In this document: piece by piece, positions 1 to 64,000 of the stretch
How the letters are laid out: each line of letters begins with the position of its first letter
How positions within the stretch are numbered: position 1 is the stretch's first letter
Source: Alphaproteobacteria bacterium UBA4588
GTDB taxonomy: Bacteria; Pseudomonadota; Alphaproteobacteria; Rhodobacterales; Rhodobacteraceae
Reading direction: 5' to 3'
DNA length: 64,000 bases
Assembly (NCBI GenBank): GCA_905182195.1
Contig: CAJJAW010000003.1
Location: 220,591-284,590, forward strand
Translations under genes and position numbers: made by a program
The notes under the pieces: generated by a model
Seen by the model: only the letters and a program-made list of their open reading frames with translations
Databases searched by the model: none
Told to the model about the DNA's origin: nothing

Positions 1-501
1 TGACAATTCCACACCATCAACACTAAGAACTACAAAGCCCATTCCGTCAGCCAATCCAGCGATTACGGCAGAGCCATCTTCGTCTATGCGCACGAGATCG
101 AACTTGGGTGCAGCCACAGGGTTCATTTTTGGCTGTACTGCCGCTAAGGGCGTATCCGTTTCTTTCGATATTTCGTTCTGGTTTTGCTTGAGCGGTAGAA
201 TAGTCGGAGCACCTTCGGTCGGCGGCGAAGCCACAGCCACCTCTTGCGCTTCCACCGTTTCAGGTGCGTCAGTAATCTTTGCATCAACACTATCCACAGT
301 TGCTGGTACTTCACCAACAGCAGCAGGTAGCTGCGTTTCTTCAGCCGCCTCTTGAGAAACATCCGAAAGACTTTCGGGCTCAACCAAAATACGAATTTGC
401 GGATAAAACCACCAGGCAAGACCCAAAATAACTAAAATAGACCAAATAACATTGGAAAATCGTTTTTTACTAGCGTCCACACTCTTCTCAGAATCGCTCA
501 T
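1..501 (-). CDS. LysM-type membrane-anchored protein, N-terminal part (partial)
   Basis: The reading frame opens with ATG at 501 (MSDSEKSVDASKKR) and runs without a stop off the left edge, giving 167 visible residues. The ORF track lists only a shadow in another frame. A short charged N-terminus is followed by one hydrophobic segment (about residues 18-36, VIWSILVILGLAWWF), then a long Pro/Ala/Glu/Val-rich linker, then a conserved-looking stretch FDLVRIDEDGSAVIAGLA. That arrangement resembles Rhodobacterales LysM peptidoglycan-binding proteins, where the LysM domain is C-terminal and would lie outside this window, so the family call is by resemblance only. It would sit in the inner membrane with a periplasmic body. 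It is divergent from the LOG gene. Confidence 0.6.
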   Translation of the reverse strand, partial: MSDSEKSVDASKKRFSNVIWSILVILGLAWWFYPQIRILVEPESLSDVSQEAAEETQLPAAVGEVPATVDSVDAKITDAPETVEAQEVAVASPPTEGAPTILPLKQNQNEISKETDTPLAAVQPKMNPVAAPKFDLVRIDEDGSAVIAGLADGMGFVVLSVDGVELS

Positions 502-581
502 TTAGCTGCATTCCCCCAATGGCTAACTTATGCTATCAGGCACAGGATACCTGTCCAGCAAGAACTGAGGAAATTATTAGT

Positions 582-1142
582 ATGACGAAATCAATATGTG
601 TGTTCTGTGGGGCGCGGATGGGAAATAACTCAGATTTTGGCCAATCGGCACTAGATTTAGGTTACGTAATAGCCAAAAATGAATGGCGCTTGGTCTATGG
701 TGCGGGCGACGTAGGTCTTATGGGCGCAGTGGCAGAAGGAGCTCAGGTTTCGGGAGCAGCCACCTTTGGGGTGATCCCCGAACATTTAATGTTGCGTGAA
801 GGAGGCAAGCGGGATCTTGACAATTTCATCATCACCGATGACATGCACAGCCGCAAAAAGCTGATGTTTATCAACAGTGATGCCGTCGTTCTTTTGCCGG
901 GCGGTGTGGGCTCTATGGAAGAGTTTTTTGAAGTGCTCACATGGGCTCAACTGAAATTGCACAGCCGACCAATCGTTGTGGCAAATATCGCCACTTATTG
1001 GCAGCCAATGCTAGATCTCATCGATCACATTATTACCTCTGGGTTTGCTGATCCTAGTTTGCGCGAACTGTTTTCAGTGGCTCAAACTGTTGGCGAGATT
1101 GAAACCACCTTGCGCTCGGCTTTGAACACAGCAACCGTATAG
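582..1142 (+). CDS. LOG family protein (cytokinin riboside 5'-monophosphate phosphoribohydrolase type)
   Basis: Cytosolic enzyme of the lysine-decarboxylase-like Rossmann family, which cleaves N6-modified or plain AMP-type nucleotides to free base and ribose 5-phosphate. The 186-residue protein shows ICVFCGAR at the N-terminus, MHSRKKLM and the signature PGGVGSMEEF (around residue 106), where the usual Thr after the second Gly is Ser. The start at 582 is chosen over the upstream ORF start at 519 because MTKSICVFCG matches the family N-terminus and a GAGGAA motif lies upstream. The 3' end overlaps the convergent rarD gene by 61 bp, an unusually long convergent overlap. The true substrate cannot be told from sequence. 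Confidence 0.85.
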   Translation: MTKSICVFCGARMGNNSDFGQSALDLGYVIAKNEWRLVYGAGDVGLMGAVAEGAQVSGAATFGVIPEHLMLREGGKRDLDNFIITDDMHSRKKLMFINSDAVVLLPGGVGSMEEFFEVLTWAQLKLHSRPIVVANIATYWQPMLDLIDHIITSGFADPSLRELFSVAQTVGEIETTLRSALNTATV

Positions 1143-1960
1143 AAGGCCAATGCTGTCCAGATCAAACCAATTGCAATCATGTGCCACCCAGTCAGCACCT
1201 CACCCAGCAGCACTATTGCGCAGAAAAATTGCAGCACAGGGTTAAGATACTGGACTAAGCCGACCGTGGCCATGCGTACGGTTTGGGTGGCATAAGTCAT
1301 TAGCATTAACGGTCCGGCCGTGATCAAACCTGAAAACATTAACAACGCCAGGGTTGGTGCATCTGGCATACTACCAAACCACCACAAATATGCTACTGCA
1401 AAGGGCAACAACAGCACAACCTCCAGGGTCACTGATACTACAGAATCGACCTTAATAATGCGTTTTAACAGGCCATAAATTCCAAATGTAATCGAGATGA
1501 TCATCGCCAACCAAGGCGCGCTGCCTAAGCCATAAGTCAAAGCCATAACTGCGATCACAGCCAGTGCTACCGAGACCCACTGCAATTTGGATAGGGTTTC
1601 ACGAAACACAACCAACCCCAGAAGCACCATCACCAAAGGAAAAATGTAATAGCCAAGAGAGGATTCCGTGACACGCCCGGCCCCCACAGAGAAAATAAAC
1701 ACATACCAATTAATTCCAATCATTACCCCAGCCAGAAGTATTAAAGCCATTGTTTTTGGCAATTTCATGACCCGTAAAGTTTCACCCCGCCGACCGGTGA
1801 GCGCAATCACGACCGCAAATGTCACGACAGACCAAAGTGTACGGTGTGATAAAATTTCCTCAGGGCCAAGATGGCTCAGAAACGAATAATAGAGAGGCGC
1901 AAAGCCCCAGGTGAGACAGGCCAGGAGCATCGCAATCGCACCTTTAACAGGTTGTGTCAT
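1082..1960 (-). CDS. rarD: EamA-family transporter RarD
   Basis: Inner-membrane drug/metabolite transporter of the RarD subfamily, about ten predicted membrane helices in 292 residues. The N-terminus (TQPVKGAIAMLLACLTWG, then LSHRTLWS) matches the RarD pattern, which differs from ordinary EamA proteins in that region. In the second half QYLNPVLQF is a further family marker. The physiological substrate of RarD proteins is not established; names such as chloramphenicol-sensitive protein are historical. The gene is convergent with LOG and its last 61 bp lie inside the LOG frame. It is transcribed in the same direction as sodB, from which it is separated by a terminator. Confidence 0.85.
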   Translation of the reverse strand: MTQPVKGAIAMLLACLTWGFAPLYYSFLSHLGPEEILSHRTLWSVVTFAVVIALTGRRGETLRVMKLPKTMALILLAGVMIGINWYVFIFSVGAGRVTESSLGYYIFPLVMVLLGLVVFRETLSKLQWVSVALAVIAVMALTYGLGSAPWLAMIISITFGIYGLLKRIIKVDSVVSVTLEVVLLLPFAVAYLWWFGSMPDAPTLALLMFSGLITAGPLMLMTYATQTVRMATVGLVQYLNPVLQFFCAIVLLGEVLTGWHMIAIGLIWTALAFYTVAVFKAERKVVSISPTV

Positions 1961-2001
1961 AATCAGCCTACCACTTAAATTAAGCCTATAATTTGGAACA
2001 T

Positions 2002-2034
2002 AAAAAAAGCCTGCATAAATAGTTTCCTGCAGGC
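2002..2034 (-). terminator. Rho-independent terminator of sodB
   Basis: On the minus strand a 7-bp GC-rich stem (GCCTGCA / TGCAGGC) with a 12-nt loop is followed directly by a run of seven T. It lies just after the sodB stop codon and before rarD, so it should end sodB transcripts. Confidence 0.8.
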
Positions 2035-2064
2035 CTTCCTAAGTTAAACTTTGTTTCTCACCAA

Positions 2065-2664
2065 TTACATACGGCTTGCAACATTCTCCCAGTTAACAAG
2101 CTTATCAAGAAAATTTGACAAATATACCGGACGTTTATTGCGAAAATCTATGTAATAGGAATGCTCCCAAACGTCACAGCCCAAAAGTGCTGTTTGACCA
2201 AAACAGAGAGGGTTTACACCATTTTCTGTTTTGGTGACAGCTAAGGACCCGTCTGCATTTTTTACCAACCAGCACCAGCCAGAACCAAATTGACTAGCAC
2301 CTGCTGCAGCAAATGAGGTTTTAAAGTCTGCAACAGAACCAAAATTTTCGACTAGCGCAGCTTCCAAAGTGCCGGGCATTTTGCTCTCTCCTGGGCCCAT
2401 CATTTCCCAAAACTGGTTGTGATTCCACAGCTGGCTGATGTTGTTGAACGTACCGTTTTGCGCAACTGACGAAGCGTCGTATGTACCTACAATGATTTCT
2501 TCAAGGGATTTACCATCCCAATCCGTACCCGCAATCGCAGCGTTGCCATTTGTTACATAGGCGTTGTGATGCAAATCATGGTGGAATTCCATAGTTTCTG
2601 CAGACATGCCTTTTGAGGTCAATGCATCATGGGCGTAGGGAAGATCTGGTAGTGTGAAAGCCAT
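2065..2664 (-). CDS. sodB: Superoxide dismutase [Fe]
   Basis: Cytosolic iron-type superoxide dismutase, converting superoxide to oxygen and hydrogen peroxide. The 199 residues are the usual length. Metal ligands are visible in the expected places: the first His in METMEFHHDLHHN-like context (around residue 28), His in LWNHNQFWEMM, and Asp and His in CDVWEHSYYIDF. The context GSGWCWLV is also typical. Fe rather than Mn is inferred from overall similarity to alphaproteobacterial SodB, not proven. It is a single-gene unit with its own terminator, lying between rarD and the sarcosine oxidase operon, whose flavin chemistry generates peroxide. Confidence 0.93.
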   Translation of the reverse strand: MAFTLPDLPYAHDALTSKGMSAETMEFHHDLHHNAYVTNGNAAIAGTDWDGKSLEEIIVGTYDASSVAQNGTFNNISQLWNHNQFWEMMGPGESKMPGTLEAALVENFGSVADFKTSFAAAGASQFGSGWCWLVKNADGSLAVTKTENGVNPLCFGQTALLGCDVWEHSYYIDFRNKRPVYLSNFLDKLVNWENVASRM

Positions 2665-2773
2665 AAGGGCAATCCTTTCAATGTTAGGTTAAAGTGGGTT
2701 ATTTTGATCATACGAGGTAACGCCACAGAACAAAATAGCCTTTAGAGATGTTGTTAAAAATAAGATTTCAACT

Positions 2774-3316
2774 CTATTGGAAAACCTCTGAGCCATGTGC
2801 TGCAGCCGCAGAGAACAACGCAAAGACATAGTCCTGAACAGATCGAAAACAGATCAGACTGATCATATCATCTTTTTCCATGAACACTGCCCCCGCGACT
2901 TGCGCAAACCGTGTCCTGTTAAAACTGCCGACCGGGAACTGCGCCGGATGGGTGTCCATGGGTGCTAGCTTTGCTAGCACCTCACGTACATGTGCGCCAG
3001 TTAAGATGAACTTAGCCCGTGCATCTGAGACATCCTCAAGCAAGACATGCAGCCCACTAAGGGCGGTATCAAGGCTGGAATATAGTTTTTGCGCCTCTGC
3101 ACTTGGGGCAATGATTAATAACTCATCAGGAGACATCCACGCTAGAGTGCATGCGCCGGCGGTCGCACATGCGCCAGGCTTTGGTAACGCCACGCTCATT
3201 GCTAATTTCAAAGCCGCCTTGATCTTTGTTGATGCCAAATTAGCACGTAGCGTAAACATACTTTGATCCATAATTTGGCTGACGTTAACATATCCCTGAA
3301 ACTCACGATTAGGCAT
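2774..3316 (-). CDS. soxG: Sarcosine oxidase gamma subunit
   Basis: Smallest non-metal subunit of the heterotetrameric sarcosine oxidase, about 180 residues starting MPNREFQGYVNVSQ. The family is related to the aminomethyltransferase/GcvT fold, and SDARAKFILTGAHVREVLAKL and RTRFAQVAGAVFM-type segments fit it. The ORF track starts 42 bp upstream, but ATG 3316 overlaps the soxA stop by 8 bp (ATGCCTAA), the usual coupled arrangement, so it is preferred. It is the last gene of the soxBDAG operon and its partners are encoded immediately upstream. Confidence 0.88.
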   Translation of the reverse strand: MPNREFQGYVNVSQIMDQSMFTLRANLASTKIKAALKLAMSVALPKPGACATAGACTLAWMSPDELLIIAPSAEAQKLYSSLDTALSGLHVLLEDVSDARAKFILTGAHVREVLAKLAPMDTHPAQFPVGSFNRTRFAQVAGAVFMEKDDMISLICFRSVQDYVFALFSAAAAHGSEVFQ

Positions 3317-6300
3317 TTGGCTTCTCCCCTTCCGGATCATAAAATACCGGACTGACAATCTTGGCCTTTACGGGTGGCGCTCCAATTTTTGTAAAAGACA
3401 GCACTTCGCCCATCCGATCGGGTCCATTATGCACCAGACCCATTGCGATGCCCTTACCTAAGGTTGGCGAATGATAGGTTGAAGTCACCCGACCTTCGGT
3501 GTTGGTTTGACCGTTAGCGTTTTGACCCTTAGCAATGGCATAAGATCCATCCTCCAGGACAGAGCCATCGAGAGTTTCCAATCCAACCAGCTGCCAACGA
3601 TTTGGATTGTCCATGAACGGGCGCTGTTGCGCACGTTTGCCAAGAAAATCTTCCTTTTTCTTGGAAATAGCCCAGCCCAAGCCAAGATCCTGGGGGATAA
3701 CGGTACCGTCGGTTTCATCACCAATCATAATAAAGCCTTTTTCAGCCCGCATGATGTGCAAACACTCAGTGCCATAGGGCATGACGCCAAATTCAGCCCC
3801 GGCCTCCACCAGCATTTCCCAGAATTCTAAGCCACGACTTGCTGGGACTGCAATTTCGTAAGATAGCTCACCCGAAAAAGAAATCCGGTAAGCCCGGCAG
3901 GTAATCCCACCGATCTCACCATCAGCCCAAGCCATAAAGGGCAGAGCGTCCGCAGAGACTTGCATACCACCTAGCTTTTCCAGAACTTTGCGGGAATTTG
4001 GGCCAACCACTGCCACTTGCGCCAATTCTTCAGTAATATTGACTACCCAGACTTGCCAGTCCCACCATTCAGTTTGCAACCATTCTTCCATGTGGGCGTG
4101 AATGCGATCTGCGCCACCAGAGGTTGTGTGGCATAACCACGTTTGATCATCAATCCGCGCCACAACCCCATCATCCGACAAAAACCCGTTTTCTGAACAC
4201 ATTAACCCATAGCGACAGCGCCCCAACTTTAAATTAGACATCATATTCGTGTACATCATGTCCAGAAACTTACCCGCATCAGGGCCTTTGACTACAATTT
4301 TCCCAAGAGTAGAGGCATCGAGAAGACCCAGTTTTTCACGAGTGTTGATCACTTCACGCCACACCGCTTGGTCGGTGGTTTCGCCTGACTGTAAATAGGC
4401 ATAGGGGCGCCGCCATCCTCCGACGGGCTCCCAGTCTGCTCCATGATCATCATGCCACTCATGCATGGCAGTTTTACGAATTGGTTGGAACAATTCGCCA
4501 CGCGCTTCGCCGGCCAAAGATGCCATGGATATGGGCGTATAGGGAGGACGGAACGTAGTAGTTCCAACGTCCGGGATGTCTGCATTTAAAGCTTTAGATA
4601 ATACCGCAAGACCATTGATATTGCTTAGTTTTCCTTGGTCTGTTGCCATGCCCAATGTGGTGTATCGTTTGGCATGCTCCACACTTTCAAATCCTTCTTG
4701 GGCAGCCAATTGCACATCGCTAACTTTCACGTCATTTTGAAAATCTAGCCAGGCCTTGGACCGCAATTTATAACTCGCACCCTGTGGCATTAACCAAACG
4801 GGAGATAGTGGTACTTCTTCAGCATCCTCTGCCTCTGCAGTTTTAATTTTTTTAACTTTTCCAGTGGCATTATACGCCGCAGCGGTTCCCTGGATGGCTG
4901 CATCTACCATGCAGCTAGCACTGCGCAAATGGCCATTGGCCAACCCAGCCACCCGCACAAATCCTGCACCGTCTATACCCAGGGGTGGCTTATCTGGATC
5001 CGGGCGGAACATGGCTTGATCCACATCCCAAAAAAGCTTGCCGCCACAATGTGACCATAGATGTACAACGGGAGACCACCCACCCGACATTGCAACAACA
5101 TCGCAGCCAATTTCCTCTAACACAGCACCTTCTCCAGCCTGCGCACAAATTTGAACTCCAGTTACGCGTTTACTACCAATCACTTTGGCGATGCCACGAC
5201 CCAACTCAACTCGAATACCAACTGCAATAGCCTCAGCCATCAACACCCCCCCCCCTTCGGCGCGCGCGTCCAAGATCACGGGCACATCAAGTCCAGCCTT
5301 TTTTAGCCTTAGCGCGGTACGGTATGCATCATCGTTGTTGGTAACAACAACCGTACGGTCTCCTGGCGACACTGCATAGTTCACCACGTAATCACGCACA
5401 GCAGAGGCCAGCATAACGCCAGGAATGTCATTTCCTGCAAATGACAAGGGGCGCTCAATAGCGCCTGTAGCTGTTATGATTTGTTTGCAGCGTACCCGCC
5501 ATAGCCGGTGCCGAGGACGCCCATCTCCAGGAGTATGGTCTGCAATCCGCTCGTAAGCGAGCGCATAGCCATGGTCATATACACCAGCTCCTTGGGTACG
5601 GTGTCGTATTACTACATTTTCACATGCAGAAAGAGCCACCACAGTTTCATGTACCCAATCCTCAGCAGATATACCGTCTATCGTGGCACCATCTACCGGA
5701 GCGCGCCCACCCCAATGCGCAGTTTGCTCAACCAGTAAAACTCGAACCCCAGTAGCGGCTGCAGATTTAGCAGCTTGAAGGCCCGCAATACCACCACCAA
5801 CGATCATTACTTCACAAAAATGATAATAGTGCTCGTATTTATCAGAATCCCGCGCCTTAGGTGCCTTACCGAGACCCGCAGATTTACGGATAATGGGCTC
5901 ATAAACATGCTTCCAAAAGGACCGTGGATGAATAAACATCTTGTAGTAAAAACCTGCGGGCAAAAACCGAGCCAGCTTTGAATTTATTGCACCAACGTCA
6001 AATTCCAGTGATGGGAAATGATTTTGTGAAGTAGCAGTCAAGCCGCCAAACGTTTCTGTGGTAGTAGCCCGGGCATTAGGTTCAAAATGACCCTCTGCGC
6101 CCAAATTCATCAGTGCATTAGGCTCTTCCCCACCAGAGGCCACCACTCCACGTGGACGGTGGTATTTAAACGACCGCCCCATGAGCATTTGGTCATTAGC
6201 TAGAAGGGACGCCGCGAGGCTATCTCCCTCAAAGCCGGTCATAACCTTGCCATTAAATGTGAATTTAATAGCTTTGGACCGATTAATTAGCCGGCCGTGG

Positions 6301-6320
6301 TTGGCAAGACGGGTGCTCAT
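3309..6320 (-). CDS. soxA: Sarcosine oxidase alpha subunit
   Basis: Large subunit of the cytosolic tetrameric sarcosine oxidase, which demethylates sarcosine to glycine, passing the methyl group to tetrahydrofolate as methylene-THF. The 1003 residues are the normal length. An N-terminal ferredoxin-like fold without cluster cysteines (about 20-100, ending MGRSFKYHRPRG) is followed by a dinucleotide-binding motif VGGGIAGLQAAKSA (around 175) and a C-terminal GcvT/aminomethyltransferase-type domain (about 610-990) that binds folate. One oddity is an uninterrupted run of ten G residues (C10 at 5246-5255 on the plus strand) within codons for EGGGVLM; it is in frame here but is a slippage-prone site. 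Confidence 0.95.
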   Translation of the reverse strand: MSTRLANHGRLINRSKAIKFTFNGKVMTGFEGDSLAASLLANDQMLMGRSFKYHRPRGVVASGGEEPNALMNLGAEGHFEPNARATTTETFGGLTATSQNHFPSLEFDVGAINSKLARFLPAGFYYKMFIHPRSFWKHVYEPIIRKSAGLGKAPKARDSDKYEHYYHFCEVMIVGGGIAGLQAAKSAAATGVRVLLVEQTAHWGGRAPVDGATIDGISAEDWVHETVVALSACENVVIRHRTQGAGVYDHGYALAYERIADHTPGDGRPRHRLWRVRCKQIITATGAIERPLSFAGNDIPGVMLASAVRDYVVNYAVSPGDRTVVVTNNDDAYRTALRLKKAGLDVPVILDARAEGGGVLMAEAIAVGIRVELGRGIAKVIGSKRVTGVQICAQAGEGAVLEEIGCDVVAMSGGWSPVVHLWSHCGGKLFWDVDQAMFRPDPDKPPLGIDGAGFVRVAGLANGHLRSASCMVDAAIQGTAAAYNATGKVKKIKTAEAEDAEEVPLSPVWLMPQGASYKLRSKAWLDFQNDVKVSDVQLAAQEGFESVEHAKRYTTLGMATDQGKLSNINGLAVLSKALNADIPDVGTTTFRPPYTPISMASLAGEARGELFQPIRKTAMHEWHDDHGADWEPVGGWRRPYAYLQSGETTDQAVWREVINTREKLGLLDASTLGKIVVKGPDAGKFLDMMYTNMMSNLKLGRCRYGLMCSENGFLSDDGVVARIDDQTWLCHTTSGGADRIHAHMEEWLQTEWWDWQVWVVNITEELAQVAVVGPNSRKVLEKLGGMQVSADALPFMAWADGEIGGITCRAYRISFSGELSYEIAVPASRGLEFWEMLVEAGAEFGVMPYGTECLHIMRAEKGFIMIGDETDGTVIPQDLGLGWAISKKKEDFLGKRAQQRPFMDNPNRWQLVGLETLDGSVLEDGSYAIAKGQNANGQTNTEGRVTSTYHSPTLGKGIAMGLVHNGPDRMGEVLSFTKIGAPPVKAKIVSPVFYDPEGEKPNA

Positions 6321-6387
6321 TGGGCAGCTCCAGATTGGCTGACGTAAAGTACGGCTCTAACTAAACTATTTTGAGTTAGAAGAAAAA

Positions 6388-6717
6388 TCATGAGAAATTC
6401 CTCCAAGACCAGCCGGGCCGTTTGGCAGTTATGGCGTCCTTGATCACTCGGGGCGGCTCGAGCGTTTGTGCCTTATAGGTTCCAAATACCTCCAGCGTCG
6501 CAGTGCAGCGGGCTGCATGGAACCATTTCCCACACCCCGCAGCACAACGCCAGCGTTCGAAATGTAGACCTTTGGGATTAGCGCGGCCGAAGAGGTAACC
6601 TTCAAAGTCTTGATCAGATGAGCCAGGCCCAAAGCGTGTGAGATGCGCCTCACCACCAGCGGCAAGTTCGGTTTCGTCTTTATCACGCCCACAGTAGGGG
6701 CAGTTTAGGATGAGCAT
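6388..6717 (-). CDS. soxD: Sarcosine oxidase delta subunit
   Basis: Zinc-binding small subunit (109 residues) of tetrameric sarcosine oxidase. The N-terminal CPYCG pair and the downstream WRCAAGCGKWFHAARC segment supply Cys/His residues matching the known zinc site of the delta subunit. The RBS GGAG before ATG 6717 supports the start. It lies between soxB and soxA with gaps of about 90 and 67 bp, looser than in many operons where soxD touches soxA, but no terminator is visible in either gap, so co-transcription is likely. Confidence 0.9.
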   Translation of the reverse strand: MLILNCPYCGRDKDETELAAGGEAHLTRFGPGSSDQDFEGYLFGRANPKGLHFERWRCAAGCGKWFHAARCTATLEVFGTYKAQTLEPPRVIKDAITAKRPGWSWRNFS

Positions 6718-6808
6718 ATTGAAGCTCCATGTTTGAACTCTAAATGAGCAACTCCAAGCGCGCTCATGACAATGTCATTGAAAATAACATACGGGTGTAT
6801 ACATTCCA

Positions 6809-8053
6809 TTAATGCGCCACCCCTGCAGCTACACTTTCGTCAATGAAGCGGCCGGCGCGGAAACGGTCCAGACCAAAATCGGCTGTCAGAGGACTTTCCC
6901 CTTTAGCCATCAGCTCGGCAAACCCCCAGCCAGATCCAGGAATAGCCTTAAAACCGCCAGTGCCCCATCCACAATTGATGAAAGTATTGCCCAGTGGGGT
7001 TTTACTAAGGATCGGTGAGCGGTCGCCAGTGACATCAACAATCCCACCCCAGTGGCGCAGCATTTTTAGGCGCGAGACCATTGGGAAGGTTTCAATAAGC
7101 GCACGCACTGTTTCCTCAAGATGGTGAAACGAGCCACGTTGCGTATAGGCATTATAGGCATCTGTACCTCCACCTATTACCATTTCACCCTTGTCAGATT
7201 GGCTCATATAGCCGTGAACTGTATTGGCCATAACAACCACATCCATGCAAGGTTTGATGGGTTCGCTGACCAGCGCTTGCAGCGGAACAGATTCGATAGG
7301 AAGCTGGAAGCCTGCCATATCAGCCACGACAGAGGCATGCCCCGCAACAACCATCCCGAGTTTCTTACAACTTATGTGGCCACGTGAGGTGTCAACGCCG
7401 GTAACATTACCGCCCTGTTGGTTGATGCCAGTTACTTCAGTCTTCTGCAAAATATGCATGCCCATGTCAGAGCAGGCTCGAGCGTAGCCCCAAGCCACCG
7501 CATCATGGCGCGCAGAGCCTCCACGCGGCTGCCAATGCGCGCCCAACACTGGGTAGCGCGGGCCATCAATATTCATAATTGGGCAAAGCTCTTTCACGCG
7601 GGCGGGGCTAATGAATTCCGTTTTTACACCTTGGAGAGAATTAGCGTGAGACGTACGTTGGTAGCCACGAATTTCGTGCTGGGTTTGCGCCAACATCATC
7701 ACACCCCGAGGGCTAAACATAACGTTATAGTTCAGGTCTTGGCTGAGGGTCTCATATAATGAGCGGGCCTTTTCATAGATTGCCGCCGAAGGATCCTGCA
7801 GATAGTTAGAGCGGATTATAGTGGTGTTACGCCCCGTGTTGCCACCGCCCAACCAGCCTTTTTCTATCACCGCCACATTGGTGATACCAAAATTTTTACC
7901 AAGGTAATAGGCCGTGGCCAGGCCATGCCCACCTGCGCCAATGATGATCACATCATAGGATTTTTTGGGCTCAGGGTTGGCCCAAGTACGGCGCCAACCA
8001 CTGTGTTGGCGCATGGCTTCGCGCGCGACTGCAAATACTGAGTTACGTTTCAT
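6809..8053 (-). CDS. soxB: Sarcosine oxidase beta subunit
   Basis: FAD/FMN-binding catalytic subunit that oxidises sarcosine with release of hydrogen peroxide. The 414 residues match the family. YDVIIIGAGGHGLATAYYLG near residue 35 is the FAD-binding motif, and the GAHWQPRGGSARHDAVAWG region carries the histidines of the family's covalent FMN attachment region; which of them bears the FMN was not resolved here. The start is supported by AGGGG upstream. It is first in the operon soxB-soxD-soxA-soxG and is divergent from ccmI; the 168-bp gap must hold both promoters. Glycine betaine/sarcosine use is common in marine roseobacters. Confidence 0.94.
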   Translation of the reverse strand: MKRNSVFAVAREAMRQHSGWRRTWANPEPKKSYDVIIIGAGGHGLATAYYLGKNFGITNVAVIEKGWLGGGNTGRNTTIIRSNYLQDPSAAIYEKARSLYETLSQDLNYNVMFSPRGVMMLAQTQHEIRGYQRTSHANSLQGVKTEFISPARVKELCPIMNIDGPRYPVLGAHWQPRGGSARHDAVAWGYARACSDMGMHILQKTEVTGINQQGGNVTGVDTSRGHISCKKLGMVVAGHASVVADMAGFQLPIESVPLQALVSEPIKPCMDVVVMANTVHGYMSQSDKGEMVIGGGTDAYNAYTQRGSFHHLEETVRALIETFPMVSRLKMLRHWGGIVDVTGDRSPILSKTPLGNTFINCGWGTGGFKAIPGSGWGFAELMAKGESPLTADFGLDRFRAGRFIDESVAAGVAH

Positions 8054-8221
8054 ATCGGAATCCCCTGTGGGTACTTGGCCTTCTTATCTGTGATAATTGG
8101 GTCAAACAGCACCCCATGAGCGCCACAGTGTGAAATTATTGCGACATATAATAAACGAATATAGAGCGATTGTATCTACTGTCATCTAGCAAAACGTTGG
8201 CAAAAGTTTATAGAGATATTT

Positions 8222-9415
8222 ATGATAATTTTATCGGTTCTTTTAGTGTTAGTTATTTTGCTGATTGGAGGCATGTTGCTGCGCAATATGCAGACCTCTA
8301 AAATTACCCCAATGCGTCAAGTGGATGTTTACGCCGAACAGATGCGCAGTCTCGAACGGGACCTTGCAAAAGGTGTCCTTGCGGATGATGAATTTGGCTC
8401 TATGCGTGCTGAAGTTGGACGTCGAATGATATCCGCCGCGCGTTTAGGACCCGACACTGCAGCTACAGTATCAAATGGAGGCTTCCGGACCTTGATTGCA
8501 GTTAGCGTTGCAGCCTGTATCTTGGGAGCAGTGACATATGGCCAAATTGGCAGCCCTGGTGCGCCAGACACTCCCATTGCCGCTCGCTACACACAATCCG
8601 ATGCACTGAGAGCTGCAAGGTTAAGCCAATTAGATGCAGAATCTCAAGCTCCTACCTTGAAAATACCGCAAGACCCCACCTATTTGCAGCTTGTTATTAA
8701 ATTGCGCGCAGCACTCGAAGCCCGCCCCAACGACATTCAGGGCTTTGAATTTTTGGCCAAGTCAGAATCTCGCTTGGGTAATTATGCACACGCCCATGCT
8801 GCTCAAGGCCAAGTCCTAAAATTGAAGGGCAAGGCTGCCAGCCCAGATGACTGGTACACATATGCAGAATTGTTGATGATGGCAGCTGACACCTACATCT
8901 CACAGGAGGCTGAGAATGCATTACGCCAAACTTTGCAACGTGACCCGAGCCACAGTTTAGCCCTGTTTCGAATCGGTATATACTTTGACCAAATTGGTCG
9001 ACCAGATCGTACCTTCGGGATTTGGCGTAAGCTGTTAGAGGCCGGGCCCGAAAGCGCTCCTTATATGCCCCTTATTAGGCGTACGATCACTGATTTGGCT
9101 ATGATAGCTGGGGTGGATTATGAGCCACCAGAGATCAAAGGTCCAACCAGTGATGATATACAGAATGCAGCTGAGATGAGCGATGAGGATCGACGCACCA
9201 TGATTTCAGGCATGGTCACAGGTCTGGCAGACCGCTTGGCAAATGAAGGCGGCCCTGCCTCAGATTGGGCGCAGCTTATTGTAGCCTACGGTGTCCTAGG
9301 TGAGACAGATACTGCGCAAGAAATCCTAAATGAAGCTTTGCAGCTATTTGGTGGAGAGCCTAAAGATCTAGGCATGTTACAGCAAGCCGGCGTCTCGGCT
9401 GGGCTTTCACAATGA
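8222..9415 (+). CDS. ccmI: c-type cytochrome biogenesis protein CcmI
   Basis: Membrane-anchored chaperone that presents apocytochrome c to the heme ligation machinery (System I). The 397 residues begin with a hydrophobic anchor (about 3-20), then the conserved RQVDVYAEQMRSLERDLAKGVL-type cytoplasmic loop, a second membrane segment (about 90-105), and a periplasmic TPR region. It is located apart from the ccmABCDEFGH genes, as is common in Rhodobacterales. Translation appears coupled to ruvX through an ATGA overlap. Cytochrome c maturation is relevant to the cytochrome gene at 24,806. Confidence 0.87.
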   Translation: MIILSVLLVLVILLIGGMLLRNMQTSKITPMRQVDVYAEQMRSLERDLAKGVLADDEFGSMRAEVGRRMISAARLGPDTAATVSNGGFRTLIAVSVAACILGAVTYGQIGSPGAPDTPIAARYTQSDALRAARLSQLDAESQAPTLKIPQDPTYLQLVIKLRAALEARPNDIQGFEFLAKSESRLGNYAHAHAAQGQVLKLKGKAASPDDWYTYAELLMMAADTYISQEAENALRQTLQRDPSHSLALFRIGIYFDQIGRPDRTFGIWRKLLEAGPESAPYMPLIRRTITDLAMIAGVDYEPPEIKGPTSDDIQNAAEMSDEDRRTMISGMVTGLADRLANEGGPASDWAQLIVAYGVLGETDTAQEILNEALQLFGGEPKDLGMLQQAGVSAGLSQ

Positions 9416-9888
9416 TCTTCGAAGACATTGCAGATATCATGGCACAATCGCGTAACACATTGGCGTGGATGGGTCTTGACCTTGGCACAAAGACCATTGG
9501 CGTGGCCGTATCCGACCGACTACTCAGCTCAGCCAGCCCTCTGCACACGGTTAAACGCACAAAGTTTTCTAAGGATGCGCAGGCACTTTTAGCTGTAATT
9601 ACAAACCGTGACATTGGCGCAATCATTCTTGGACTACCACGTAATATGGATGGGTCCGAAGGCCCTAGATGCCAATCCACACGGGCATTTGCACGCAATT
9701 TTTCTGCCTTCACTGATCTACCTATCGGCTATTGGGACGAGCGTCTGTCAACGGTGGCGGCAGAACGTGCGCTGCTGGAGGCGGATACGTCACGTAAACG
9801 TCGCGCAGAGGTAATTGACCACGTCGCCGCAGGCTATATCTTACAGGGAGCTCTTGATCGAGCGCGTCATATTCGGACGGTGGTATGA
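9412..9888 (+). CDS. ruvX: Putative Holliday junction resolvase / pre-16S rRNA nuclease YqgF
   Basis: RNase H-fold nuclease of the RuvX/YqgF family, implicated in processing the 5' end of 16S rRNA. The 158 residues contain LDLGTKTIGVAVSD (first acidic motif), IILGLPRNMDGSEGPR, the DERLSTVAAERALLE helix, and a late Asp in VIDHVAAGYIL, matching the family's acidic active site. The ATG overlaps the ccmI stop by 4 bp and its own stop overlaps the next ATG, so the three genes form a coupled operon. A shorter start at Met 10 is possible. Confidence 0.9.
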   Translation: MIFEDIADIMAQSRNTLAWMGLDLGTKTIGVAVSDRLLSSASPLHTVKRTKFSKDAQALLAVITNRDIGAIILGLPRNMDGSEGPRCQSTRAFARNFSAFTDLPIGYWDERLSTVAAERALLEADTSRKRRAEVIDHVAAGYILQGALDRARHIRTVV

Positions 9889-10127
9889 AAGATCAAAATA
9901 TCGAAAATCTCTGGAAGAGAGACAAGATTGATAGCCCATGCATCAAACTGTGTTCTATTCATCCAAGCGAGCGCATTTGCGTGGGCTGCTATAGGTCAAT
10001 GGAAGAGATTGGAGCTTGGTCTAGCCTAAGCTCTGAGGTGCGCTTGGATATCATGAATGAACTGCCTAACCGGTCGTCGCGCATCCAAAAGCGCCGAGGT
10101 GGCCGTAACCGCAATGTCGTGACCTAA
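9885..10127 (+). CDS. DUF1289 domain-containing protein
   Basis: An 80-residue protein with the DUF1289 pattern: DSPCIKLCSIHPSERICVGCYRSMEEIGAW. The four cysteines in that segment suggest a small metal or Fe-S site. The C-terminus is basic (KRRGGRNRN). The function of the family is unknown. It is the last gene of the ccmI-ruvX-DUF1289 unit (ATGA overlap with ruvX) and is convergent with the dioxygenase gene, with only about 23 bp between stops. Confidence 0.85.
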   Translation: MKDQNIENLWKRDKIDSPCIKLCSIHPSERICVGCYRSMEEIGAWSSLSSEVRLDIMNELPNRSSRIQKRRGGRNRNVVT

Positions 10128-10150
10128 GTTTTTTCTACGTTCGCATTCTT

Positions 10151-10945
10151 TTAATAATTCCCATTTAGCCAATTGTCTAAATTCCCATCGTTTTCTGGCC
10201 TAAAATAGGCCACCATGCGCCCTATCTCAGGTGCTATAGCATCACAGCCCCAGGGAAGGATGCCATGTAGTGAAAGGCGATGCAGTAGATAGCATTGGCC
10301 CGGCTGCGCCCATACTGTTACGCGCGGACACCGCTCAAAGCAGTCTTTACGCGCCGCGTGGTAGACATCTGTCAGATCAGTTGTTCCCCAGTCTGCCACC
10401 GGCACTTTATTCAACACAGATCTGAACGCCTCCCTGATGATATGATGACTGCCCTCCCAAACCACCATTGGGCTGGCTTGCTCTGAGGTTTGTACCAATG
10501 GAATTCCAAGTACGAATTGATGTGGCTCATAAATATAGCGCCGCCTATCGGGGCCGTCAGGGCGCAAGCCATCCACATGAGCTGCACAGCGGATTTCACG
10601 GTAGCGATGCGCCGCCTCGCTCTCGGAGCCGTCATAGGCAGGATAACCAGGGTACATCACAGAAATTTGTGCGTAATCAAGCGCCAACTTCCCATGCAAA
10701 CCAGTAATGAAATTGATTGCAGGCCCCGACAGCGCGGGACCACCCTCTAAGCGGCCTAATCGGTCGTTAGGTAATATATTAACCCCCGCAAACCATGTTC
10801 CACCGTGCCGTAACCAGGCTGCAATATTTTTAGGATCTGAAATAATTTGGGCCGCATAAGGCTGCACATGCTCAACCCAGTCGCCAATAGCTGAATTATG
10901 CGAAAATATGATCCATCCGCGCCTTTGCATCGCGGCTAGGCCCAT
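10151..10945 (-). CDS. Phytanoyl-CoA dioxygenase-like protein
   Basis: The upstream half of the 400-aa ORF in the track is a shadow of tauE; the real protein begins at MGLAAMQRRGW (10945) or MQRRGW (10930), giving 264 or 259 residues. It resembles PhyH-family non-heme Fe(II)/2-oxoglutarate dioxygenases: an HxD pair in CAAHVDGLRPDG and a distal His in LLHRLSLHGI could bind iron. No substrate can be assigned. The start at 10945 overlaps the tauE stop by 10 bp, so it is probably co-transcribed as the last gene of dusA-tauE-dioxygenase. Confidence 0.65.
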   Translation of the reverse strand: MGLAAMQRRGWIIFSHNSAIGDWVEHVQPYAAQIISDPKNIAAWLRHGGTWFAGVNILPNDRLGRLEGGPALSGPAINFITGLHGKLALDYAQISVMYPGYPAYDGSESEAAHRYREIRCAAHVDGLRPDGPDRRRYIYEPHQFVLGIPLVQTSEQASPMVVWEGSHHIIREAFRSVLNKVPVADWGTTDLTDVYHAARKDCFERCPRVTVWAQPGQCYLLHRLSLHGILPWGCDAIAPEIGRMVAYFRPENDGNLDNWLNGNY

Positions 10946-11754
10946 AGAGCAGTACTCACCATATTGGCTGCCACGATGAGCAAAAACGCCCCAAACAACC
11001 GTTTCAGGGGCTTTGCATCCATCCGGTGAGCTACATTGGCTCCGATTGGTGCAAAAATGAATGTCATAGGGATAATTACGAAAAATGTTGGCAAGTTTAT
11101 TGCCCCAAATGTCCAAGGCAAACGCGGTGCTTCCACCTGAACAAACAACCACACAACAGCAGAGGGGATTGCAATGGCGAGGCCAAATCCGGCTGCCGTA
11201 GCCACAGCCCGATGGATTGGAACCCTGTGCAATGACATGAATGGCACCCCGAGCGATCCACCACCAATTCCCAAAAGGACTGACAACCCTCCCAATACGG
11301 GCCCCAAGAGCCAGCGCCAAAGCCCACGCGGCATACCATCCGCCAAAGCCCAAGATTCTTTGCCAAAGGCAAGGTATAGGCCAATCACAGCCCCAAGGCT
11401 ACCAAATATTAGCTGCAGGACTACAGACTCAAGGCTTGCCGCCAACGCCACACCAAAGACCGCACCAAGGGCAATTCCCGGCGCCCATTGGCTTAAAATC
11501 TGCCAGTCCACAGCACCTTTTTTATGATGGCTTTGGGTCGAGCGGATTGAAGTGACAATAATGGTGGCCAATGACGTAGCCAGACACACCTGCATGAGCT
11601 GCGGCCCATCAAACCCGAGATACTGAAACGCATAGAAAAACGCGGGTACTAGTACAATACCACCGCCAACCCCTAATAGCCCTGCCAAAAATCCTGCAAA
11701 ACCGCCAATTACGATCAAACTAACAAAAACTGGCAGAAGTGCGGCCATATCCAT
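10936..11754 (-). CDS. TauE/SafE family sulfite/anion exporter
   Basis: Inner-membrane protein of 272 residues with about eight helices and the duplicated glycine-rich family motifs GFLAGLLGVGGGIVLVPAFF (near residue 20) and LLGIGGGSLGVPFM (near 165). Members export sulfite, sulfoacetate or related organosulfur anions, but the substrate here is not determinable. The ATG shares one base with the dusA stop (TAATG), so translation is coupled to dusA. Nothing nearby in this operon points to sulfonate catabolism. Confidence 0.85.
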   Translation of the reverse strand: MDMAALLPVFVSLIVIGGFAGFLAGLLGVGGGIVLVPAFFYAFQYLGFDGPQLMQVCLATSLATIIVTSIRSTQSHHKKGAVDWQILSQWAPGIALGAVFGVALAASLESVVLQLIFGSLGAVIGLYLAFGKESWALADGMPRGLWRWLLGPVLGGLSVLLGIGGGSLGVPFMSLHRVPIHRAVATAAGFGLAIAIPSAVVWLFVQVEAPRLPWTFGAINLPTFFVIIPMTFIFAPIGANVAHRMDAKPLKRLFGAFLLIVAANMVSTALWA

Positions 11755-12770
11755 TAGCTGGTTTCCAATTTTTGTTGTTGACCCAAGATCACGCGTATTT
11801 CATCCAACAGAACACGGTAATCCGCAACATCAGACGAATGACAGCCCCCGAGCTCTGACAAGCGCCTTCGCCAATGCCGCGCTCCAGTTTGTCCAGCAAA
11901 AAGTCCAAACATATGTCGGGTTATCTGATGTAGTCGCCCACCTTTTTTCAGATGGGCCTCAATATAGGGGATCATTTTCGCAGCAATATCCTCAGCGCTC
12001 GAGGCTGCGCCGCCATCAAACACATCACAATCCACCCGAGCCAATATGTCATAAGGGTTTTGATAAGCGGCCCGCCCAATCATCACTCCATCCATCCCCG
12101 CGCTCAGATGCTTTTTAGCTGCAGTTAGGCTATTTACGCCACCATTTATGCTTAGATGCAAGCCAGGGAACGCACGTTTCATTTCCTGCACCAAGGGGTA
12201 ATCCAGCGGTGGGACATCTCGATTTTCCTTAGGGCTCAAACCCTGAAGCCAAGCTTTGCGCGCATGAATAGTCACCCGCAGGACCCCAGTGTCCTCAATC
12301 ATGGCCAGGAACTTAGGCAATGTATCCTCAGGAATTTGATCATCAACGCCAATTCTGCATTTAACGGTTATTTCAGCGCCACAGGCCTGCTGCATCTGCT
12401 CAAGGCAAGCGCGCACCACATCCGGCTCAGTCATCAATACAGCACCAAAACTTCCTGATTGCACGCGATCAGAAGGGCAACCTAAATTGAGATTAACCTC
12501 ATGATACCCATGCGCCGCCCCAAGCGCCGTGGCTTTTCCCAGTTGATCAGGATCCGAGCCCCCCAATTGCAGCGCAACCGGTTGTTCTTCCGGCTTGAAA
12601 TCCAACAATTGTAAGGCACCACCCAAAACTAGTGCCGGGGCGGTCACCATTTCCGTATAAAGCAGAGCTTTGTTTGAAATTAGGCGATGGAAAAAGCGGC
12701 AATGCCTATCAGTACACGCCATCATTGGTGCGACAGACAGGCGAGAGGCCGCAGAAACCTCAGTATTCAT
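11754..12770 (-). CDS. dusA: tRNA dihydrouridine(20/20a) synthase DusA
   Basis: FMN-dependent enzyme reducing U20/U20a in the tRNA D-loop. The 338 residues start with the typical LSVAPMMACTDRHCRFFHRLI and contain the catalytic cysteine motif NLNLGCPSDRV, the VTIHARKAWLQGLSPKENR segment characteristic of DusA, and ISINGGV and GVMIGRAAYQNP for FMN phosphate binding. It is the first gene of a three-gene operon with tauE and the dioxygenase. A 258-bp gap separates its start from the end of tupA. Confidence 0.93.
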   Translation of the reverse strand: MNTEVSAASRLSVAPMMACTDRHCRFFHRLISNKALLYTEMVTAPALVLGGALQLLDFKPEEQPVALQLGGSDPDQLGKATALGAAHGYHEVNLNLGCPSDRVQSGSFGAVLMTEPDVVRACLEQMQQACGAEITVKCRIGVDDQIPEDTLPKFLAMIEDTGVLRVTIHARKAWLQGLSPKENRDVPPLDYPLVQEMKRAFPGLHLSINGGVNSLTAAKKHLSAGMDGVMIGRAAYQNPYDILARVDCDVFDGGAASSAEDIAAKMIPYIEAHLKKGGRLHQITRHMFGLFAGQTGARHWRRRLSELGGCHSSDVADYRVLLDEIRVILGQQQKLETS

Positions 12771-13028
12771 ATTACTATACCCACTTTAGCACCTAATTGG
12801 CTTTCAACATAACTGCACATCCGTGCTTTTTCCGCCTAATATTGAGCATAACAATACAAAAAGATATCCAGCCATGACCCACTATTACAACAAAAGTAAA
12901 AATGCGACTCTTTAGTCTATGCCGTGTAAATCAACATAAGGCAAAACTACAAATTATGCATGGCTATGATCACATAGTTTACGTCCTGATCGCAGCTAGT
13001 GGATAACACCGAAGCTAACCATTCGGCC

Positions 13029-13856
13029 TCATATTAGTCCTTTTATGTAATACAGAGCTAGGGCGTGCCATTGAAGGTAAATACAAGCCTCGCCATTGAT
13101 CTTATAGTTATTAATGATGCTTTTTGCCCGCGCAGAAAGTAGCCATTGCTCCAACCGGCGTGCCGCTTGGATGTTAACATGATTATGCTTATCAGGGTTT
13201 ACCGCAATATACGCGTATTGATTGAATAACATTGGGTCGCCCGAAAAGAGTAGCTCCAATGCGCCTTTATTACCAAAATTTAACCAGCTAGCGCGGTCAG
13301 CCATAATATATGAGTTTAAGCCTGATGCGCTATTCAGACTTGCTCCCATGCCGGCCCCTACGGCTTTATACCAAGGTCCAAAATGCCTAGGGTCGAGGAC
13401 AGCCGCTGACCAGAGGGCTAATTCCTTTTTGTGGGTGCCACTATCATCTCCACGGCTAACGAAGCTGTTCCTTGCCTCAAAAATAAGCTGAATCGCACCT
13501 ACGGCACTCTCCGCCTCACTGATCTTTGCAGGGTCGGACCTTGGACCTATAATTACAAAATCATTATACATAATATTACGTCTATGAGTGCCAAAACCGG
13601 CAGCGACAAACGCCGCTTCTGCAGTTTTTGAGTGCACCAGTATTGCATCGACATCGCCCGCTTCACCCAAGCGGATTGCTTGGCCCGTGCCTACTATAAG
13701 CAGTTGGACATCGAGCCCTGTATCCATCCGGATAGCAGGCAAAAGGACATCAGAAAGGCCTGAATTATTAAAACTGGTTGTAGCAGCCAACCGCATGGTT
13801 TCTGCTTGCACCTGTGTGCTGAACACTATCAAAACAGCAAAAATAAAATGGATCAT
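13029..13856 (-). CDS. tupA: Tungstate ABC transporter substrate-binding protein TupA (3' end frameshifted)
   Basis: Periplasmic binding protein for tungstate. A signal peptide (about 1-18, ending VQAE) precedes the family motif ATTSFNNSGLSDVLLP, then FVSRGDDSGTHKKELALW, both diagnostic of TupA. The reading frame given ends in an atypical tail (ACIYLQWHALALYYIKGLI). Removing one T at the TT doublet at 13085-13086 gives INGEAVFTFNGTP and a stop at 13058, which is the expected family ending. So the last 14 or so codons come from a one-base shift, by error or mutation. Its ATG overlaps the tupC stop (ATGA). Third gene of tupBCA. Confidence 0.88.
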   Translation of the reverse strand: MIHFIFAVLIVFSTQVQAETMRLAATTSFNNSGLSDVLLPAIRMDTGLDVQLLIVGTGQAIRLGEAGDVDAILVHSKTAEAAFVAAGFGTHRRNIMYNDFVIIGPRSDPAKISEAESAVGAIQLIFEARNSFVSRGDDSGTHKKELALWSAAVLDPRHFGPWYKAVGAGMGASLNSASGLNSYIMADRASWLNFGNKGALELLFSGDPMLFNQYAYIAVNPDKHNHVNIQAARRLEQWLLSARAKSIINNYKINGEACIYLQWHALALYYIKGLI

Positions 13857-14569
13857 TCAATGATATCCCCGTTTAGGAATGCTCTTGCCGCAGACGTACT
13901 TGGGGTTATAAAAAATTCTGATGCGTTTCCCTGCTCGTGTAAGGTACCATTTAAAAAAAACAGGATCCGTCCGGCCAGACGACGGGCTTGGCCAAGATCA
14001 TGGGTAGTCATGATAATATGGGTTCCAGCCTGTGTAGCATTTTTCAAAAGCTCTTCAATTTCACGCGTCGAGCGGCCATCTAGGTTGGCACAGGGCTCAT
14101 CGAGAAAAAGTACCTGTGGCGTACGTATCAACGCCCGCCCAAGAGCAAGCTTTTGCTGTTCGCCGCCCGACAGACGTGGGGCAGGAAAGTCTAGCACATC
14201 TTGCAGGCCTATTTTTTGAGCCCATTCTACGACGCGAGTGGTAATCTCAGCTTTGTCCATGCCAACAAGTTGCAACGGATAGGCTAAGTTTTGGCGAACC
14301 GATCGGCGCAGCATTATTGGACTTTGAAACACATAAGCCTGCGACTGACGTGCCTTTGCATCTGGGATAGACCATTTCACAGTCCCATAAGAAACCCGTT
14401 CGACGCCGTGTAGCACTTTGAGAAAAGTGGTCTTACCAGCCCCATTTGGCCCTAAAACTATGTTAAATCCATCGACTTTAAAATCTAGGCTTAGAGGTCC
14501 TAGGACGCTCTTACCACGCCTTTTAACCGACACAGAATTCAAGCTGACAGAGATTGGATAGTTCACCAT
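13853..14569 (-). CDS. tupC: Tungstate ABC transporter ATP-binding protein TupC
   Basis: Cytosolic ATPase (238 residues) that powers tungstate import. Walker A is GPNGAGKTT (near residue 38), the ABC signature is LSGGEQQKLALGRAL, and Walker B is VLFLDEPCANLD followed by the H-loop TTHDLGQARRLA. Assignment to tungstate rather than another substrate rests on its operon partners TupB and TupA. It overlaps tupB by 7 bp and tupA by 4 bp, so all three genes are tightly coupled. Confidence 0.9.
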   Translation of the reverse strand: MVNYPISVSLNSVSVKRRGKSVLGPLSLDFKVDGFNIVLGPNGAGKTTFLKVLHGVERVSYGTVKWSIPDAKARQSQAYVFQSPIMLRRSVRQNLAYPLQLVGMDKAEITTRVVEWAQKIGLQDVLDFPAPRLSGGEQQKLALGRALIRTPQVLFLDEPCANLDGRSTREIEELLKNATQAGTHIIMTTHDLGQARRLAGRILFFLNGTLHEQGNASEFFITPSTSAARAFLNGDIIE

Positions 14570-15267
14570 GTGCCCTCCCGCTCCGTTCGAGATAAGGCGT
14601 GAATAGCTAAATTAACGACCAATGTCAGCGCAATAAGTACGAAACCCAGCCCTAGAGCCAAAGCAAAGTCACCCTTGCCAGTCTCAAGTGCAATCGCCGT
14701 CGTTAGCACCCGAGTGGCATGGTCTATATTACCGCCCACAATCATGATGGCCCCAACCTCGCCAATTGCTCGTCCAAAACCTGCCAAAGCTGCTGTCATC
14801 AATGTGCGCCGACCGTCCCAGATCAATGCTGCTACACGTTGGCGTTTTGAGGTATTTAGAGAAATCAATAAGTCGTGATATTCAGACCAGAGCTCGCGCA
14901 TGGCTTGGTGCGTGATAGAGGCTATCAGAGGAGTAATGATGATCACTTGAGCAACAATCATTGCAGTGGGTGTAAACAACAACCCTAGCACCCCAAAGGG
15001 TCCCGAGCGAGACAGCAACAAATACACAATTAATCCTACCACTACGGGAGGCAATCCCATAAGCGCGTTGAGCGCTGCAATAGTGACACGACGATACCGA
15101 AATCTACGAATAGCAAGCCAAGTGCCAAATGGAAGAGCCAATGCAGATGCCACAACCAAAGCGGTAAAGCTGACCTTCAACGAACGTACTGTAATTTCAA
15201 TAAGATCCGAATCTAGTATGATAATCAGCCAGAATGCTTCTTGTATACCAGCCCATATTTCATTCAT
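14563..15267 (-). CDS. tupB: Tungstate ABC transporter permease TupB
   Basis: Inner-membrane permease of 234 residues with five to six helices. The cytoplasmic coupling motif region (AALAGFGRAIGEVGAIMIVGGNI) is the EAA-type loop seen in Tup/Mod permeases. It is the first gene of tupBCA and lies directly downstream of the formate dehydrogenase genes on the same strand, suggesting supply of tungsten to that enzyme. The short gap to the 42-aa peptide gene (31 bp) suggests read-through transcription from upstream. Confidence 0.9.
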   Translation of the reverse strand: MNEIWAGIQEAFWLIIILDSDLIEITVRSLKVSFTALVVASALALPFGTWLAIRRFRYRRVTIAALNALMGLPPVVVGLIVYLLLSRSGPFGVLGLLFTPTAMIVAQVIIITPLIASITHQAMRELWSEYHDLLISLNTSKRQRVAALIWDGRRTLMTAALAGFGRAIGEVGAIMIVGGNIDHATRVLTTAIALETGKGDFALALGLGFVLIALTLVVNLAIHALSRTEREGTW

Positions 15268-15298
15268 TAAAACGCAGTCCTAATCAGGAAAACTTAGG

Positions 15299-15427
15299 TC
15301 AGTTATCCAGCTGAACATTAGCACCTAAAGTACGCTCTTGGCTAGAAAATCCAGCTTGTTTCAAAACAAGGTTAGCTCCAACCGAAATAACAGCTATAGC
15401 TAGAAACGCCACAAACATTGTTTTCAT
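15299..15427 (-). CDS. 42-aa membrane peptide between formate dehydrogenase and tungstate transporter genes
   Basis: This gene is too short for the ORF track. ATG at 15427 is preceded by a strong RBS (AGGAGAG) and the frame encodes 42 residues: an N-terminal hydrophobic helix (MFVAFLAIAVISVGANLVL) followed by a polar tail with GFSSQERT and a final VQLDN. I believe similar short peptides occur beside formate dehydrogenase genes in other Rhodobacterales, but this is from memory and unverified. One membrane span with a periplasmic tail is likely. The function is unknown; it could be an accessory subunit of the membrane-bound dehydrogenase. Confidence 0.7.
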   Translation of the reverse strand: MKTMFVAFLAIAVISVGANLVLKQAGFSSQERTLGANVQLDN

Positions 15428-15511
15428 TTTATCTCTCTCCTTGCACACTTAAGATACATAGATATTTTTCAATTAAAATCTCAATATCAGCTCAGCGAAA
15501 TACTGTATAAC

Positions 15512-16801
15512 CTACTTAGCCGGGGGTGCAGCCTTCTTAGGTGCAGCCTTCTTAGGTGACGCTTTCTTAGCCGTCACTTTCTTAGGCGAGACTGCCACAG
15601 GAGCAGCCTTTACAGATGCAGCTTGTGCAGGAGCAATACCCTTTTCTGCCATTATTTCCTCAACCCAAATGGAGTGATGCTCACGCGCCCACTGCTCTTC
15701 TACTTTACCAGACCCCATTGCATCGTAAGCTCCCTCCATACCAATAGAACCAATATAGATATGTGCTAAAATGATTGCCATCAAAACGAAACTTACAACA
15801 GCGTGCCAAAGTTGCGCGTATTGCATTTCTTCATGTGGAGCCAGGACCTCTCGCAGCTCTCCAAATCCCAGTAAACTGGAAATACCCGTTGCGTTGATTT
15901 TAGAAAATGTGGCCGCAAACATATTGAGTTCAAATGGAAACAACAGTGACAAGCCCGACACCGATATGGATACTCCAAGTACGATTACTGACCAAAAAAT
16001 CAACTTTTGGCCCGCATTAAATTTTTTAGCCGGTGGATGACCCTTAGAAAAAATGCCGCCACCCTTTCGCAGCCAGTTGATATCGCTGCGGTGTGGAATA
16101 TTTTCTGCAACCCACATCACAAAAATCATAGCAAGCGCCAACATGAAGGCCCAAGATACGTTGTTGTGCACCCATTTGGACCCAACAGCTAGAAACGAAA
16201 ATGTCTCATGGCCAAATGTTGGGATTAAAAATTTGCGTCCAAAAAGAGAAATAAGCCCCGTAAGCCCCAAAAGAATAAAAGAGCCAGAGAGCAACCAGTG
16301 GCCAAAGCGCTCTATAGCTTTAAAGCGTGTTATTTTTCGACCTGTTTTTTCCCCATCAATTTTAATACGCCCACGGTACATAAAGAAGGCCGCCAGCAAT
16401 GCGATCATGCCCATCAAAAGCCCACCACCATATGTGGCAAGCGGCCCCGCTCGGAATTTCAACCAACTCATGCCTCCATCCTGAATCAGAACCGCCGCTG
16501 CCGGGCCATTATTGGATGCTTTTGTATCAGCTGAACCGAAGCGCACCGCGCGCCAGAGTTCAGGGTCAGAAGTCCCACCAAGCGTACCAAGCTGATTAGA
16601 AATGCCGGCAGCACTATCGGGATCACCAGTAGCGCTACTGCGGAAGCTGTTTTCCACAACTTCGCCGCGCTGACGTAACATAATATCTTCAACAGTCTGT
16701 GCGCCCCCCGTGGCGCTGCGGTCAGGAGCATCAGCGCTTTGCGCAGACGCAGTTGATAGGAATGACAGGGTCAAAATCAAAGCAATCATAGCACGCAGCA
16801 T
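15512..16801 (-). CDS. Formate dehydrogenase gamma subunit (cytochrome b556-type)
   Basis: Membrane cytochrome b subunit that passes electrons from formate oxidation to the quinone pool. The 429 residues have a signal peptide (about 1-20, ending SAQS), a periplasmic segment with GGMSWLKFRAGPLATYGG, a first helix, then a four-helix cytochrome b domain with likely heme histidines in RFGHWLLSG, KWVHNNVSW and QLWHAVVSF. The C-terminus is an odd Lys/Ala/Pro-rich tail (KKASPKKAAPKKAAPPAK), histone H1-like. A possible attenuator hairpin precedes the gene. Confidence 0.9.
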   Translation of the reverse strand: MLRAMIALILTLSFLSTASAQSADAPDRSATGGAQTVEDIMLRQRGEVVENSFRSSATGDPDSAAGISNQLGTLGGTSDPELWRAVRFGSADTKASNNGPAAAVLIQDGGMSWLKFRAGPLATYGGGLLMGMIALLAAFFMYRGRIKIDGEKTGRKITRFKAIERFGHWLLSGSFILLGLTGLISLFGRKFLIPTFGHETFSFLAVGSKWVHNNVSWAFMLALAMIFVMWVAENIPHRSDINWLRKGGGIFSKGHPPAKKFNAGQKLIFWSVIVLGVSISVSGLSLLFPFELNMFAATFSKINATGISSLLGFGELREVLAPHEEMQYAQLWHAVVSFVLMAIILAHIYIGSIGMEGAYDAMGSGKVEEQWAREHHSIWVEEIMAEKGIAPAQAASVKAAPVAVSPKKVTAKKASPKKAAPKKAAPPAK

Positions 16802-16828
16802 ATCGTTTCCTTAGAGTTGTTAGGTGAA

Positions 16829-16854
16829 AAGGGCGACCCTGCAGGATCGCCCTT
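16829..16854 (-). terminator. Hairpin with short T-tract between formate dehydrogenase beta and gamma genes
   Basis: On the minus strand an 8-bp stem AAGGGCGA / TCGCCCTT, extended by a pairing CCT/AGG inside the loop, is followed by TTTTC. It lies inside the operon, after the beta gene and before the gamma gene, so it may act as a partial terminator or mRNA-stabilising end that lowers gamma expression. Confidence 0.55.
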
Positions 16855-16881
16855 CCTATTCACGTATTCAGACGGGACAAA

Positions 16882-17475
16882 TTAGCCGCCCTTTTGGTCA
16901 TATGCTGTACCCCAGCCCCAAGCGCCGGAGCCAAAGCCGCGAGACACAACACGTTCGCGGTAGATTCCTGAGACGACGTCTCCATCACCCGCTAAAAGTG
17001 CTTTAGTGGCACACATCTCGGCACAGATTGGCAATTTGCCTTCTGCAATCCTGTTACGACCATATTTAGAAAACTCCGCTGTGGAGTGGTTTTCCTCTGG
17101 TCCACCGGCGCAAAATGTACATTTGTCCATCTTGCCACGTGAACCGAAGTTACCAGCCTGTGGAAACTGCGGCGCGCCAAACGGACACGCATAGAAGCAG
17201 TAACCACACCCGATGCAGAGGTCTTTGGAGTGCAAAACAATCCCTTCCTCGTTCTGGTAAAAGCAGTCTACAGGGCAGACCGCCATACAGGGCGCATCGG
17301 AACAGTGCATGCAGGCCACAGAGATCGACCGTTCACCCGGTGAGCCGTCATTGATCGTGACGACTTTACGGCGGTTGATGCCCCATGGAACTTCATGTTC
17401 GTTTTTACACGCGGTGACGCAAGCGTTGCATTCAATGCAGCGTTCAGCGTCGACGAGAAACTTTGCTCTTGCCAT
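16882..17475 (-). CDS. Formate dehydrogenase beta subunit (4 x [4Fe-4S])
   Basis: Electron-transfer subunit (197 residues) of formate dehydrogenase. Cysteine groups are visible in order: CIECNACVTAC, ACMHCSDAPCMAVCPVDC, CIGCGYCFYACPFG and KCTFCAGG, the pattern of FdnH/FDH3B-type proteins with four clusters. The protein ends without a C-terminal membrane anchor, as in Rhodobacterales versions, so contact with the gamma subunit must be through the protein surface. It lies 13 bp downstream of the catalytic subunit gene. Confidence 0.93.
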   Translation of the reverse strand: MARAKFLVDAERCIECNACVTACKNEHEVPWGINRRKVVTINDGSPGERSISVACMHCSDAPCMAVCPVDCFYQNEEGIVLHSKDLCIGCGYCFYACPFGAPQFPQAGNFGSRGKMDKCTFCAGGPEENHSTAEFSKYGRNRIAEGKLPICAEMCATKALLAGDGDVVSGIYRERVVSRGFGSGAWGWGTAYDQKGG

Positions 17476-17488
17476 TTCTCAGGTCTCC

Positions 17489-20383
17489 TTATGCTGTCCA
17501 AATTTTGCAGAGAGTAGCTTTAGTCTCCTGCATCTGGGTCACTGAATCATACCCATAGGTTTGTGCGGTATTTGAGCTTTCACCCAAAACGAAGGGAGCT
17601 GCCCCATCAGGATACTTATCCCGACGATCGACACCCTCTAGATGGCCCCCAAAGTGGAATGGCATAAAGGCTACGCCCTCACCAACCCGTTCAGTTACCA
17701 TTGCCATCACTTTGACTTTGGCACCTTCAGGGCCCTCCACCCAAACCTGCACGCCGTCACGCACACCAAGATTATTAGCATCTCGGGTGTTGATTTCGAC
17801 GAACATATCCTGCTGTAACTCGGCCAGCCATGGGTTTGAACGTGACTCGTCTGCGCCACCTTCATATTCCACCAAACGACCCGATGTGAGTATCATTGGG
17901 TACTCCTTCGAGAAGTCTTGCTTCTGGATCGAGGCATACATAGTCGGAAGGCGGTAGAATTTGCGATCTTCATATGTTGGATAGTCCACGACCAAGTCGC
18001 GACGGTTAGTGTAAAGCGGTTCACGGTGCACGGGTACTGGATCCGGGAAGGTCCAAACAACCGCACGGGCCTTCGCATTACCAAAGGGCGCACATTCATG
18101 CGCAATTGCAACACGTTGAATGCCACCTGAAAGGTCAGTTTTCCAGTTGGTTTTCACGCCAGCGATACCGTCGATGACAGAACGTTCTGCCGCCGTTAGC
18201 TCGTTGTCCCACCCAAGGTCTATTAGCATCTGCATTGTGAACTCAGGATACCCGTCTTTGATATCTGAATCCTTGCTGTAGACGCCTTCAGCCAACATAT
18301 TATCACCATCGCGTTCCACGCCAAAGCGAGCCCGAAATGTAAGTCCACCCTCAGAAACACGTTTGGACATGTCATAAAGGTTTGGCGTGCCTGGGTGATT
18401 CATGTCGGCGGTGCCCCAAGATGGCCACGGCAGACCGTAGTAATCACCATCTGCTGGGCCACCAATGGCTTGCAGCGTTGTGCGGTCAAACGTGTGTTGA
18501 TTATCCATGTGCATCTTAATGCGTTCCGGACTTTGACCAGTATAGCCAATTGTCCACATGCCGCGGTTAAACTCTCTAGTAACCGACTCAACGTTTGGCG
18601 TCTCTGGATCTTCCATTTCAATATTCCGGAAAAAACGATCAGCCCAACCAAATTTGTTTAAAAACTTGGCCATGATGACGTGATCTGGCAAACTTTCAAA
18701 CAGTGGGTCAACTACTTTATCACGCCACTGGAAAGACCGGTTTGAGGCCGTGACAGAGCCACGGGTTTCAAACTGTGTACAGGCCGGCAATAAATATACG
18801 CCATCTGTACGGTCATGTAAAATAGCTGAGACAGTTGGATAAGGGTCAACGACAACCAACATATCAAGCTGCTCCATAGCAGTCTTCATCTCCTTCAGGC
18901 GGGTCTGTGAGTTAGGAGCATGGCCCCAGAGTACCATGGCTCGCACCTTATCAGGGTTGTCCATGTTCTCCGGATCCTCAAGGACACCATCAATCCAACG
19001 TGACACCGGAATTCCGGTGAGGTTTTGAAGAGACTTATCTTTGCCTGCCGAATCTTTTACCACATCGAACTGACCCTTCAGCCAGTCTCCGTCTTCCTCC
19101 CAAACACGCGCCCAGTGAGCCCAAGCGCCTGCAGAAAGGCCATAGTATCCAGGAAGTGTATGACTAAGTACGCCTAAATCAGTCGCACCTTGAACGTTGC
19201 AGTGACCACGGAAGATGTTCGTACCACCACCAGATGTGCCCATATTGCCAAGTGCCAACTGCAGAATACAGTACGCACGTGTGTTGTTGTTACCATTACT
19301 GTGCTGTGTGCCACCCATGCACCAAATTACAGTGCCAGGACGGTTGTTAGCCATTGTCCGCGCCACACGCTCTAGCTGCTCACCTGGGGCACCTGTTACA
19401 CGCTCAACTTCCTCTGGGTTCCACTTGCGCACTTCGTCTTGGATCTGATCCATGCCCCACACACGGGTACGAATAAACTCTTTATCTTCCCAACCGTTTT
19501 CGAAGATATGCCATAAAATACCCCAAACCAACGCAACATCAGAACCGGGCCGGAAGCGAACATACTCATCAGCATGAGCCGCCGTACGCGTGAAACGTGG
19601 ATCGCAGACAATGATTGGCGCGTTATTTTGTTCTTTTGCTTTCAACAAATGAAGCAAGGACACAGGATGCGCCTCGGCAGGGTTCCCACCAATAATGAAG
19701 ATCGCCTTGGAGTTGTGGATATCATTATAGCTATTAGTCATGGCGCCATAGCCCCATGTGTTTGCTACGCCTGCCACAGTTGTCGAGTGACAAATACGGG
19801 CCTGGTGGTCAACGTTATTTGTACCCCAATAAGCCGCAAATTTGCGGAACATATATGCCTGTTCGTTGCTGTGTTTTGCAGAACCGAGCCAATATACTGA
19901 ATCAGGTCCACTTTCTTCGCGGATTTTCATCATGCCGTCGCCGATCTCATCGATCGCTTGCTCCCAGCTAATGCGTTTCCACTCTCCACCCTCTTTTTTC
20001 ATTGGGTACTTCAAACGACGTTCGCCGTGAGCATGCTCTCGTACCGCGGCACCTTTTGCACAATGTGCACCAAGGTTAAATGGGCTGTCCCAGCCGGGCT
20101 CTTGACCCGTCCAAACACCGTTGCTGACCTCAGCAATAACAGTACAGCCTACAGAACAGTGCGTACAGACGGATTTAATAGTCTCTACGGCACCATTTAC
20201 AGCAGATGCTGCCGAGGCCTGGGTAACTGAACCGCCAGTTGCCGAAATAGCCGCAAGGCCACCAATTGCCAAACCGCTGCCGCGCAAAAACGCGCGTCGG
20301 TCGACAGATTTTTCTGCAACGTCAGATAGGATACCAGTCCGTTGGGAGCGTCGCGCAACCCCGTTGGTCTTTTTCCTTAACAT
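17489..20383 (-). CDS. Formate dehydrogenase alpha subunit (Mo/W-bis-MGD, TAT-exported)
   Basis: Catalytic subunit oxidising formate to CO2, 964 residues. The start at 20383 (MLRKKTNGVARRS) has a strong RBS (GGGAGGA); the ORF-track start is 78 bp upstream and less likely. A TAT motif DRRAFLRGSG (about 36-45) sends it to the periplasm. CTHCSVGC plus a later AHCAKG bind the [4Fe-4S] cluster, and the Mo/W ligand is Cys in ARICHSTTV; no in-frame TGA/selenocysteine is present. The neighbouring tupBCA genes make tungsten a plausible metal, but the sequence does not decide between Mo and W. Confidence 0.94.
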   Translation of the reverse strand: MLRKKTNGVARRSQRTGILSDVAEKSVDRRAFLRGSGLAIGGLAAISATGGSVTQASAASAVNGAVETIKSVCTHCSVGCTVIAEVSNGVWTGQEPGWDSPFNLGAHCAKGAAVREHAHGERRLKYPMKKEGGEWKRISWEQAIDEIGDGMMKIREESGPDSVYWLGSAKHSNEQAYMFRKFAAYWGTNNVDHQARICHSTTVAGVANTWGYGAMTNSYNDIHNSKAIFIIGGNPAEAHPVSLLHLLKAKEQNNAPIIVCDPRFTRTAAHADEYVRFRPGSDVALVWGILWHIFENGWEDKEFIRTRVWGMDQIQDEVRKWNPEEVERVTGAPGEQLERVARTMANNRPGTVIWCMGGTQHSNGNNNTRAYCILQLALGNMGTSGGGTNIFRGHCNVQGATDLGVLSHTLPGYYGLSAGAWAHWARVWEEDGDWLKGQFDVVKDSAGKDKSLQNLTGIPVSRWIDGVLEDPENMDNPDKVRAMVLWGHAPNSQTRLKEMKTAMEQLDMLVVVDPYPTVSAILHDRTDGVYLLPACTQFETRGSVTASNRSFQWRDKVVDPLFESLPDHVIMAKFLNKFGWADRFFRNIEMEDPETPNVESVTREFNRGMWTIGYTGQSPERIKMHMDNQHTFDRTTLQAIGGPADGDYYGLPWPSWGTADMNHPGTPNLYDMSKRVSEGGLTFRARFGVERDGDNMLAEGVYSKDSDIKDGYPEFTMQMLIDLGWDNELTAAERSVIDGIAGVKTNWKTDLSGGIQRVAIAHECAPFGNAKARAVVWTFPDPVPVHREPLYTNRRDLVVDYPTYEDRKFYRLPTMYASIQKQDFSKEYPMILTSGRLVEYEGGADESRSNPWLAELQQDMFVEINTRDANNLGVRDGVQVWVEGPEGAKVKVMAMVTERVGEGVAFMPFHFGGHLEGVDRRDKYPDGAAPFVLGESSNTAQTYGYDSVTQMQETKATLCKIWTA

Positions 20384-20500
20384 TTTATTCCTCCCTTGCT
20401 CGCTAAGGTAAAAACCTTCGCTTGCTTGGTTAACTTTTGAACTCAGACAGTCGGGCGTCACGCAACCAGTCGTCTGGGGTTAGTATCGAGCAACAGCGTC

Positions 20501-20692
20501 CTAGAAGCGGGCGCTGTCGAGGTAGGCGCGGGTATGCACCGTATCTTGCATCATATCTGACGATAGATCTGCACTACTAGCTTCGGCCGCTGATGCGCCT
20601 GAAGCAATGGCTACAACAGCTGCAGGTGCAGCAGTTCCAGCAATCTTTAAAAAATCGCGGCGACTTGTGCCGTCTTCGGTTTTCTTACTCAT
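20501..20692 (-). CDS. Formate dehydrogenase region TAT-target peptide
   Basis: A 63-residue protein with a twin-arginine leader, SRRDFLKIAG, followed by an Ala-rich hydrophobic stretch and a short tail ending AYLDSARF. This is the small TAT-target family regularly encoded before the alpha subunit of formate dehydrogenases in Proteobacteria. The start at 20692 is chosen because GAGGAGGG stands upstream and the peptide matches the family length; the ORF-track start is 54 bp earlier. Its role is unknown, perhaps in export or assembly of the enzyme. Confidence 0.85.
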   Translation of the reverse strand: MSKKTEDGTSRRDFLKIAGTAAPAAVVAIASGASAAEASSADLSSDMMQDTVHTRAYLDSARF

Positions 20693-20747
20693 TGGGATGT
20701 CTCCCTCCTCGTTAATGGCAAAAAGCTCGCCATGTTTTTGCGACATC

Positions 20748-21353
20748 TTATGCCGCAGTCATTCTGAACGCCTCGCGCTCAATCTCGATAAAAGCCCTAC
20801 CCACGCTGCCGATTGAGGCATAAAGGATCGAATTTTTAGCTGCCTCTAGGTCAGAAAAGAAATGCCCAGCCCAAGGCGCGATATGCCGATTGAAAAATAT
20901 TTTTTGGTCATTCAAATCTACAGGCGCCGTAAAGCGTCCCACGATCATACCACCCATCATTTCCATTAATGATGCTATATTATCTTCCGGTTCGAAAACA
21001 TTTGGAGAACGTACCATGCCGCGAACCGACATATCCGTGCGCAAAGTAGCAAGCGGTTTTTCATTTAGAAATCCTGTAAGGTAGTAGCTAGCATAGGGCA
21101 GCAACTCGCCTCGGCCCAAACCCACGAATAAAGCGTTAAACTCGCTCTCAACCTTCTTAGGCTTTGACACCCTGGCTACGCGGGCCAGGCTACTTATGGC
21201 TTTGCCCAACTCTCCATCATCACCGGAAAGGCCAATGCACTGATTGAGCAACAGCTGGTCTGGGGGGCCCGACAGTATTAAACCAATAAAATTGTAAAGG
21301 TCGGCACGAAGACGATCCTCTGACGCAACTTTAATATCCTGGGCAACGTTCAC
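20748..21353 (-). CDS. TorD-family molecular chaperone
   Basis: Cytosolic, mostly helical redox-enzyme maturation protein of 201 residues. It belongs to the TorD/DmsD-like group that binds TAT signal peptides of molybdo-/tungsto-enzymes. LRADLYNFIGLILSGPPD at the N-terminus, FLNEKPLATLRTDM and a central EPEDNIASLMEMMGGMI (the E-P-x-D type motif) support this. Its ATG overlaps the DUF3306 stop (ATGA) and it lies upstream of the alpha subunit gene, so it most likely assists insertion of the cofactor before export. Confidence 0.88.
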   Translation of the reverse strand: MNVAQDIKVASEDRLRADLYNFIGLILSGPPDQLLLNQCIGLSGDDGELGKAISSLARVARVSKPKKVESEFNALFVGLGRGELLPYASYYLTGFLNEKPLATLRTDMSVRGMVRSPNVFEPEDNIASLMEMMGGMIVGRFTAPVDLNDQKIFFNRHIAPWAGHFFSDLEAAKNSILYASIGSVGRAFIEIEREAFRMTAA

Positions 21354-21958
21354 GCAGCTTCCCCCTCAGTCACAAACTTCATACGGCGCGGCGACGGGAC
21401 TAACAGTTCTTCGTACTCATCGTCTGGCCCGTCATGACCTTCAAGCTCATCCAACGATTTGTACTCCATTTCAGAAGATGTCACAAGCGCCTCGACTTCT
21501 TCTTCAATATCTTCTTCTAAGACTTCCGGTTCCTTTGGGTTTTCAAGCTCTTCCGCTTGACGGGCCATTTCCTGAACGTGTTTCAGCATGCCCTTCCCAA
21601 CCTGATAGGCTGTCTGCATATTCTCAACGACCATAGCACTATCGGTAAAGTCCTCACCATAGTCTACCAACATATCGACATTGGCCAAAACCGGGTTCGA
21701 ACGCCATAAAGTGCGCAACGCGCGACGACGTATACGATCGGGAACCGCCTTTGACATAAAGACAGAAAAGTCGTCACCCATTTTTAAAGTGTCAGGATCA
21801 GGCAACTCTAGCTCCTCAAGAAGCTCGGCGTCAGTCTTTTCTTCCATCGCAGCATGCTGCTCAAATAAAATTTTCTGTTCGACAGCAGTTTGCTCAGCCT
21901 GCGTTTCTTCTTGCACCTTCGCCTTGCGGCGTGCCCAGAAGTCTTGCTCACCACTCAA
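21350..21958 (-). CDS. DUF3306 domain-containing protein
   Basis: A 202-residue acidic protein starting SGEQDFWARRKAKVQEE, with FMSKAVPDRIRRRALRTLWRSNPVLANVDMLVDYGEDF in the middle, the core of DUF3306. The rest is low-complexity and Glu-rich. The family is found beside formate dehydrogenase genes and is presumed to help assemble the enzyme, but no activity is known. It overlaps both neighbours by 4 bp, so DUF3305-DUF3306-torD is a translationally coupled set. Confidence 0.85.
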   Translation of the reverse strand: MSGEQDFWARRKAKVQEETQAEQTAVEQKILFEQHAAMEEKTDAELLEELELPDPDTLKMGDDFSVFMSKAVPDRIRRRALRTLWRSNPVLANVDMLVDYGEDFTDSAMVVENMQTAYQVGKGMLKHVQEMARQAEELENPKEPEVLEEDIEEEVEALVTSSEMEYKSLDELEGHDGPDDEYEELLVPSPRRMKFVTEGEAA

Positions 21959-22515
21959 TGGACCGTCTCCTTAGCAGAGGGCGCACGATACACATCAGAG
22001 ACCTGCCTAATACGAGCGTCACCAATTCCATTTTCCGTGAGATCAATCCGCGATTTATCACGGCGACGCTTAACGAAAACCTCATCCTCATGATGCTCGT
22101 CAATGTAATCTCGTATCCAAGCAACTAAACCCTCAGGCATTGGCACTTTCTCTACTAGCTCTTCGCCAGTGTCGGCATAGTCTTGCGCCTCGTAGGGCGA
22201 AGCCGTGGCCAGAACCACATCGAGAGGGTCAACACCAACGCCATCACGCATGACAACATAAATAGAGGGTATTTTCGTGGATAGGCCATGAAGGTAGGCT
22301 TCAGTGTCAGTCCTGAACAATTCGAGTGGCACGGTGGCAGCATGGTATTCAATTGCTTCACCGTCGCGGCGGAGCACTTTCCAATTCTCGGGCCCAGCGC
22401 CTGGCAAAACCGCCACAACCTTCCAAACGTGCTCTACCCAGCGAGTGACGCCGGGCACTTTGCGGATCACAATCCCCAAAGCTATCGAAACAGATTTTTG
22501 GCCACTTGTGTTCAA
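21955..22515 (-). CDS. DUF3305 domain-containing protein (TTG start likely)
   Basis: First gene of the formate dehydrogenase operon. The conserved body begins SIALGIVIRKVPGVTRWVEHVWKVVAVLPGA and matches DUF3305, about 185 residues. The ORF track gives a start at 22629, which would add a 38-residue N-terminus rich in odd hydrophobic residues. A TTG at 22515 has GAGG five bases upstream and gives the expected family length, so I prefer it. The function is unknown; the family travels with DUF3306 and formate dehydrogenase. Confidence 0.8.
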   Translation of the reverse strand: MNTSGQKSVSIALGIVIRKVPGVTRWVEHVWKVVAVLPGAGPENWKVLRRDGEAIEYHAATVPLELFRTDTEAYLHGLSTKIPSIYVVMRDGVGVDPLDVVLATASPYEAQDYADTGEELVEKVPMPEGLVAWIRDYIDEHHEDEVFVKRRRDKSRIDLTENGIGDARIRQVSDVYRAPSAKETVH

Positions 22516-22611
22516 TTTTTCCTCACAAAATGTAGATGATAATAAAAATATAATGGATGACATCTGGCCAAACAGGAAGGCTTTTTTTTCTGACGTGCGG
22601 TAAAAACACAC

Positions 22612-22630
22612 AATGCTGCTATGCAGCATT
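22612..22630. promoter_or_regulatory. Perfect 19-bp inverted repeat, candidate operator
   Basis: AATGCTGC-TAT-GCAGCATT has perfect 8-bp arms. It lies in the intergenic region between the divergent DUF3305 (formate dehydrogenase operon) and Fe-S protein genes. It is likely a regulator-binding site or hairpin in the leader; no regulator gene is nearby. Confidence 0.45.
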
Positions 22631-22844
22631 TTAACTTTGCCTTAGTATTAATGCCAACCTAACGAGAACGCTCAAACTATAATACAATAAAGTGTTTTAG
22701 TAAGGTATAAAAAAATTATATATTTGCAGGTGCAGCATCAGCTGTAGACAGTGGGCCTAAACGAAACATGGTTTACGAACGGGACAAAGCACGTCAAAGC
22801 TACTATAAACGCCGCTATTTTAGCTCGTGTCGAGGAAAATAAAA

Positions 22845-24812
22845 ATGACTAAAAAACTTGTTTTATGTGATTGCCTTGGCTCACAATCAGTTGATGTCGC
22901 GGCAATTTCTGAAGCTTCAGGCATGGCATGCTCAAAACTTTATACGAACCTATGCGAAAGCCAAGTAGATCTGGCCGCGAAAGAGATTACACAGGGCGAC
23001 GTGATCATTGCATGTCAGCAAGAGCGTCAAAGATTTGAAGAACTGGCCGAAGAGTTGGATGTCGACGTACCGGCTTTTGTTGACCTACGCGACCGGGCTG
23101 GCTGGGGCGAAGGCAACGTCGCGCCAAAGATGGCGGCACTCGTTGCGGAGGCTGGATTATCAGCCATCACTGGTCAGATGGGCAAGTCAATTGATATTAT
23201 TTCTGAAGGCACATGTCTCGTCATCGCAGGTACCGCTGGCGTCGATGCTGTGATGCAAGCCGCCAGGGATTTATGCCAGACATTGGCAGTAACAGTCCTG
23301 GTCCCCAATGCCGAACATATTCCAGTAGACCGCAAATTTGACTGCGTGGTTGGGACAGTACGCAATGCAGCAGGCGCCTTGGGTGGATTTACACTGAAAA
23401 TAGATTCTCTACAGCAGGTTATTGTTGGTGGCCGCGGTTCATTCGCACTAAGTGAACCTCAGGATGGTGCGGCTTCTCAATGCGATATTATTGTCGATCT
23501 TAGCCGCCACAATCCAATGTTTCCTGCCCATGAAAAGCGCGAAGGTTATCTTCGCGCGGACCCCACCCATGTACCATCCTTAGCAAAAGTTGTTTTTGCT
23601 GCATCACAGCTGATTGGTACATTCGAAAAGCCACTTTATGTGCGGCTAGAAGAGAGCCTGTGCGCTCACAATCGAGCAGAACAGACAGCCTGCTCTAACT
23701 GCCTAAATGTTTGCCCAACCGGGGCGATATTGTCAGCCGGAGAGCATGTTACGATTGATCCTATGATCTGCGCAGGGTGCGGGTCATGCGCCGCAGTGTG
23801 TCCTTCCGGCGCCATCAGCTATGATGCTCCACCGGTCGACACATTATTTCGCAGACTTAGCACTCTTGCCTCTACATATACTTCTGCTGGCGGCAAAAAT
23901 CCGCGACTATTGGTGCATGACGGCGCAACAGGCTTGGAAATGATTACCCTTGCGGCACGTTTTGGACGAGGCTTGCCCTCCGACGTGATCCCCTTAGAAA
24001 CTGACGCCTTATCCGGCTTTGGCCATGCCGAAATCATGGCCGCGCTGGCCTGCGGCTTTGGTGAAGTGAATATATTGGCCTTCCCAAAGTCTGAGCTTGA
24101 CGTGATTGAGGGCCAAATTTCCTTAGCAACAGCCCTGTCGGGCCGCGACAGCATTTATCTTTTGCAGCCAGGCGATCCTGACGCGATGTCAGATCTGCTC
24201 TATAAAGAGACTGCGGCTCCTGTGGCCTGCGATCCGATATTACCCATGGGCACGCGCCGCCAAGTGGCTAGATTGGCCGCCAAAGCGCTGCAACCGGAGG
24301 CCACTGTGGTGGCGCTGCCCGAAAACGCGCCCTATGGCGCAGTTTTGGTGGACACAGACGCATGTAGCCTCTGCCTGTCTTGCGTGTCTCTCTGCCCTTC
24401 TGGTGCCTTGGGGGACAACGAAGATCTGCCGCAACTGCGCTTTCAGGAAGACGCGTGTCTACAGTGCGGATTATGCGTTAATATTTGTCCCGAAAATGCC
24501 ATCGCATTAAAACCACAAATGGACCTCACAGACGCTGCATTCACACAACGCGTCATGCACGAGGAAGAACCCTTTGCCTGCGTTGAATGCGGATCACTGT
24601 TTGGAGTTAAATCCACAGTTGAAAAAATTACTGAAAAGCTTGCGGGTAATCACGCAATGTTTGCAAACCCAGACGCCATTAAAATGATCCAGATGTGCGA
24701 TAATTGCCGCATTCAGGCGAATTACCACTCAACAGATAACCCATTTCAGGGTGGCGAGCGCCCACGTGTACGCACATCAGAAGACTATTTTTCTAAGCGC
24801 AAGGATCATTGA
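22845..24812 (+). CDS. 4Fe-4S binding protein of the formate dehydrogenase region
   Basis: A 655-residue cytosolic iron-sulfur protein. An N-terminal region starting MTKKLVLCDCLGSQ, with two early CxC-type cysteines, is followed by a 2[4Fe-4S] ferredoxin-type module around residues 285-335 (CSNCLNVCPTGA, CAGCGSCAAVCPSGA), a long region without clusters, a second module (CSLCLSCVSLCPSGA, CLQCGLCVNICPENA) and a late Cys pair CVECGSLFG plus MCDNCRIQ. The start at 22845 has GAGGAAAA upstream. Proteins of this type occur beside formate dehydrogenase genes in roseobacters; the role, presumably electron transfer, is not established. It is divergent from DUF3305 and overlaps the cytochrome gene by 7 bp at its 3' end. 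Confidence 0.8.
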   Translation: MTKKLVLCDCLGSQSVDVAAISEASGMACSKLYTNLCESQVDLAAKEITQGDVIIACQQERQRFEELAEELDVDVPAFVDLRDRAGWGEGNVAPKMAALVAEAGLSAITGQMGKSIDIISEGTCLVIAGTAGVDAVMQAARDLCQTLAVTVLVPNAEHIPVDRKFDCVVGTVRNAAGALGGFTLKIDSLQQVIVGGRGSFALSEPQDGAASQCDIIVDLSRHNPMFPAHEKREGYLRADPTHVPSLAKVVFAASQLIGTFEKPLYVRLEESLCAHNRAEQTACSNCLNVCPTGAILSAGEHVTIDPMICAGCGSCAAVCPSGAISYDAPPVDTLFRRLSTLASTYTSAGGKNPRLLVHDGATGLEMITLAARFGRGLPSDVIPLETDALSGFGHAEIMAALACGFGEVNILAFPKSELDVIEGQISLATALSGRDSIYLLQPGDPDAMSDLLYKETAAPVACDPILPMGTRRQVARLAAKALQPEATVVALPENAPYGAVLVDTDACSLCLSCVSLCPSGALGDNEDLPQLRFQEDACLQCGLCVNICPENAIALKPQMDLTDAAFTQRVMHEEEPFACVECGSLFGVKSTVEKITEKLAGNHAMFANPDAIKMIQMCDNCRIQANYHSTDNPFQGGERPRVRTSEDYFSKRKDH

Positions 24813-25531
24813 GATTGCATAGGCGCGCCCAAGAAGGCTGGAACAATACCTGCGACATAAGCCACAATATCCTCAATATCCTCGAGGGTTACCTCTATAG
24901 GTACAATCGGCGAGGGGAAGTTTGTCGAGAAGGGCTCAGTCACGTCCAATACTTGGGTAAATGCGGGATGCGGGTTCAGCATAAAGAATGTCTCATATCT
25001 GCGTTGCCAATCTGGGAAACTGCGCATCAGGGCAAAAGACGGGGTGGAACCGATTGCCTTCATGCGATTACTATCGTTGATGACATGACATCTTCCACAT
25101 TTACTGAGACTCACCACCTCGCCCTGCCCCGCGTCACCAGTCACGGCAATAATTTCTGGCTCAAGGCTCACACCAACATCAGCGCTGAACAACTGATCAC
25201 CATTGGGCGCAAAAGCCTCAATGGTACGTTTGCCTGTTTCAGACAACAACCACGCCGCGAACTTATCCGTGTAGGCGCCATCGGCTTTAGACAAGCGCCA
25301 AATCCTATCTTCCTGGCGAAACACCGGCACCCCGGCATCACCAAAAGCTGCATCGCCGTCAGTAATTGTAGACGTAATTCTTATGCCCGTTTTCAAGGAA
25401 AACCTTGGCAGAAGGTACTTTATAAAGCCACTACTGGTCAAAACGTCCGGTGTGCGCAACGTGAACGTCTTGTCTTGGGAAAGCGCCGGACTTGCTATCA
25501 AAACAGCCAACATTACAATTTTTTTGAACAT
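24806..25531 (-). CDS. Putative chimeric periplasmic protein: binding-protein-like lobe plus cytochrome c domain
   Basis: A 241-residue exported protein. After a signal peptide (MFKKIVMLAVLIASPALSQ) comes a segment TPDVLTSSGFIKYLLPRFSLKTGI that resembles the start of TupA/ModA-type binding proteins (compare SGLSDVLLP in TupA here), then WLLSETGKRTIEAFAPNG, another binding-protein-like stretch. The C-terminal half has one heme c motif CGRCH (about residue 145) and AFTQVLDVTEPF. The domain call is by eye. It could be a small c-type cytochrome for electron transfer or a metal sensor. Convergent with the Fe-S protein gene by 7 bp. Confidence 0.68.
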   Translation of the reverse strand: MFKKIVMLAVLIASPALSQDKTFTLRTPDVLTSSGFIKYLLPRFSLKTGIRITSTITDGDAAFGDAGVPVFRQEDRIWRLSKADGAYTDKFAAWLLSETGKRTIEAFAPNGDQLFSADVGVSLEPEIIAVTGDAGQGEVVSLSKCGRCHVINDSNRMKAIGSTPSFALMRSFPDWQRRYETFFMLNPHPAFTQVLDVTEPFSTNFPSPIVPIEVTLEDIEDIVAYVAGIVPAFLGAPMQSQ

Positions 25532-25626
25532 ATTACCCACCCCCAACTTTTGCATCAGTTTGCAAAGTAGAGTACGGGCGTTATTATCCTTACGTCAACA
25601 TATACAGCAAATTAAAGGACTGTACG

Positions 25627-25818
25627 ATGAGTGAACACTTCAACATGTCAATGCGAAAATTTCTAAAGCAAGTTGGCGTTACGTCCCAACAAGCGATTGA
25701 GGAAGTCATGCGCACTACAAATGACACATCAGGGAAATCCTATACCGCTAAGATGGTTCTCACAATTGACGGTATTGATTTTGAACATATTGTCACTGGC
25801 AAAATTGAAGGTATTTAG
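25627..25818 (+). CDS. DUF6494 family small protein
   Basis: A 63-residue protein starting MSEHFNMSMRKFLKQVGVTSQQAIEE, which matches the short DUF6494 family (conserved NMSMRKFLKxVGVTSQ). The second half (TAKMVLTIDGIDFEHIVTGKIEG) is beta-like. An AAAGGA motif upstream supports ATG 25627. It is immediately followed by the Mrp ATPase, whose RBS (GAAGG) lies inside the 3' end of this gene, so the two are likely translated together. The function is unknown. Confidence 0.8.
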   Translation: MSEHFNMSMRKFLKQVGVTSQQAIEEVMRTTNDTSGKSYTAKMVLTIDGIDFEHIVTGKIEGI

Positions 25819-26874
25819 ATGTCTGTAACCCGTGAAGAGGTTCTCAGTTGCCTCAAAACCATTCAGGCACCCTCCGGAGTTGATCTCGTAGAAGCAGGTC
25901 TGGTCCGCGCCCTCACAGTCACAGAGAATGCCGTTCGCTTTGTTATGGAAGTCGACGCTCCAGATGCATTCTTGCCAGCGAAGACTGAAGCGGAGGAAAA
26001 ACTCACTGCTTTAGGCTGTTCTTCCGTCTCAATCGTAATGACTGCGCATAGCAAACCCACCGCACCACCTAACCTGCAACCTAGCCGGAAGGCAGAACCA
26101 GCCGGACCCGAAAAAGTCCCAGGGGTTGATCGTATTATTGCGATCGCCTCTGGCAAAGGCGGTGTTGGTAAATCAACTGTCGCCGCCAATTTAGCCTGCG
26201 CTCTTGCAGCCGAAGGCCGTCGTGTTGGGATGTTAGACGCAGACGTTTACGGTCCATCGCAGCCACGCATGTTAGGTGTATCCGGCCGGCCACAAAGCCC
26301 CGATGGAAAAATTATTTTACCCCTTCGGAATTTTGGCGTGACCATGATGTCAATTGGCCTCATGACTAATGAAGATCAAGCCGTGGTCTGGCGAGGGCCG
26401 ATGCTCATGGGCGCCTTGCAACAAATGCTAACGCAGGTTCAATGGGGCGCACTGGATGTATTAATCGTTGACCTACCGCCCGGCACTGGTGATGTGAATA
26501 TGACCTTGGCACAAAAATCACATGTAGACGGTGCAATCATCGTATCAACCCCTCAAGACGTGGCACTTATGGATGCAAGAAAAGGCATCGACATGTTCAA
26601 CCAACTCGGTACACCAATCATAGGCATGATTGAAAATATGAGTACACATATTTGCTCACAGTGCGGCCATGAAGAGCATGTGTTTGGGCATGGCGGCGTG
26701 AAGTCTGAAGCTGAAAAGTTGGGTGTGCCACTTCTTGCAGAAATTCCATTGCATCTTGACATTCGCATTGCCGCTGATGGTGGAGCGCCAATTGTAGTCT
26801 CAAAGCCAAACTCATCCCAAGCGCAGGCCTTCCGCGCCTTGGCCAAGACCTTAATTGAAAGTGGGCAAGCATGA
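25819..26874 (+). CDS. Mrp/NBP35 family P-loop ATPase (Fe-S cluster carrier)
   Basis: Cytosolic Fe-S cluster carrier protein of the ApbC/Mrp type, 351 residues. A DUF59-type N-terminal region (about 1-80) is followed by a linker and a deviant Walker A GKGGVGKSTVAANLA (about 112). A late CSQCGHEEHVFG provides the CxxC cluster-binding pair. Such proteins deliver [4Fe-4S] clusters to apo-enzymes. The context (between Fe-S formate dehydrogenase genes and DUF4444) suggests supply to the dehydrogenase or its partners, which is inference. It overlaps DUF4444 by 4 bp. Confidence 0.9.
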   Translation: MSVTREEVLSCLKTIQAPSGVDLVEAGLVRALTVTENAVRFVMEVDAPDAFLPAKTEAEEKLTALGCSSVSIVMTAHSKPTAPPNLQPSRKAEPAGPEKVPGVDRIIAIASGKGGVGKSTVAANLACALAAEGRRVGMLDADVYGPSQPRMLGVSGRPQSPDGKIILPLRNFGVTMMSIGLMTNEDQAVVWRGPMLMGALQQMLTQVQWGALDVLIVDLPPGTGDVNMTLAQKSHVDGAIIVSTPQDVALMDARKGIDMFNQLGTPIIGMIENMSTHICSQCGHEEHVFGHGGVKSEAEKLGVPLLAEIPLHLDIRIAADGGAPIVVSKPNSSQAQAFRALAKTLIESGQA

Positions 26875-27575
26875 ATACACCAAGCTTCCCTCCCCTGTTC
26901 AGCGGACTAGCGGTCGAGAGCCAGGTCGACCCCTTCGATAAGGCTTGCGCGGAAGCCACGCGCGGATGCGATGCAGGCCTTGTGGTACATGATTTGGGTG
27001 CAAACACTCTACGCGCAGCTTTAGTTTTTGCACCCGATGTACAACTGGCAGACGCCATGGCAATTTTACCACTTTGTGGGGTAGGATTTCAAAATGCTTT
27101 AGGTGCCCTTGGCCCACCAGAAGTGGCCGTACATCTGGAATGGACCGGTGGCCTTCGGATCAATGGCGCCAAATGCGGCACGTTACGAGTTGCAGCCTCC
27201 AATGCAGATCCTACTGCCGAACCCGATTGGATGGTAATTGGCCTAGAATTGCCGCTTTGGCCTGAGAATGACGCCCCGGGTGAAACACCTGATCAGACCG
27301 CGCTTTACTCAGAAGGGTGCGCCGATGTAAACGCTATGGAACTACTTGAATCATGGGTTAAGCATACTTTAGTGGGCATCAACACTTGGACCGAAGATGG
27401 TGTAAAATCTCTACATAAAGACTGGCGCGGACTGTCTCATGGCATTGGTGAAGATATAAGCATAAACAAGTTTTCAGGGACTTTTCTTGGAGTCGACGAA
27501 CAATTTGGTATGTTAATAAGGGCAGGTAAAACTACCCACCTCGTCCCACTGACTTACTTGCTGGAGGGCACCTAA
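26871..27575 (+). CDS. DUF4444 / biotin-lipoate ligase-like protein
   Basis: A 234-residue protein with a C-terminal DUF4444 domain (GTFLGVDEQFGMLIRAG) after a region resembling the biotin/lipoate A/B ligase fold (about 20-150: CDAGLVVHDLGAN and LGALGPPEVAVHLEWTGGLRINGAKCG). Catalytic ligase activity is not certain. It is translationally coupled with Mrp (ATGA) and followed by DUF6505. The recurring set Mrp-DUF4444-DUF6505 near formate dehydrogenase genes suggests a shared role, unproven. Confidence 0.75.
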   Translation: MNTPSFPPLFSGLAVESQVDPFDKACAEATRGCDAGLVVHDLGANTLRAALVFAPDVQLADAMAILPLCGVGFQNALGALGPPEVAVHLEWTGGLRINGAKCGTLRVAASNADPTAEPDWMVIGLELPLWPENDAPGETPDQTALYSEGCADVNAMELLESWVKHTLVGINTWTEDGVKSLHKDWRGLSHGIGEDISINKFSGTFLGVDEQFGMLIRAGKTTHLVPLTYLLEGT

Positions 27576-27576
27576 T

Positions 27577-28071
27577 ATGATGCTAGCACGCGCAATACAT
27601 TTTGACGAAAGCGATATGAACGTCTTTCACTCTCCAGCGCGCACCGGTGAATGGTGCATATCTGGCGGGTTCGAATTTTCAAATTGGTCTGAAGGAGATC
27701 TGACGGGCAAAGCACGGCAGGCATTTTCCAATGGCTGGCTGGGAGCAGAGACCTTTGGTCGTGTAACTTTTGTGGCCGTGACAAAGGTTGAGCCAGTGGA
27801 ATACGAAACTATCAAGCAGGCATTGGCGCAGCATTTTGTACAGATGTACGGTGCGCCCTCGCTGGAAGCTGCCGGACAGGTAGCGCAAGATGAATTGAAC
27901 CATATGGTTGAATTATGCAACGACCAAGATCCCAACACATTACTGACAGTAGCGCGGGAATTAACCGATTCAGGCGTGAAGGAAAGCTTTCGCATGATAG
28001 AGTCCCAAGACGCAGGTTTAGACCAATTTGCAATTCATGGGTCTTTAGATGAGGATGGTCACAGCCACTAG
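27577..28071 (+). CDS. DUF6505 family protein
   Basis: A 164-residue protein starting MMLARAIHFDESDMNVFHSPARTGEWCISGGFEF; the pattern (initial Asp/Ser-rich turn, GEW-type glycine, then TGKARQAFSNGWLGAETFGRVTFV) matches DUF6505. The C-terminus is polar (DEDGHSH). The RBS GGAGGG lies upstream of ATG 27577. Last gene of the DUF6494-Mrp-DUF4444-DUF6505 set. No function is known. Confidence 0.72.
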   Translation: MMLARAIHFDESDMNVFHSPARTGEWCISGGFEFSNWSEGDLTGKARQAFSNGWLGAETFGRVTFVAVTKVEPVEYETIKQALAQHFVQMYGAPSLEAAGQVAQDELNHMVELCNDQDPNTLLTVARELTDSGVKESFRMIESQDAGLDQFAIHGSLDEDGHSH

Positions 28072-28136
28072 TCGCTGGGTGCAAACACACATTAATTATG
28101 CCGACAAACGTTAAATAGTAGCCTGAGAGGATAATT

Positions 28137-28976
28137 ATGCGTAAAAAACCTTTCAATCCAGCTAATGATGGTGCCAAAACTGATTTAGCAAAAACAATGT
28201 CTTATGGTGATTATTTGCACATTGATACAATTCTTGATCAGCAGCATTGCTTAAGCGAAGCCCATGACGAAATGCTGTTCATTATCCAACACCAAACCTC
28301 TGAACTCTGGATGAAGCAGCTTTTGCATGAAATGAGTGCCGCCCGGCTTGCGCTTGAGACGGGGAAGCTCCAAAATATGATGAAAATGCTGTCTCGCGTC
28401 AGTAAGATTTTGGAACAGCTCAACAATCAATGGGATGTATTGCGTACGATGACCCCAGCAGATTACACACAATTTAGAGAGACTTTAGGCCTGTCGTCTG
28501 GGTTTCAGTCTTATCAATATAGGATGATCGAATACATTTTTGGCAATCGCAACACGAATATGCTCAAGGCCCATGAGCACACACCAGATGCCTACACTAA
28601 GCTCACAACCGAACTTGCAAGAACCAGTTTTTATGACGAGGTAGTGGGTTTACTCTTTAAGACCTTAGATGGAACTATCGACGCGATGCCCGCCCCTCAT
28701 CTGGACACCCATCATGAAGCTCGTCCAGAAATTCAGGCGCGTTGGAAAATCGTGTATGAAGACATTAACAGTCATTGGGCGCTTTATGAGTTGGCCGAAA
28801 AGTTAGTTGATATTGAAGATTATTTCCGCCGTTGGCGCTTTAACCACGTTACAACAGTGGAGCGCGTGATTGGGTTTAAACGCGGTACAGGCGGAACCTC
28901 AGGCGTACAGTACCTGCGTCGAATGCTTGAAGTGGAGCTATTTCCAGAACTTTGGCACTTGCGCGGCGAGCTTTAA
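28137..28976 (+). CDS. kynA: Tryptophan 2,3-dioxygenase
   Basis: Heme-dependent enzyme opening the indole ring of L-tryptophan to N-formylkynurenine; cytosolic, mostly helical, 279 residues as expected. Conserved segments include MSYGDYLHIDTILDQQH, DEMLFIIQHQTSELWMKQ, LSSGFQSYQYRMIE, and the C-terminal KRGTGGTSGVQYLR active-site loop. The heme ligand is a late His (RRWRFNHVTTVERVIG). RBS AGAGGA is upstream. No kynureninase or formamidase lies next to it. Formyl groups released in this pathway yield formate, which the upstream formate dehydrogenase could use; that link is speculative. Confidence 0.93.
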   Translation: MRKKPFNPANDGAKTDLAKTMSYGDYLHIDTILDQQHCLSEAHDEMLFIIQHQTSELWMKQLLHEMSAARLALETGKLQNMMKMLSRVSKILEQLNNQWDVLRTMTPADYTQFRETLGLSSGFQSYQYRMIEYIFGNRNTNMLKAHEHTPDAYTKLTTELARTSFYDEVVGLLFKTLDGTIDAMPAPHLDTHHEARPEIQARWKIVYEDINSHWALYELAEKLVDIEDYFRRWRFNHVTTVERVIGFKRGTGGTSGVQYLRRMLEVELFPELWHLRGEL

Positions 28977-29081
28977 AAATATGCTGGAGTGACCTTCAGT
29001 AAGCCAATCAAACTGTCAATCTTGCTAGCCTCCCGATAAGACACGCCTGTTGCACTTAGTATCATTGGAGAAAGGAGCCCT

Positions 29082-29102
29082 GCCCATCTCCGGTGGGCTT
29101 TT
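29082..29102 (+). terminator. Rho-independent terminator after kynA
   Basis: The stem GCCCA / TGGGC with a 7-nt loop is followed by TTTT. It lies about 105 bp downstream of the kynA stop and before the GMC oxidoreductase gene. Confidence 0.6.
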
Positions 29103-29206
29103 CATCCCATATATTTAGAGGTTGTAAGCAGATATCATTAGGCAGTGATTGACACTGAATGCATACAAATACACTCTAAAACATCCGATACCAAACGAGA
29201 GCCGCT

Positions 29207-30871
29207 ATGCCTGATAATGATACGAAGTTTGATTATGTCATAGTAGGCGGTGGTTCAGCCGGTTGCCTGTTGGCAAATCGGCTGAGTTCAGAGCCAAAAA
29301 ATCGTGTGCTTTTGCTCGAAGCCGGCAAAAAAGATAGCTATCCCTGGATCCATATTCCAGTTGGATATCTGTATTGCATTGGCAATCCTCGAACCGACTG
29401 GATGTATAACACTGAACCTGAACAAGGCTTAAATGGCCGTAGCCAACGTTATCCACGGGGTAAAACCTTAGGGGGATGTTCCTCTATAAATGGAATGATT
29501 TATATGCGCGGTCAGGCACGGGATTATGAAAATTGGGCGAAGTTGAGTGGCGATGAAACCTGGAATTGGGAACACGCCCTAAATGCATTCAAGGCGCATG
29601 AAAATCACTATAGGCTCGACAATGGCGCCGATCCTATCACAGGGAATAACAGTAGTTTTTCTGACCTACACGGGCACGGCGGCGAATGGCGCATCGAAAA
29701 GCAAAGGCTCCGTTGGGATGTGCTTGACAGCTTTGTGGAAGCTGCCGCTGAAATGGGGATCGAGAAAACTGATGATTTCAACAATGGTGATAATGCTGGC
29801 GTGGGGTATTTCGACGTAAATCAGCGCTCCGGCTGGCGATGGAGTGCGTCCAAGGCATTTTTGCGACCAGTGCAAAGTCGACCGAACCTAACAGTTTGGA
29901 CCGAAGCTCATGTCGAACGGCTTAATTTCAAAGTAGGTCTAGATGGGGCTGTGAGGTGCTATGGTGTAACCATACAGCACAAAGGCGTCGCAATACAGGT
30001 TGAAGCCCTGCAGGAAGTTATTCTGTCAGCAGGTGCGGTTAATTCCCCACAAATTCTGCAACTATCAGGTATTGGTCCTGCCAAGCTTCTGAAATCTCAT
30101 GGAATTAAAGTAGTTGTAGACACGCCCGTAGGTGAAAACCTGCAGGACCACCTACAAATACGAGCCGTCTATAAGGTTAGTGGCACACGCACGCTAAATA
30201 CCTTGACCAATAGTGTGTTTGGCAAAGCAAAAATTGGTCTAGAATATCTATTTAAACGCTCAGGCCCCATGAGTATGTCGCCAAGTCAACTCGGGGCTTT
30301 CACGCGCTCCGACCCCAGTCGTCCACATGCAAACTTAGAGTATCATGTACAGCCCCTCAGCCTTGAGGCCTTTGGGGAAGACCTACATGACTTCTCAGCG
30401 ATGACCGTAAGCGTGTGCAATCTCAACCCAACAAGTCGTGGCCACGTACGCATAAAATCTACTAAATTTTGGGACGCTCCAAAAATATCACCAAACTATC
30501 TGACTACGGATGATGACCGCAAAGTCGCAATCGACAGCCTGCGGCAAGTGCGAAAAATAATGGGCCAACCCGCTATGAAAATATATCAACCTGAGGAATT
30601 CAAGCCAGGCCTTCAGCACCAAAGTGATGAAGAACTGGCGAACCTTGCAGGCGATATTGCTAATACCATCTTCCATCCTGTTGGAACCGTAAAAATGGGT
30701 AATATTGGTGATCCAACCGCAGTTCTAGATCCTCATTTAAAAGTAAAAGGCGTATTAGGCTTGCGTGTTGTTGATGCGAGCATCATGCCAGAAATTACGA
30801 GTGGAAACACCAACTCTCCAACACTCATGATAGCCGAGCAAGCTGCTGGTTGGATCCTGTCAGGCCAGTAA
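29207..30871 (+). CDS. GMC family oxidoreductase (choline dehydrogenase-like)
   Basis: FAD-dependent alcohol/polyol dehydrogenase of 554 residues. The FAD-binding motif YVIVGGGSAGCLLANRL is at residues 10-26; the GMC signature GKTLGGCSSINGMIYMRGQ follows near 85; signature 2 is VILSAGAVNSPQILQLSGIGP (about 270); the catalytic His is in FHPVGTVKMG, and the second position is Asn in TSGNTNSPTLMIAE. Choline, alkanol or other alcohol substrates are all possible, and none of the betaine genes (betB, betI) lies next to it. It appears to be a single-gene unit. Confidence 0.88.
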   Translation: MPDNDTKFDYVIVGGGSAGCLLANRLSSEPKNRVLLLEAGKKDSYPWIHIPVGYLYCIGNPRTDWMYNTEPEQGLNGRSQRYPRGKTLGGCSSINGMIYMRGQARDYENWAKLSGDETWNWEHALNAFKAHENHYRLDNGADPITGNNSSFSDLHGHGGEWRIEKQRLRWDVLDSFVEAAAEMGIEKTDDFNNGDNAGVGYFDVNQRSGWRWSASKAFLRPVQSRPNLTVWTEAHVERLNFKVGLDGAVRCYGVTIQHKGVAIQVEALQEVILSAGAVNSPQILQLSGIGPAKLLKSHGIKVVVDTPVGENLQDHLQIRAVYKVSGTRTLNTLTNSVFGKAKIGLEYLFKRSGPMSMSPSQLGAFTRSDPSRPHANLEYHVQPLSLEAFGEDLHDFSAMTVSVCNLNPTSRGHVRIKSTKFWDAPKISPNYLTTDDDRKVAIDSLRQVRKIMGQPAMKIYQPEEFKPGLQHQSDEELANLAGDIANTIFHPVGTVKMGNIGDPTAVLDPHLKVKGVLGLRVVDASIMPEITSGNTNSPTLMIAEQAAGWILSGQ

Positions 30872-30988
30872 TTCAACACAAAATTTTGTCAAATAGCCCT
30901 CGAAACCATATTTAATTAAGGCTTTTGCTGCCAGCAAAAAATACGCTATGCATCCACAGTATATTTTAAATCAAATCGGAGATGCGTG

Positions 30989-31411
30989 ATGGTTGTTACT
31001 GGTGGATGTTATTGTGGTGAAATTCGCTACGAGATAAATGGTTCGCAGGAAGCTGCGTTTCAATGCCATTGCCGTGAGTGCCAATACATTACTGGTGGTA
31101 ATACCAATATTGTGATCGTCTTTGCTGAAAGTAACTTTAACTATACGAAAGGCGTAGCCTCGACCTTTGCTCGTACAGACTTAGAAAACCCAGTGGCCCG
31201 ACATTTCTGTGGGACATGTGGAACTGGTATAGGTTCCAGAAGCCCGTCGCGGCCTAATTCCATGATTGTGAAAGTTGGTACTTTGGACAACCCAGAAAAC
31301 TATCAAGCTCAAGCTGCAATATTTACCTGCGATCAACAACCATACCATCATATTCCCGGCGACATCCCATCATTTGATAAGCGACCTCCCAAAAATAATG
31401 CTTCTAAATAA
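30989..31411 (+). CDS. GFA family (glutathione-dependent formaldehyde-activating enzyme-like) protein
   Basis: A small zinc-binding Mss4-fold protein of 140 residues. Zinc ligands and the glutathione site are represented by GGCYCGEIRYE, CHCRECQYITGG and FCGTCGTGIG. The start ATG 30989 (MVVTGGCYC) has GGAG seven bases upstream; the track begins one codon earlier at GTG 30986. The family was named after S-hydroxymethylglutathione synthase, but many members have unknown substrates, so the function is unassigned. It stands alone, convergent with the MFS gene. Confidence 0.85.
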   Translation: MVVTGGCYCGEIRYEINGSQEAAFQCHCRECQYITGGNTNIVIVFAESNFNYTKGVASTFARTDLENPVARHFCGTCGTGIGSRSPSRPNSMIVKVGTLDNPENYQAQAAIFTCDQQPYHHIPGDIPSFDKRPPKNNASK

Positions 31412-31431
31412 GTGTAGACCTCTGAAACACA

Positions 31432-32646
31432 TCAAAGCCTCTTGGCTAATTTTTGAGGAGACAGACGTAATATCAAGGGGATAATCGCTATGGTAAGAAA
31501 AGCTGCGATCAAGAACGGTGCGCCTGGAAAATACACACCTTCGTTATTTACAAACCGCTCGAACACGCCGGTAAGTACGAGTGGGGCGGCCACGGCCGCG
31601 ACCGATGAAAGAGATGCAATTACTCCCTGGACCAGACCTTGCTGATCATCACCCACGCGATTAGCGGCCAATGCGGTCAGCAAGGGTGGAGCCATATCTG
31701 ACAGGGCGGCTATAGGCAAAACCACGGCCACTGCCCAAGCTGCGGTGGAAAATCCAAACCCTGCCAGTGCAATCACGGCCGCGATGCTAGCAAAAATTAG
31801 TGTCCTATAATCACCAAGACGTTTGGTCATTTGTGGTAGCAGTCCAGCCTGCACCACCGCAATCAGTATGCCATAAGCTGATAGGGTTAGCCCAATGGTG
31901 AACCCTCCCCAACCAAATACCTCGCGCCCCCAAAAAGCCCAAATGGTCGGATATACCATATTTGCAAACTCAAACACAAAGATACAGATCAATGGAATTG
32001 CAAGCCCTGGGATCACAAAAGCTCGTACAATAGACGCAAAAGGATTTAGGTCCCGTCTACCAAAGGACCGGCGGTTTTCTTTTTTTAGGGATTCTGGCAA
32101 AATAAAAAAGCCAAAAACCATATTGAGTGCTGAAAGCGCTGCCGCAATCCAAAAGGGTGCTGTGACATGTAAGCCCGATGAGATACCTCCAAGTGCAGGT
32201 CCAAAAACAAAACCGATGCCAAAGGCAGCACCAATCATGCCAAAAGCCACACCACGCTCATCCGGCTTGGTTATGTCAGAAATATAGGCCGTCACCGTGA
32301 TATATGTGGCACCAGCCATGCCCGCGATTACCCGCCCCATGAGTAATACCCAATAAGTCTGCGCCAGTGCCATAATAGTGTAATCGATAGCCAACGTGGC
32401 CAGCGCCGCAATCAATATAGGCCTGCGTCCATAGGCATCTGAAAGACTCCCGACGATGGGGCCGAATAGAAACATTGCTGCGGCATAGGCAGACATCATT
32501 ATGCCGCCCCATAATGCCCCCTCCGCCACGCCGCTAGCACCAACACGATCCATAAGGTCCGGCATGATTGGAAACACGATCCCAATCCCGATGGCATCAA
32601 TCATCAGAGTGGTTAGAATGAAAAGAAAGGGGCCAGTAAGCTTCAT
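31432..32646 (-). CDS. MFS transporter, TetA/TCR-like efflux family
   Basis: Twelve-helix major facilitator, 404 residues, with the motif A region GSLSDAYGRRPILIAAL (about 60-75) and GMAGATYITVTAYISDI, both typical of the tetracycline/drug antiporter DHA1 group. IGIGIVFPIMPDLM near the N-terminus supports this. The ATG at 32646 is preferred to a TTG at 32658. Substrate is unknown; similarity to TetA does not imply tetracycline resistance. Convergent with the GFA gene. Confidence 0.85.
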   Translation of the reverse strand: MKLTGPFLFILTTLMIDAIGIGIVFPIMPDLMDRVGASGVAEGALWGGIMMSAYAAAMFLFGPIVGSLSDAYGRRPILIAALATLAIDYTIMALAQTYWVLLMGRVIAGMAGATYITVTAYISDITKPDERGVAFGMIGAAFGIGFVFGPALGGISSGLHVTAPFWIAAALSALNMVFGFFILPESLKKENRRSFGRRDLNPFASIVRAFVIPGLAIPLICIFVFEFANMVYPTIWAFWGREVFGWGGFTIGLTLSAYGILIAVVQAGLLPQMTKRLGDYRTLIFASIAAVIALAGFGFSTAAWAVAVVLPIAALSDMAPPLLTALAANRVGDDQQGLVQGVIASLSSVAAVAAPLVLTGVFERFVNNEGVYFPGAPFLIAAFLTIAIIPLILRLSPQKLAKRL

Positions 32647-32875
32647 TCCATTAACCAATACATTAAAACTACTGCTTACAACTCTCGAATTTAAAACCGA
32701 GAAGTGCCACTTAAAGGATCACTTCACAAGATCTCAGTGAAAAAATTGGTTAGACGGTCACCTATCGTGATGTTAATTCGCTTTGGATCGGTTCCGCTGA
32801 CGCTGGCGGATGGGCAACGGGAATAGTATGGAAGTTCTAGGCGGCTATAGACAGCCATCTACATAGCGTCACTCA

Positions 32876-33007
32876 ATGCTAGACGTAGCCAACCTAATAG
32901 TTTTCGTTGGCCCCGATGCTACAGCCCATGAGGTACGTCAGAGGTACAGTTGCCTTAAGTGTAAAACCAAAGGCAATAACACCTATCAGATCATACGAGA
33001 GAGATGA
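32876..33007 (+). pseudogene. Short zinc-ribbon-like ORF fragment
   Basis: A 43-codon frame ends RYSCLKCKTKGNNTYQIIRER, preceded by VGPDATAHEVRQ. This looks like the conserved end of small CxxC zinc-ribbon proteins, where GPDATxxxVRxRxRCxxC is a recurring pattern in roseobacters (from memory). There is no good RBS and an in-frame stop lies 12 bases before the ATG, so it is probably the 3' remnant of a decayed gene rather than an intact gene. Confidence 0.35.
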
Positions 33008-33045
33008 GGCCACAGGACGTTAGCTTGCAGCCTCACCATTAGGTT

Positions 33046-33165
33046 TTACTTGGCAGCTTGCTTTGCTTCGTAAGCAGCCTTCTTCTCCAAGTACTTTTCT
33101 TCTGTAAGATCATGCCAACCTACGCAGTTACCATTTGGACTACGTCCACATCCGCACTCAGCCAT
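33046..33165 (-). CDS. 39-aa cysteine-containing small protein
   Basis: Too short for the ORF track. ATG 33165 is preceded by AAGGAGCTTGAA, a strong RBS with good spacing. The protein starts MAECGCGRSPNGNCVGWHDL, with three Cys and a His that could bind a metal, and ends in a basic Ala/Lys helix (KYLEKKAAYEAKQAAK). I think short proteins of the same pattern occur in other marine bacteria, but this is unverified. The function is unknown. It lies in a gene-poor stretch between the MFS gene and tRNA-Leu. Confidence 0.7.
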   Translation of the reverse strand: MAECGCGRSPNGNCVGWHDLTEEKYLEKKAAYEAKQAAK

Positions 33166-33516
33166 TTCAAGCTCCTTTGTTATTTACAAACTTTTAAGTG
33201 GTGCTTCTGTTTCATTATGCAAGTGATACCCGCTGCTATGTCGCAGTTTAGCAATGGCTGGGGTTAAGCCATGCGATTACCGCTGGGCATACCAAAGCTG
33301 ATGTCTCTCTCGCCATTGCTATGGATGGTGCTGGGGTTAGGTCAACCAAGGGATGATCATAAAGATTTTAGCCAAATTCTGATCACAACAGATTTAAAGC
33401 CCATATTTAACAAAAAACATGGCACACAAAGTGGTACACAAATATGAAGAAAGTGTACACAAGTCCCCCAAAGGGCGTCCAGGGAAACCTTATTTATATG
33501 GAAATATTAATCTAAG
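33166..33516. other. Gene-poor stretch before tRNA-Leu
   Basis: No convincing gene is seen. The ORF at 33419-33640 in the track runs antisense through the tRNA and is not credible. There is no recognisable integrase, repeat or terminator; it may hold the promoter of the 39-aa protein gene and the processing region of the tRNA. Confidence 0.4.
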
Positions 33517-33602
33517 TGGTACCCAAGGCCGGACTCGAACCGGCACGTCCGTTAGAACGGGGGATTTTGAATCCCCTGCGTCTACCATTCCGCCACTTGG
33601 GC
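33517..33602 (-). tRNA. tRNA-Leu (CAA)
   Basis: On the minus strand GCCCAAG ... CTTGGGT forms the acceptor stem, with a D-arm GCGGAATGGTAGACGC, an anticodon stem GGGGA/TCCCC and loop TTCAAAA giving anticodon CAA, a variable arm typical of Leu, a T-arm GGTTCGAGTCC, and an encoded CCA. Length is 86 nt. It reads UUG codons. Confidence 0.95.
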
Positions 33603-34081
33603 CCATTACATTCATTAAATTTAAGCTTCGTAAACACTAAGGCCCTCTTTAGCAGGTTGGCAATATATCTGCCAATCTTGCCAGAGGATCAAAAGTGTCA
33701 AAACATAACACAACGAACATTAGCCAGGAACGAACCCGAAGCAACTGGTAAGTGAAGCTTCTTATTTGGAACCGCTCCTTTGCGGTTTGTTACAGTGGTT
33801 TCCACAAAGGGTAAAGCCAGTTATTTTGTGAGAAAACGAATAAAATAGAGCTTTAAAAACCATTTAAAAAACTCATGTCTACTAATGTCATACATTTAGT
33901 AGCATAGTGTGCACTTAATGCGCGAAAAGCTTCTCAAAAGTTGCGAACACTTAGCGATAATTAGTTTATGCTGTTACTAAAACAGTAAACTTCATAAGCA
34001 TCGTGCTGGAGACCAATTCAGTCTGTTATTTAATCGGTAGCCATGGCATTAAACGCGTAATTAAATGAGATGAGGCACTTC
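33603..34081. other. Intergenic region, tRNA-Leu to YqaA gene
   Basis: An AT-rich stretch of 479 bp with only short, unsupported frames. It holds the upstream (promoter) region of the tRNA on the minus strand and presumably the promoter of the downstream VTT-domain gene. No RNA gene was recognised. Confidence 0.4.
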
Positions 34082-34660
34082 ATGATACAACGCATGTATG
34101 ATTGGACACTGTCGATGGCCGAGCATCCACGCGCGCTCTGGGCCTTGGCATTTGTGGCTTTTATTGAGAGCTCATTTTTTCCAATCCCACCAGATTTATT
34201 GTTGATCCCACTTGTTCTCGCGGCACCCACTCGAGCTTTTTGGATTGCGTTTATAGCAGTAGTGGCCTCAGTGTCGGGTGGCGTGTTTGGCTATCTAATT
34301 GGGGCGTTTGCATTTGATGCCATCGGAAAACCAATCTTAGACAGCCTCGGCAAGGCAGGAAGTATAGCCGAATTCAATGCAAAGTTTAACGCCTATGGGC
34401 TTTGGGCAGTACTGATAGCTGGCGTGACCCCCTTCCCGTTCAAAGTAATCACCATCATGTCAGGCTGGACATCGATGCCCTTTGGGATTTTTCTTGCAAG
34501 CGCTATCGTTGCCAGATCCTTGCGGTTTTTTGCAGTGGCAGCTCTAATATATTTCTTTGGACCACCAATACGTGGCTTTATAGAACGCCGCTTGGGGCTG
34601 GTGTTTGCGCTTTTCCTTGCCATATTGATCACCGGATTCTTTGCTGTTAAATTAATGTAA
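34082..34660 (+). CDS. YqaA family VTT-domain membrane protein
   Basis: Inner-membrane protein of 192 residues, related to DedA/SNARE-associated (VTT) proteins. The N-terminal amphipathic part MYDWTLSMAEHPRALWALAFVAFIESSFFPIPPDLLLIP shows the family's E-(x)-FFPIPPD motif; later FGYLIGAFAFDAIGK and GVTPFPFKVITIMSG-type reentrant segments are visible. Start 34082 has TGAGG upstream; the track start (34070) is less likely. VTT proteins are linked to lipid scrambling or envelope homeostasis. Next to dsbB, 15 bp downstream. Confidence 0.82.
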   Translation: MIQRMYDWTLSMAEHPRALWALAFVAFIESSFFPIPPDLLLIPLVLAAPTRAFWIAFIAVVASVSGGVFGYLIGAFAFDAIGKPILDSLGKAGSIAEFNAKFNAYGLWAVLIAGVTPFPFKVITIMSGWTSMPFGIFLASAIVARSLRFFAVAALIYFFGPPIRGFIERRLGLVFALFLAILITGFFAVKLM

Positions 34661-34675
34661 TTTAAGGTACGTTAT

Positions 34676-35146
34676 ATGCTTTCGCTGTCTCGACGTAATA
34701 TGGCACTTTATGCTGCCGCCGGATCCACGGTGTTACTCGCGGGTGCTTATGTTTTTCAAGCATTGGGATATGCACCTTGTCAGATGTGTTTCTGGCAAAG
34801 ATACCCACACGCTCTTGCCACACTTATCGGACTGGTTTTAATAGCAATCCCCAGCCGTACGTTAATAGCACTTGGTGCTCTGACAACTTCCACTACATCA
34901 GCCATTGGCGCATTTCATGCTGGCGTTGAGCAAAAATGGTGGGATGGTCCAGCGTCTTGTTCCGGCAACGTCGATGGGTTGTTAGGGCTTTCCGGCCAGG
35001 ACTTGCTAGCAACCAATGTACTCGACAAAGTGGTAATGTGCGATGAAATTTCCTGGGCCTTCGCTGGCTTATCAATGCCAGCTTGGAACGCTATCTTATC
35101 TGCAGTTCTCTGTGGGATGTGGCTGATTGCCCTAAGGCGGTCCTAA
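34676..35146 (+). CDS. dsbB: Disulfide bond formation protein DsbB
   Basis: Inner-membrane quinone-dependent oxidase that re-oxidises DsbA, 156 residues with four helices. The first redox pair is CQMC (APCQMCFWQRYPH, about 36-39), followed by a periplasmic loop with a second Cys at DGPASCSG and a further Cys in VVMCDEIS. RBS AAGG is upstream of ATG 34676. It may be co-transcribed with the VTT gene just upstream. No dsbA lies nearby. Confidence 0.9.
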   Translation: MLSLSRRNMALYAAAGSTVLLAGAYVFQALGYAPCQMCFWQRYPHALATLIGLVLIAIPSRTLIALGALTTSTTSAIGAFHAGVEQKWWDGPASCSGNVDGLLGLSGQDLLATNVLDKVVMCDEISWAFAGLSMPAWNAILSAVLCGMWLIALRRS

Positions 35147-35383
35147 TCTCACCATCATACAGCTTTTGAGCCCAACCGAATCCCTCTTATCTACCTCAAA
35201 TTAAATGGTGTAACACAGAGCTAACCTATCGATTTTGAGGCTAATTTGCGCAAGATTACGGAAACTTTACTGCAAAGTTGATTTGAGCCTGCTCTAAAGG
35301 GATCTAAGCAATTGCATCCCATATGTTTGGGCAGTAATGTTTCTAACAACTATATATGGGATAATCCCAGACAGGTGGTCAGA

Positions 35384-38134
35384 ATGACAGATGATACAAG
35401 CATACCCGACAGTGGCGAAACCAAAGCGCCAGTTGTCTCTGCCTATGATGGCCCATCAATCAGCATAACGGAAGAGATGAAGACCTCCTATCTTGATTAT
35501 GCTATGAGTGTAATTGTAAGCCGCGCCATCCCAGATCTGAGAGATGGTTTAAAGCCTGTTCACCGCCGCATTCTATACGCAATGCATGAAACTAATAACA
35601 CCCATGACAAACCTTATCGGAAATCTTCGCGCCCTGTAGCAGAGGCGATGGGTAAGTATCATCCTCACGGTGATGGCGCTATTTATGACGCTTTGGTGCG
35701 GATGGCTCAAGATTTTTCGATGTCTTTGGTACTGCTGGATGGCCAAGGCAACTTCGGGTCGATGGATGGCGATAAAGCAGCCGCCTATCGTTATACTGAA
35801 GTGCGTATGGAAAAAACAGCTCAAGCACTTTTAGCAGATATCGACAAAGACACAGTGGACTTCCAACTCAACTACGATGGCAAAGATACTGAACCCACTG
35901 TCCTGCCTGCACGTTATCCTAATATGTTGGTTAACGGCGCGGGCGGTATCGCAGTTGGCATGGCTACAAACATTCCACCACATAACCTCGGTGAAGTTGT
36001 AGATGCAACTTTGGCCCTGATCGAAGATCCAGATCTCACATCAGAACAATTAATCGAATATATCCCTGGACCCGACTTTCCAACGGGTGGTGTCATGCTG
36101 GGCCGCACAGGCGCCCGAAAAGCCTATCTCGAGGGTCGTGGTAGTGTGATAAATCGCGCAAAGACCCGCTTTGAAGAGCTGCGCAAAGATCGCTGGGCAA
36201 TCATAATCGAAGAAATTCCTTACCAAGTTAACAAAGCTGCGATGATCGAAAAAATTGCTGCGGAAGTGCGGGATAAACGCATCGAAGGTGTGTCGCATGT
36301 ACAGGATGAATCAGATCGCAACGGCGTTAGAGTTGTAGTGGAGCTAAAGCGCGATGCAACCGCAGAGGTAGTCTTAAATCAGCTATTTCGCTACACGCCC
36401 ATGCAAACTTCTTTCGGCTGTAATATGCTCGCACTGAATGGTGGCCGCCCTGAACAACTCACACTGCGTCGCTTTCTCACCTGCTTTGTCGATTTTCGTG
36501 AAGAAGTTGTTGCACGTCGTACGGCATTTGAATTGCGTAAAGCCCGCGAGCGGAGCCACGTGCTATGTGGCCTAGCTGTCGCCGTGACCAATGTTGATGA
36601 AATTGTAGCGACAATCCGTAAATCAAGTGACGCGGCTGAGGCACGAAAGCAATTGATGGAACGCCGCTGGCCCGCTGAGGAGATAGCAGGTTATATTCGT
36701 TTAATAGACGATCCGACCCAGAAAATGAACGATGACGGAACATATAATCTATCAGAAGCACAAGCTCGCGCTATCCTGGAACTGCGTTTACAGCGGTTGA
36801 CCCAAATCGGTGTGAAAGAAGTCACAGATGAACTGAAAATCTTAGCTGGAAAAATCAAAGAATACTTGGAAATTCTATCGTCACGCGAAAGGATCATGGG
36901 CATCATCGCTGAAGAGCTGATAGAAGTGAAAACTAATTTCGCCGTACCACGTCGGACTGAGATCATCGAATGGTCTGGCGATATGATGGACGAAGACTTG
37001 ATAGAGCGCGAAGAGATGGTAGTGACAGTTACCGCCGAGGGCTATATAAAACGGACGGCATTGACAGATTTTCGTGCTCAAAAACGCGGTGGCAAAGGCT
37101 TGCAGGGCATGTCAACTAAAGACGAAGATGTAGTTACTACATTGTTTGTTGCCAACACTCACACACAGCTGCTGTTCTTTAGCACTGATGGTATGGCTTA
37201 TAAAATGAAAACATGGCGCTTGCCAATGGGGGGACGTACCGCAAAGGGTAAAGCTATTGTTAACATTCTGCCGATCCCGCCTGGAGTGTCAGTTGCGGCC
37301 ATAATGCCTGTAGACCGTGAAGAAGTAGATTGGGGCGATTTACAAATAGTGTTTGCAACCACTCAAGGAGATGTACGCCGCAATCGCCTGTCCGATTTTA
37401 CCAATGTACGCTCAAACGGAAAAATAGCTATGAAACTTCCGGAGGGGGTTGAGCTGGTTAATGCACGCATCTGTAGTGAAGATGATGACGTGATGCTAAC
37501 CACAGACAGTGGGCGAGCCATTAGGTTCTCATCCACAGATCTAAGGGTGATGAACTCGCGAGCCTCAACCGGTGTTCGTGGCATTAGGCTTACCGGCAAT
37601 GACCGAGTTGTCTCCATGTCTGTGATCCGGCACTTTAAAGCCACCCCGGAAGAACGGGCTGCCTATCTGAAAATGCGCCGTGCAATGGCAGGAGTAACTG
37701 AAGATGAAGCGAGCGACGACGACGTGCCGGCCGATCCAAATTTCAGCCAGGAGCGTTATGCGGAAATGGCTGCAGTAGAGAATTTGATCCTAACGATCAC
37801 CCGCGCCGGGTCTGGCAAAATATCGTCAAGCCATGACTACCCTGTCAGAGGCCGTGGCGGTATGGGCGTAACAGCTATGGATAAAGCAATGCGTGGTGGC
37901 CCTGTTGTGGCCAGCTTCCCAGTCAAGATGTCCGATCAAATTATGTTGGTGACCAGCAACGGACAGTCAATCCGCTGTCCAATTAATGGCATTTCGTTTC
38001 GGTCACGAAGCGCAGGTGGCGTGCGCGTCTTCAACACTAATGACGATGAGAAAGTTGTCAGCGTCGCTTACATACCAGATCAAGGTGATGAAACCGACGA
38101 AGAATTAGTTGGAAGCCCACAAACCGAAGAATAG
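35384..38134 (+). CDS. gyrA: DNA gyrase subunit A
   Basis: Type II topoisomerase subunit A that breaks and rejoins DNA, 916 residues. The active-site Tyr is in [12 protein letters not shown], and the C-terminal domain has the GyrA box QKRGGKG, which separates it from ParC. The start at 35384 has AGGTGG upstream, and MTDDTSIP fits; the track begins 72 bp earlier. The quinolone-determining region reads [17 protein letters not shown], with Gly where E. coli has Ser83. gyrB is not in the window. Confidence 0.94.
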
Positions 38135-38144
38135 TTTACAATCA

Positions 38145-38178
38145 AATACTGCGTAGAATTATTTTTGCGCAGTGTTTT
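38145..38178. terminator. Terminator between gyrA and M32 peptidase genes
   Basis: The stem ACTGCG / CGCAGT is flanked by AT-rich extensions that also pair (one G-T pair), with a run of T after it on the plus strand and A-rich sequence before it, so it could serve both convergent genes. Confidence 0.5.
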
Positions 38179-38181
38179 ACA

Positions 38182-39657
38182 CTAAAGATCATAAATATCT
38201 GAAAATTTACCCTGTAAGTACGCCAGTAATGGTTCCTCAGAGGGTTCAAATCCACAAGCATCAGAAATTGTTTTACGGGGTAGCTTCAGTGCGCCATGGC
38301 ATTGCAGGCTATCGCGTAGCCAATCGGTTGCCGGTGACAAGTTGCCAACACGCAAATCATTATCAAGCGTCGAGCAGTTTTTGCGCAGCGTCTCATACAG
38401 ACAGCCCGCATAGACATTTCCAAGTGAATAGGTTGGAAAATACCCAAATAACCCCACCGACCAATGCACATCCTGCAAACAACCTTGCGAGGCGCAGTTT
38501 ACCTGATAGCCAAAGTCAGAATAAAATCGATCGTTCCACGCGGTCTCAAGATCTTTTACCTGCAAATCGCCAGAGACCAATGCCCGCTCCAAGTCAAAGC
38601 GTAACAAAACATGCAGATTGTACTGAACCTCATCCGCTTCAGTCCTAATAAATCCATTGCCCACTGAGTTTACTGCTTTGTAAAAAGCGTCTGGTGTCTG
38701 AATTCCAAAATCACTAAAACTCTGCTTCATATGCCCAAACAAAAATTCACAAAAGGCACGGCTCCGACCAAGTTGGTTTTCATATATCCTCGACTGGCTT
38801 TCATGTACGCCCATTGAAGCGCCCTGCCCTATGGATGTTAGTAAATATTTGGGATCAATATTTTGCTCATAGCAGCCATGGCCCACCTCATGGATTGTGG
38901 AATAGAAACAATTAAATGGATCTTTCGGGTTGGTCCGCGTGGTAATCCGCACATCTTGGCCGGAGCCTGAAGAAAACGGATGCACCGCTTTATCAACTCG
39001 CCCACGATCAAAGTCATAGCCAAAAGTTTTAGCTAATAGGACCGAAAGCCTAAGCTGAGCCTCTTCGTCAAATAATCCCTCTAGTTTTTGCGCCGGGGCT
39101 TTTTCCAAAATTGAGCCACGTAACGCAACTAGGCCAGGACGCAATGCACCAAACATGTGCTCCAACTCGGCTGCAGAAGTCTCCGGCTCGTAGTCTGCAA
39201 GCATGGTGTCATACACATCACCACTAGTGGCCAGAGCTTGGCCCTCTTCGCGTTTCAGAGCCAAAACCTCTTTCAGTACAGGCGCGAAGGCTGCAAAGTC
39301 GTCCGCAGCGCGAGCAGCTGCCCATTTACCTTGAGCACCTGAGGTGGTGCTAGCAATCGTTTCAGCCAACTTCCCAGGCACTTTGTCAGCACGTTCATAA
39401 GCTCGCTTAATCTCGCGTAATTGTGCTTGTGTCGCAATGTCCTCAGATTTGGCATCAATTTCCGCCAACCACTCACCGACGCGGGCATCACATCGCCGGG
39501 CATGTAAAACACCCTCAAGGGCTGCCATCTCAGTGCCTCTTTGATCCGCAGATCCTCTGGGCATCATGGTTTCCTGATCCCAACCCAACCGGCCTGATAC
39601 TTGGCTGAGAGCTTGGGTTTGGCGATCAAATTGAAGAAGGTGTGTTAACGCAGTCAT
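38182..39657 (-). CDS. M32 family metallocarboxypeptidase
   Basis: Zinc carboxypeptidase of 491 residues (thermostable carboxypeptidase 1/Taq family). The zinc motif HEVGHG (about residue 255, in STIHEVGHGCYEQ) with a later acidic ligand in GVHESQSRIYENQLGR is the M32 pattern. It is cytosolic and removes C-terminal residues. The ATG overlaps the ctaA stop by 4 bp. Its stop faces gyrA across the terminator. Confidence 0.88.
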   Translation of the reverse strand: MTALTHLLQFDRQTQALSQVSGRLGWDQETMMPRGSADQRGTEMAALEGVLHARRCDARVGEWLAEIDAKSEDIATQAQLREIKRAYERADKVPGKLAETIASTTSGAQGKWAAARAADDFAAFAPVLKEVLALKREEGQALATSGDVYDTMLADYEPETSAAELEHMFGALRPGLVALRGSILEKAPAQKLEGLFDEEAQLRLSVLLAKTFGYDFDRGRVDKAVHPFSSGSGQDVRITTRTNPKDPFNCFYSTIHEVGHGCYEQNIDPKYLLTSIGQGASMGVHESQSRIYENQLGRSRAFCEFLFGHMKQSFSDFGIQTPDAFYKAVNSVGNGFIRTEADEVQYNLHVLLRFDLERALVSGDLQVKDLETAWNDRFYSDFGYQVNCASQGCLQDVHWSVGLFGYFPTYSLGNVYAGCLYETLRKNCSTLDNDLRVGNLSPATDWLRDSLQCHGALKLPRKTISDACGFEPSEEPLLAYLQGKFSDIYDL

Positions 39658-40796
39658 GATTTAAGCCTCAAAGAAGTTGCTATTGGATAACCCGCTAAAA
39701 ACCGACCACGGATCACTGAAAGCCAAAGAAGAACTGCGGTAAACTGATGCAGTATTGCCAGATACCACGGAGATGAATTCAACACTGTGATGATGCCCAA
39801 AACCATTTGTATTACCAGTAATAAGACAACTTTATTAAAAGCTGAACGCGTCAACTTATGGGCGGAGTATTTAGCGCGTAGGCCCACCACAATACCAAAT
39901 ACAAACAATAGATACGCACTGGTTCGGTGAATGAATTGCACTAAGCCATCATCTTCAAAGAAATTCCGCCACCATGGTGTCAAGCTGAACAAGTCTGGCG
40001 GCAAAAACCCACCAGCCATTAAAGGCCAATCGGTATAGTTGCGACCGGCGTCAATTCCCGCCACTAAAGCGCCTAATAACACCTGCAATGCTACAAAATG
40101 CATTAAGCCAGTAGACATACCAAATAGCTTACGTTCACGCACCCGCCTGGCTTGTATCAGCTCCGCCTCAGATCGATCAAACAGTTGTAGGGACCAAAAA
40201 ATATAGCCTAATAGTGCAAAAGCAGCGCCCAGATGCGCCATCAGCCAATATGAAGCTACATCAACTCTCACACCGTCTAAACCAGAGTTAACCATTAACC
40301 AGCCAATAAAGCCCTGCAGACCAATGAATGGTCCAATTGCAAAGAGCGACAGTCGTCGTGCTTTTGGCAGTTTTCCAAATGTGAACAGGGTCACGAAGCC
40401 GACCAGCCAAACTAATCCAATAAACCGTCCCAATTGCCGGTGTCCCCATTCCCACCAGAAAATAGTTTTAAACTCAGCGAGGTTCATAGCTGTGTTTTGC
40501 GAAGCAAATTCAGCTGTTGTTTTATAAGCAGCAAAGGACGCCTCCCAGGCAGCTAAACTCATGGGCGGCACAGCGCCCATGACGGGATCCCACTCAGTGA
40601 TCGATAAGCCACTGTCAGTCAAACGGGTTAGTCCACCCACCACAATCATGCCCACTACCAAAGTGACTAAGGCCCAAAGCCACCAACGCACCAAAAAGCG
40701 ACTGGCGTCATTATCGCGTGTTATAGCTCCCAAAGCCGCGGCTGTAGTTTTAACGTCGTTTCCAACGTCTTCGAAAATGCTGCGTTTATCAGACAT
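39654..40796 (-). CDS. ctaA: Heme A synthase CtaA/Cox15
   Basis: Eight-helix membrane monooxygenase that converts heme O to heme A for cytochrome aa3 oxidase, about 380 residues. Conserved histidines are visible in GHRQLGRFIG, LMAHLGAAFAL, LMHFVALQ, FIHRTSAYL and LHQFTAVLL. GLTRLTDSGLSITEWDPVMG is the family signature near residue 60. Start MSDKRSIFEDV (40796) has AAGGG upstream; the track begins 48 bp earlier. Confidence 0.92.
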   Translation of the reverse strand: MSDKRSIFEDVGNDVKTTAAALGAITRDNDASRFLVRWWLWALVTLVVGMIVVGGLTRLTDSGLSITEWDPVMGAVPPMSLAAWEASFAAYKTTAEFASQNTAMNLAEFKTIFWWEWGHRQLGRFIGLVWLVGFVTLFTFGKLPKARRLSLFAIGPFIGLQGFIGWLMVNSGLDGVRVDVASYWLMAHLGAAFALLGYIFWSLQLFDRSEAELIQARRVRERKLFGMSTGLMHFVALQVLLGALVAGIDAGRNYTDWPLMAGGFLPPDLFSLTPWWRNFFEDDGLVQFIHRTSAYLLFVFGIVVGLRAKYSAHKLTRSAFNKVVLLLVIQMVLGIITVLNSSPWYLAILHQFTAVLLWLSVIRGRFLAGYPIATSLRLKS

Positions 40797-40844
40797 GATG
40801 TTACCCTTCGTTGCAATTTGATCTAGGCCGGCGGTGGTGTGCAT

Positions 40845-41591
40845 TCAACCACGCTCTTTCCATCGGACCATTTGGCGCATGGTGCCATGTAGCATCTGTA
40901 CATCCGCTTTAGTCAGAGGCATCCGCGACCACAGATTGCGCAGGTTCACCTTCATACTAGCCGCCTTAGTTTCTGGGAAGAAAAAACCAGCAGTATCGAG
41001 TCGTCGTTCAAAATTCTCAGCCAGCTTCTCAACCTCCAGGCCGGTGGCCCATTCCACCTTGGTCATATCCATTGTCTCTGCAGTAATCTTTGCAACCTGC
41101 CGCTGCCACTCATAGCTCATCAACAACACACATTGCCCCAAATTTAAGGAAGAAAATTGCGGGTTTACCGGTACAGAAATTATTGCATTTGCGCGGATTA
41201 TATCATCATTTTCCAAACCAGCACGTTCAGGGCCAAACAGCACAGCAACTTTTTGGCCAGCAGAAATTCGTCGCGCAGCTTCAGCCATAGCGTGTTCTGG
41301 GCTAAAAACTGGTTTTGTGAGATCGCGTGGCCGGGCGGTGGTTGCCATCACGAAAGTTGTATCAGCCAAAGCGTCTGCGGTTGTGTCAAACAAGCGTGCC
41401 TCATCAAGCAAGCGCCCAGCCCCACTGGCCATTACAACCGCTTTTTGGCTGGGCCAGCCATCGCGTGGATTAACAATTCGCATATGGTCCAAGCCAAAGT
41501 TCCACATGGCCCGCGCAGCGGCGCCAATATTTTCGCCCATCTGTGGTCTAATGAGAATGATTGCGGGTTGTTGGAGTAATGTGCTTGTCAT
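40845..41591 (-). CDS. trmJ: SpoU-family tRNA/rRNA methyltransferase (TrmJ-like)
   Basis: SAM-dependent knotted RNA 2'-O-methyltransferase of 248 residues starting MTSTLLQQPAIILIRPQMGENIGAAARAMWNFG. Motif 2 is FGPERAGLENDDI and motif 3 SSLNLGQCVLLMSYEW, both typical of the TrmJ group, which methylates position 32 of tRNA. The start at 41591 is chosen over the track start at 41642 because the family begins here. It is separated from ctaA by about 50 bp. Confidence 0.88.
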   Translation of the reverse strand: MTSTLLQQPAIILIRPQMGENIGAAARAMWNFGLDHMRIVNPRDGWPSQKAVVMASGAGRLLDEARLFDTTADALADTTFVMATTARPRDLTKPVFSPEHAMAEAARRISAGQKVAVLFGPERAGLENDDIIRANAIISVPVNPQFSSLNLGQCVLLMSYEWQRQVAKITAETMDMTKVEWATGLEVEKLAENFERRLDTAGFFFPETKAASMKVNLRNLWSRMPLTKADVQMLHGTMRQMVRWKERG

Positions 41592-41692
41592 AGTCTTTCT
41601 TATCGCCCGGAGCGTGGCGCGACAAGCGGTGGCCAAAGCCAATTTGTCACGCTATAGCGCCATGAAAGAATATCTAATTTGGAGTCTAAGAG

Positions 41693-42316
41693 ATGGGCAC
41701 TCAAGAATTGCCACAGATATATTTAGTCACGCCCAGCATACTAGACTTGGAAACCTATCCTGTCCAACTGGCGCAAATACTGGATACGGTTGATATTGCG
41801 TGTCTGAGGCTTGGGCTGTCTAGCACCGATGAAGATGAAATTGCTCGAACAGCTGATGCTTTGCGTGACGTTGCCCATGCGCGTGACATCATGCTGGTAA
41901 TTGAACGTCATGCCCTGATGGTAGATCGATTGGGTTTGGACGGCGTGCACCTAACGGATGGTGGCCGTAATCTACGCCAGCTGCGCAAAGATATGGGTAA
42001 CGATATAATTTTAGGTGCATTTTGTAACACTTCTCGCCACGAAGGCATCGGCGCCGGGGAAGCCGGAGCCGATTACGTTAGTTTTGGCCCCGTAGTCGCA
42101 TCGACATTAGGTGACGGCAACCAAGTCGATCCAGAACTTCTTTCCTGGTGGAGCGAAATGATTGAGGTGCCCGTCGTGGTCGAGGGTGGCTTAACGCAAG
42201 GCATAATCCGAAATCTATCCAACAAAGTGGATTTTTTCGCAATTGGCCCAGAAATTTGGAGCACTGAAGATCCATTGGCAAGCCTCCAAGCCCTCGCTTC
42301 GGCCCGCGGGGGTTAA
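41693..42316 (+). CDS. Thiamine-phosphate synthase-like TIM-barrel protein
   Basis: A 207-residue TIM-barrel protein resembling ThiE. IYLVTPSILDLETYPVQLAQ, then LVIERHALMVDRLGLDGVHLTDGGRNLRQLRKD and a phosphate-binding-like SFGPVVAST follow the ThiE order. It has no thi neighbours and some motifs (the usual NDR and GPI-type site) are altered, so it may be a diverged TenI-type paralogue. Thus the reaction is not certain. RBS GGAG upstream; divergent from trmJ. Confidence 0.75.
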   Translation: MGTQELPQIYLVTPSILDLETYPVQLAQILDTVDIACLRLGLSSTDEDEIARTADALRDVAHARDIMLVIERHALMVDRLGLDGVHLTDGGRNLRQLRKDMGNDIILGAFCNTSRHEGIGAGEAGADYVSFGPVVASTLGDGNQVDPELLSWWSEMIEVPVVVEGGLTQGIIRNLSNKVDFFAIGPEIWSTEDPLASLQALASARGG

Positions 42317-42320
42317 CTCA

Positions 42321-43928
42321 CTACAATTTGGATACAACGGGCAGCACGGAGGCTACTTGCGCCTCCAAATGCCGCGCCATGGCTTTACGGTCTGAAAATT
42401 CACTTGCCGCGACAGGTGGGTGATACACGACCTCCAGATAACCATGCCTTTTAATCGCCAAGGCTTTCAGCAAATGACCCGCAAGATCGCTATCCCCCCA
42501 CCACCCATAAAATCTAGGATCTTGCCCCTCAGGGGCATGAAATATTAGCGTAATCGCTTGGATCGAGATTTTGTCACGCAATTCTGGTGTAAGGAAAGAT
42601 TGAAAGAGGGTGGGCTTAAATGGTAAGACACGTAGACCATCTGTAGAAGTGCCCTCTGGAAAAAATAGCAATTTATGCCCTTGCCGCAACCTCGACTGTA
42701 ACATCTGAGTATGTGAAACAGCTTGGGTTCTATCTCGTGTAATAAATTGAGTGCCCGTCGCACGCGCTAACCAACCAATCAGTGGCCATCTGGCTACTTC
42801 TGATTTTGCCACAAAGTAAATATCATCAAAGGCATTAAGTCCAAAAATATCCAGCCAGCTGGTATGGTTGGACACCGTAGCACCCGGGCCGTGCATGGGC
42901 GTGCCAACAATCTCCAAGCGCATACCAAGAACCCAAAACGCAAACCTACACACCGATTGTGTGATCTTAGGTGTAAAAGGCCGTTTCGCACCACAGATTG
43001 GTTTTTCGATCAAGCGTACCAGCAGCAAAAAAATCAAGCCACCAAACGTATAAATTCCCATGGCCAGCCCTCGGATAAGCACACGTATCCACCCCATCGT
43101 AGAAATACGTGGAGGAACAGGCTCTTCGTCCGACATCCAAGTGGGTGAAGTCATGGCGTAGGCCCCGTTAAGGTATATCGCTTTTTGCCGTGGATTCATT
43201 GTTTGAACATCCAATACAAGACACACGTCCGTTGTATTAAATGCCTGGTCAATATATGCTCCGTCGCCAACGCCACCGCCTAAACGCAAGTAAGCTTTGA
43301 TTAAAGCTGGCATGGCCCGCAAAGCCGCAATCCGATCAACATTGGCCTCGGGGAGTTGGCACAACGGAATATAGTGCGCGGCAACAGTTTTAGGGCGGAT
43401 AGACAGCGGTACTAAATATTTTTGCTGCAACAAAGTTAATGGTTGCGCCAAGGCCTCAATATCTGTGCCAACAAAGCTTGCCGTCCCAAAAAGAATTTCT
43501 GCCCCCTCTTGCACAACCAGTCTCGCAAGTGCTTGCCACAAATGAAACATCGCCTCCCCACCTCGGTAGGGTTTGCGCAAGCAAGATCGGCCTAGCTCGA
43601 TTAATGGACGTTTGCTTTGTAAAAGCGCCGAAAGATCAAACTCAGTTGCACTGTAAAAACCACCTGCAGCCTTAGCACCCTGCATAGTTAAAAGACGATA
43701 TGCCCCGACCACTTGATCTTCCAAGGCTGCCCCACGCGCACGGTCCAATAGCATCAAATGCGAGCAATGCGGATCATACTCATCGAGTTCAAGCTTCTGA
43801 TCAAAATCAATTCCCAACCCCGTTGCGCCCATCTCGCAGACAAAAACATCATAACGCAAGCGCTGCACAGCGTAGAGATCATTAGGATTTTTAGCTAATC
43901 TCACTTCAAAGTTAGGTAACAAGTCCAT
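42321..43928 (-). CDS. Ornithine-lipid synthase fusion: OlsB-type N-acyltransferase plus OlsA-type O-acyltransferase
   Basis: A 535-residue membrane-associated protein joining two acyltransferases. Residues 1-270 are OlsB-like (GNAT): RLRYDVFVCEMG, ELGRSCLRKPYRGG and AYLRLGGGVGDGAYIDQAFNTTDVCLVL, adding a 3-hydroxyacyl group to ornithine. Residues 280-535 are a PlsC-type OlsA with the acyltransferase motifs NHTSWLDIF and FPEGTSTDG, a hydrophobic stretch (IYTFGGLIFLLLVRLIE), and PFKPTLF. In OlsF of Serratia the order is reversed. The join (YLNGAYAMTSPTWM) could also result from a lost stop between two neighbouring genes; see findings. Confidence 0.85.
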   Translation of the reverse strand: MDLLPNFEVRLAKNPNDLYAVQRLRYDVFVCEMGATGLGIDFDQKLELDEYDPHCSHLMLLDRARGAALEDQVVGAYRLLTMQGAKAAGGFYSATEFDLSALLQSKRPLIELGRSCLRKPYRGGEAMFHLWQALARLVVQEGAEILFGTASFVGTDIEALAQPLTLLQQKYLVPLSIRPKTVAAHYIPLCQLPEANVDRIAALRAMPALIKAYLRLGGGVGDGAYIDQAFNTTDVCLVLDVQTMNPRQKAIYLNGAYAMTSPTWMSDEEPVPPRISTMGWIRVLIRGLAMGIYTFGGLIFLLLVRLIEKPICGAKRPFTPKITQSVCRFAFWVLGMRLEIVGTPMHGPGATVSNHTSWLDIFGLNAFDDIYFVAKSEVARWPLIGWLARATGTQFITRDRTQAVSHTQMLQSRLRQGHKLLFFPEGTSTDGLRVLPFKPTLFQSFLTPELRDKISIQAITLIFHAPEGQDPRFYGWWGDSDLAGHLLKALAIKRHGYLEVVYHPPVAASEFSDRKAMARHLEAQVASVLPVVSKL

Positions 43929-44031
43929 CAGAGGTGGCTCGCATAATCTGTACTATGGGTCATTCAACGACTGACTTTAGCATTAAATGGCTTAATTTTT
44001 TTAAATTCACTTTACACCATAATTACTTGAT

Positions 44032-44208
44032 TTAATATACTAAAACTAAAGGTATACGTGTACTATCGATAACGACTTTTCCTGCTTCTGGAAAGTTGAC
44101 TGTAATATGATTATTAATATTTGACTGCACTTGGCCAACGCCCCAGTCTAGCTGATGGGGATGCTGCACGCGCTGGCCAGGCTCTAAAAATGAATTTAAG
44201 TTTTCCAA
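44032..44208 (-). CDS. DUF3553 domain-containing small protein (TTG start)
   Basis: Not in the ORF track. The frame encodes 58 residues, LENLNSFLEPGQRVQHPHQL, then DWGVGQVQSN and a C-terminal VVIDSTRVPLVLVY, a clear DUF3553 match (family pattern: LEPGxxVxHPxxxxWGxGQVQS). An in-frame stop lies just upstream, so the only start in frame is TTG 44208, with GGGGG close before it. The function of the family is unknown. It lies in the gap between the ornithine-lipid gene and proA. Confidence 0.8.
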   Translation of the reverse strand: MENLNSFLEPGQRVQHPHQLDWGVGQVQSNINNHITVNFPEAGKVVIDSTRIPLVLVY

Positions 44209-44480
44209 ATACCCCCACTTTCAACAGAATTATATTACAGAAGATCTTAAGATAATACCCCTCGTTACCACACGCCCAAACTGCAATTTGAAAAAGTCTG
44301 TCAATGCATCCAGCAACATCAATGAGTTGGCTTAAATGACTGACGGGCAACTTTGGGGAAAAGATAAGTGGGTTAAAGACAAACTAATCTCAGCAAAAAA
44401 ATTATGAGCTTTGGAGTTGATACAGGCGTAATAAATGAAGCCCATAATGGCCCAAGTTACAAAGCACTAGCCATGAGATT

Positions 44481-45734
44481 CTAACCTCTTATAGTTCCAT
44501 TCCCACGTACGAGATATTTAAAGCTCGTGAGCTGCATCGCACCGACCGGACCGCGTGCGTGCATCTTTCCAGTCGCTATACCAATCTCAGCTCCCATACC
44601 AAATTCACCACCATCCGCAAATTGGGTTGAGGCATTATGCATCAAAATAGCACTATCGAGCCGTTGAAAGAAGCGGTCTACCACTTTAATATCTTCCGCC
44701 ATGATACAATCAGTATGATTAGAGCCATAGTTCCTAATGTGAGCAACCGCTTCATCTACGTTAGCCACAGTTTTAGCCGCAATTTCCATATCAAGAAATT
44801 CATGCCCCCAATGATGCTCCTCAGCCGATTGCGTGCCAGTAATACCTTGCAGAACCATATCAGCATCAACGGTAACCCCTTTTGCGATCAATTCTTGGAT
44901 CACATCTTTTCCCCAAGTTTTTGCGACATCTTGATGCATTAGTAAGCATTCCACAGCGCCACAAATACCAGTACGGCGTGTTTTCGCATTGATCACTACA
45001 TCAAGGGTTTTCTGCCTATCGGCAGAGGCGTCAACATAGATATGAACAATCCCCTCAAGATGAGCAAACACCGGCACCCGCGCCTCCCGCTGGACCAAGC
45101 CTACCAGGCCTTTGCCACCACGTGGCACAATCACATCTATATAATCCACCATGGCAAGCATCGCACTCACGGCCAGGCGATCACGGGTTGGGACCAGCTG
45201 AATCGCTGCCTCTGGAAGACCCGCTAGAACTAGGCCTTTGACCATAGCTTTGTGAATTGCCGTTGAAGAATGAAAGCTTTCAGAACCGCCCCTCAAAATC
45301 ACTGCGTTGCCAGCCTTCAGGCATAGGGCTCCAGCATCTGCTGTAACATTTGGCCGGCTTTCATAGATCACTCCCACTACACCTAAAGGTGTTCGTACCC
45401 GTTGAATATGCAACCCATTGGGACGTTGCCAATCTTCTAAAATCTGACCCACTGGATCAGGTTGCTCAGCAACAGAGCGCAGCCCATCAACAATATTGCA
45501 AATACGTGGCTCATCTAAAAACAATCTATCCAATAGAGCATCAGAGAGGCCCCTATCTCGTCCAAAAGCCATATCTTTAGCATTGGCCTCAATGATGTCC
45601 ACGCGCGACGACCAGACATCCTCTGCAGCACCAATGAGAGCGGCATATTTTTGTTCTGCGCTGACAAACCCTAATTCTGCCGCCGCTGCTTTTGCAGCAA
45701 TGCCAATCTCATTTAAAGTTGCCGCCACATCCAT
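44481..45734 (-). CDS. proA: Glutamate-5-semialdehyde dehydrogenase (gamma-glutamyl phosphate reductase)
   Basis: NADPH-dependent enzyme of proline synthesis, 417 residues. The catalytic Cys is in [13 protein letters not shown]; other family segments are [31 protein letters not shown] and [21 protein letters not shown]. The start at 45734 ([11 protein letters not shown]) has GAGG eight bases upstream; an ATG at 45752 overlaps proB and is an alternative. It follows proB, the preceding enzyme, on the same strand. Confidence 0.93.
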
Positions 45735-45744
45735 TATTTTGTCC

Positions 45745-46860
45745 TCATCCACCTTGTAAAACCATGTCGTTCCGGTGGATCATCGCCCCACGACTAGCAT
45801 ATCCCAATATTGTTTCCACCTCCTTGGTGTGGCAGCCTAATATTTGTTTTGCTTCGGCACTATCAAATGCAATCAATCCGCAGCCTAAGTCTTGGCCGTC
45901 TTCAGCTAATATTCGAACTAACTCTCCCCGCGAGAATTTTCCAGAAACATCAGTAACTCCAGAAGGTAAGAGACTTTTTCCAGACTTTAGCGCGTGCACT
46001 GCTCCATTATCAACACACACTAAACCCTCAGGTTTCAAAGAAGAAATCCACTGCTTGCGGGCGGCTTTCGGATCAACGGATGGCAAAAACCACGTGGCAT
46101 CAGCGCCATTTAACAAATTCTGTAATGGGTTTTGCGGTGACCCAAGTGTAATAGCCATGGCGCATCCCGCTCCCATGGCCATTTTTGCCGCCATAAGTTT
46201 AGTTTTCATCCCACCCTTTGACAGGCCTGAACCTGCATCGCCTGCCATTGCCTCAAGCTGAGGTGTCAGCTCTGTAATGATATCGAAGCGGGTTGCAGAC
46301 GTGTCATCATTGGGATTTCCAGAATAGAATCCATCCACATCTGAAAATAAAATAAGGTGGTCAGCGCCAACAGTCACTGCAATTTGCGCCGCCAACCGGT
46401 CATTATCGCCATAGCGAATTTCATCAGTTGCAACAGTATCATTTTCATTAACAATTGGCACTGCACCGTAGCGCAGCAATTGCGCAAGCGTGGCGCGGGA
46501 GTTGAGATATCGACGACGATCAGAACTGTCTGCTAAAGTAACCAAAACCTGAGCGGTGATGACATCATGCGGCGCAAGATGTTGTTCATAGGCACGTGCC
46601 AATTGAATTTGGCCAACTGCAGCAGCAGCTTGGCTTTGCTCCAGAGTGAGTTCCGTTGCACCCAAACCTAGCACCGAACGCCCCAAAGCAATCGAGCCTG
46701 ACGATACTATCACAACATCTACACCCTTAGCACGAAATTGGGCAATATCGTCGGCCAAAGACGCCAGCCAGTTTTCGCGCAGAGTCCCAGTTGACCTGTC
46801 CACCAAAAGGGCAGAACCAATCTTAATAACAAGTCGTTTTGCTTGGCCTAAGGTCGCCAC
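45745..46860 (-). CDS. proB: Glutamate 5-kinase
   Basis: First enzyme of proline synthesis, phosphorylating glutamate; subject to proline feedback in the family. The 371 residues include an amino-acid-kinase domain ([53 protein letters not shown]) and a C-terminal PUA domain ([23 protein letters not shown]). The first codon is GTG at 46860 with a GGAGG RBS. The gene overlaps the obgE stop by 13 bp, forming obgE-proB-proA. Confidence 0.93.
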
Positions 46861-47876
46861 TTTGACGCCTCCGGTTCCTCCGAACGTACGATTTGAATTT
46901 GTTTAAACAAGGCCCGCAGTACCTCACCAGTACCCTCACCAGTGCCTCCTGACATGGGCAAAACTGGCTGGCCACCTGAGGCGCCCCGCAAAGCGCTTAA
47001 AGCAAATCCAAGATCATCTTCGTCTAATTCATCAATTTTATTGAGCACTGTAACTCGAGGCTTATTGATTAAGTCACCGCCATAAGCCTCCAATTCATGC
47101 ATGATGGTATTGTAATCCTGCCCAATACTGGCGGAGTTGCCATCCACAATGTGCAACAATACGGCGCACCGCTCAATATGGCCTAGGAAACGATCTCCAA
47201 TACCACGTCCTTCATGGGCTCCTTCGATTAACCCTGGTATATCTGCAATAACAAACTGTTCTTCATCGATTTGAGCCACTCCAAGACTTGGGTAGAGCGT
47301 GGTAAACGCATAATCTGCAATTTTGGGATGGGCATTCGTAGTTTCCCCCAAGAAAGTTGACTTACCAGCATTGGGCAACCCCACAAGACCTACCTCTGCA
47401 ATCAGTTTTAGGTTCAACCACAGCTCACGCTCTACACCCGCTAACCCAGCATTAGCCCTGCGTGGGGCTTGGTTGGTTGAAGATTTGAAATATAAATTAC
47501 CAAATCCACCGTTTCCACCTTTGGCTATTATAACTTTCTGACCGATCTCCGTCAGATCGAACAATATGGTTTCTCCATCCTCATCCATGATCTGCGTACC
47601 TACTGGCACTTTCAGCGTGATGTCCTCGCCACCCCTGCCAGTCCGCTGCTTGCCCATACCATGTTGGCCATTTTTAGCAAAAAAATGTTGCTGATACCGG
47701 AAATCAATTAGAGTATTAAGGCCTTGAACAGCCTCAACAATCACATCACCACCACGCCCGCCGTCACCACCATCAGGCCCACCAAATTCAACGTATTTTT
47801 CACGCCGAAAAGACACTGCTCCACCGCCACCGCTGCCAGAACGGATTGTTACTTTGGCTAAGTCGAGAAATTTCAT
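46848..47876 (-). CDS. obgE: GTPase ObgE/CgtA
   Basis: Ribosome-associated GTPase of 342 residues. The glycine-rich Obg domain ([24 protein letters not shown]) is followed by a G domain with G1 [12 protein letters not shown]3 [12 protein letters not shown], and G4 NKIDELD. The start at 47876 (MKFLDLAKV) has AAAGG upstream, and the ORF-track extension is unlikely. It is placed upstream of proB/proA; rplU and rpmA lie further up on the same strand beyond lysE, as is common for obg. Confidence 0.95.
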
Positions 47877-48350
47877 AATTAAGCCTTTAATTCTTCTAGC
47901 TCTAGCCGATAGAGGGTAACCGCCCAAGGCTCAAGCCTTACCGGCCATTTAGAACTGGCCTTTAGAAATTGGATGAACCCCAATCAGTACAAAGCCGCTC
48001 CACTTATGCCATTAGTATCCAAATTATTGCACAATCGTATTAAGATAAGAAATAAGGACAGATGACCTTAAATGGTTATTAGCTGCATCGCTGGAAAATC
48101 CTCCTTAGAAAATAATACTAGAGTAGATAAAATAGCATAGCGGTATAACCACATCAGGGAACTTTACCCAATCCCACATATCTAATCACTGCTATATCAG
48201 CCAAGATAACTATCCCCAAAGTCATAGGGATTTTAATCTTAGTAACAATTAAAACTACCGCGAGTTAAACGCAAAAACAAACTGCTAAGTAGGCCCATGT
48301 ACCATCATATTTGGCGGAGATGCATTCCAAACAAAAGCGTCAGTTACAAT
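47877..48350. other. Intergenic region, obgE to GNAT gene
   Basis: AT-rich 474-bp stretch without a credible frame. A small hairpin AAGGC-TCAA-GCCTT lies at 47926-47939 close to the obgE start and could be part of its leader. The promoter of the obgE-proB-proA unit should lie here; I saw no clear boxes. Confidence 0.35.
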
Positions 48351-48887
48351 TCATGTCATCTTGCGCAAATATGTCCAGCTAGCCACAGTGGTTTGGCGCG
48401 CTACGCAATAAGACTCCGCTTCTCCTAAATAGCTAAAGCCCATGTCTGTGAGCAACTTTGCCGATCTGGCATTTTCTTGAAATACTTCTGCAAACAAAGT
48501 CGTACTAGCCTGTGGATTAGCACCAATCAACGTCCCCACAGCTTCACGTGCAAGCCCCACTCCCCAATAGGCAGGGGCCAACCAGTAGCCTAATTCACCC
48601 TGACGTCGGTCAAGTCGTTTAAGGCCAATGACCCCTAAAACTTCATCTAAGCCAAAGTCCGAGCCATCCAGAACCCAAACATCTTCAGTCCGAGCGAGGT
48701 TTTGCGTCTGCTCAATAAAAGCTTCAGCCGCCCCCGGTGGCAGAGGGTGAGGAATTGAACGAGTATGACCAGAGACCCGGATATCGCCTGCATACAGCCC
48801 AATAAGTCCTAAATCTGATTTTCTGGTAGGGCGCAAAATTAGACGTTTTGTACGAAAAGTTGACTGAACACGGATGGGTTCTATCAT
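48351..48887 (-). CDS. GNAT family N-acetyltransferase
   Basis: A 178-residue acetyltransferase of the RimJ/RimL type, starting MIEPIRVQSTFRTKRLILRPTRKSD. The acetyl-CoA site is represented by GELGYWLAPAYWGVGLAREAV, and ENARSAKLLTDMGF is the usual C-terminal element. The start at 48887 overlaps the lysE stop (ATGA) and gives the family length; the track start is 156 bp upstream inside lysE. Substrate unknown. Confidence 0.82.
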   Translation of the reverse strand: MIEPIRVQSTFRTKRLILRPTRKSDLGLIGLYAGDIRVSGHTRSIPHPLPPGAAEAFIEQTQNLARTEDVWVLDGSDFGLDEVLGVIGLKRLDRRQGELGYWLAPAYWGVGLAREAVGTLIGANPQASTTLFAEVFQENARSAKLLTDMGFSYLGEAESYCVARQTTVASWTYLRKMT

Positions 48888-49492
48888 GTCACAAAACCCA
48901 GGCCAAACAGAGCATAAAATACAGTAGCTATAGTCAAGCAGGCTAAGGCTATAAATACGCCACGCTCCGCAGCTGTGCCTTGAATGGTACGTGCAATCAA
49001 TTGCCCTGCCCCAGCCCACAGAGGATGCAAAATCGTTTGGCACAAAAGTAAGACCATCGCGATGCTAAAAGTAGCCGACAAGGCATCAGTGCCCGCAACC
49101 ACAAAGCTTGTAAAAGCGGCAGTGATCATACCCCAAGCCTTGGGGTTCAAAGGATGGACGACCACCCCAGCCCAAAAACCTGGTGCAGAACCCTCTCCCT
49201 CACCCAGTTTTAGACGCATATTGGCCACACGCCATGCTAAATAAATGATATAAACCGCAGAAAGGTATTTCATCACTAAAAATACAACGGGCCAGCTTTC
49301 CGCTATCTGCATCAATCCAAAACCTAATGGCCAGATAATTAGCTGCTTTCCAACTACAACTCCCGCCACAAAGGGTAATGCACGCCTTAAGCCAAAACTC
49401 GCGCCCGTGGCCAGAAGCGCCATATTTGCTGGGCCCGGAGTACCAATTTGTGCTACTGAAAATATAATTAAAGCAACCAGCTCAATAGGCAT
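48884..49492 (-). CDS. LysE/RhtB family translocator
   Basis: Inner-membrane exporter of 202 residues with five to six helices. The N-terminal PGPANMALLATGASFGLRRAL motif is typical of LysE/RhtB amino-acid efflux proteins. It is coupled to the GNAT gene by a 4-bp overlap; exporter plus acetyltransferase pairs are common for toxic or excess amino acids, but no substrate is indicated. It follows the rpmA terminator. Confidence 0.85.
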   Translation of the reverse strand: MPIELVALIIFSVAQIGTPGPANMALLATGASFGLRRALPFVAGVVVGKQLIIWPLGFGLMQIAESWPVVFLVMKYLSAVYIIYLAWRVANMRLKLGEGEGSAPGFWAGVVVHPLNPKAWGMITAAFTSFVVAGTDALSATFSIAMVLLLCQTILHPLWAGAGQLIARTIQGTAAERGVFIALACLTIATVFYALFGLGFVT

Positions 49493-49578
49493 AGTCCATC
49501 TCCAAAGTCATTTTATTATCTAAGTGGGACAGCACTCCACTAGTCAAATCATTCACCTTAAGATTATCAGCCTGAATT

Positions 49579-49612
49579 TAAAAAGGGACCGGCTTTCCAG
49601 CCGATCCCTTAA
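49579..49612 (-). terminator. Rho-independent terminator of rplU-rpmA
   Basis: On the minus strand, AAGGGA-TCGGCT...AGCCGG-TCCCTT forms a long stem of about 12 bp (one mismatch), followed by TTTTTAAATT. It lies just downstream of the rpmA stop. Confidence 0.85.
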
Positions 49613-49634
49613 AAATTAACCTTAAAGGTTTGGC

Positions 49635-49904
49635 TTATTCAGCGGCCTCCGCCATAGGAATGACAGATATGAATTGGCGGCGTTTAAGGCCAGTGTGAAA
49701 TTTAACATTACCTTGAACAACGGCAAAAATTGTATGGTCCTTGCCCATGCCCACACCTTCACCTGGCCAAAATTTTGTGCCGCGTTGACGAACAATGATA
49801 TTACCTGGAATGACATCCTGTCCACCATACAGCTTAACGCCCAAGCGACGGCCCGCTGAGTCACGACCATTTCGGGATGAACCACCTGCTTTTTTATGTG
49901 CCAT
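49635..49904 (-). CDS. rpmA: 50S ribosomal protein L27
   Basis: Large-subunit ribosomal protein of 89 residues, [29 protein letters not shown] being the invariant N-terminus. It supports peptidyl transfer near the tRNA 3' end. It follows rplU with only a few bases between the L21 stop (frame 2) and this ATG, so co-transcription is certain in practice. Its terminator lies at 49,579-49,612. Confidence 0.97.
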
Positions 49905-49910
49905 CTGTGA

Positions 49911-50566
49911 TTACTCCTTTTTAGCTGCTGGTTTTTTGGCAGCTGGTTTTTTTGCTGCCGGTTTTGCCGCAGCAGCTTTTGCTGCCGGTTTTGCCACAGC
50001 AGCTTTTGCTGCCGGTTTTGCCACAGCAGCTTTTGCTGCCGGTTTTGCCACAGCAGCTTTTGCTGCCGGTTTTGCCACAGCAGCTTTTGCTGCCGGTTTT
50101 GCCACAGCAGCTTTTGCTGCCGGTTTTGCCACAGCAGCTTTTGCTGCCGGTTTTGCCACAGCAGCGGTTTTTTAGCTGCAGAAATAGTCTCAACGACAGC
50201 CACAGAAACATAAGGGACCGAACCAGCGCCTATAGCTGCTTTTATGCCAGATTTTTCAGCACCCTTTTCCAAAATATCTTTAATGCGAACCAATGTAAGT
50301 TTTTGGCGGTGGCCTTTTGTACGCTTCGAAGAGTGCTTACGACGACGCTTAACGAAGTTTATTGTTTTTGGCCCTTTGATCTGGTCAATGACTTCAGCTT
50401 GAACGCCGGCTCCCGCTACCATAGGCACACCAACAGTGCTGCCCACCATCAGAACTTCATTGAATTGGATCATGTCACCAGCATCAGCTGCCAGCTTCTC
50501 AACGCGCAAAACATCACCAGATTGTACCCGATATTGCTTTCCGCCGGTTTTCATTACCGCAAACAT
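49911..50566 (-). CDS. rplU: 50S ribosomal protein L21 with frameshifted repeat tail
   Basis: Ribosomal protein L21 core (about residues 1-100, from FAVMKTGGKQYRV to KRTKGHRQKLTLVRI) followed by an extension. In the given sequence the zero frame after ISAAKK reads LLWQNRQQK repeats and runs on to 49622 (314 aa), through rpmA, which is not credible. Adding one A to the A6 run (T6 at 50168-50173 on plus) or reading in -1 gives TAAVAKPAAKAAV repeats and ends KKPAAKKPAAKKE at 49911, just before rpmA. That Lys/Ala/Pro-rich tail is typical of alphaproteobacterial L21. Confidence 0.9.
49954..50164. repeat. 27-bp tandem repeat inside rplU tail
   Basis: The unit GCTGCCGGTTTTGCCACAGC-AGCTTTT (27 bp) is repeated: one copy with a single mismatch (49954-49980), six perfect copies (49981-50142), and 22 bp of another. 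It encodes a nine-residue unit AKPAAKAAV on the minus strand. The perfect identity implies recent expansion and possible copy-number variation. Confidence 0.93.
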
Positions 50567-50733
50567 TTGCGTTTCCCTTATTTTTCCGCGCCTTTTGGTC
50601 CCCGCTTCTGGGTGTTTCGGCCAAGGCCACCTGAGACTGCGCGCCTAATTTAATAGACATATTACAATAATTTCAGACCTGTTTAGGTCACCCTCGCGCT
50701 ATTCCATGTCTGCTAGGCCAGAGTCAAGCTCAA

Positions 50734-51558
50734 TCAAAGCTCTTGCGTGGGTATCAATTGCGCCATTTCAATCGCCATTTTCTCATAACGATCCGCCATA
50801 ATGGTAAAATGAATGGCATTCATAAGGTCATAAACTTCCATCATCTTTTTCGTAGCCAACGCGTCGCGATAAGCTTCCACTTCAACGTCAGTAAAATTTT
50901 GGTAAGTATAGGCGTTTGATGCAACCAAGTTTTGGCCAATAGCCTTCATAACCTCAGCATCTTTTAGTGCCAACAACGCCCTTAAATCTGCTTCACCCAA
51001 TCGACGTTCGACCAACCCCGCCCCCATGGCGGCCATCAAAAAGCGGACCTGTACTTCGCGGTATGAACGAATGCTGGCTCCTATGGAACCAATGCTTTCA
51101 GCCATATCCTGAAAATACTGTGGCTGCGGAGAACCCCGTGCAGCCAATGCGGCAGCCAACAACTCTCCTTGTGCCCCCTTGTCGGCACTGTCTTTGAAGT
51201 GGCTCTCATTTTCCGCCGCCACCAGACGCTGGCCCAAATCAGAGCCATAAAATCCAGCTGCGTGGTCCAAAACATCATCGGTAAGAGCCTTTTGTAAAAT
51301 TTCCAAAGCATCTTGCTTTAGCGCAGTGGGTTCAAACAACCGATCTGCAAGCCGGGTCCAGCTCAGACCAAAATCATCCGCATCCATACCCAGCATGCCT
51401 GGGGCATCGCGTGCGGACACGCGCAGAGATTCCAAAGACACATCAAAGCCTGTTACCTGCATAAAGTTCGTAATCTTATCAAAATCCGCAGACTTGGCCG
51501 GTAAGGCCGCCAAAACCAAAGCGAAAATAAACATACCAAAGCGTCGCATATATGCCAT
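50734..51558 (-). CDS. DUF2059 domain-containing periplasmic protein
   Basis: An exported 274-residue protein. The signal peptide is MAYMRRFGMFIFALVLAALPAKSADF. The rest is helical, and the pattern LTDDVLDHAAGFYGSDLGQRLVAAE and a second similar part near the C-terminus match DUF2059-type domains. The start at 51558 has AGGGG upstream; the ORF-track N-terminus is longer and unlikely. Function unknown. It lies between rplU and tRNA-Ser. Confidence 0.75.
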   Translation of the reverse strand: MAYMRRFGMFIFALVLAALPAKSADFDKITNFMQVTGFDVSLESLRVSARDAPGMLGMDADDFGLSWTRLADRLFEPTALKQDALEILQKALTDDVLDHAAGFYGSDLGQRLVAAENESHFKDSADKGAQGELLAAALAARGSPQPQYFQDMAESIGSIGASIRSYREVQVRFLMAAMGAGLVERRLGEADLRALLALKDAEVMKAIGQNLVASNAYTYQNFTDVEVEAYRDALATKKMMEVYDLMNAIHFTIMADRYEKMAIEMAQLIPTQEL

Positions 51559-51668
51559 GTCATTGCCCCTTCTTTCTAAGTTTCTAACTAATCCATGCAA
51601 TCTCGATTTCAACTCACAATCAACCTTGCGCGCAATGAACTCAATCCTTAAAATATACCCCTAAGAGT

Positions 51669-51758
51669 GGAGAGGTGCCGGAGTGGACGAACGGGACGGA
51701 TTCGAAATCCGTTGTACCTGCAAGGGTACCCAGGGTTCGAATCCCTGTCTCTCTGCCA
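51669..51758 (+). tRNA. tRNA-Ser (CGA)
   Basis: GGAGAGG ... TCTCTCT forms the acceptor stem (two G-T pairs), anticodon stem-loop GACGGATTCGAAATCCGTT gives anticodon CGA, a long variable arm (TGTACCTGCAAGGGTACC) is typical of Ser, T-loop GTTCGAATCC, discriminator G and an encoded CCA. Length is 90 nt. Genes beyond it are accessory, making it a possible integration site. Confidence 0.95.
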
Positions 51759-51901
51759 TAGATCCCATCTATAGTATTGTTTTAATTAATTTAAAATATA
51801 GTCATATTTTTTAGACCCACATTCAGACCCACATCGAAGTGCTGTTGATGTGTTTGAAAACTGTGCTAACTAACCCACTGAAGATTACGAGAGGGTTAGT
51901 G

Positions 51902-51961
51902 ATGAAGAACAAAGTATCGTTAAGCCGGCGGCAATCGTTATTATTCGCCTCAAGCGGCTAA
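51902..51961 (+). pseudogene. Duplicated 5' fragment of the DUF411 gene
   Basis: ATGAAGAACAAAGTATCGTT and the next 14 bases are identical to the start of the DUF411 gene at 52815 (34 bp in all); the reading then diverges and stops after 19 codons (FASSG stop). Upstream sequence (GATGTGTTTG, CTAACTAA) also resembles that before 52815. It is a truncated duplicate of a leader sequence, not a functional gene. Confidence 0.65.
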
Positions 51962-52021
51962 AGCTGGGCGGATCTCATCTTGACTATTGAAATACATAAA
52001 AATATTAGGGTAGTAATCGAC

Positions 52022-52667
52022 ATGAGACTTAATGATGTAATTCCAGATATTTCTGTAAAGACTGACCAGGGTGAATTTAGTTTGCATGAGTGGATTGGAG
52101 ATTCATGGGCGATCCTATTCTCTCATCCCTGGAGACTTCACACCTGTCTGCACAACTGAATTCAGTGTGGTTGCACAGCTAAAAGACGAGTGGGCTAAAA
52201 GAAATACAAAGGTTATTGGTATTTCTGTAGATAGTGTCACAGAGCATAAAAAATGGAAAACAGATATTGAGGCTGTGAGCAAATGCAGTCCCAGTTTTCC
52301 AATAATTGCCGACACAGACCTAATTGTCTCTAAAGCTTTTGATATGTTGCCAGCAGAGGCGTACTTACCAGATGGGCGAACGCCGAATGACACTGCTACA
52401 GTTAGATCTGTTTTTATTATAGGAGCAGATAGAAAGCTAAAACTATCAATGACCTACCCTATGAGCGTGGGAAGAAATTTTGCGGAAGTGGTAAGGGCTT
52501 TAGACGCGCTCCAACTATCAAGCAAAAAAGGCGTGGCGACCCCAGCAAATTGGCAAGTTGGGCAAGACGTCATAATTCCAACGACTGTCAGCAACGAAGA
52601 TGCTGAGCGGAAATTTGGAGCCTTTCAAACAATATTACCATATTTAAGAAAGGTTAATTTAGGATGA
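52022..52667 (+). pseudogene. Peroxiredoxin (Prx6/AhpC-TSA type) gene with a one-base frameshift
   Basis: A thiol peroxidase gene read in two frames. From ATG 52022 the frame gives MRLNDVIPDISVKTDQGEFSLHEWIGDSWAILFSHP; after the CCC at 52127-52129 it should continue GDFTPVCTTEF, the peroxidatic Cys motif, but that is in the next frame, which runs to 52667 (ending LPYLRKVNLG). One base too many at CCC explains this. The full protein would be about 215 residues of the 1-Cys type. Whether it is a true pseudogene or a sequence error cannot be told. Confidence 0.8.
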
Positions 52668-52814
52668 AGTGGTGCGACACAGGTCTCATAAAGACAGCAA
52701 CCTAAAGCGGCCGTTTGGCCCTGATTGGCCCAAAGGCAACACAGTGCCACCATGCTATGGATGTGTTTGGATGCCGCACTAATTAATCAGATGATGTTTG
52801 AGAGAGGATCAGCA

Positions 52815-53309
52815 ATGAAGAACAAAGTATCGTTAAGCCGGCGGCAATTGTTAATACTTGCATCAAATTCAATAGTTGCTGCACCGTTGGCTGCCTTAGC
52901 AGACGGCACTTCTCCTGATATTCACGTAGTTAAAAATCCACAGTGTGGTTGCTGCAATGCATGGATAGAGATTTTAACAGACAAAGGCTTCAATGTTACT
53001 ACTGAAGATCGCTCTGGTAGCCTTTTGACTGAATTTAAGATTGAGAGTGGCATCCCCAAAGATATGATGTCCTGTCATACCGCTAAAGTTGATGGGTATT
53101 TCATCGAAGGACACGTTCCCGCCAGCGACATAAGGCGTCTTATAGCAGACCGCCCTGATGCATTAGGATTAGCCGTACCAGCAATGCCTTACGGCTCGCC
53201 CGGGATGGGACCTGAAGATGAGCGTGAAGCCTACGATGTATTCATAGTTAGCAGTGATGGAGCCACAGAGGTATTTCAACATTATCCTAAAGCAGGAATA
53301 TCCGTTTAA
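52815..53309 (+). CDS. DUF411 domain-containing exported protein
   Basis: A 164-residue protein with a TAT-like leader (SRRQLLILASNS, about 8-19) followed by the DUF411 domain: VVKNPQCGCCNAWIEIL (CxxC-type metal site), MSCHTAKVDGYFIEGHVPASDIRRLI and YGSPGMGP. Such periplasmic proteins are often found with copper-handling genes and may bind metal. The start at 52815 has AGAGGA upstream. A truncated copy of the gene's first 34 bp lies at 51902. Part of the accessory patch behind tRNA-Ser. Confidence 0.8.
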   Translation: MKNKVSLSRRQLLILASNSIVAAPLAALADGTSPDIHVVKNPQCGCCNAWIEILTDKGFNVTTEDRSGSLLTEFKIESGIPKDMMSCHTAKVDGYFIEGHVPASDIRRLIADRPDALGLAVPAMPYGSPGMGPEDEREAYDVFIVSSDGATEVFQHYPKAGISV

Positions 53310-53505
53310 GACTGCCCTACTCACCGTCTAATTCCTCATACCACCTTCGACCCCCGGGGTACCCTCCACTTTACAGATTAGGAGTCCCTGATAGGCTAGT
53401 AATACGAGTTTGGACGAGTGAATTAGTTTATTCTGGGTGGACCCGTTCTTTGAAAAGTCGTAAGTAGCTAGCCAGTACTTGTATTAAGGTTTCGGACTTG
53501 GGGTA

Positions 53506-54531
53506 CTATTTCGTTTCACCAAATAAAACCTGCCGTTTTTTATCTGCCTTACTACAATCAATTTGTCCGTCATGGACCTCGATAACCCAAGACCTGATAC
53601 CATTATCTGCATCCAACTTGAGCTGTTCTTTTTGATGGGGCGCTAGCCGATCATTAGGTGCTTTTACTTCAACGCTTACTACACTTTCTTTCCAAACTAT
53701 TAGGTCAAGAGTAGCTTCGTAATCCCACTTAGTTTTTGGGGCTGCTTCACGCTGTTTCCAGTAGGCATATAAATCTACCGCGAGCTTCAAGATTTTATCC
53801 TTAAACTCCCCTTCATTTTGCTCAGTTATCTTATTAATCCAGTTTTGAATACTTGCGTCTGTCGGCTTGAAACCGCTGCGCTTAATTGTCAGAATCGTGT
53901 CAGCCGTATCTAGCAGTCTTTGCAGCGGGCAGTCATGCCCTGTCTTGTCCTTCAGCGCGTTATCTAAAATTCGGCATCGGTTTTTAAGTTGCTGCAGTTC
54001 TGCGCTGGCAAAGTGTTCCAAGAAGCTGAGGTAGTATTGCAGGCCACCTCTAGCATTATAAAATGAGACCAATGTGTCAGCACTAAGTTCTTCGGCTGGC
54101 CTAGGGGTTAGGTAAGCCCTTCCAACCGCAAAACTCTTGACCCCTCGGTCCTGCCAAGTTTGAAGAATTTTTGGAATCATCTCTTCCGAAAAATTCGTAG
54201 CATGACCAATTAGGTCCGCATGAGAAAATTTATGATTATTAGTTTGCCAATATCCATCGGCTGCAAAGTTGAAAGCTAATTTAGGGTTATTTACAGCCAG
54301 CGACGTTCGCTTTTCCTTGAAGTAGCTTTCCCTATTGCACCAAAGCATCATAATTAAAATCGTGCGATCATAATCAAACTGCTCTGTGAAATATCCCTGC
54401 CAGCCATGCGAAACTAAGTAGTCTAAGACTGCTAGTTCAACACGTTTAGGGTCACGGTCCTCATACTGCCACAACTTCTTTCCAAGCCGCTTTAGAGCAA
54501 TGTGTTCTATGTCTATACTCACTTGGGACAT
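53506..54531 (-). CDS. VRR-NUC domain protein of unknown role
   Basis: A 341-residue protein. The C-terminal part (about 275-325) reads DLIVWKESVVSVEVKAPNDRLAPHQKEQL, the VRR-NUC/PD-(D/E)xK nuclease pattern (D...E-x-K...PNDR...HQ). The first 270 residues, partly helical, are not recognised. RBS AAAGG is upstream of ATG 54531. VRR-NUC domains occur in phage, restriction-type and FAN1 nucleases; the accessory context makes a defence or mobile-element function possible, but no partner genes were seen. Confidence 0.6.
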   Translation of the reverse strand: MSQVSIDIEHIALKRLGKKLWQYEDRDPKRVELAVLDYLVSHGWQGYFTEQFDYDRTILIMMLWCNRESYFKEKRTSLAVNNPKLAFNFAADGYWQTNNHKFSHADLIGHATNFSEEMIPKILQTWQDRGVKSFAVGRAYLTPRPAEELSADTLVSFYNARGGLQYYLSFLEHFASAELQQLKNRCRILDNALKDKTGHDCPLQRLLDTADTILTIKRSGFKPTDASIQNWINKITEQNEGEFKDKILKLAVDLYAYWKQREAAPKTKWDYEATLDLIVWKESVVSVEVKAPNDRLAPHQKEQLKLDADNGIRSWVIEVHDGQIDCSKADKKRQVLFGETK

Positions 54532-54567
54532 ATGGGCCTTTATTCTATTTTATTATATCCAGAAGTA

Positions 54568-54660
54568 TGATCCTGCCCCTTTGAATTGGTCCACCCCTAT
54601 AATTAGGAACTGGAGGATCAAATATGAGAATCTGATCGGCCCCCTTTACTGCCCATATTT
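54568..54660 (+). mobile_element. Possible IS-like left end with start of a transposase (remnant)
   Basis: TGATCCTGCCCCTTTGAATT, then GGTCCACC and a GGAGGATCAAATATGAGA start, resemble the end of IS3-type elements reading into orfA. No transposase remains; the following bases lead into the 98-aa gene. The call is by resemblance only. Confidence 0.3.
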
Positions 54661-54665
54661 TACGG

Positions 54666-54962
54666 CTAGCACTTGCCGCGCCATTTCAGCGACCGCCTGT
54701 TCAAAACTACTAAATCAGAGTCGCCTGAAATTATATCATTACACAAGTCGACCGCGTTTGCAGCTTGGTCGTGGGTCAGGTTTTTATATGCGGGTCGAAG
54801 CAGATGATCGTACCAGACACCACCGCAAACAGCGTCGAGCACAATGCGTTGAAAGCAGTGATCATTGCGCACTGGCCAGTGCTTGTGTGACGTTCGTGCG
54901 AGATGTGGCATGATCTCTTTTGTCAGCACCATATATTGAGATACCAGATCGGCGGTGCGCAT
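54666..54962 (-). CDS. 98-aa protein of unknown function
   Basis: The start ATG 54962 has a strong RBS, GGAGG, and the frame encodes MRTADLVSQYMVLTKEIMPH, then HWPVRNDHCFQRIVLDAVCG and a C-terminal LVVLNRRSLKWRGKC. The internal part VRxDHCFxRIxLD looks conserved and I think similar proteins occur in other Rhodobacterales, but I cannot name the family. It is mostly helical with three Cys and several His. The unusual base context (IS-like sequence beyond its stop) suggests it borders a rearranged region. Confidence 0.6.
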   Translation of the reverse strand: MRTADLVSQYMVLTKEIMPHLARTSHKHWPVRNDHCFQRIVLDAVCGGVWYDHLLRPAYKNLTHDQAANAVDLCNDIISGDSDLVVLNRRSLKWRGKC

Positions 54963-55143
54963 TGGGTGCCTCCATGTTCGAACTAAAGCTTAACAAGATC
55001 ACTGTTTCTGTGAAGTCCTAATTTCTTGGACCGCGGTGCATGGACCGGGGACTCCGGATCACGGCCCCCGCGCCTTGGACCATGGGGCTTTAGTGTTGAG
55101 CGCAGAGATTTAGGCTGTGCCAGCAATTTGATGCAAGTTCTTA

Positions 55144-56202
55144 TTAGTCTGACAGCTCCGTCTGAATGCGTGTAGTACGCGCCAGAATGTCGACACCCTG
55201 CTGATTAAAGAAGTGCAGCATGTCGATGAATACCCAGTTTTCTTTAAGCTTGTTTCCCTCGCGACGATATACATCGATGACTCGAAACTCGCATAGCTTG
55301 TCGTTCGATGGCAGCCCTAGATATCCACCTGTTGCTTTTGCCTTAAAGTTTGGCCAACCGAAGAAACCACCGCAATTGCCCTCAGCTATACGGGCAATAT
55401 GGCCCGTCCCTGATCGCTCGCTGAGCCCGGCGCGGAAAGGACCTGAGTGCTGTTGTGCATAACGCCCGATCGTATAAGTCGCGCCAATGCCCGCTGGCCC
55501 CCACCAAATCATATCGTCATGCCAGCTGAGAGCGAGCTCTTCTTCAAGCGGCAAACCACTGTTCCATTGCCCCAAATAGCTAATCATTTTGTGCATGACG
55601 TCCATTGTCTTTTGCCCCTCCACAGGATCAGCATCTTCGAACAAAAGCGCATCACGTGCTGCGGGCCCGGGTTGGACCATATGTGCCCCAGCTTGGCCTG
55701 GGAAAGGGGCATACCCAGCCTGAACCATGAGGTGCGGAATATCGAAATAAAAGGCGGTTTCAGCGATCTTGCCATCCACGATTTTGTGAAACTCTGCATA
55801 CCGCAGCATGATCATCTTACCTGTAGGTTGTATTCCCAGCCATGGCGCATCAAACAGGCCCATCAGGTGCCCCATAGAGCACACCCAAACCGATCCAGAA
55901 TCGTCAATAAAATTGTCGCCAGCAAAAAAAACATCTAGGCGGCGTTGGATGTGCCTAACTGCGTTACGAAAAGGCTGCCAAAATAGCTTCGATACTACCT
56001 CCGCGCTAGTCTGCAAGTGAAATGGATGGAAGGCGCGCCACGTGTAGTCGGCTACCGTGTACTGTTTGAGAACAGCAGTGATTCCTTCAAGTTCAGCATT
56101 GTCCAATGCTTCATAGTACTCACGCACCACTCTTTTTTCCGCCTGAAAGCCCAATGCCTTTTTCCTTTTACTTCGGTGCCAGAAGGCTTTCCAGCATCTC
56201 AT
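55144..56202 (-). CDS. Tandem SnoaL-like/NTF2-fold protein (ester cyclase family)
   Basis: A 352-residue cytosolic protein made of two SnoaL-like halves. The first (about 25-165) contains VVREYYEALDNAELEGITAVL and IQPTGKMIMLRYAEFHKIVDG; the second (about 195-340) contains MIWWGPAGIGATYTIGRYAQQH and KLCEFRVIDVYRREGNKLKENWVFIDM. It is a paralogue of the protein at 62536, which shares WGPAGIG and ENWVxIDxLxxxxQ-type endings. TTG 56154 (GFQAEKRVV) is a possible later start. SnoaL folds act in ring closure, hydration or isomerisation; here unknown. Divergent from the ABC operon. Confidence 0.78.
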   Translation of the reverse strand: MRCWKAFWHRSKRKKALGFQAEKRVVREYYEALDNAELEGITAVLKQYTVADYTWRAFHPFHLQTSAEVVSKLFWQPFRNAVRHIQRRLDVFFAGDNFIDDSGSVWVCSMGHLMGLFDAPWLGIQPTGKMIMLRYAEFHKIVDGKIAETAFYFDIPHLMVQAGYAPFPGQAGAHMVQPGPAARDALLFEDADPVEGQKTMDVMHKMISYLGQWNSGLPLEEELALSWHDDMIWWGPAGIGATYTIGRYAQQHSGPFRAGLSERSGTGHIARIAEGNCGGFFGWPNFKAKATGGYLGLPSNDKLCEFRVIDVYRREGNKLKENWVFIDMLHFFNQQGVDILARTTRIQTELSD

Positions 56203-56264
56203 ACACGAATTTTGCCTACCTTTGCAGAATTAGCTTGCATGAACATTTGATAGAAGTCTATCCT

Positions 56265-56284
56265 TTTTGCAAACGTATGCAAAA
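56265..56284. promoter_or_regulatory. 20-bp palindrome, candidate LacI-type operator of the ABC locus
   Basis: TTTTGCAAACGTATGCAAAA is a near-perfect palindrome with a central CG (one mismatched pair), 29 bp before the ATPase ATG and in the divergent region with the SnoaL gene. The shape fits a LacI-family operator. No regulator gene is in the window. Confidence 0.6.
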
Positions 56285-56312
56285 TGATTGGTGAGCATTC
56301 CGGGGGGACTGC

Positions 56313-57361
56313 ATGGCGAAAATTGAACTGCGCAATCTGTCAAAGCGATGGGGAACCTTCGTTGGGGTTGAAGACTTCAATCTTACAATTGCGGATCAAG
56401 AATTCCTTGTCCTGCTAGGCCCATCAGGCTGCGGAAAAACTACAACCATGCGTATGCTTGCAGGTCTGGAAGACGTCACTGGCGGCGATATCATGATCGA
56501 CGGTGTGCGCGTAAATGATCTTGACCCCAAAGACCGCGATGTCGCGATGGTGTTCCAATCTTATGCTTTGTATCCAAATATGAATGTTTACGAAAACATC
56601 CGCTTTCCTTTGAAGGTTCGCAAAGTCCCAGAGGCCGAGCACAAGAAACGTGTTATGCGTGCCTCTGCGATGGTTGAATTGGATGATTTTCTACACCGGA
56701 AGCCTGCCGAACTTTCAGGCGGTCAACGCCAGCGTGTTGCTCTCGCACGCGCCATTGTGCGTGAGCCTAATGTCTTCTTGATGGATGAACCCCTTTCAAA
56801 CCTTGATGCAAAGCTGCGCGTTTCAACCCGCGCCCAGATCAAGAACCTAAGCCATGAACTTAAAGTCACAACGATTTACGTGACCCACGATCAAATCGAA
56901 GCAATGACATTGGCCGACCGCGTTGTCGTAATGAAAGCTGGGGTTGTGCAGCAAGTGGGTAGCCCAACCGAAATTTACGACCGTCCAGCGAATGCCTTTG
57001 TTGCAAGCTTCATCGGATCACCAGCCATGAATTTGGTTTTGGGACATCTACCAGGGGAACGTTTGAAGGCGACCATATTAAGGTTTCAGGGCTTGAAGTC
57101 GCGGATGGTCCTGTTCAGCTTGGCTTCCGTGCTGAGGATGCGTCAATCGTCAAAACAGATGGTGAAATTCATGCCGCTGTCTACACAATGGAACTGCTTG
57201 GCGACGCGACAATGATCACTGTTCGGGTTAACGGCGAACTGGTCTCAGTTAAAGCATCCAAAGAATATCGTGCACAGATCGGCGACATGGTTCGCATCTC
57301 TGTTCCGAGTGAAATTTGCCATTTGTTCGATACACAAACAGGTGCGCGAATTGGGGACTAA
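56313..57361 (+). CDS. ABC transporter ATPase (MalK/UgpC type), frameshifted at the TOBE domain
   Basis: Carbohydrate-type import ATPase. Walker A LLGPSGCGKTTTMRMLAGL, Q-loop VFQSYALYPNMNVYENI, signature LSGGQRQRVALARAI, Walker B FLMDEPLSNLDAKL. The first frame would end at 57215 with a meaningless tail after MNLVLGHLPG. Adding one G to the G4 run at 57054-57057 restores PGGTFEGDHIKVSGLEVADG and a normal TOBE domain ending at 57361, total 349 residues. RBS GGGGGG at the start. The gene leads an ABC operon; a 20-bp palindrome lies upstream. Confidence 0.85.
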
Positions 57362-57394
57362 CCCCAAACGAGATCCCCCAAAAGGGGAGTAACC

Positions 57395-57421
57395 AAGGTG
57401 CGGTCTTGCAAGGCGCACTTT
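57395..57421 (+). other. Intergenic mRNA hairpin before the binding-protein gene
   Basis: AAGGTGCG / CGCACTTT forms an 8-bp stem with one G-U pair; a second small hairpin CCCC-AAAA-GGGG lies just upstream. There is no T-run after it, so it may protect or pace expression of the binding-protein gene rather than terminate transcription. Confidence 0.5.
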
Positions 57422-57443
57422 AATAAAAAACAGGGAGAAACAA

Positions 57444-58680
57444 ATGTTTCTAAAGACAATTACATTCGCAGGTGCATTTGCACTTTTGGGAAGCACAGCA
57501 ATCGCTGGGTGCGGTATTTCAAGCGGTAACGTCAGCATTCTATCTAACGACTTTCCTGCAATTCAAGCCGTGACATCTGCTGCAGCAACTTGTGCAGGTG
57601 ATGGCGTAACTGTTGAAACCAACCTTACCAAAGATCACAAAGACATTATGGTTGCGGCGCTCACCGCCAACCCTGCTCAATACTCCTCTGTGATTGTTTC
57701 CAACTCAACCCTCGTCACATTGATGAACGACGGTTTGGTACGTCCATTGGACGAAATGGTCGCGAAACACGGCGCCGCCTTGAGCAAAAGCCAGTTGATC
57801 ACTGTTAATGGCAAAGTGATGGCTGTTGCCTTCATGGCTAACGCACAGCACCTGTTCTCACGCACAGACGTTTTGGAAGCCGCTGGTGTTGGTGCTATCC
57901 CAGCAACCTACGAAGACGTTCTTGCAGCAGCAGAGAAAATTCGCGCTGCAGGCTTGATGGAATACCCAGTTGCCTTGAACACAAAAGCAGGCTGGAACTT
58001 GGCTGAAGAGTTTGTGAACATGTACATGGGTACAGGCGCTGACTTCTTCAAATCAGGTACTGCTGAAGCTGCCGTAAACAACAAAAACGGCGTCGCTACA
58101 TTGGAAATGCTGAAATCACTAGTGGCCTATTCCAACCCTGATTACCTGACATACGACTCCAACGCGACACAGGCTGAGTGGGAAGCTGGCAATCTTGCAT
58201 TGGCAACAATGTGGGGATCACGCGGCAGCGCAGTTCTGGACGATGAAGGCTCAACAGCCGAAGGTCGTTGCTGGCACTGTTCTTTCTGCAGCACCAACTT
58301 GGGGCAACGGTGCACGCCCAGCTTCAACATTGTGGTGGGACGGTATCGCAATCTCAACCAACGTGTCAGACGAAGATGCAGAAGCAACATTCGTTGCAAT
58401 GATGAACGGCATTTCTTCTGACGTTGTAAAAGCCAACAACGATGCAGCTGTATGGTTGGTTGATGGCTACATGCCAAGTCCAGCATCCGCTGGTGTTTCA
58501 GGCACAGCAGCAGGCGGTGCTGCACCTTACCCAATGTTGCCATTCATGGGTGCATTGCACACAGCCCTTGGCGCAGAAATCACTGATTTCTTGCAAGGTT
58601 CGGAAAGCGCAGAGCAAGCATTGGCTGACGTTGAAGCGGCATATACAGCAGCAGCTAAAGAGCAAGGCTTCTTGAACTAA
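57444..58680 (+). CDS. ABC transporter carbohydrate-type substrate-binding protein, frameshifted
   Basis: Periplasmic family-1 extracellular binding protein, about 411 residues if repaired. A signal peptide MFLKTITFAGAFALLGSTAIAG is followed by a body with TLMNDGLVRPLDEMV, IPATYEDVLAAAEKIRAAG and NLALATMWGSRGSAVLDDEG. After GCC GAA the sequence has GG at 58263-58264 where one G is needed; without it the frame continues VVAGTVLSAAPTWGNGARPASTLWWDGIAI and ends EQGFLN at 58680. Strong RBS AGGGAG. The ligand is unknown; the family suggests a sugar, polyol or glycerol-phosphate type solute. Confidence 0.83.
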
Positions 58681-58688
58681 GCCAAACT

Positions 58689-58713
58689 GGAAGGGGGCTT
58701 AGTGTCCCCTTCC
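58689..58713 (+). other. Intergenic mRNA hairpin after the binding-protein gene
   Basis: Perfect 8-bp stem GGAAGGGG / CCCCTTCC with a 9-nt loop, directly after the binding-protein stop and with no T-run. Such hairpins often stabilise the upstream binding-protein message so it is made in excess over the permeases. Confidence 0.65.
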
Positions 58714-58751
58714 TCACACATCCTATTTCACCCCAGCCTTAGGCGAGCTTG

Positions 58752-59783
58752 ATGAAAAACCGCACCTTCTTTTGGTTTATATTGCCATCGTTGATTACGA
58801 TGTTGCTGTTTATCGCATTGCCGATTGTTTCTGTTGCCGTGCAGTCCCTGCATATCGAGCACCAAGCTGTCATGATAGAGGTGGAAAACTGTGGACCCTT
58901 TGGCTGTAAACAAGAATTACAGGTCGACGTTGAAGAAACCGCGAAGTTAAAAGAAGAACGCCCACTGGGCCAATTCAACGCTTTGGGAACGTACACCAAC
59001 CGCAACCACCTTGCCTTCACCGAAATTGGCCTGGCCTGGCAGTCCAGTACCGGTGTTGTCGATTTTTTCTCCAAGGCGCTGAACCTGCCGTTTTATCGCG
59101 CCCTTTCATTCACGCTGACCTACACTTTCGTGGTGACACCTTTGGTCATCATCTTTGGCTTCATGATCGCGCTTGGCGTAAACACATTGCCAAAGAGGAT
59201 CAAAGGGCCAACAATCTTTATCTCCCTATTACCGATGATAGTAACACCCCTGATTGGATCGTTGATCTTGTTCTGGATGATTGATGCCAACGGTATCTTA
59301 GGCGCGACGCTGCAACGGATATTTGATGATCCAGATCTATCACTGAAAGCATCCCCTACCCTTACTTGGATTATGCTTATGGTTTACGGGGTATGGCACT
59401 CTGCGCCCTTCGCGTTCATCGTTTTCTATGCGGGGCTACAGACAGTGCCTGCCGACACAATGGAAGCTGCTATGATTGATGGGGCCTCACGCTGGGAGCG
59501 TACACGCTATGTTGTCTTGCCTCATTTGATGCCGCTTACGGTCTTCATTTCTCTGATCCAGTTGATGGACAACTTCCGTGTCTTTGAGCCGATCGTCAGC
59601 TTTTCGGCCCAAGCCAGTGCCACTTCTTTGTCGTGGATTATCTACAACGACCTTGTTGGCACCGAGAGCCAGTTCTTTGGCTCAGCCGGTGCTACCTCTG
59701 TCCTAACAATTATCGGTGTGAGCATCCTGCTTATTCCAGTGCTGATCCGCACTTGGCGCGACTTTAATCAGAAGGTGGTATGA
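58752..59783 (+). CDS. ABC transporter permease (MalF type)
   Basis: Inner-membrane permease of 343 residues. The first helix (FWFILPSLITMLLFIALPIVSVAVQSL) is followed by an unusual large periplasmic loop of about 60 residues including VENCGPFGCKQELQV, then five more helices and the EAA-type motif EAAMIDGASRWERTRYVVLPHLMP. ATG 58752 is one codon after the track start TTG. Coupled by an ATGA overlap to the next permease gene. Partners: ATPase at 56313 and binding protein at 57444. Confidence 0.88.
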   Translation: MKNRTFFWFILPSLITMLLFIALPIVSVAVQSLHIEHQAVMIEVENCGPFGCKQELQVDVEETAKLKEERPLGQFNALGTYTNRNHLAFTEIGLAWQSSTGVVDFFSKALNLPFYRALSFTLTYTFVVTPLVIIFGFMIALGVNTLPKRIKGPTIFISLLPMIVTPLIGSLILFWMIDANGILGATLQRIFDDPDLSLKASPTLTWIMLMVYGVWHSAPFAFIVFYAGLQTVPADTMEAAMIDGASRWERTRYVVLPHLMPLTVFISLIQLMDNFRVFEPIVSFSAQASATSLSWIIYNDLVGTESQFFGSAGATSVLTIIGVSILLIPVLIRTWRDFNQKVV

Positions 59784-60664
59784 TGTCAGATATCGTTCAT
59801 CGCCGTTCACCTGTTTTGAGTACGGTCATCTGGGGCCTTGTTCTGGTCTGGATCATAGCCGCGGGCTTTCCGTTCCTTTGGACGCTTTGGGGATCTTTCA
59901 AGGTACAGGGCGACTTCTTCTCGAAGGCCGATTGGGCCAACGCAGTTTACGGCGTGCGCACACAAATCGAAACGGGCGGCGCTCTCACAGGCAATGGGTA
60001 TTACGGCGCTTGGGTTACCAAAGAGTTCGGGCTTGCCGCGTTTAACACCAGCATCGTCGTGGTTTCTGTGGTTATCATCTCATTGACACTTGGTACCCTT
60101 GGGGGCTACGCCCTCGCCCGCTCAGGCAAGAAATATGCGTTCTATCTGTTGATGCTCGCCTTGGTATTTCGTGCCATGCCCCACATCACTTTAGTATCTG
60201 GCTATCTCCTGCCGTTCTTTGAATGGAACCTCTGGGGACACTTACCCACTGCGATCATCGTGATGGTGGCAATTAATCAACCCTTCACCCTTTGGATGTT
60301 GCACAGCTTTTTCCTAAACATTCCCAAAGACCTAGACGAAAGTGCAATGGTTGATGGCTGCACACGTTTTCAAGCATTTCGTCATGTCATTGTGCCAGTC
60401 ATGTGGCCAGGCGTTGTCACGACAGGATTATTTTCCTTCTTGCTAGCCTACAATGACTTCACCGTGACCGCGACATTGCTAAGCCAAGCAAACCAGACGA
60501 TGGTGCCAAAAATTGCCAGTTTCTTGGGAACAACCCAGACTGAGGGCAACATCATGTTTGCAGTTGCCGCAGTTGTTTCTGCAACTGCACCATTGTTTGT
60601 CTTGATCCTATTTTTCCAACGCCAAATCGTAAGTGGCCTAACAGCAGGAGCCGTCAAAGGATGA
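59780..60664 (+). CDS. ABC transporter permease (MalG type)
   Basis: Second permease, 294 residues, six helices. The EAA-type loop [31 protein letters not shown] is the CUT1 pattern. The C-terminus ([20 protein letters not shown]) is the typical family ending, with [15 protein letters not shown] being the recognised G-x-x-x-G tail. It overlaps both neighbours by 4 bp, so it is translated with them. Confidence 0.9.
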
Positions 60665-62535
60665 GCGGAGCACGCCCAGAACAAGCCGTATTGTCGCGCG
60701 ACACAGACATGTCAAAAACGGCTGAAACCCGCGCGGTTATCGAAGGTATGGTTGATGGTCTCAACGACCACCGCATTGCGGATATTGGTGAGTTTTTCAG
60801 TCAAGGGTTTAGCTGGATGGGCAACACAGGCTGTGGAACGAAAGATGGTATCAAGGAATTCCAAGAAAACTGGCAAAAGCCGTTCCAAGCCGCATTCTCG
60901 GATAAGGTTTGCGTTGATGAGGCGCGCCTTTACATGGGCGAATGGGCCGCGGCATTTGGACGGCAAGAGGCTTTGCACTCGGGCAAGTTTATGGGTGTCG
61001 AGGCCTCGGGCAAGCGGATTAAAATTCGCTATATGGATTTTTGGAAGGTGGAAAATGGCAAAATTACAGACAACTGGGTGATGGTCGATTTTCCACACGT
61101 CCTTGCGCAATTGGGCGTGGATGTTTTCAACGGCCATGGCTGGGAAACCTATGACCGTGGCGAGAAAACGCCGCCCTCCTCCTACGACAGAAACAGGAAA
61201 AGACTGATGGCAGTAGAATACCTAAAACGCGGAAAACCAGACGTAGAGCGGGCTGAAGATGACGCTAAAACCAAAGCTGTCGTCGAAGTCACTTTGAAAG
61301 ATATAGAGCTGCGCGGCGATGCAGCTGTGCGTGATCTATCAGCCAAGTTTGACAACTATACGCCCGCATCCTTCAAGCTGTCACAAACGGAAATTGAGGG
61401 TCTGATCGCGTCCCTTTCGGATCGCGAATTGGCAGATATTAAGTTCGCCCAAGAACAGGTGCGCAATTTTGCCCAAGCCCAGCGCGACAGCATGCTAGAT
61501 ATCGAAGTTGAAACAATGCCCGGCGTCATTCTAGGTCACAAGAACATCCCCGTTCAATCGGTTGGCTGTTATGTTCCAGGCGGTAAGTTCCCGATGGTTG
61601 CCTCGGCCCATATGTCTGTGGCCACAGCCACAGTTGCAGGCGTTCCACGAATTATTGCCTGCACCCCACCCTTTAACGGTAAACCCAACGCCGCAGTGAT
61701 CGCGGCCATGCACCTTGGTGGTGCCCATGAAATCCACGTCGTGGGCGGCATCCAAGCCGTTGGTGCGATGGCCATTGGCACTGAAACAATCGAACCTGTT
61801 CATATGCTTGTTGGCCCGGGCAATGCGTTTGTCGCTGAAGCCAAACGCCAGTTGTTTGGTCGCGTGGGTATTGATTTGTTCGCAGGCCCAACAGAGACGA
61901 TGGTGATTGCTGACGACACCGTTGATGGTGAGTTATGTGCGACCGACCTTTTGGGGCAAGCGGAGCATGGTTATAACAGCCCCGCCATACTGCTGACCAA
62001 TTCGCGTAAATTGGCCGAAGACACGCTGCGCGAAATCGATCGCTTGCTCAAAATCCTTCCGACTGCGGATACCGCATCTGTTAGCTGGGCGGATTACGGT
62101 GAAGTCATTTTATGTGACACCTATGACGAAATGCTGGCAGTTGCTGACGATATCGCGTCTGAGCATGTACAAGTCATGACAGATCGTGACGATTGGTTCT
62201 TGGAGCACATGACCTGTTATGGTGCTTTGTTTCTTGGGGCGCGCACGAACGTATCAAATGGGGATAAAGTGATCGGTACGAACCACACGTTGCCAACCAA
62301 AAAGGCTGGTCGCTACACGGGCGGGCTTTGGGTTGGGAAATTCCTGAAGACCCATTCCTACCAAAAAATTACTACAGACGAAGCCGCAACGCTGGTTGGC
62401 GAATACGGCAGTCGCCTCTGTATGCTTGAGGGGTTTGTAGGTCATGCTGAGCAATGCAACGTTCGCGTGCGCCGCTATGGTGGGATCAACGTCCCATACG
62501 GCACAGGCGCGCCTTATCGGGATGTGAAAGATTAA
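60661..62535 (+). CDS. SnoaL-like domain joined to histidinol-dehydrogenase/HpsN-like dehydrogenase
   Basis: One open frame of 624 residues. Residues 1-165 are a SnoaL/NTF2-like domain ([41 protein letters not shown]); residues 183-624 are a HisD-type NAD dehydrogenase ([16 protein letters not shown]-type motif as [59 protein letters not shown]) most like sulfopropanediol dehydrogenase HpsN. Inside, AGGAAAA-GACTG precedes ATG 61207, a natural start for the dehydrogenase. Removing one A at 61165-61168 would end the SnoaL part at TGATG there, so the fusion may be an artefact. Confidence 0.82.
61195..61209 (+). promoter_or_regulatory. Internal RBS and start codon of the dehydrogenase part
   Basis: AGGAAAAGACTG precedes ATG (61207), where the HisD/HpsN-like protein would start ([16 protein letters not shown]). 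A shifted frame of the upstream domain ends at TGATG here, the usual overlap of separate genes. This decides how the fused frame should be read. Confidence 0.6.
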
Positions 62536-63582
62536 ATGAACGTCACTCGCAGCAATACCGAAGTAATCCAACCGCTGCTGGCGGCATTGCGTGATTTTGA
62601 CGAAGCAACTGTACGAGCCGCGCTGCAACAGCTCATGGCACCGGACGCGATTGTTCACATGTGTCACCCTTTTGGGGATCTTGCAGCAGAGGCGCTTTAC
62701 GATACTTGTTTTGCGCCCTTGTACGAATCCATGCCTGACCTTGAGCGGCGCGATACAATCCGTGTCAGCGGCAAAACCCCTGAGGGCAACGATTGGATTG
62801 GATGTTGTGGCTCTTACATTGGAACCTTTGCGGCCCCCTTTCTAGATATCCCACCGACGGGCCATCTCGCACATATGAGGTTTCACGAGTTTTACCGTTT
62901 TGTGGGGGGACAAATTGTTGAGGTTCAAGCGATCTGGGACATTCCAGAACTAATGATGCAGGCCAATGCATGGCCAATGGTCCCAAGTCTGGGTCGTGAA
63001 TGGCATACCCCTGGCCCTATCACCCAAGACGGATTGCTGGACGCAACCGATCGAGAGGATCGCGCGCAGTTCTGCCAAACTCATGTGCTACACATGCTGG
63101 CCGCGTTGGTGCGTCATCCTGCCGAACCTGTTGAAGCAATGGAACTTGAACGCTTTTGGCATCCTAAGATGACATGGTACGGGCCAGCGGGCATCGGTAC
63201 TGCGCGTGGCATTTCTGGCTTTCGCCATTGGCATCAAATCCCCTTTCTAAACGCAATGCCAGATCGTGGGCAGTTTCCCGATGAAACAACTTCCCACTTC
63301 TTCGCCGAAGGTGATTATGTCGCCGTCACTGGATGGCCAAATATGGTTCAAACTGTAACTGATCCAGGATGGATGGGTATTGCGCCCAATGATCAGAAGA
63401 TTGAAATGCGATCCTTGGATTTCTGGCGTTTGGATGGTGACAAAATTCGGGAGAACTGGGTTCTTATTGATCTGCTTGATGTCTACCGCCAACTAGGCAT
63501 TGACGTGTTTGCACGCTTGCGCGAATTCAATAAAGCGCGGAACATCGGACCTTTGAATTTCCCTATCGGAGGCCGACTGTGA
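62536..63582 (+). CDS. Tandem SnoaL-like protein, second copy
   Basis: A 348-residue protein with two SnoaL-like halves: DAIVHMCHPFGDLAAEALYD and IPPTGHLAHMRFHEFYRFVGGQIVEVQAIWDIPELM in the first, MTWYGPAGIGTARGISGFRHWHQIPFL and IEMRSLDFWRLDGDKIRENWVLIDLLDVYRQLGIDVF in the second. It parallels the protein at 55144. Its ATG directly follows the stop of the dehydrogenase, and its stop overlaps the SDR start (GTGA). Function unknown. Confidence 0.78.
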   Translation: MNVTRSNTEVIQPLLAALRDFDEATVRAALQQLMAPDAIVHMCHPFGDLAAEALYDTCFAPLYESMPDLERRDTIRVSGKTPEGNDWIGCCGSYIGTFAAPFLDIPPTGHLAHMRFHEFYRFVGGQIVEVQAIWDIPELMMQANAWPMVPSLGREWHTPGPITQDGLLDATDREDRAQFCQTHVLHMLAALVRHPAEPVEAMELERFWHPKMTWYGPAGIGTARGISGFRHWHQIPFLNAMPDRGQFPDETTSHFFAEGDYVAVTGWPNMVQTVTDPGWMGIAPNDQKIEMRSLDFWRLDGDKIRENWVLIDLLDVYRQLGIDVFARLREFNKARNIGPLNFPIGGRL

Positions 63583-64000
63583 AACTACCAACGACACCGT
63601 CACTTTCGTTAAAAGGCATGCGCGCGTTGGTCACCGGTGCGTCCTCTGGCATTGGCCAAGCCTGCGCTGTGGCAATGGCCGAAGCTGGTGCGATGGTTGT
63701 GTGTGCCGCACGTGGCGCAGATCGCCTGAACAAAACCGTAGACGCCATGAAAACCAAAGGTTTGGGCGCTGAGGCGTTGGTTTTGGATCAATCAGATCTG
63801 GACTCTTTGAAGGCAGTGTTGGTCGACCCGTATGACATTATCATAAACTCAGCTGGTCTTGCACGCCACAAGTCTGCACTTGAGACCCAGCCAGAGGATT
63901 TTGATGCGGTTATGGACGTGAATTTACGCGCGGCGTATTTCTTGTCCACCTATGCAGCCAAAGCTATGAAAGCTGCAAATATTAAAGGGTCGATCATCCA
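63579..64000 (+). CDS. Short-chain dehydrogenase/reductase, partial
   Basis: The start is GTG 63579, with a GGAGG RBS, overlapping the previous stop by 3 bp; the gene runs off the right edge after about 140 residues. The coenzyme motif TGASSGIGQ (about 20-28) and NSAG with a following DVNLRAAYFLS are typical of the SDR family. The catalytic YxxxK lies outside the window. It is the last visible gene of the ABC/SnoaL/dehydrogenase locus, pointing to oxidation or reduction of an alcohol or keto substrate. Confidence 0.9.
   Translation, partial: MKLPTTPSLSLKGMRALVTGASSGIGQACAVAMAEAGAMVVCAARGADRLNKTVDAMKTKGLGAEALVLDQSDLDSLKAVLVDPYDIIINSAGLARHKSALETQPEDFDAVMDVNLRAAYFLSTYAAKAMKAANIKGSII

Follow-up and report, generated by a model that had tools for sequence, protein, structure and literature searches.

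The locus at the right-hand end of this stretch raises the question of which compound a bacterium of the Rhodobacteraceae would take up through a carbohydrate-type importer and process with several SnoaL-like proteins around a single dehydrogenase. The window, i.e. the whole stretch of 64,000 nucleotides from Alphaproteobacteria bacterium UBA4588 that was analysed, had been described from its letters alone as carrying an unassigned catabolic locus for an imported polyol or sulfonate. By Pfam and NCBIfam profiles, the importer in the window consists of a UgpC-type ATPase, a family-1 solute-binding protein and two permeases; a SnoaL domain upstream of a HisD-family dehydrogenase follows, then a tandem SnoaL protein and a short-chain dehydrogenase (SDR), and neighbouring genes are joined by short overlaps (Table 1). 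Pfam also confirmed a further tandem SnoaL gene in divergent orientation (its true start may sit further in, with relatives of ~333 aa). The five SnoaL halves counted by the sequence-only reading are five SnoaL domains in the window, and its overlapping gene series with tandem SnoaL protein and SDR is present, the SDR being cut at the contig end.

Table 1. Features of the locus in the window and of its continuation on contig C5
Feature	Coordinates	Strand	Evidence
SnoA, divergent tandem SnoaL protein	55144..56202	-	Pfam SnoaL, two stretches; orthologues at same place in relatives
Putative LacI-type operator palindrome TTTGCAAACGTATGCAAA	56266..56283	.	Recurrence in promoter gaps, genome counts
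Importer ATPase, UgpC/MalK type, frameshifted near 57,060-57,080	56313..57361	+	Pfam, NCBIfam, frame analysis
Family-1 solute-binding protein, frameshifted near 58,260	57444..58680	+	Pfam, frame analysis, solved relatives
Permease F, MalF/UgpA type	58749..59783	+	Pfam, NCBIfam
Permease G, MalG type	59780..60664	+	Pfam, NCBIfam
SnoB, single-domain SnoaL; 1-bp indel at 61,178 takes stop out of frame	60661..61206	+	Pfam, contig C5 comparison
HisD/HpsN-like dehydrogenase, motif GKFPM	61207..62535	+	Pfam, solved relatives, motif survey
SnoC, tandem SnoaL protein	62536..63582	+	Pfam, relatives, structure model
SDR, cut by contig end	63579..64000	+	Contig C5 comparison
SDR complete (252 aa), then LacI, SnoD, bicupin, MetE-like, RraA-like	contig C5, L009 4397-10180		Pfam

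The importer is of the CUT1 type (SBP_bac_1 binding protein, MalF/MalG-type permeases and UgpC/MalK-type ATPase, by Pfam and NCBIfam), which bears out its description as carbohydrate-type. It is not complete as assembled: the ATPase and the binding protein each leave their frame once and continue in another. Since the counterparts in relatives are intact (ATPase ~350 aa, binding protein 405-420 aa), we read both frameshifts as sequence or assembly errors, though the two genes may still be true pseudogenes in UBA4588. A similar correction applies to the 624-aa frame that had been taken as one SnoaL plus HisD/HpsN-like protein. It consists of two genes joined by one surplus base relative to contig C5, where a 181-aa SnoaL ORF stops and a separate dehydrogenase ORF starts (C5 carries its own 1-bp indel further on). 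The SnoaL gene and the dehydrogenase lie in different frames at all 91 other dehydrogenase genes, and on these two comparisons a new bifunctional SnoaL-HisD enzyme was rejected as an indel artefact.

Contig C3 ends at base 64,000, inside the SDR gene. The end of C3 (window 59183-64000) and the start of C5 (L009 1-4818) overlap over 4,818 bp with 98.2% identity, 84 mismatches and two 1-bp gaps; a second copy of the locus, suggested by a near-copy in the genome search, was rejected in favour of this contig overlap without duplication. The two ends diverge as would be expected if two strains had gone into one assembly. C5 supplies the remainder of the SDR and five more cluster genes. They encode a LacI regulator, SnoD (the third tandem SnoaL protein), a bicupin, a MetE-like putative methyltransferase and an RraA-like candidate aldolase. 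The window holds the first half of a gene set, comprising the importer and the first enzymes, and the second half lay beyond what the sequence-only reading could see. Downstream of the cluster (L009 12276-19824), repetitive long open frames of 660 and 1858 aa overlap in different frames and are perhaps one frameshifted repeat protein.

A search for the same gene order in other roseobacters, proposed by the sequence-only reading, showed that order and families recur in most of the inspected loci, so the locus is not a product of chance. A complete annotated example is found on a plasmid of Ruegeria conchae (K3740_RS20355-20435), where four of the SnoaL proteins are tandem and one has a single domain. 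Among 298 sampled Rhodobacteraceae genomes, nearly all of different genera, a relative of SnoC was present in 118 and the MetE-like protein in 116; with strict cut-offs 88 of the 298 genera had both, where 36 would be expected (p=4e-43, a guide only, the genomes being related). Conservation of the set extends from Rhodobacteraceae to SUP05, other gammaproteobacteria and Rhizobiaceae, and carriers of the MetE-like protein include Ruegeria, Shimia, Phaeobacter italicus, Planktomarina, HTCC2255, SUP05/Thioglobus, Porticoccaceae, Granulosicoccaceae and Rhizobiaceae. Over most of this range the dehydrogenase and the MetE-like protein are ~80% identical. Most MetE-like carriers have more cluster genes alongside; the exceptions are L077, where the MetE-like gene stands by itself, and a few short contigs with nothing else. 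Partial sets were found on plasmids of Vibrio pelagius and of the archaeon Halobellus limi. Relatives carry extra genes: an alpha/beta hydrolase adjoins RraA, an amidohydrolase lies behind SnoA, and some have a GMC oxidoreductase (GMC oxidase), a fourth tandem SnoaL protein or a SAM methyltransferase. The last, of class I, lies between the cupin and MetE-like genes in ~15 loci (e.g. L158 11041-11658 and L081 9220-9984). The flanks of the SUP05 loci (carnitine-type, MttB-like and DMGDH-like, read by eye) and the sarcosine-oxidase flanks in Vibrio were set aside as clues to the substrate, not being common to the loci.

snoA and the ATPase gene are separated by 110 bp, and this gap contains the palindrome TTTGCAAACGTATGCAAA, which is present with at most 2 mismatches in 17 of 18 corresponding gaps (13 of them perfect), often as a pair 54-56 bp apart. 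Its perfect 15-letter version, for which a simple base-composition model predicts ~1 chance site in the whole 298-genome set, occurs in 63 of the genomes, and 59 of these 63 are cluster carriers (p=6e-24). Where the set is split, the fragments have a palindrome of their own, upstream of hisD (G231, G181), of metE-hydrolase (G127), of the importer or of snoA-amidohydrolase; indeed, 18 of 20 further sites inspected sit at such split-off fragments. We infer that the palindrome is a LacI-type operator, to which the LacI protein of the cluster would bind. Since the palindrome of the divergent promoter also starts the fragments, the view that the gene set is one regulon, a conserved and co-regulated unit, is well supported by sequence. 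For the MetE-like protein, hydrolase, dehydrogenase and importer, the operator at the fragments is also the strongest sign of a role in one common process. Other LacI-type palindromes (TTTGCATCAGTTTGCAAA, TTTGCAACCGGTTGCAAA), seen at window 25549-25566 and at positions 216021 and 223660 of contig C1 of the same genome, probably serve different regulators.

For the process itself we propose a LacI-controlled catabolic regulon, a scheme which, judged from gene families and with the order of its steps guessed, has in our estimate about an even chance of being right as a whole. The CUT1 importer would take up a small oxygenated compound, probably resembling a sugar, polyol or cyclitol, and this compound would relieve LacI repression. 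The HisD/HpsN-like enzyme would oxidise a CH2OH group next to a hydroxyl to a carboxylate with two NAD+, and the SDR would oxidise a secondary alcohol. SnoaL enzymes would act on one intermediate after another by acid-base chemistry, be it dehydration, isomerisation or C-C cleavage, and the MetE-like zinc enzyme would transfer a methyl group of the substrate to homocysteine with no need for folate. Finally, the hydrolase and an RraA- or HpcH-type aldolase would perform a retro-aldol cleavage to pyruvate. CUT1 importers and LacI regulators are families typical of sugar-like ligands; together with the enzyme families they point to a sugar-, polyol- or cyclitol-like substrate, perhaps methylated, and the polyol half of the earlier suggestion fits both. 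Predicting the ligand from homologues of the binding protein, also proposed at the outset, did not single out a compound: the solved relatives are generic sugar binders.

For the SnoaL proteins, a predicted model of SnoC (mean pLDDT 76) gave Foldseek matches to SnoaL-type proteins and polyketide cyclases with the NTF2 fold, and one acidic residue per half, D135 and D312, is invariant in 14 of 14 sequences. Enzymes of this fold are known from catabolism: LdpA and PcfL are gamma-formaldehyde lyases of lignin-dimer catabolism and MgaD is a predicted tautomerase of syringate catabolism (PMC12997858, PMC12314914). Because of these cases, acid-base chemistry such as hydration, cyclisation or isomerisation is plausible by analogy for the SnoaL proteins. 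The likeness, which covers dehydration, deformylation and predicted tautomerisation, is at the level of the fold, whereas here the proteins are tandem two-domain forms, four or five per cluster, accompanied by a CUT1 importer.

In the MetE-like protein, the zinc residues H248, C250, E282 and C348 and the homocysteine residues S16, E68 and D202, mapped by sequence motif and alignment to 3RPD, are invariant in 12 orthologues, and the folate domain is absent. This suggests folate-independent methyl transfer to homocysteine. The protein shares the conserved residues and the missing folate domain with the core methionine synthases MesA-MesD (PMC7857596), but differs from them in belonging to a catabolic regulon; it is 24% identical to the methionine synthase beside DUF1852 in Vibrio pelagius. 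In two sphingomonad loci (L137, L138), a MetE-like protein of 51-54% identity appears to share an operon with an NTF2 protein and an IclR regulator, and genes of methoxyaromatic catabolism are close by.

The RraA-like protein matches PF03737 and has an invariant R128-D129-x2-D132, placed 21 residues from G106, where the motif of RraA-type pyruvate aldolases is G-X20-R-D-X2-E/D. It resembles the LigK/GalC-type aldolases in domain and R-D-x2-D motif, yet scores far below the ligK family cut-off. HpcH/HpaI aldolase genes adjoin the hydrolase or MetE-like gene in the divergent loci L162, L165 and L167 and lie elsewhere near cluster genes in L161 and L044, a placement that supports a predicted retro-aldol last step.

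Several observations weigh against parts of the proposed scheme. Some clusters that are otherwise full do without the MetE-like gene (Paracoccus alcaliphilus, Ensifer E-60; ten genera); methyl transfer is therefore not universal and the methyl step may be optional. The haloarchaeal and Vibrio versions have no dehydrogenase. Moreover, the bicupin keeps H76, H78 and E82, but its usual third metal His is Arg120 in 14 of 14 sequences.

A more specific form of the scheme, in which four or five SnoaL enzymes act on successive intermediates, folate-independent methyl transfer leads from the growth substrate to homocysteine, and the substrate is a common methylated cyclic metabolite of phytoplankton, e.g. 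of the mycosporine/gadusol type or a methylated cyclitol, is put forward tentatively and is in our view unlikely, if worth keeping in mind. Rather doubtful is a substrate with a methoxylated six-membered ring bearing CH2OH, for instance a mycosporine/gadusol-type cyclohexenone or a methoxyaromatic compound. The dehydrogenase would then form the carboxylate, a SnoaL protein would dehydrate (aromatise) the ring, the MetE-like protein would remove the O-methyl group, the cupin would open the ring, and the hydrolase and aldolase would finish as in gallate-type pathways. Such a route is consistent with the sphingomonad relatives of the MetE-like protein, which adjoin a GcvT-type (LigM-like) gene, metF, purU and ligAB, with a cupin model resembling quercetinase (1y3t) and salicylate dioxygenase, with amidohydrolase, hydrolase and RraA-like families reminiscent of the lower gallate pathway, and with the NTF2-fold enzymes of lignin catabolism. 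However, the CUT1 importer and LacI point to a sugar-like ligand, the absent metal His of the cupin and the clusters without MetE-like protein count against it as well, and the literature search gave no link to such compounds.

Degradation of sulfopropanediol (DHPS) or another sulfonated polyol, the sulfonate half of the earlier suggestion, is very improbable. It is true that the nearest solved structures to the dehydrogenase are HpsN enzymes, which score far better than HisD entries, and that the zinc ligands and the catalytic Glu-His pair of HpsN are kept (alignment to 8v35/8wwe); all four dehydrogenase motifs were matched in 72 of 91 loci, the remainder missing at least one simple pattern. 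Nevertheless, the HpsN motif GRY[A/S]H, in which the His binds the sulfonate (PMC11382572), is replaced by GKFPM in 89 of 91 cluster loci and by GKYPL in two, which puts Met or Leu at the position of His126; the GSAPL motif of HisD is likewise replaced by GKFPM. In addition, GRYSH is encoded in the UBA4588 genome by a separate gene that has an SDR and an MDR gene as neighbours, an arrangement like the hpsNOP cluster. DHPS is unlikely because the sulfonate-binding His is absent and the genome has this separate HpsN, and an HpsN/DHPS-sulfonate pathway was rejected on both grounds. The locus does share with the hpsNOP cluster of Roseobacteraceae (PMC11382572, PMC11131964) a HisD-fold zinc NAD dehydrogenase and a regulator, importer and SDR in one cluster, but it has no hpsO/hpsP pair and carries instead four to five SnoaL proteins and bicupin, MetE-like and aldolase genes. 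For DHPS clusters, the literature searched reports no SnoaL, cupin or MetE-like genes, in line with the earlier remark that SnoaL proteins are foreign to sulfopropanediol pathways. By family, the dehydrogenase would be expected to oxidise CH2OH to COOH next to a hydroxyl on a non-sulfonated substrate. A different HisD-family paralogue (GRYPL/GRFPL) lies beside or inside the cluster in three genomes (L159 3403-4689, L166 4725-6017 and L167 13744-15039) and occurs elsewhere in the window genome (contig C4, L005).

A biosynthetic cluster in which the SnoaL proteins act as polyketide cyclases and the importer is incidental, as the predicted fold of SnoC might suggest, is hardly credible: the annotated examples show neither a ketosynthase nor an acyl carrier protein nor any other assembly enzyme; importer, LacI control and aldolase indicate catabolism; and one operator is common to the importer and SnoaL genes.

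The conserved, co-regulated set looks catabolic and, as the sequence-only reading had supposed, has no described pathway of this make-up in the literature searched. The same search, with most subscription papers outside its scope and hence weak as evidence of absence, found neither a described cluster nor SnoaL proteins in roseobacters nor mycosporine degradation. The core of the set is kept by ~40% of the sampled Rhodobacteraceae genera and by members of SUP05, Planktomarina and Ruegeria. Since it is kept so widely, with dehydrogenase and MetE-like protein so similar across carriers, a common marine metabolite is suggested, whose degradation is not described in the literature searched. The binding protein and the LacI operator offer a direct handle for finding the ligand, and the MetE-like protein offers a test of a new methyl-transfer route in catabolism.

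Importer-plus-SnoaL modules may be a wider theme. Two loci (L041 and L038, in G198 and G231) represent a second type, in which a LysR gene is divergent from the same importer and one or two tandem SnoaL genes, while the dehydrogenase and the MetE-like gene are absent; L041 has an operator-like palindrome CTTGCATACGATTGCAAG at this LysR/importer locus. The Phaeobacter piscinae plasmid pP14_a (L144) carries another LacI gene with a CUT1 importer and three SnoaL-type genes, again without the dehydrogenase.
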